Shown: in pieces, positions 1 to 8,581 of the stretch
Layout: the number at the start of each line of letters is the position of its first letter
Position numbering within the stretch: position 1 is the stretch's first letter
Assembly: GCA_021399405.1 (NCBI GenBank)
Contig: JAAFKL010000343.1
Coordinates: 1 to 8,581 of the forward strand
Direction of reading: 5' to 3'
Length of the DNA stretch: 8,581 bases
Source of the DNA: Candidatus Heimdallarchaeota archaeon
Lineage (GTDB): Archaea > Asgardarchaeota > Heimdallarchaeia > Heimdallarchaeales > Kariarchaeaceae
The notes under the pieces: model-generated
Told to the model about the DNA's origin: nothing
What the model saw: the letters and a program-made list of their open reading frames with translations, nothing else
Database searches by the model: none
Program-made: the position numbers and the translations under genes

Positions 1-126
1 GTACCGAGTACTTCGTTGTTGCAATCCCCAGTTATAGGCATAACGTGCACAACCAGCATGTTTGATAAGATCGACCAATTGAGACTCGGAAGGTCTTAAC
101 TCAAACTTGTATGCTTTGTGCACCAT
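1..126 (-). CDS. tnpB: TnpB (OrfB) RNA-guided nuclease of an IS200/IS605-type element, N-terminal part
   Basis: The minus strand encodes 42 residues from an ATG at 126 and runs off the window. It begins MVHKAYKFELRPSESQ and continues with HAGCARYAYNWGLQQR. This is the usual opening of TnpB/OrfB proteins: a basic KAYKFRLYPT-like strand, then a helix with a GCAR[FY]xYNW core. In this family the protein is an RNA-guided, RuvC-type DNA nuclease acting with an RNA from the element's right end; the catalytic RuvC part and that RNA lie outside the window. No tnpA transposase fits in the 170 bases upstream, so this may be a tnpB-only (IS1341-like) element, or tnpA may lie beyond the edge. The element sits inside an aldo/keto reductase gene. 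Family assignment rests on 42 residues but the motif is distinctive. Confidence 0.8.
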   Translation of the reverse strand, partial: MVHKAYKFELRPSESQLVDLIKHAGCARYAYNWGLQQRSTRY

Positions 127-304
127 GATAGTTAATATTATTGTGATTTAGTATAAGAATCTTTAGCACAGTAGCTTACAAGTAAAAAAAATCAAATAGA
201 TCCAATAAACCTTTACTAAATCATAAATACAAACAAATCTTATAAATTAAAATGTATAAGTTTGTTCAAGTTTGGCTAGATTATGATTTACTATTACGTA
301 CCCC
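127..304 (-). mobile_element. Left end of the TnpB-bearing IS element
   Basis: This is non-coding DNA between the tnpB start and the point where aldo/keto reductase coding sequence resumes. Reading the reductase on the minus strand, homology-like sequence ends at an NPNSGG stretch (about 301-316) and is followed directly by two in-frame stops at about 292-297. That places the element's left boundary near 297-304. The segment contains a large nested palindrome, as IS200/IS605 ends do. The exact boundary is inferred from loss of coding sense, not from a seen junction repeat; this family makes no target duplication. Confidence 0.55.
214..293. repeat. Nested imperfect palindrome at the IS left end
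   Basis: The outer arms TAAATCATAA (217-226) and TTATGATTTA (281-290) are perfect 10-bp reverse complements, and pairing extends to 214-293 across one mismatch. Inside them a second pair of arms at about 232-244 and 255-266 matches except for one bulged base, leaving a loop of about 10 bases. IS200/IS605 elements are recognised as single-stranded hairpins at their ends, so this is the likely left-end recognition structure. An alternative is a regulatory stem in the tnpB leader. Confidence 0.5.
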
Positions 305-609
305 CTGAATTCGGATTATTTGGGTTCATCTGGTAGAAAACCTTGGTTGATAACACAAGATCTTGCCTATCATAATCTTGAATAAATTCCCCAATAAAAT
401 TTTTCTGCAGGAGTACGCTGATCCATTAGTAATTCCGAATCATATATACCATATCTATCTGCAGAATTAATAAAGTTGATGCCTTGTTCAATTGCAGTCT
501 TCATTACTGCCATTGATTGTTCTTTTGAGTGATGAGATCCTACATACATCGTACCAAGACTTATCTCTGACAGAAGTAGACCGTGTTTACCCATATTTCG
601 ATATTTCAT
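301..609 (-). pseudogene. Aldo/keto reductase, frameshifted and cut by the TnpB element
   Basis: The reading from ATG 609 (MKYRNMGKHGLLLSEISLGT) is the standard N-terminus of Kv-beta-like, NADPH-dependent aldo/keto reductases. Residues SADRYG (about 49-54) carry the catalytic Asp51 and Tyr53. After RTPAEK the frame is lost in a run of A and T (396-404). Removing one base there restores FIGEFIQDYDRQDLVLSTK and then VFYQMNPNNPNSGG, including the active-site Lys of the STKVF strand. Coding then stops at the IS left end near 300; the remaining two thirds of the TIM barrel would be expected beyond tnpB, outside the window. ATG 609 is preferred over TTG 624 because it fits the family start and has GGAAG at a usable distance upstream. 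The frameshift could be a sequencing error; the IS break could not. Confidence 0.8.
396..404 (-). other. Frameshift site in the aldo/keto reductase
   Basis: On the minus strand this is a run of five A followed by four T. The frame upstream ends in a TGA shortly after this point, while the adjacent frame carries clear reductase sequence downstream. One surplus T (or A) accounts for it. Homopolymer runs are prone both to replication slippage and to base-calling error, so raw reads are needed to tell which. Confidence 0.65.
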
Positions 610-698
610 GAAATTTTCTTCCAATTTAGCTATTAATCACTTTCCTTTCCGCTAAAAATTTGATCTAGATACAACCAATCTCGGGGGATATCCTCATC

Positions 699-707
699 TT
701 TTTTTAT
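699..707 (+). promoter_or_regulatory. Possible TATA box for bud32
   Basis: TTTTTATT is centred about 25 bases ahead of the GTG start at 728, the spacing expected for a leaderless archaeal transcript. It is a plain T-rich match, not a strong consensus box, and no Shine-Dalgarno sequence is seen before the start. Confidence 0.3.
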
Positions 708-727
708 TCAATGTTGGTATTTAATTT

Positions 728-1375
728 GTGGCAGTACCGGTCTCCGCTCTATCCGTCGATGAAGAAATTGCAATGGGAGCAGAGGCTAGAATATCTGTAG
801 GGACATTCTTTGATTTTCCTGTAATTATCAAACATCGCTATGAAAAAACTTTTCGTAATTCAGAAATAGATAATAAATTGAGAAAAGAGCGGACTATTAA
901 GGAAGTACGTCTTCTTCAATCTGCAAGGGAATTAGGTATCCAAGTCCCCTATGTTCTTGATGTAGATAAGAAAAATTGGATTATCATAATGGATAGATTA
1001 TTCGCTAAACCATTAAAGCATAAACTAGATCTTGATACACTAGAAAAATATTTTTTCAAACTAGGCAAGATGATTGGTGATTTGCATAATGGAGGGATAG
1101 TTCATGGTGATTTAACCACATCTAATATTTTTATTGATGATCAGGATGATGTTTGGTTAATCGATTTCGGTCTAGGTTTTAGTACTAAAAACATTGAAGA
1201 TTTCGCAGTGGATAATCTAGTATTGAAACACATTCTTGAAAGTTCACATATCCTAATTTATGAAAATGCATTTCAAGCGTTTATGGATGGATATTCAAGC
1301 AAAAAAATTGATGTTAAAAAAATCATTAAACGTATGGGTGTTGTAGAATTACGTGTGCGTTATCGAAGTCATTAA
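728..1375 (+). CDS. bud32: Bud32/PRPK-type KEOPS kinase-ATPase, stand-alone
   Basis: The 215-residue protein matches a single-domain archaeal Bud32, the atypical RIO-like kinase that works as an ATPase in KEOPS with Kae1, Cgi121 and Pcc1 to make t6A in ANN-decoding tRNAs. Visible landmarks are the GAEA nucleotide loop (17-20), the ATP-anchoring Lys35, the basic RKERTIKE helix with its Glu (about 52-59), the catalytic loop HGDLTTSN (Asp128, Asn133), the metal-binding DFGLG (Asp146), and the basic C-terminal tail ending RVRYRSH, which is typical of Bud32. Many euryarchaea fuse Bud32 to Kae1; here it is separate and no KEOPS partner is in the window. GTG 728 directly follows an in-frame stop (722-724), so no longer form is possible; the next start, ATG 773, would remove residues just before GAEA. 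Its stop lies 9 bases from that of the convergent gene. Confidence 0.92.
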   Translation: MAVPVSALSVDEEIAMGAEARISVGTFFDFPVIIKHRYEKTFRNSEIDNKLRKERTIKEVRLLQSARELGIQVPYVLDVDKKNWIIIMDRLFAKPLKHKLDLDTLEKYFFKLGKMIGDLHNGGIVHGDLTTSNIFIDDQDDVWLIDFGLGFSTKNIEDFAVDNLVLKHILESSHILIYENAFQAFMDGYSSKKIDVKKIIKRMGVVELRVRYRSH

Positions 1376-1384
1376 ATTTTGTTT

Positions 1385-1735
1385 CTAATTATCAATAGTA
1401 TCATTTTGCTGACCCATCACATCATTCAGTAAACGTGATAAAATCGCAGCTTCATCACTAACAATAATACCATCATCCTCAGCAATTTGTGTAAGGGTGG
1501 GTATTATATCTCTAGCAATAAGATTCACTCGTTTAGCAATTTCTTCATTTGATAAGTCGTCTTCGATTAAATCAATAATTGATAATAGCTCAGTTTCTAT
1601 ATTTATAAGATGACTTCCTAATCCTTCGAGAAGTGCAGCTTCATCAGATGTTATCTGCCCATCTCTGAAAGCAATTTCTGTACTTGAGTGCAGGAGCTCT
1701 TTAAGTGCTTGATGTACGATTTTAATTTTATCCAA
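1385..1735 (-). CDS. Small helical protein with duplicated DG-x-I-x-S-DEA motif (TerB-like repeats)
   Basis: The 116-residue acidic, all-helical-looking protein is built of two related halves. IAFRDGQITSDEAALLEGL (21-39) and IAEDDGIIVSDEAAILSRL (84-102) align without gaps, 63 residues apart. The A-x(2)-DG-x-[IV]-x-x-DE-x-x-[IL]-L pattern recalls the metal-binding motif of TerB-like proteins and half of an EF-hand loop, but the first acidic EF-hand ligands are absent, so calcium binding is not supported. The start is TTG 1735: it lies 8 bases after a full AAGGAG Shine-Dalgarno sequence formed by the last codons and stop of the upstream GTPase gene, so the two are probably co-translated. Function is unknown; operon position suggests a partner or regulator of the GTPase-roadblock protein (inference). 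Confidence 0.7.
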   Translation of the reverse strand: MDKIKIVHQALKELLHSSTEIAFRDGQITSDEAALLEGLGSHLINIETELLSIIDLIEDDLSNEEIAKRVNLIARDIIPTLTQIAEDDGIIVSDEAAILSRLLNDVMGQQNDTIDN

Positions 1736-1740
1736 GCAAA

Positions 1741-3204
1741 TTACTCCTTGTCTAAATCACTTAGGCTTGATAATTGCTTCAATCTACTTCGAAGATCAGA
1801 AACTAGATCCTTCTTCTTAACTTCAGGTTCTGCTTCTTCACTTATATCCATCATACCCAAACCTTGTCTTATTGAATCCACAATCCTTTGAGCATTTTGT
1901 AGCATTAAGGTACTGACATCAATTGCGAGAATTGCGATGCCATAATCCTGATTTGCACGTGCAAAATAAATATCAAAATCTGATAATGTAAAATGACCTA
2001 ATCCTCGATACTCAATATCTGCTAATTCTTTAAAGAATTCTTTTGGATTTAGTGTCATTACCACTTCTTTTAGCGTTTCCAATCTTTCATAATCAAGTGC
2101 ATTCTTACCAATTGCTAAGACCTGTTTACCTTCAGTAGAAAGGATTGAGAGCGCAACAATTTCCTCAGATTCTTGCATCCTTTTCTCGACGACTTCTGTT
2201 AGTTTATCAACCAACTCATCAGAGAGATCAAATAAACTTGGTGGAGTGGCATCTGCCAATTCATCTTTATCTTCAGCTGTGACCTTTTTGATTTCTTCAG
2301 CTTTCTCTTCCTTGACCTTTTCCACTTCTTTCACAGGAATTTCTGCTTTGGGTGGAGCCGAAGTAGGTGGAGGACGTGTTGTTGGGATTTCAACCGGTGC
2401 TGAAGTTGGAGGTGGCGCAGGTGGGGCGATTTCTACTGCTGATGATTTTACAGGTTCAGTTGTTACAGAAGTTTTTATTTCGAAAGATTCATCTTTGGCC
2501 TTTGGTAGAGGTGCTGATGGTACTTCACTTTGAGTCGTGGGTTTTGGTGGTGTGGTCGGACTTGATAAATTAGTAGCAGGTGTAGTTGAAGGCACAGGAA
2601 CAGTAGGCTGTGGAGTATCTTCTTTCTTGTCCATAGTGAGTTTCTGTGATGGCTCTTCAAAATCTTCAAAATTCTCAAATAGAATTCTTTTCACAGCCAG
2701 ATCAATAGAATTTGAAAATATGCTTGTTAGATAAAATTTGAATTTCTGAGGAGTAAGTTTATCTGCTTTCCTAAACAATCTCGCAGCTTTGTAGAAATGA
2801 GCCTTTAATCGACCTGATATTTCAGGATCATATTTATGAAATAGTACGTACAACTTAGGCGCTGGGTCAACGTTCTTTAAAATCTGAAGAATGTCGACAA
2901 AGTACTGATATGATTCCTCCAACCTTTCGATATCTTGAATATCAATTACAAAAATCATTGCTTTTGTTTGGTTGAACACTTCAGGTTTATTCAAATACGC
3001 CTCTCTGTAGTTTAATTGTCCTCCCATATCCCAAACGCTAAAATCTTTATCAAGATAAGATGTTGCATGACGTTCAATTTGTTTTGTAGGGGCTAGGTTT
3101 TTCAGATCATTAGCATCCATTTCTTCCATAGTTGCTTTGTAAATAGTGGTTTTACCTGCCTTGTCTAGACCCGCAAAAATAAGTTTTGTAATATTACCCG
3201 ACAC
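1741..3204 (-). CDS. Rag/Arf-like small GTPase fused by a Pro-rich linker to a roadblock-like domain
   Basis: Numbered from GTG 3204 (487 residues). Residues 2-175 form a Ras-superfamily G domain: P-loop GLDKAGKTT (12-20), switch I Thr40, WDMGGQ (58-63), HKYD in place of NKxD (123-126), and FYLTSIFSNSI (157-167), which recalls the TSI-containing end of Rag/Gtr G domains. WDMGGQ also recalls Arf. Residues about 192-322 are a disordered Pro/Thr/Ser linker with a repeated PPPTSAP, turning Lys/Glu-rich near its end. Residues about 325-449 (helix, IVALSILSTEGKQVLAIG, helix, then strands DFDIYFARA and YGIAILAID, helix) fit a roadblock/LC7 fold; a charged tail follows. The layout resembles Rag GTPases, whose G domain is followed by a roadblock domain, but with a long linker. 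A TATA box 25 bases upstream supports GTG 3204. A TTG at 3291 would add 29 residues unlike a GTPase N-terminus. Probably cytosolic; function inferred only. Confidence 0.85.
   Translation of the reverse strand: MSGNITKLIFAGLDKAGKTTIYKATMEEMDANDLKNLAPTKQIERHATSYLDKDFSVWDMGGQLNYREAYLNKPEVFNQTKAMIFVIDIQDIERLEESYQYFVDILQILKNVDPAPKLYVLFHKYDPEISGRLKAHFYKAARLFRKADKLTPQKFKFYLTSIFSNSIDLAVKRILFENFEDFEEPSQKLTMDKKEDTPQPTVPVPSTTPATNLSSPTTPPKPTTQSEVPSAPLPKAKDESFEIKTSVTTEPVKSSAVEIAPPAPPPTSAPVEIPTTRPPPTSAPPKAEIPVKEVEKVKEEKAEEIKKVTAEDKDELADATPPSLFDLSDELVDKLTEVVEKRMQESEEIVALSILSTEGKQVLAIGKNALDYERLETLKEVVMTLNPKEFFKELADIEYRGLGHFTLSDFDIYFARANQDYGIAILAIDVSTLMLQNAQRIVDSIRQGLGMMDISEEAEPEVKKKDLVSDLRSRLKQLSSLSDLDKE
1744..1749 (-). 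promoter_or_regulatory. Shine-Dalgarno AAGGAG overlapping the GTPase stop codon
   Basis: The final Lys-Glu codons of the GTPase gene (AAG GAG, followed by TAA) form a complete Shine-Dalgarno sequence for the downstream gene, 8 bases before its TTG start at 1735. It decides that start, since no ATG is available, and implies translational coupling of the pair. Confidence 0.75.
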
Positions 3205-3225
3205 AGCTATATGTTGACTTTCGAT

Positions 3226-3233
3226 TATATATA
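3226..3233 (-). promoter_or_regulatory. TATA box of the GTPase operon
   Basis: TATATATA is centred about 25 bases upstream of the GTG at 3204 on the minus strand, the normal distance from an archaeal TATA box to the transcription start. This predicts a leaderless or nearly leaderless mRNA beginning at that GTG. It also argues against the TTG at 3291, which lies upstream of the box. Confidence 0.55.
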
Positions 3234-3397
3234 GAAAATTCTTTTTGAATCGTTCAATGATTTTTACATCGCAATGATTTATTTTGATCAATCATTCGAA
3301 GCTAGATCGGATTTTTATCAAAACACATTTTGAATATTTATCAGTTGATTTTTGTTAAATTGTAATTGTTCGATTAATCACATCAGTATTATATTTC

Positions 3398-3405
3398 TTA
3401 AATAT
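3398..3405 (+). promoter_or_regulatory. Possible TATA box for the nucleotidyltransferase-like gene
   Basis: TTAAATAT is centred about 39 bases before ATG 3441, which would give a leader of about 13 bases. GGGAA just before the start is a weak Shine-Dalgarno candidate. The interval 3292-3440 holds no gene and serves as the divergent promoter region. Confidence 0.3.
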
Positions 3406-3440
3406 GCTTTCCATTCTGTAAATTTGCGGGAATTCGATTT

Positions 3441-4118
3441 ATGATTATTTATGATTACTCTTTTCAATATCATATCAAACCTTTCAATGTAATCACAGAT
3501 CCCTTAGAAATTCGAGATTTTATTTATGATACCACTGCAGTTGAAATCATTAGAAATACTTCAATCCGTATTTTATTGACTGTGAATAGTGAAGAAATGG
3601 TAATTCATTATCCTTCAGATGTGGCAGATCATATTCTAGATGATGTTGAGAAGGAATTGAGAAGTATACATGAAAAAATGAGTCTTTTTATTGCTGATAC
3701 TATAATTACTCTTGACATCTTAGTTAGTGAGAATGTAGATTCAAGCGATCAATCTCGTAAACTCATTATAATTGATTTAATCAGTTTCAATGGAGTAGAT
3801 TACAGAGCCACCGAATTACGAACTAGAAGGAGGTTAACCAAGACATTTTTCCAAGGATTCATTTCTTCTCCAAATTTAACAATTTCTGAATTAATAAATG
3901 TCTACAATTCCCAACATGAGTTAGATTCATCAAATGATAAGGATAAAGGAATAACTAGACAAGAATTATTTGGTACTTATCGCTCTGAATCAAATGGTAA
4001 AAAATGGGTTGAGATTTTGATAAGAGACGAAACATCATCATATACTGATGAAAATAAGGATGAATGGTCATTGATTGATCTTCAACAAATTCCTGACGAT
4101 ATTAGAGCATTGCTTTGA
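3441..4118 (+). CDS. Uncharacterised protein, probable inactive nucleotidyltransferase of the ligase/capping-enzyme superfamily
   Basis: No named family was recognised, but the 225 residues follow the motif order of ATP-dependent ligases and mRNA guanylyltransferases. RNTSIRILLTV (38-48) lines up with motif I, E-K-x-DG-[IV]-R-x-LL. LFIADTIITLDIL (82-94) lines up with the LLDGEIV motif III. RKLIIIDLISFNGVDY (106-121) followed by LRTRRRL matches the FDIxxFNG...RR segment (IIIa), the clearest match. KGITRQ (169-174) sits at the EG[LI]V-x-K motif IV, and Y180 with KKWVEI (187-192) at the Y...KWLKxK motif V. Each catalytic residue seems replaced: motif I Lys and DG by R-N-T-S, motif III Glu by Thr, motif IV Glu/Lys by Lys/Gln, motif V Lys by Glu. 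Nucleotidyl transfer is therefore unlikely; a binding role is possible. The alignment was made by eye. The C-terminus is acidic. Its stop is 4 bases from the convergent gene's. Confidence 0.6.
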   Translation: MIIYDYSFQYHIKPFNVITDPLEIRDFIYDTTAVEIIRNTSIRILLTVNSEEMVIHYPSDVADHILDDVEKELRSIHEKMSLFIADTIITLDILVSENVDSSDQSRKLIIIDLISFNGVDYRATELRTRRRLTKTFFQGFISSPNLTISELINVYNSQHELDSSNDKDKGITRQELFGTYRSESNGKKWVEILIRDETSSYTDENKDEWSLIDLQQIPDDIRALL

Positions 4119-4122
4119 ATTT

Positions 4123-4932
4123 TTACTTGTAATACTTATCGATGTAATTTTTCATTTTAGTATCATCAGAATGTGTGTTTAATTCCTCAAGATACTCCCA
4201 AAGTTTTTTGACTTCTGGAATTAATTTCCATTCTTCAGGTTTGGTTGAATATTTTTCTCCTTGATTTATGAACTTGTAAAAATGAACTGTACATCCTCGG
4301 TATTCTTGATTATCTCCTGCCCAGCGTGTAACGTTTCCAGGGAAGATACCTGCAATCTTCCATCCCCATTGTTTAAAACATAGAAATTGGGTAATGCTAT
4401 GCCAAGTTTCACAAAAAGAAGTCATATACTCTGCATCCGTTTCATCTTCAATTCTTTTTAAATGGTCAAACGCGATAACCATCAAGCTTTCACCTGTCTC
4501 ATCCTTTCTATATTTAGGATCTACACAACCAAGACTATATTCAACATGAAGATTTCGATCATCCTTGGTTAACATAGAGGCACCAATGATTTTCTTTGTT
4601 TCAACATCTTCAATAATACTCATACAATGTATTTTGTCATTATCCGCTTCTTCCCAATTTTCTGAAAATGTAATATTTTTATCATATAATTTTGGATCGT
4701 GGACCCAATCATATCGCGTGCTTGAACCATATAGCTCGGGGTAGGATTTTCTCCAAAGTTTAGAGACTTCCTCAGCATCGATTTTGGTTAACATCCGAAT
4801 TTTGAATTTTTTATTGGGAAGTTCCATCTCGAACCTTGGCCAGATGATCTGCTTTTTTTTGATATCCCTTGTTTCGCAAGTTTTACCCATATTTGAGTAA
4901 GTTTTGTTGTTTGTTGTGTCAAAATTTACCAT
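4123..4932 (-). CDS. GNAT-family N-acetyltransferase
   Basis: The 269-residue protein has a GNAT layout from about residue 42. FKIRMLTKIDAEEVSKLW (43-60) is the first strand and helix, IIGASMLT (115-122) and LHVEYSLGCVDPKYRK (128-143) are the central strands leading into the acetyl-CoA pyrophosphate loop (DETGES, 144-149), and a helix follows. The loop lacks the usual Arg/Gln at the first place of R/Q-x-x-G-x-G/A. The later part is rich in Trp, His and Cys: FCETWH (173-178), TQ, GWKIAGIFPGN (190-200), TRW, YRGCTVHFYK (211-220). These look like a strongly conserved subfamily signature and probably line the acceptor site. The substrate is unknown. The first about 40 residues are polar and may be disordered; a shorter form from Met15 is possible, but the TATA box position favours ATG 4932. 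Confidence 0.75.
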   Translation of the reverse strand: MVNFDTTNNKTYSNMGKTCETRDIKKKQIIWPRFEMELPNKKFKIRMLTKIDAEEVSKLWRKSYPELYGSSTRYDWVHDPKLYDKNITFSENWEEADNDKIHCMSIIEDVETKKIIGASMLTKDDRNLHVEYSLGCVDPKYRKDETGESLMVIAFDHLKRIEDETDAEYMTSFCETWHSITQFLCFKQWGWKIAGIFPGNVTRWAGDNQEYRGCTVHFYKFINQGEKYSTKPEEWKLIPEVKKLWEYLEELNTHSDDTKMKNYIDKYYK

Positions 4933-4960
4933 GCCAATACAATATCAAATTTGTCTATAA

Positions 4961-4969
4961 TATTTTATA
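4961..4969 (-). promoter_or_regulatory. TATA box of the acetyltransferase gene
   Basis: On the minus strand TATAAAATA is centred about 33 bases ahead of ATG 4932, predicting a leader of only about 6 bases. No Shine-Dalgarno sequence precedes the ATG, which agrees with near-leaderless initiation. Confidence 0.5.
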
Positions 4970-5099
4970 CATTCACGTTTCTAAATGGATTGATAGTAAA
5001 TTTGTGTCTAACTATGTACGGGATTTGAATTGAGCATCAATTAAATTGGTCTGTAAAGTTAGATTAATTAGTTCCATAGGTAGTTGAATTTTGAGAGAT

Positions 5100-5612
5100 A
5101 TGGAAGTAAAGGTAGTTTATCTGGATCAATGTAATAAGAAACGTTGCTCCGGTGCAAGACTTCTGAAATTAAATATCGCAAGAAAAATTGAAATCAATCA
5201 GATTAAAAAATCAATTTTACTTTCACCTTTCACTACCACTGCACTCTCTCCTGCTGATAGGCCTCTGGCATTGAGACAAGGTATAACAACAATTGATGGA
5301 TCTTGGAAACAAATTCAATCATCGGATCCCTCTTTTAACAGAGGAACTCCTAGAGCCTTGCCATTTCTAATTGCTGCCAACCCTGTAAATTATGGTAAAC
5401 CAACCAAATTGAATTGTGCAGAAGCAATAGCGGCATCTTTGTGGGTATTGGGTGAGAGAGAAGCAGCCGAGAAACTTCTGTTCCCTTTTAATTGGGGTAA
5501 TGCATTTTTTGATATAAATTTTGAAAGGTTAGAAGGATATTCTCAATGTGAAAATTCAGCCCAAGTTATTGAATTACAAAATAAATTTCTTTCTGAAATA
5601 CTTGAAGGATGA
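5100..5612 (+). CDS. tsr3: Tsr3, rRNA aminocarboxypropyltransferase
   Basis: The 170-residue protein matches archaeal/eukaryotic Tsr3 (DUF367). Tsr3 transfers the aminocarboxypropyl group of S-adenosylmethionine to N1-methylpseudouridine in the small-subunit rRNA decoding region (position 1191 in yeast 18S). Recognisable are YLDQCNKKRCSGARLLK (7-23, compare QCDPKKCTG), LSPFTTTALSPADR (41-54), the TTIDGSWKQI strand (63-72), RALPFLIAANPVNYG (85-99), KLNCAEAIAASLWVLG (103-118) and FNWGNAFFDIN (130-140). The family usually has DCSW where this protein has DGSW (66-69). ATG 5100 is preferred over the in-frame TTG at 5091 because family members start close to the first strand. No clear Shine-Dalgarno sequence; the AT-rich DNA about 30-40 bases upstream could hold a weak TATA box. 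The interval 4933-5099 holds only the two divergent promoter regions. Confidence 0.9.
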   Translation: MEVKVVYLDQCNKKRCSGARLLKLNIARKIEINQIKKSILLSPFTTTALSPADRPLALRQGITTIDGSWKQIQSSDPSFNRGTPRALPFLIAANPVNYGKPTKLNCAEAIAASLWVLGEREAAEKLLFPFNWGNAFFDINFERLEGYSQCENSAQVIELQNKFLSEILEG

Positions 5613-5667
5613 TTATTTAGCAAGTATAATGATTTTATTACGATTCTGAAAAACATATATAATTCAT

Positions 5668-5877
5668 TTATTCTACAATTTCTGATTTTCGTAGTTTCTT
5701 GCCATATAATTGGCTGATATAGAATGCTAATGCAATAGCGAGCACAAATATTCCGAGAAATATTAAGCTTGAATTGTCATCGCTTTCTTCATGCGCAGTA
5801 CCATCATCATGTGCATGTACTGTTGTGATCTTATAAATTAAGATCGAGAATAAGTATAGTTTGCTTAAAGCCCTCAT
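5668..5877 (-). CDS. Small single-span membrane protein with His/Asp/Glu-rich segment
   Basis: This is a 69-residue protein of unknown function. MRALSKLYLFSILIYKITTVHA (1-22) reads as a signal peptide or N-terminal anchor. HDDGTAHEESDDNSS (23-37) is a short polar stretch with two His and many acidic residues. SLIFLGIFVLAIALAFYIS (37-55) is a clear membrane helix, and the tail KKLRKSEIVE is basic, so the tail should be cytosolic and the acidic loop outside. The loop could bind metal ions, but it is too short to claim this. ATG 5877 is chosen over TTG 5889, with GGTG ahead of it. It lies 14 bases after the stop of the gene upstream, so the two were probably an operon before the insertion sequence arrived. 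It is convergent with tsr3; 5613-5667 holds no feature. Confidence 0.55.
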   Translation of the reverse strand: MRALSKLYLFSILIYKITTVHAHDDGTAHEESDDNSSLIFLGIFVLAIALAFYISQLYGKKLRKSEIVE

Positions 5878-5891
5878 TAATCGCACCAAAA

Positions 5892-6146
5892 TTAGAAAAA
5901 GTCTTTTCGTAATTCTTCTTTTTTCTTCTTCTTTCTGTCTTCATCTCCCCCAAAGAAGTCTTTACGAATCCCAATAATTTTGTTGAGATATTTGTTACTA
6001 TCGAATAGCATCTTTATCATATCCGCAATTTGGTGACCTGTTTCTAAGTTTTGAAGGCCAAGATTATCATCCAATAATACCTTCTCATTCCCTTTTTCGA
6101 AATAATCCACCAAACTACTAAGAGTCTCTTGCGCATCATCTAAATC
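5892..6146 (-). pseudogene. 3' part of a small gene, cut by the insertion sequence
   Basis: Coding-like sequence runs from the IS edge (6146) to the stop at 5892: DLDDAQETLSSLVDYFEKGN, then KVLLDDNLGLQNLETGHQIADM and a very basic tail with KKKKK, ending ELRKDFF. The family is not recognised; it looks like a helical, soluble protein. The only start codon left is TTG 6113 (73 residues), which has no Shine-Dalgarno sequence, while the frame stays open upstream to the IS terminal repeat without a start. This suggests truncation. The matching 5' piece appears beyond the IS at 7461-7525. Residual translation from TTG 6113 is possible, and it would be read in an operon with the small membrane protein. 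Confidence 0.55.
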
Positions 6147-6171
6147 GTATATCAGTAGTCGCGTTTCTAAA
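6147..6171. repeat. Left terminal inverted repeat of the insertion sequence
   Basis: It begins GTATATCAGTAGTC and pairs with 7436-7460 as a reverse complement over 25 bases with two mismatches. The first 14 bases match exactly. Confidence 0.85.
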
Positions 6172-6252
6172 TTGAAATATTAATTGACTAGCTAACGCAC
6201 TAGATAAACAAGATTCAAAAAGTGGGGTTTATTCATCAATTTGCTACCAAAG

Positions 6253-7407
6253 ATGAAGAAACTCCAAAATAAGACAAAATTCCATAGAAAAAAAGTATTC
6301 GATCATGCAATGAATAATGCACAACATTGGATCAAGAAATCAGCGTATTACAGCTCAGAACAGATATTCAAAACCCTAATATCTGCGGGGTTGAACAAAT
6401 CCTCCCTCGAAGATCAGTGTCTCTTTCTTCAGAAAGAGGCAGGTGGCTACGGAAGTAGTCCATCTGCAGATGTGGTAATGAAATCACTTGATAAGACCTA
6501 TGAAAACTTGAGTATGAGTGAAATTGAAAATATTATTTCACAAAATCTTCAGAAGGAAGCATTGCTGATACCCCAGTTCAAGCATCGGAAATCTAAAGTG
6601 ATTGTGGCGGTAGATCTCCATGACGAAGAATACTATGGCAAAGAATTAGTAGATGAAAGTGGTCGTGTGGTTACAATGTATGGTCAGATAAAGAATCGTT
6701 CTGGCAATACTGCTGGCAACAAACGTAGAGTATTCCGTTATGCTACAGCATGTATAGTTTCCTTCGGTAAACGGTTGCAAAAGCCGATTACCATTGGTTT
6801 TGCAATAAACTTCAAGGGACAAACAAGAGATGATATTCTAAGCCGAGTACTTGAACGAATAGAAGCCCTCCATCTCAAAATTAAATATCTGGTGATTGAT
6901 GGTGGCTTTGCCAGTATTGGTTGCTTCAAACTCCTCAGAGAATTGAATATCCAGTTTTACTCTAGGGGGAAATACTGGAGGACCATGACGCATCCAATGG
7001 AGCAGAATTACAAGCACACCTTAAAACAAAACAAAAAGTCGATAGAGGTCAATGCCTTTGTTCTACAAGCGAAGACACCACAGGGTAAGTTATACAATAT
7101 GCTATATTACAGCTCTGAGGAGATGACTCTTAAGAAAATCCGACAAGTTTATGGAAAACGTTTTCGTATTGAAAATACATATCGCCATGCGAGAGTTGTC
7201 AAAATCCGCACTTCTACCAGGAAGCTCCATCTTCGTTGGATCTTTTGGGGAATTGCAATGTTGTTGGAATTGCTCTGGGAGTTGATGCGCATCATTTATC
7301 AGAGTTTGGGGCATTCTCGGTATGAAAGTAGACAAAAATCAGTAAATCGTGATTTTATGGGTTTGATACTGAAAGGATTGAAACCGGCTAAATTAAAGTT
7401 TGCTTAA
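6253..7407 (+). CDS. DDE transposase of the ISH3/IS4 type
   Basis: The protein is 384 residues from ATG 6253, or 388 from TTG 6241. By the 388 numbering, the DDE triad is Asp125 in VAVDLHDEEYYG (the D-x-H-D...YYG form is typical of ISH3-like archaeal transposases), Asp220 in YLVIDGGF, and Glu311 in YGKRFRIENTYRHAR. The last fits the IS4 signature Y-x2-R-x3-E-x6-[KR], with Tyr304, Arg307, Glu311 and Arg318. The N-terminal 110 residues are basic and probably bind the terminal repeats; the C-terminus has a hydrophobic helix LRWIFWGIAMLLELLWELM after the Glu. The frame is intact with all catalytic residues, so the enzyme may be active. No in-frame start exists upstream of 6241, where a stop occurs at 6205-6207. 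Confidence 0.88.
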   Translation: MKKLQNKTKFHRKKVFDHAMNNAQHWIKKSAYYSSEQIFKTLISAGLNKSSLEDQCLFLQKEAGGYGSSPSADVVMKSLDKTYENLSMSEIENIISQNLQKEALLIPQFKHRKSKVIVAVDLHDEEYYGKELVDESGRVVTMYGQIKNRSGNTAGNKRRVFRYATACIVSFGKRLQKPITIGFAINFKGQTRDDILSRVLERIEALHLKIKYLVIDGGFASIGCFKLLRELNIQFYSRGKYWRTMTHPMEQNYKHTLKQNKKSIEVNAFVLQAKTPQGKLYNMLYYSSEEMTLKKIRQVYGKRFRIENTYRHARVVKIRTSTRKLHLRWIFWGIAMLLELLWELMRIIYQSLGHSRYESRQKSVNRDFMGLILKGLKPAKLKFA

Positions 7408-7435
7408 CCATTTGCTAGAAAAAAGGAGGTGTTGC

Positions 7436-7460
7436 TTTAGGAACGGGACTACTGATATAC
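7436..7460. repeat. Right terminal inverted repeat of the insertion sequence
   Basis: It ends GACTACTGATATAC and is the reverse complement of the left repeat except at two positions. It begins 28 bases after the transposase stop. Confidence 0.85.
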
Positions 7461-7525
7461 AATATTTTGACCGCTGAAATTAAGAACTTCAGACGATCCG
7501 GTGAGATGATGTCACCACTACTCAA
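7461..7525 (-). pseudogene. Probable severed 5' piece of the gene at 5892-6146
   Basis: From TTG 7525 on the minus strand the sequence reads MSSGDIISPDRLKFLISAVK and then Ile, reaching the IS edge with no stop. Across the IS the host gene would continue as DLDDAQETLSSLVDYF. The joined product of about 107 residues reads as one helical protein. The frames do not join perfectly: with a TATA duplication the spacing is off by one base, so a small indel at the junction or a different boundary must be assumed. The identity with the 5892-6146 fragment is an inference from position, strand and composition. Confidence 0.4.
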
Positions 7526-7670
7526 TTGAATTTTAAAAAACAAAACTCTTTTGAGCTACTTTTTCGTTTACATGTTCAAAGTCCATAGTGTTTGTTTGAA
7601 TAACCTGTAATCACTTAGTGAGAAATGACCAGTCTGGAATATCTAAGAACAAAATAAAATTATCATTCGG

Positions 7671-7706
7671 ATATATATAGTACTGAAGATATTTTAGTTG
7701 TATATA
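7671..7706 (+). promoter_or_regulatory. AT-rich promoter region with several TATA-like boxes
   Basis: Three candidate boxes stand in a row: ATATATATA at 7671-7679, TATTTTA at 7690-7696 (about 25 bases before the small ORF at 7718) and TATATA at 7701-7706. The first two would place the transcription start ahead of the small ORF, and the third inside it. Which one is used cannot be told from sequence. Apart from the IS end, the severed gene piece and the small ORF, nothing else is seen in 7408-7792. Confidence 0.4.
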
Positions 7707-7717
7707 CAAAAATAAAC

Positions 7718-7783
7718 ATGCGTATAAATCAAGAAGATGTTCAAAAAGCATTGATTAGCCACGTTTATCCAAACAATAGGTGA
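7718..7783 (+). CDS. 21-codon small ORF ahead of the hydrolase
   Basis: ATG 7718 opens MRINQEDVQKALISHVYPNNR and ends in TGA at 7781-7783. That TGA overlaps the AGGTGA Shine-Dalgarno sequence of the hydrolase, an arrangement like the coupled pair at 1735-1749. The peptide faintly resembles the first helix of MIP18/DUF59 or Mrp N-termini (EDV-x-KAL-x-x-V-x-P), so it could be a broken remnant, a leader peptide, or chance. It is not supported by anything beyond sequence appearance. Confidence 0.25.
   Translation: MRINQEDVQKALISHVYPNNR
7778..7783 (+). promoter_or_regulatory. Shine-Dalgarno sequence AGGTGA of the hydrolase gene
   Basis: It is 9 bases ahead of ATG 7793 and supports that start over the later in-frame ATGs at codons 7 and 10. 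Confidence 0.5.
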
Positions 7784-7792
7784 TTACGAAAT

Positions 7793-8581
7793 ATGAAAAT
7801 TGAAGAAATTATGTTGGAGATGAGGGATGGAATACGTTTACAGAATTTTATTTATTTTCCAGTTGGAGATGGTCCGTTTCCTACACTCTTAGTTCGTTGT
7901 ACTTACGGGCATGTGCCAGTGGATGGACTTGCGAAATTATGGTCAGAAAAGGGTTATGTCGTTATATTGCAAAATATACGAGGGCGTCATAAATCTGAAG
8001 GTGGTCCAGTTACAAGAGATAGTCATCCAGAAGATGGCTATGATACGATGGATTGGATAATTGCTCAACCATGGAGCAACCAAGTTGTGGGTACATTTGG
8101 TCGTTCAGCTTTGGCCAAGGTTCAAGTTACAGCTGCATTTCTGGCTCATCCAGCTCATCGTGCTATGGCACCAGAAGTTCTTCCATATGGCTTCATGTCT
8201 CGATTAGGTGGTGCATTCAAGTTTAGCCAAGTACCTCAATGGATGTATCTAGCACAGAGTGGTACAGAATTAGGTAAGTATGAAGCAGTTGAGTGGATGC
8301 CTCAACTCTATAAATTACCAGTAACCTCAACTCTAGATGATATCGGTGGTCCTATTGATCGTTATAAGGAAATTATTACGAGTTATGGAATGAGAGAAGA
8401 GATAAATCCTGAGAAGCTTGGTGGATTGAACACTCCCAATCTAATGGTGACTGGGTGGTACGATCATTGCAGCCAAGGGCCTATTGATTTCTTCCTACAA
8501 ACAATGCAGTTAGCATCTGAAGAACAGAAGCAAAATACACATCTTATTATTGGACCTTGGGATCATAGCGTCGCTGGAGAC
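7793..8581 (+). CDS. CocE/X-Pro dipeptidyl-peptidase (S15) family alpha/beta hydrolase, 5' part
   Basis: 263 residues are encoded before the window ends; complete family members have about 550-600. The family cleaves acyl or peptide bonds: X-Pro dipeptides, cocaine esterase, glutaryl-7-ACA acylase. The order seen is the first strands MLEMRDGIRLQNFIYFP (7-23), the DxRGxGxSEG-like QNIRGRHKSEGG (60-71), HPEDGYDTMDWIIAQPW (78-94), the nucleophile elbow VVGTFGRSALAKVQVTAA (98-115) with Ser105, the acid Asp224 in VTGWYDHCSQGP, and the base His258 in IIGPWDHS. The full Ser-Asp-His triad is therefore visible. The elbow GRSALA replaces the common G-x-SYGG, which may mark a subgroup. No signal peptide is seen, so it is probably cytosolic. 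The substrate cannot be told. Confidence 0.88.
   Translation, partial: MKIEEIMLEMRDGIRLQNFIYFPVGDGPFPTLLVRCTYGHVPVDGLAKLWSEKGYVVILQNIRGRHKSEGGPVTRDSHPEDGYDTMDWIIAQPWSNQVVGTFGRSALAKVQVTAAFLAHPAHRAMAPEVLPYGFMSRLGGAFKFSQVPQWMYLAQSGTELGKYEAVEWMPQLYKLPVTSTLDDIGGPIDRYKEIITSYGMREEINPEKLGGLNTPNLMVTGWYDHCSQGPIDFFLQTMQLASEEQKQNTHLIIGPWDHSVAGD

Follow-up and report, generated by a model that had tools for sequence, protein, structure and literature searches.

Eukaryotic Rag GTPases couple nutrient state to growth control. An Asgard relative in which one gene supplies both Rag domains, joined by a loose tether, bears on how their paired, hinge-coupled switch arose: a direct comparison would show which part of the Rag mechanism (platform, switch or coupling) is old. 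A sequence-only reading of an 8,581-nucleotide stretch of DNA from Candidatus Heimdallarchaeota archaeon (contig JAAFKL010000343.1, hereafter the window) had proposed that positions 1741..3204 encode an Asgard GTPase carrying its own roadblock-type domain. Our analysis supported this proposal, and sequence comparison together with structure prediction showed what we read as a complete Rag-type G domain, a roadblock fold, a long disordered tether and a conserved tail. The coordinates held, and the strand, which had not been stated, is the minus strand; on the plus strand the interval is full of stops and thus non-coding. The features are collected in Table 1.

Table 1. Features of the GTPase gene, its downstream neighbour and the roadblock genes near two distant relatives
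Feature	Position	Strand	Basis
Rag-like GTPase with C-terminal roadblock domain and conserved tail	1741..3204	-	487 aa, GTG start
G domain, residues 5-180	2665..3192	-	PF04670 Gtr1_RagA 95 bits, cut-off 22; AF2
P-loop (G1) GLDKAGKTT, residues 12-20	3145..3171	-	present in 35/38 rows
Switch I segment TKQIER, residues 40-45	3070..3087	-	T40 and R45 in 38/38 rows
Switch II (G3) WDMGGQ, residues 58-63	3016..3033	-	WD(L/M/F)GGQ in 38/38 rows
G4 HKYD, residues 123-126	2827..2838	-	HKxD in 38/38 rows
G5 TSI, residues 160-162	2719..2727	-	38/38 rows
Disordered Pro/Thr/Ser linker, residues 185-308	2281..2652	-	row identity 0.249; pLDDT <50 over most
First PPPTSAP, residues 264-270	2395..2415	-	sequence
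Second PPPTSAP, residues 278-284	2353..2373	-	sequence
Predicted roadblock-fold domain, residues 324-450	1855..2235	-	AF2 model, Foldseek, VIA-align
Partly acidic spacer of low conservation, residues 451-464	1813..1854	-	row alignment
Conserved C-terminal helical tail KDLVSDLRSRLKQLSSLSDLD, residues 465-485	1750..1812	-	identity 0.636 over 466-481; 38/38 rows
Next gene downstream, encoding a small TerB-like protein of 116 aa	1385..1735	-	PF05099 18 bits, below cut-off 24.4
Stand-alone roadblock genes by distant member, L040	L040:585-1178; L040:1240-1551	+; -	PF03259
Stand-alone roadblock genes by distant member, L041	L041:7807-8103; L041:8182-8673	+; -	PF03259

A homologue search at E<=1e-3 returned 49 proteins, the window's own included, and those relatives that are named in the source are Heimdallarchaeota and Kariarchaeaceae. 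Eleven were left out of the alignment (A1, 38 rows), seven as partial (P0007, P0012, P0023, P0031, P0033, P0043 and P0044) and four as distant (P0046-P0049). Linker, C-domain and tail were all kept in every aligned row, while P0009, P0016 and P0024 start downstream of the P-loop, probably owing to start calling. A survey of 227 genomes from the phylum to which G001 belongs found a family member (E<=1e-45) in 12; the best E was at most 3e-83 in ten of them, and the members in the other two (G059 and G061) are distant. With 49 proteins matched, the observation is more than chance. A longer minus-strand frame (1741..3291, 516 aa) opens with TTG; the GTG at 3204 appears the more likely start, because that is where 18 of the 38 rows begin, with others starting a short distance of a few residues away. 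The TTG was not preferred, as only P0006 and P0030 have longer N-ends (by 30 and 24 residues, respectively), which are unlike each other.

All five GTPase motifs were present in the window protein, among them the Rag-like TSI and the WDMGGQ that had been picked out beforehand, and the catalytic-type Gln63 of WDxGGQ was kept throughout the alignment; the pLDDT of the G domain ranged from 66 to 91 in blocks of ten residues. The Gtr1_RagA model scored 95 bits and the Arf model 68, and both matched all 38 aligned members (E<=0.01); a PF04670 match is by itself no proof of Rag, since the model also hits E. coli and M. jannaschii, two of the 14 genomes used as controls. By sequence, the nearest solved chains were LokiRagO (100.9 bits), LokiRagM (82.3), fission-yeast Gtr2 (55.1) and Arl3 (47.8), and the family profile gave a tie between Arf1 (58.2) and RagA (57.8), with the Rag match spanning residues 5-190 and the Arf match ending near 107. 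The HKYD motif, which had been described as a variant specificity loop, was indeed found, but it is no oddity: it aligns with the HKMD of Gtr1 and RagA, HKxD being the Rag form of G4, while the Arf- and Rab-like tree rows that reach G4 carry NKxD or TKxD. We also observed that R45, five residues past the switch I Thr, occurs in all 38 rows and in LokiRagO and LokiRagM and is absent from Gtr1 and RagA.

Trees of G domains from Arf, Rag/Gtr and Asgard GTPases, in which MglA was not sampled, placed the family on the Rag side. Among 43 domains, the Rag-like rows, including eukaryotic Gtr1, RagA and Gtr2, were separated from the Arf, Arf-like and Rab-like rows with support of 100/98, and a second tree of 38 rows, built after three rows on long branches and the two fragments of eukaryotic Arf had been dropped, gave the same split at 97/90. 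The branching order of groups inside the Rag-like side was not resolved; the family fell outside the group that holds the eukaryotic Rags, which in both trees joined the Asgard protein L042 and not the tethered family.

The C-terminal domain had been called roadblock-like from its secondary-structure pattern, and modelling bore this out. In the AF2 model its order is helix, two strands, helix, three strands, helix, and both Foldseek and VIA-align matched it to roadblock structures, the MglB fold ranking top by Z. At the level of Pfam, PF03259 (Roadblock/LC7) gave no match in the window protein at E<=0.1 and was not among the 12 families matched by any A1 member at E<=0.01.

The linker, announced as about 130 disordered Pro/Thr residues with a repeated PPPTSAP, proved to be 124 residues long, with 22% Pro, 53% Pro, Ser, Thr and Ala combined, two copies of the motif and a pLDDT below 50 over most of residues 186-308. 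Its length in the alignment was 53-178 residues (median 123), so that the short proline hinge of Rag type was seen in none of the 38 rows, and its Pro/Ser/Thr/Ala fraction was 0.38-0.65 in most of them (0.21 in P0041 and 0.24 in P0045). The G domain and the roadblock domain had mean pairwise identities of 0.675 and 0.585, and tail residues 466-481 one of 0.636, against 0.249 for the linker. A long stretch is thus retained while its sequence varies, as would be expected of a spacer. The tail follows the approximate motif DL(V/I)xDL(R/K)SRL, which gave one significant match per genome in the six genomes searched (next best E 0.45) and could still be made out on inspection of the sequences of L037, L040 and L041, the members furthest removed. 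A helix is predicted for it, with pLDDT of about 51-66 by blocks. We do not claim an amphipathic membrane helix, because the hydrophobic moment of the tail was not above that of 5000 shuffled versions.

The surroundings of the gene were less constant. The window also encodes Bud32, a TSR3/DUF367-type rRNA modification gene and an ISH3-like transposase whose match lies below the NCBIfam cut-off for ISH3. Among 15 loci compared (window included, the available stretches being of unequal length), TSR3 was found at five and Bud32 at two; the gene neighbourhood of the GTPase drifts between loci. Adjoining Bud32 is an apparently truncated gene at 370-624 (-), an 84-aa N-terminal fragment of an aldo/keto reductase (PF00248, 29.9 bits, 48 of 291 positions covered). 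Proteins of 225 aa (3441-4118, +) and 269 aa (4123-4932, -) lacked a Pfam match at E<=0.1 and had no counterpart in the 14 related loci compared. A promoter scan of the window gave 10 promoter-like sites against a shuffle mean of 9.2, which is chance level, and two terminator-like sites were found against 1.0 in shuffles. The TerB-like protein encoded immediately downstream carries two DGxIxxDEAAxL repeats, and a Shine-Dalgarno-like AAGGAG overlaps the last codons of the GTPase gene. It had 12 matches (the window's own included), seven of which have a longest contig as long as one bearing the family GTPase, and relatives were matched in 15 of 227 genomes, with up to five copies each. The adjacency was seen directly in the window and in L001. 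As a universal partner it was rejected, since a different gene follows the GTPase in L029 and L030, several copies occur per genome and only part of the family is covered.

The reading that we favour, with fair confidence, is that of a Rag-like GTPase of Heimdallarchaeota-type Asgard archaea that would work by a roadblock pairing platform, tethered switches, a docking tail and loose coupling. The roadblock domains would come together, most probably in a homodimer, as a stable platform, which may be open to binding by other roadblock, longin or helical partners, and two GTP switches would ride on it via tethers long enough for independent movement. According to PMC12557722, Rag subunits heterodimerize through their C-terminal roadblock domains, and their global conformation is governed by a proline that lies between the two domains. 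The stiff hinge that couples the two nucleotide states of eukaryotic Rags would be absent here, and the two switches could not be locked as in Rags because a tether of about 120 residues stands in for the hinge. Effectors at the G domains would read GTP loading, hydrolysis would use Gln63 aided by a GAP, and the tail would probably serve as a helix by which a fixed partner is docked. The switch would thus be placed at a scaffold as in Rag-Ragulator, though loosely coupled. A bolder version, which we put forward only tentatively, sees in the tethered Rag an ancestral or alternative design. The roadblock dimer would serve solely as a scaffold, each of the two G domains would act on its own at the end of a long disordered leash, and the conserved C-terminal helix would connect the platform to a Ragulator-like complex built from separate roadblock proteins. 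In that case, the interlocking of the two nucleotide states in eukaryotic Rags either arose later, by shrinkage of the leash to a one-proline hinge and subunit duplication, or was lost in this family.

Alternatively, the protein might heterodimerize with a roadblock or Rag-like protein encoded separately, as RagA does with RagC; we consider this doubtful. Eukaryotic Rags are heterodimers (PMC12557722), an operon-encoded Rag-like pair of MKD1 is predicted to heterodimerize (PMC10933270), and each of nine genomes searched held three to nine PF03259 matches. In eight of the 12 family genomes, however, which may be incomplete, no second PF04670 match exceeded 53 bits (the family gene scoring 79.6-97.8), which makes a RagA/RagC-style pair less likely there; further matches of at least 58 bits were found in the other four (G008, G032, G059 and G061). 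Genome G037 has a stand-alone roadblock paralogue (L072:861-1415, -), a homologue of the family C-domain (hhalign probability 97.8) with no Pfam match of its own, but such a gene occurred in only one of 227 genomes and was rejected as the partner; nor did any of nine window ORFs scanned match PF03259.

Less probable still is a switch that regulates itself in the manner of MglA-MglB, the tether letting the fused roadblock domain reach back to the G domain and act as its own GAP or GEF. The bacterial MglA-MglB system likewise combines a small GTPase with a roadblock protein, and the C-domain's top match by Z is the MglB fold; MglA and MglB are two separate proteins. An Arf-like membrane GTPase with the roadblock domain as an accessory is very improbable. 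The Arf Pfam model does match, yet the Arf matches span only about residues 3-111, G4 is HKxD and not NKxD in all 38 rows and the Arf- and Rab-like rows fall outside the family's side of the trees, so that neither mark of the Arf/Arl/ArfR class, NKxD at G4 or a place among Arf rows, was found and membership was rejected.

The two genomes with distant members merit separate mention. In G061, two neighbouring convergent Rag-like genes, L042:889-2109 (-) and L055:1444-3141 (+), lie at about 246.2-249.1 kb of C55, with G4 motifs HKMD and HKVD, respectively. L042 matched Gtr1 at 85 bits and RagA at 81 against 55 for LokiRagO, and grouped with eukaryotic Gtr1/RagA at 98/94 once long branches were removed; the placement of L055, a long branch, is unsure. 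Together they are a candidate for an Asgard relative of eukaryotic RagA and RagC, perhaps of greater interest than the tethered family; L042 is closer to the eukaryotic Rags than that family is. G059 (L076) has a similar gene of 625 aa, beside which only an apparent short remnant of a second gene is seen. The distant members L040:4954-6282 (+) and L041:3038-4351 (-) have lost the switch II Gln (DAGGG and DTGGG), L041 also having NKID, and both retain linker, C-domain and tail. Within about 5 kb of the distant member, each genome has two stand-alone roadblock genes, one of which also matches Pfam LAMTOR5 (28.0 and 29.9 bits, cut-off 27) and the other MAPKK1_Int (MP1/LAMTOR3; 29.2 and 30.0 bits, cut-off 25), with generic Robl_LC7 outscoring both models. 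In the other seven of nine genomes searched, the contig stretch that carries the family gene had no PF03259 match. As a putative Ragulator-like gene cluster, the G059 and G061 loci are worth a look.

The fusion of a GTPase to a roadblock domain is already known in Asgard archaea, since PMC4917890 (Lokiarchaeum) and PMC10933270 (MKD1) report Rag-like examples; in the latter, Tran et al. (2024) found that 26 of the 74 GTPase sequences of MKD1 also contain a roadblock or longin domain, with a Rag-like class near Arf. Like these fusions, the window protein has a Rag-like G domain, close to Arf, that is joined to a roadblock domain; its PF04670 score is well above the cut-off, and the predicted roadblock fold lies in the same chain. 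A long Pro-rich tether and a conserved tail are not mentioned in the consulted portions of either account, and the words 'linker' and 'proline' have no occurrence in the main text of PMC10933270, supplements aside. The open-licence PMC literature yielded no paper on LokiRagO or LokiRagM and none on the linker of an Asgard Rag-like GTPase. LokiRagO (PDB 8yl2), known here from its PDB title and our matches, is a RagA-like GTPase of Lokiarchaeota that forms a homotetramer with GTP; in its chain (numbered to 341) the G-domain match begins at 42-43 and the C-domain match at 208, so that it has no long linker. Six of nine Lokiarchaeal Rag-like frames (L004-L008 and L010-L013; L009 yielded no frame) are 310-328 residues long, which by length is too short for a long linker and two domains; each of the remaining three is truncated at a contig end or carries an N-terminal extension. 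As far as our searches go, the long tether and conserved tail appear to be an undescribed and distinct form of the module that eukaryotes use for nutrient sensing. With eukaryotic Rag/Gtr proteins (RagA-D, Gtr1/2) the family shares PF04670, HKxD, a C-terminal roadblock domain and the same tree side versus Arf/Rab; those proteins differ in that a proline directly bridges the two domains (PMC12557722), and they are heterodimers of an A/B-type and a C/D-type subunit that are recruited by Ragulator and control TORC1. Because that hinge is lacking and the eukaryotic Rags group with L042, we do not class the family as eukaryotic Rag, yet, judged from sequence and model, it has both domains by which Rag works.
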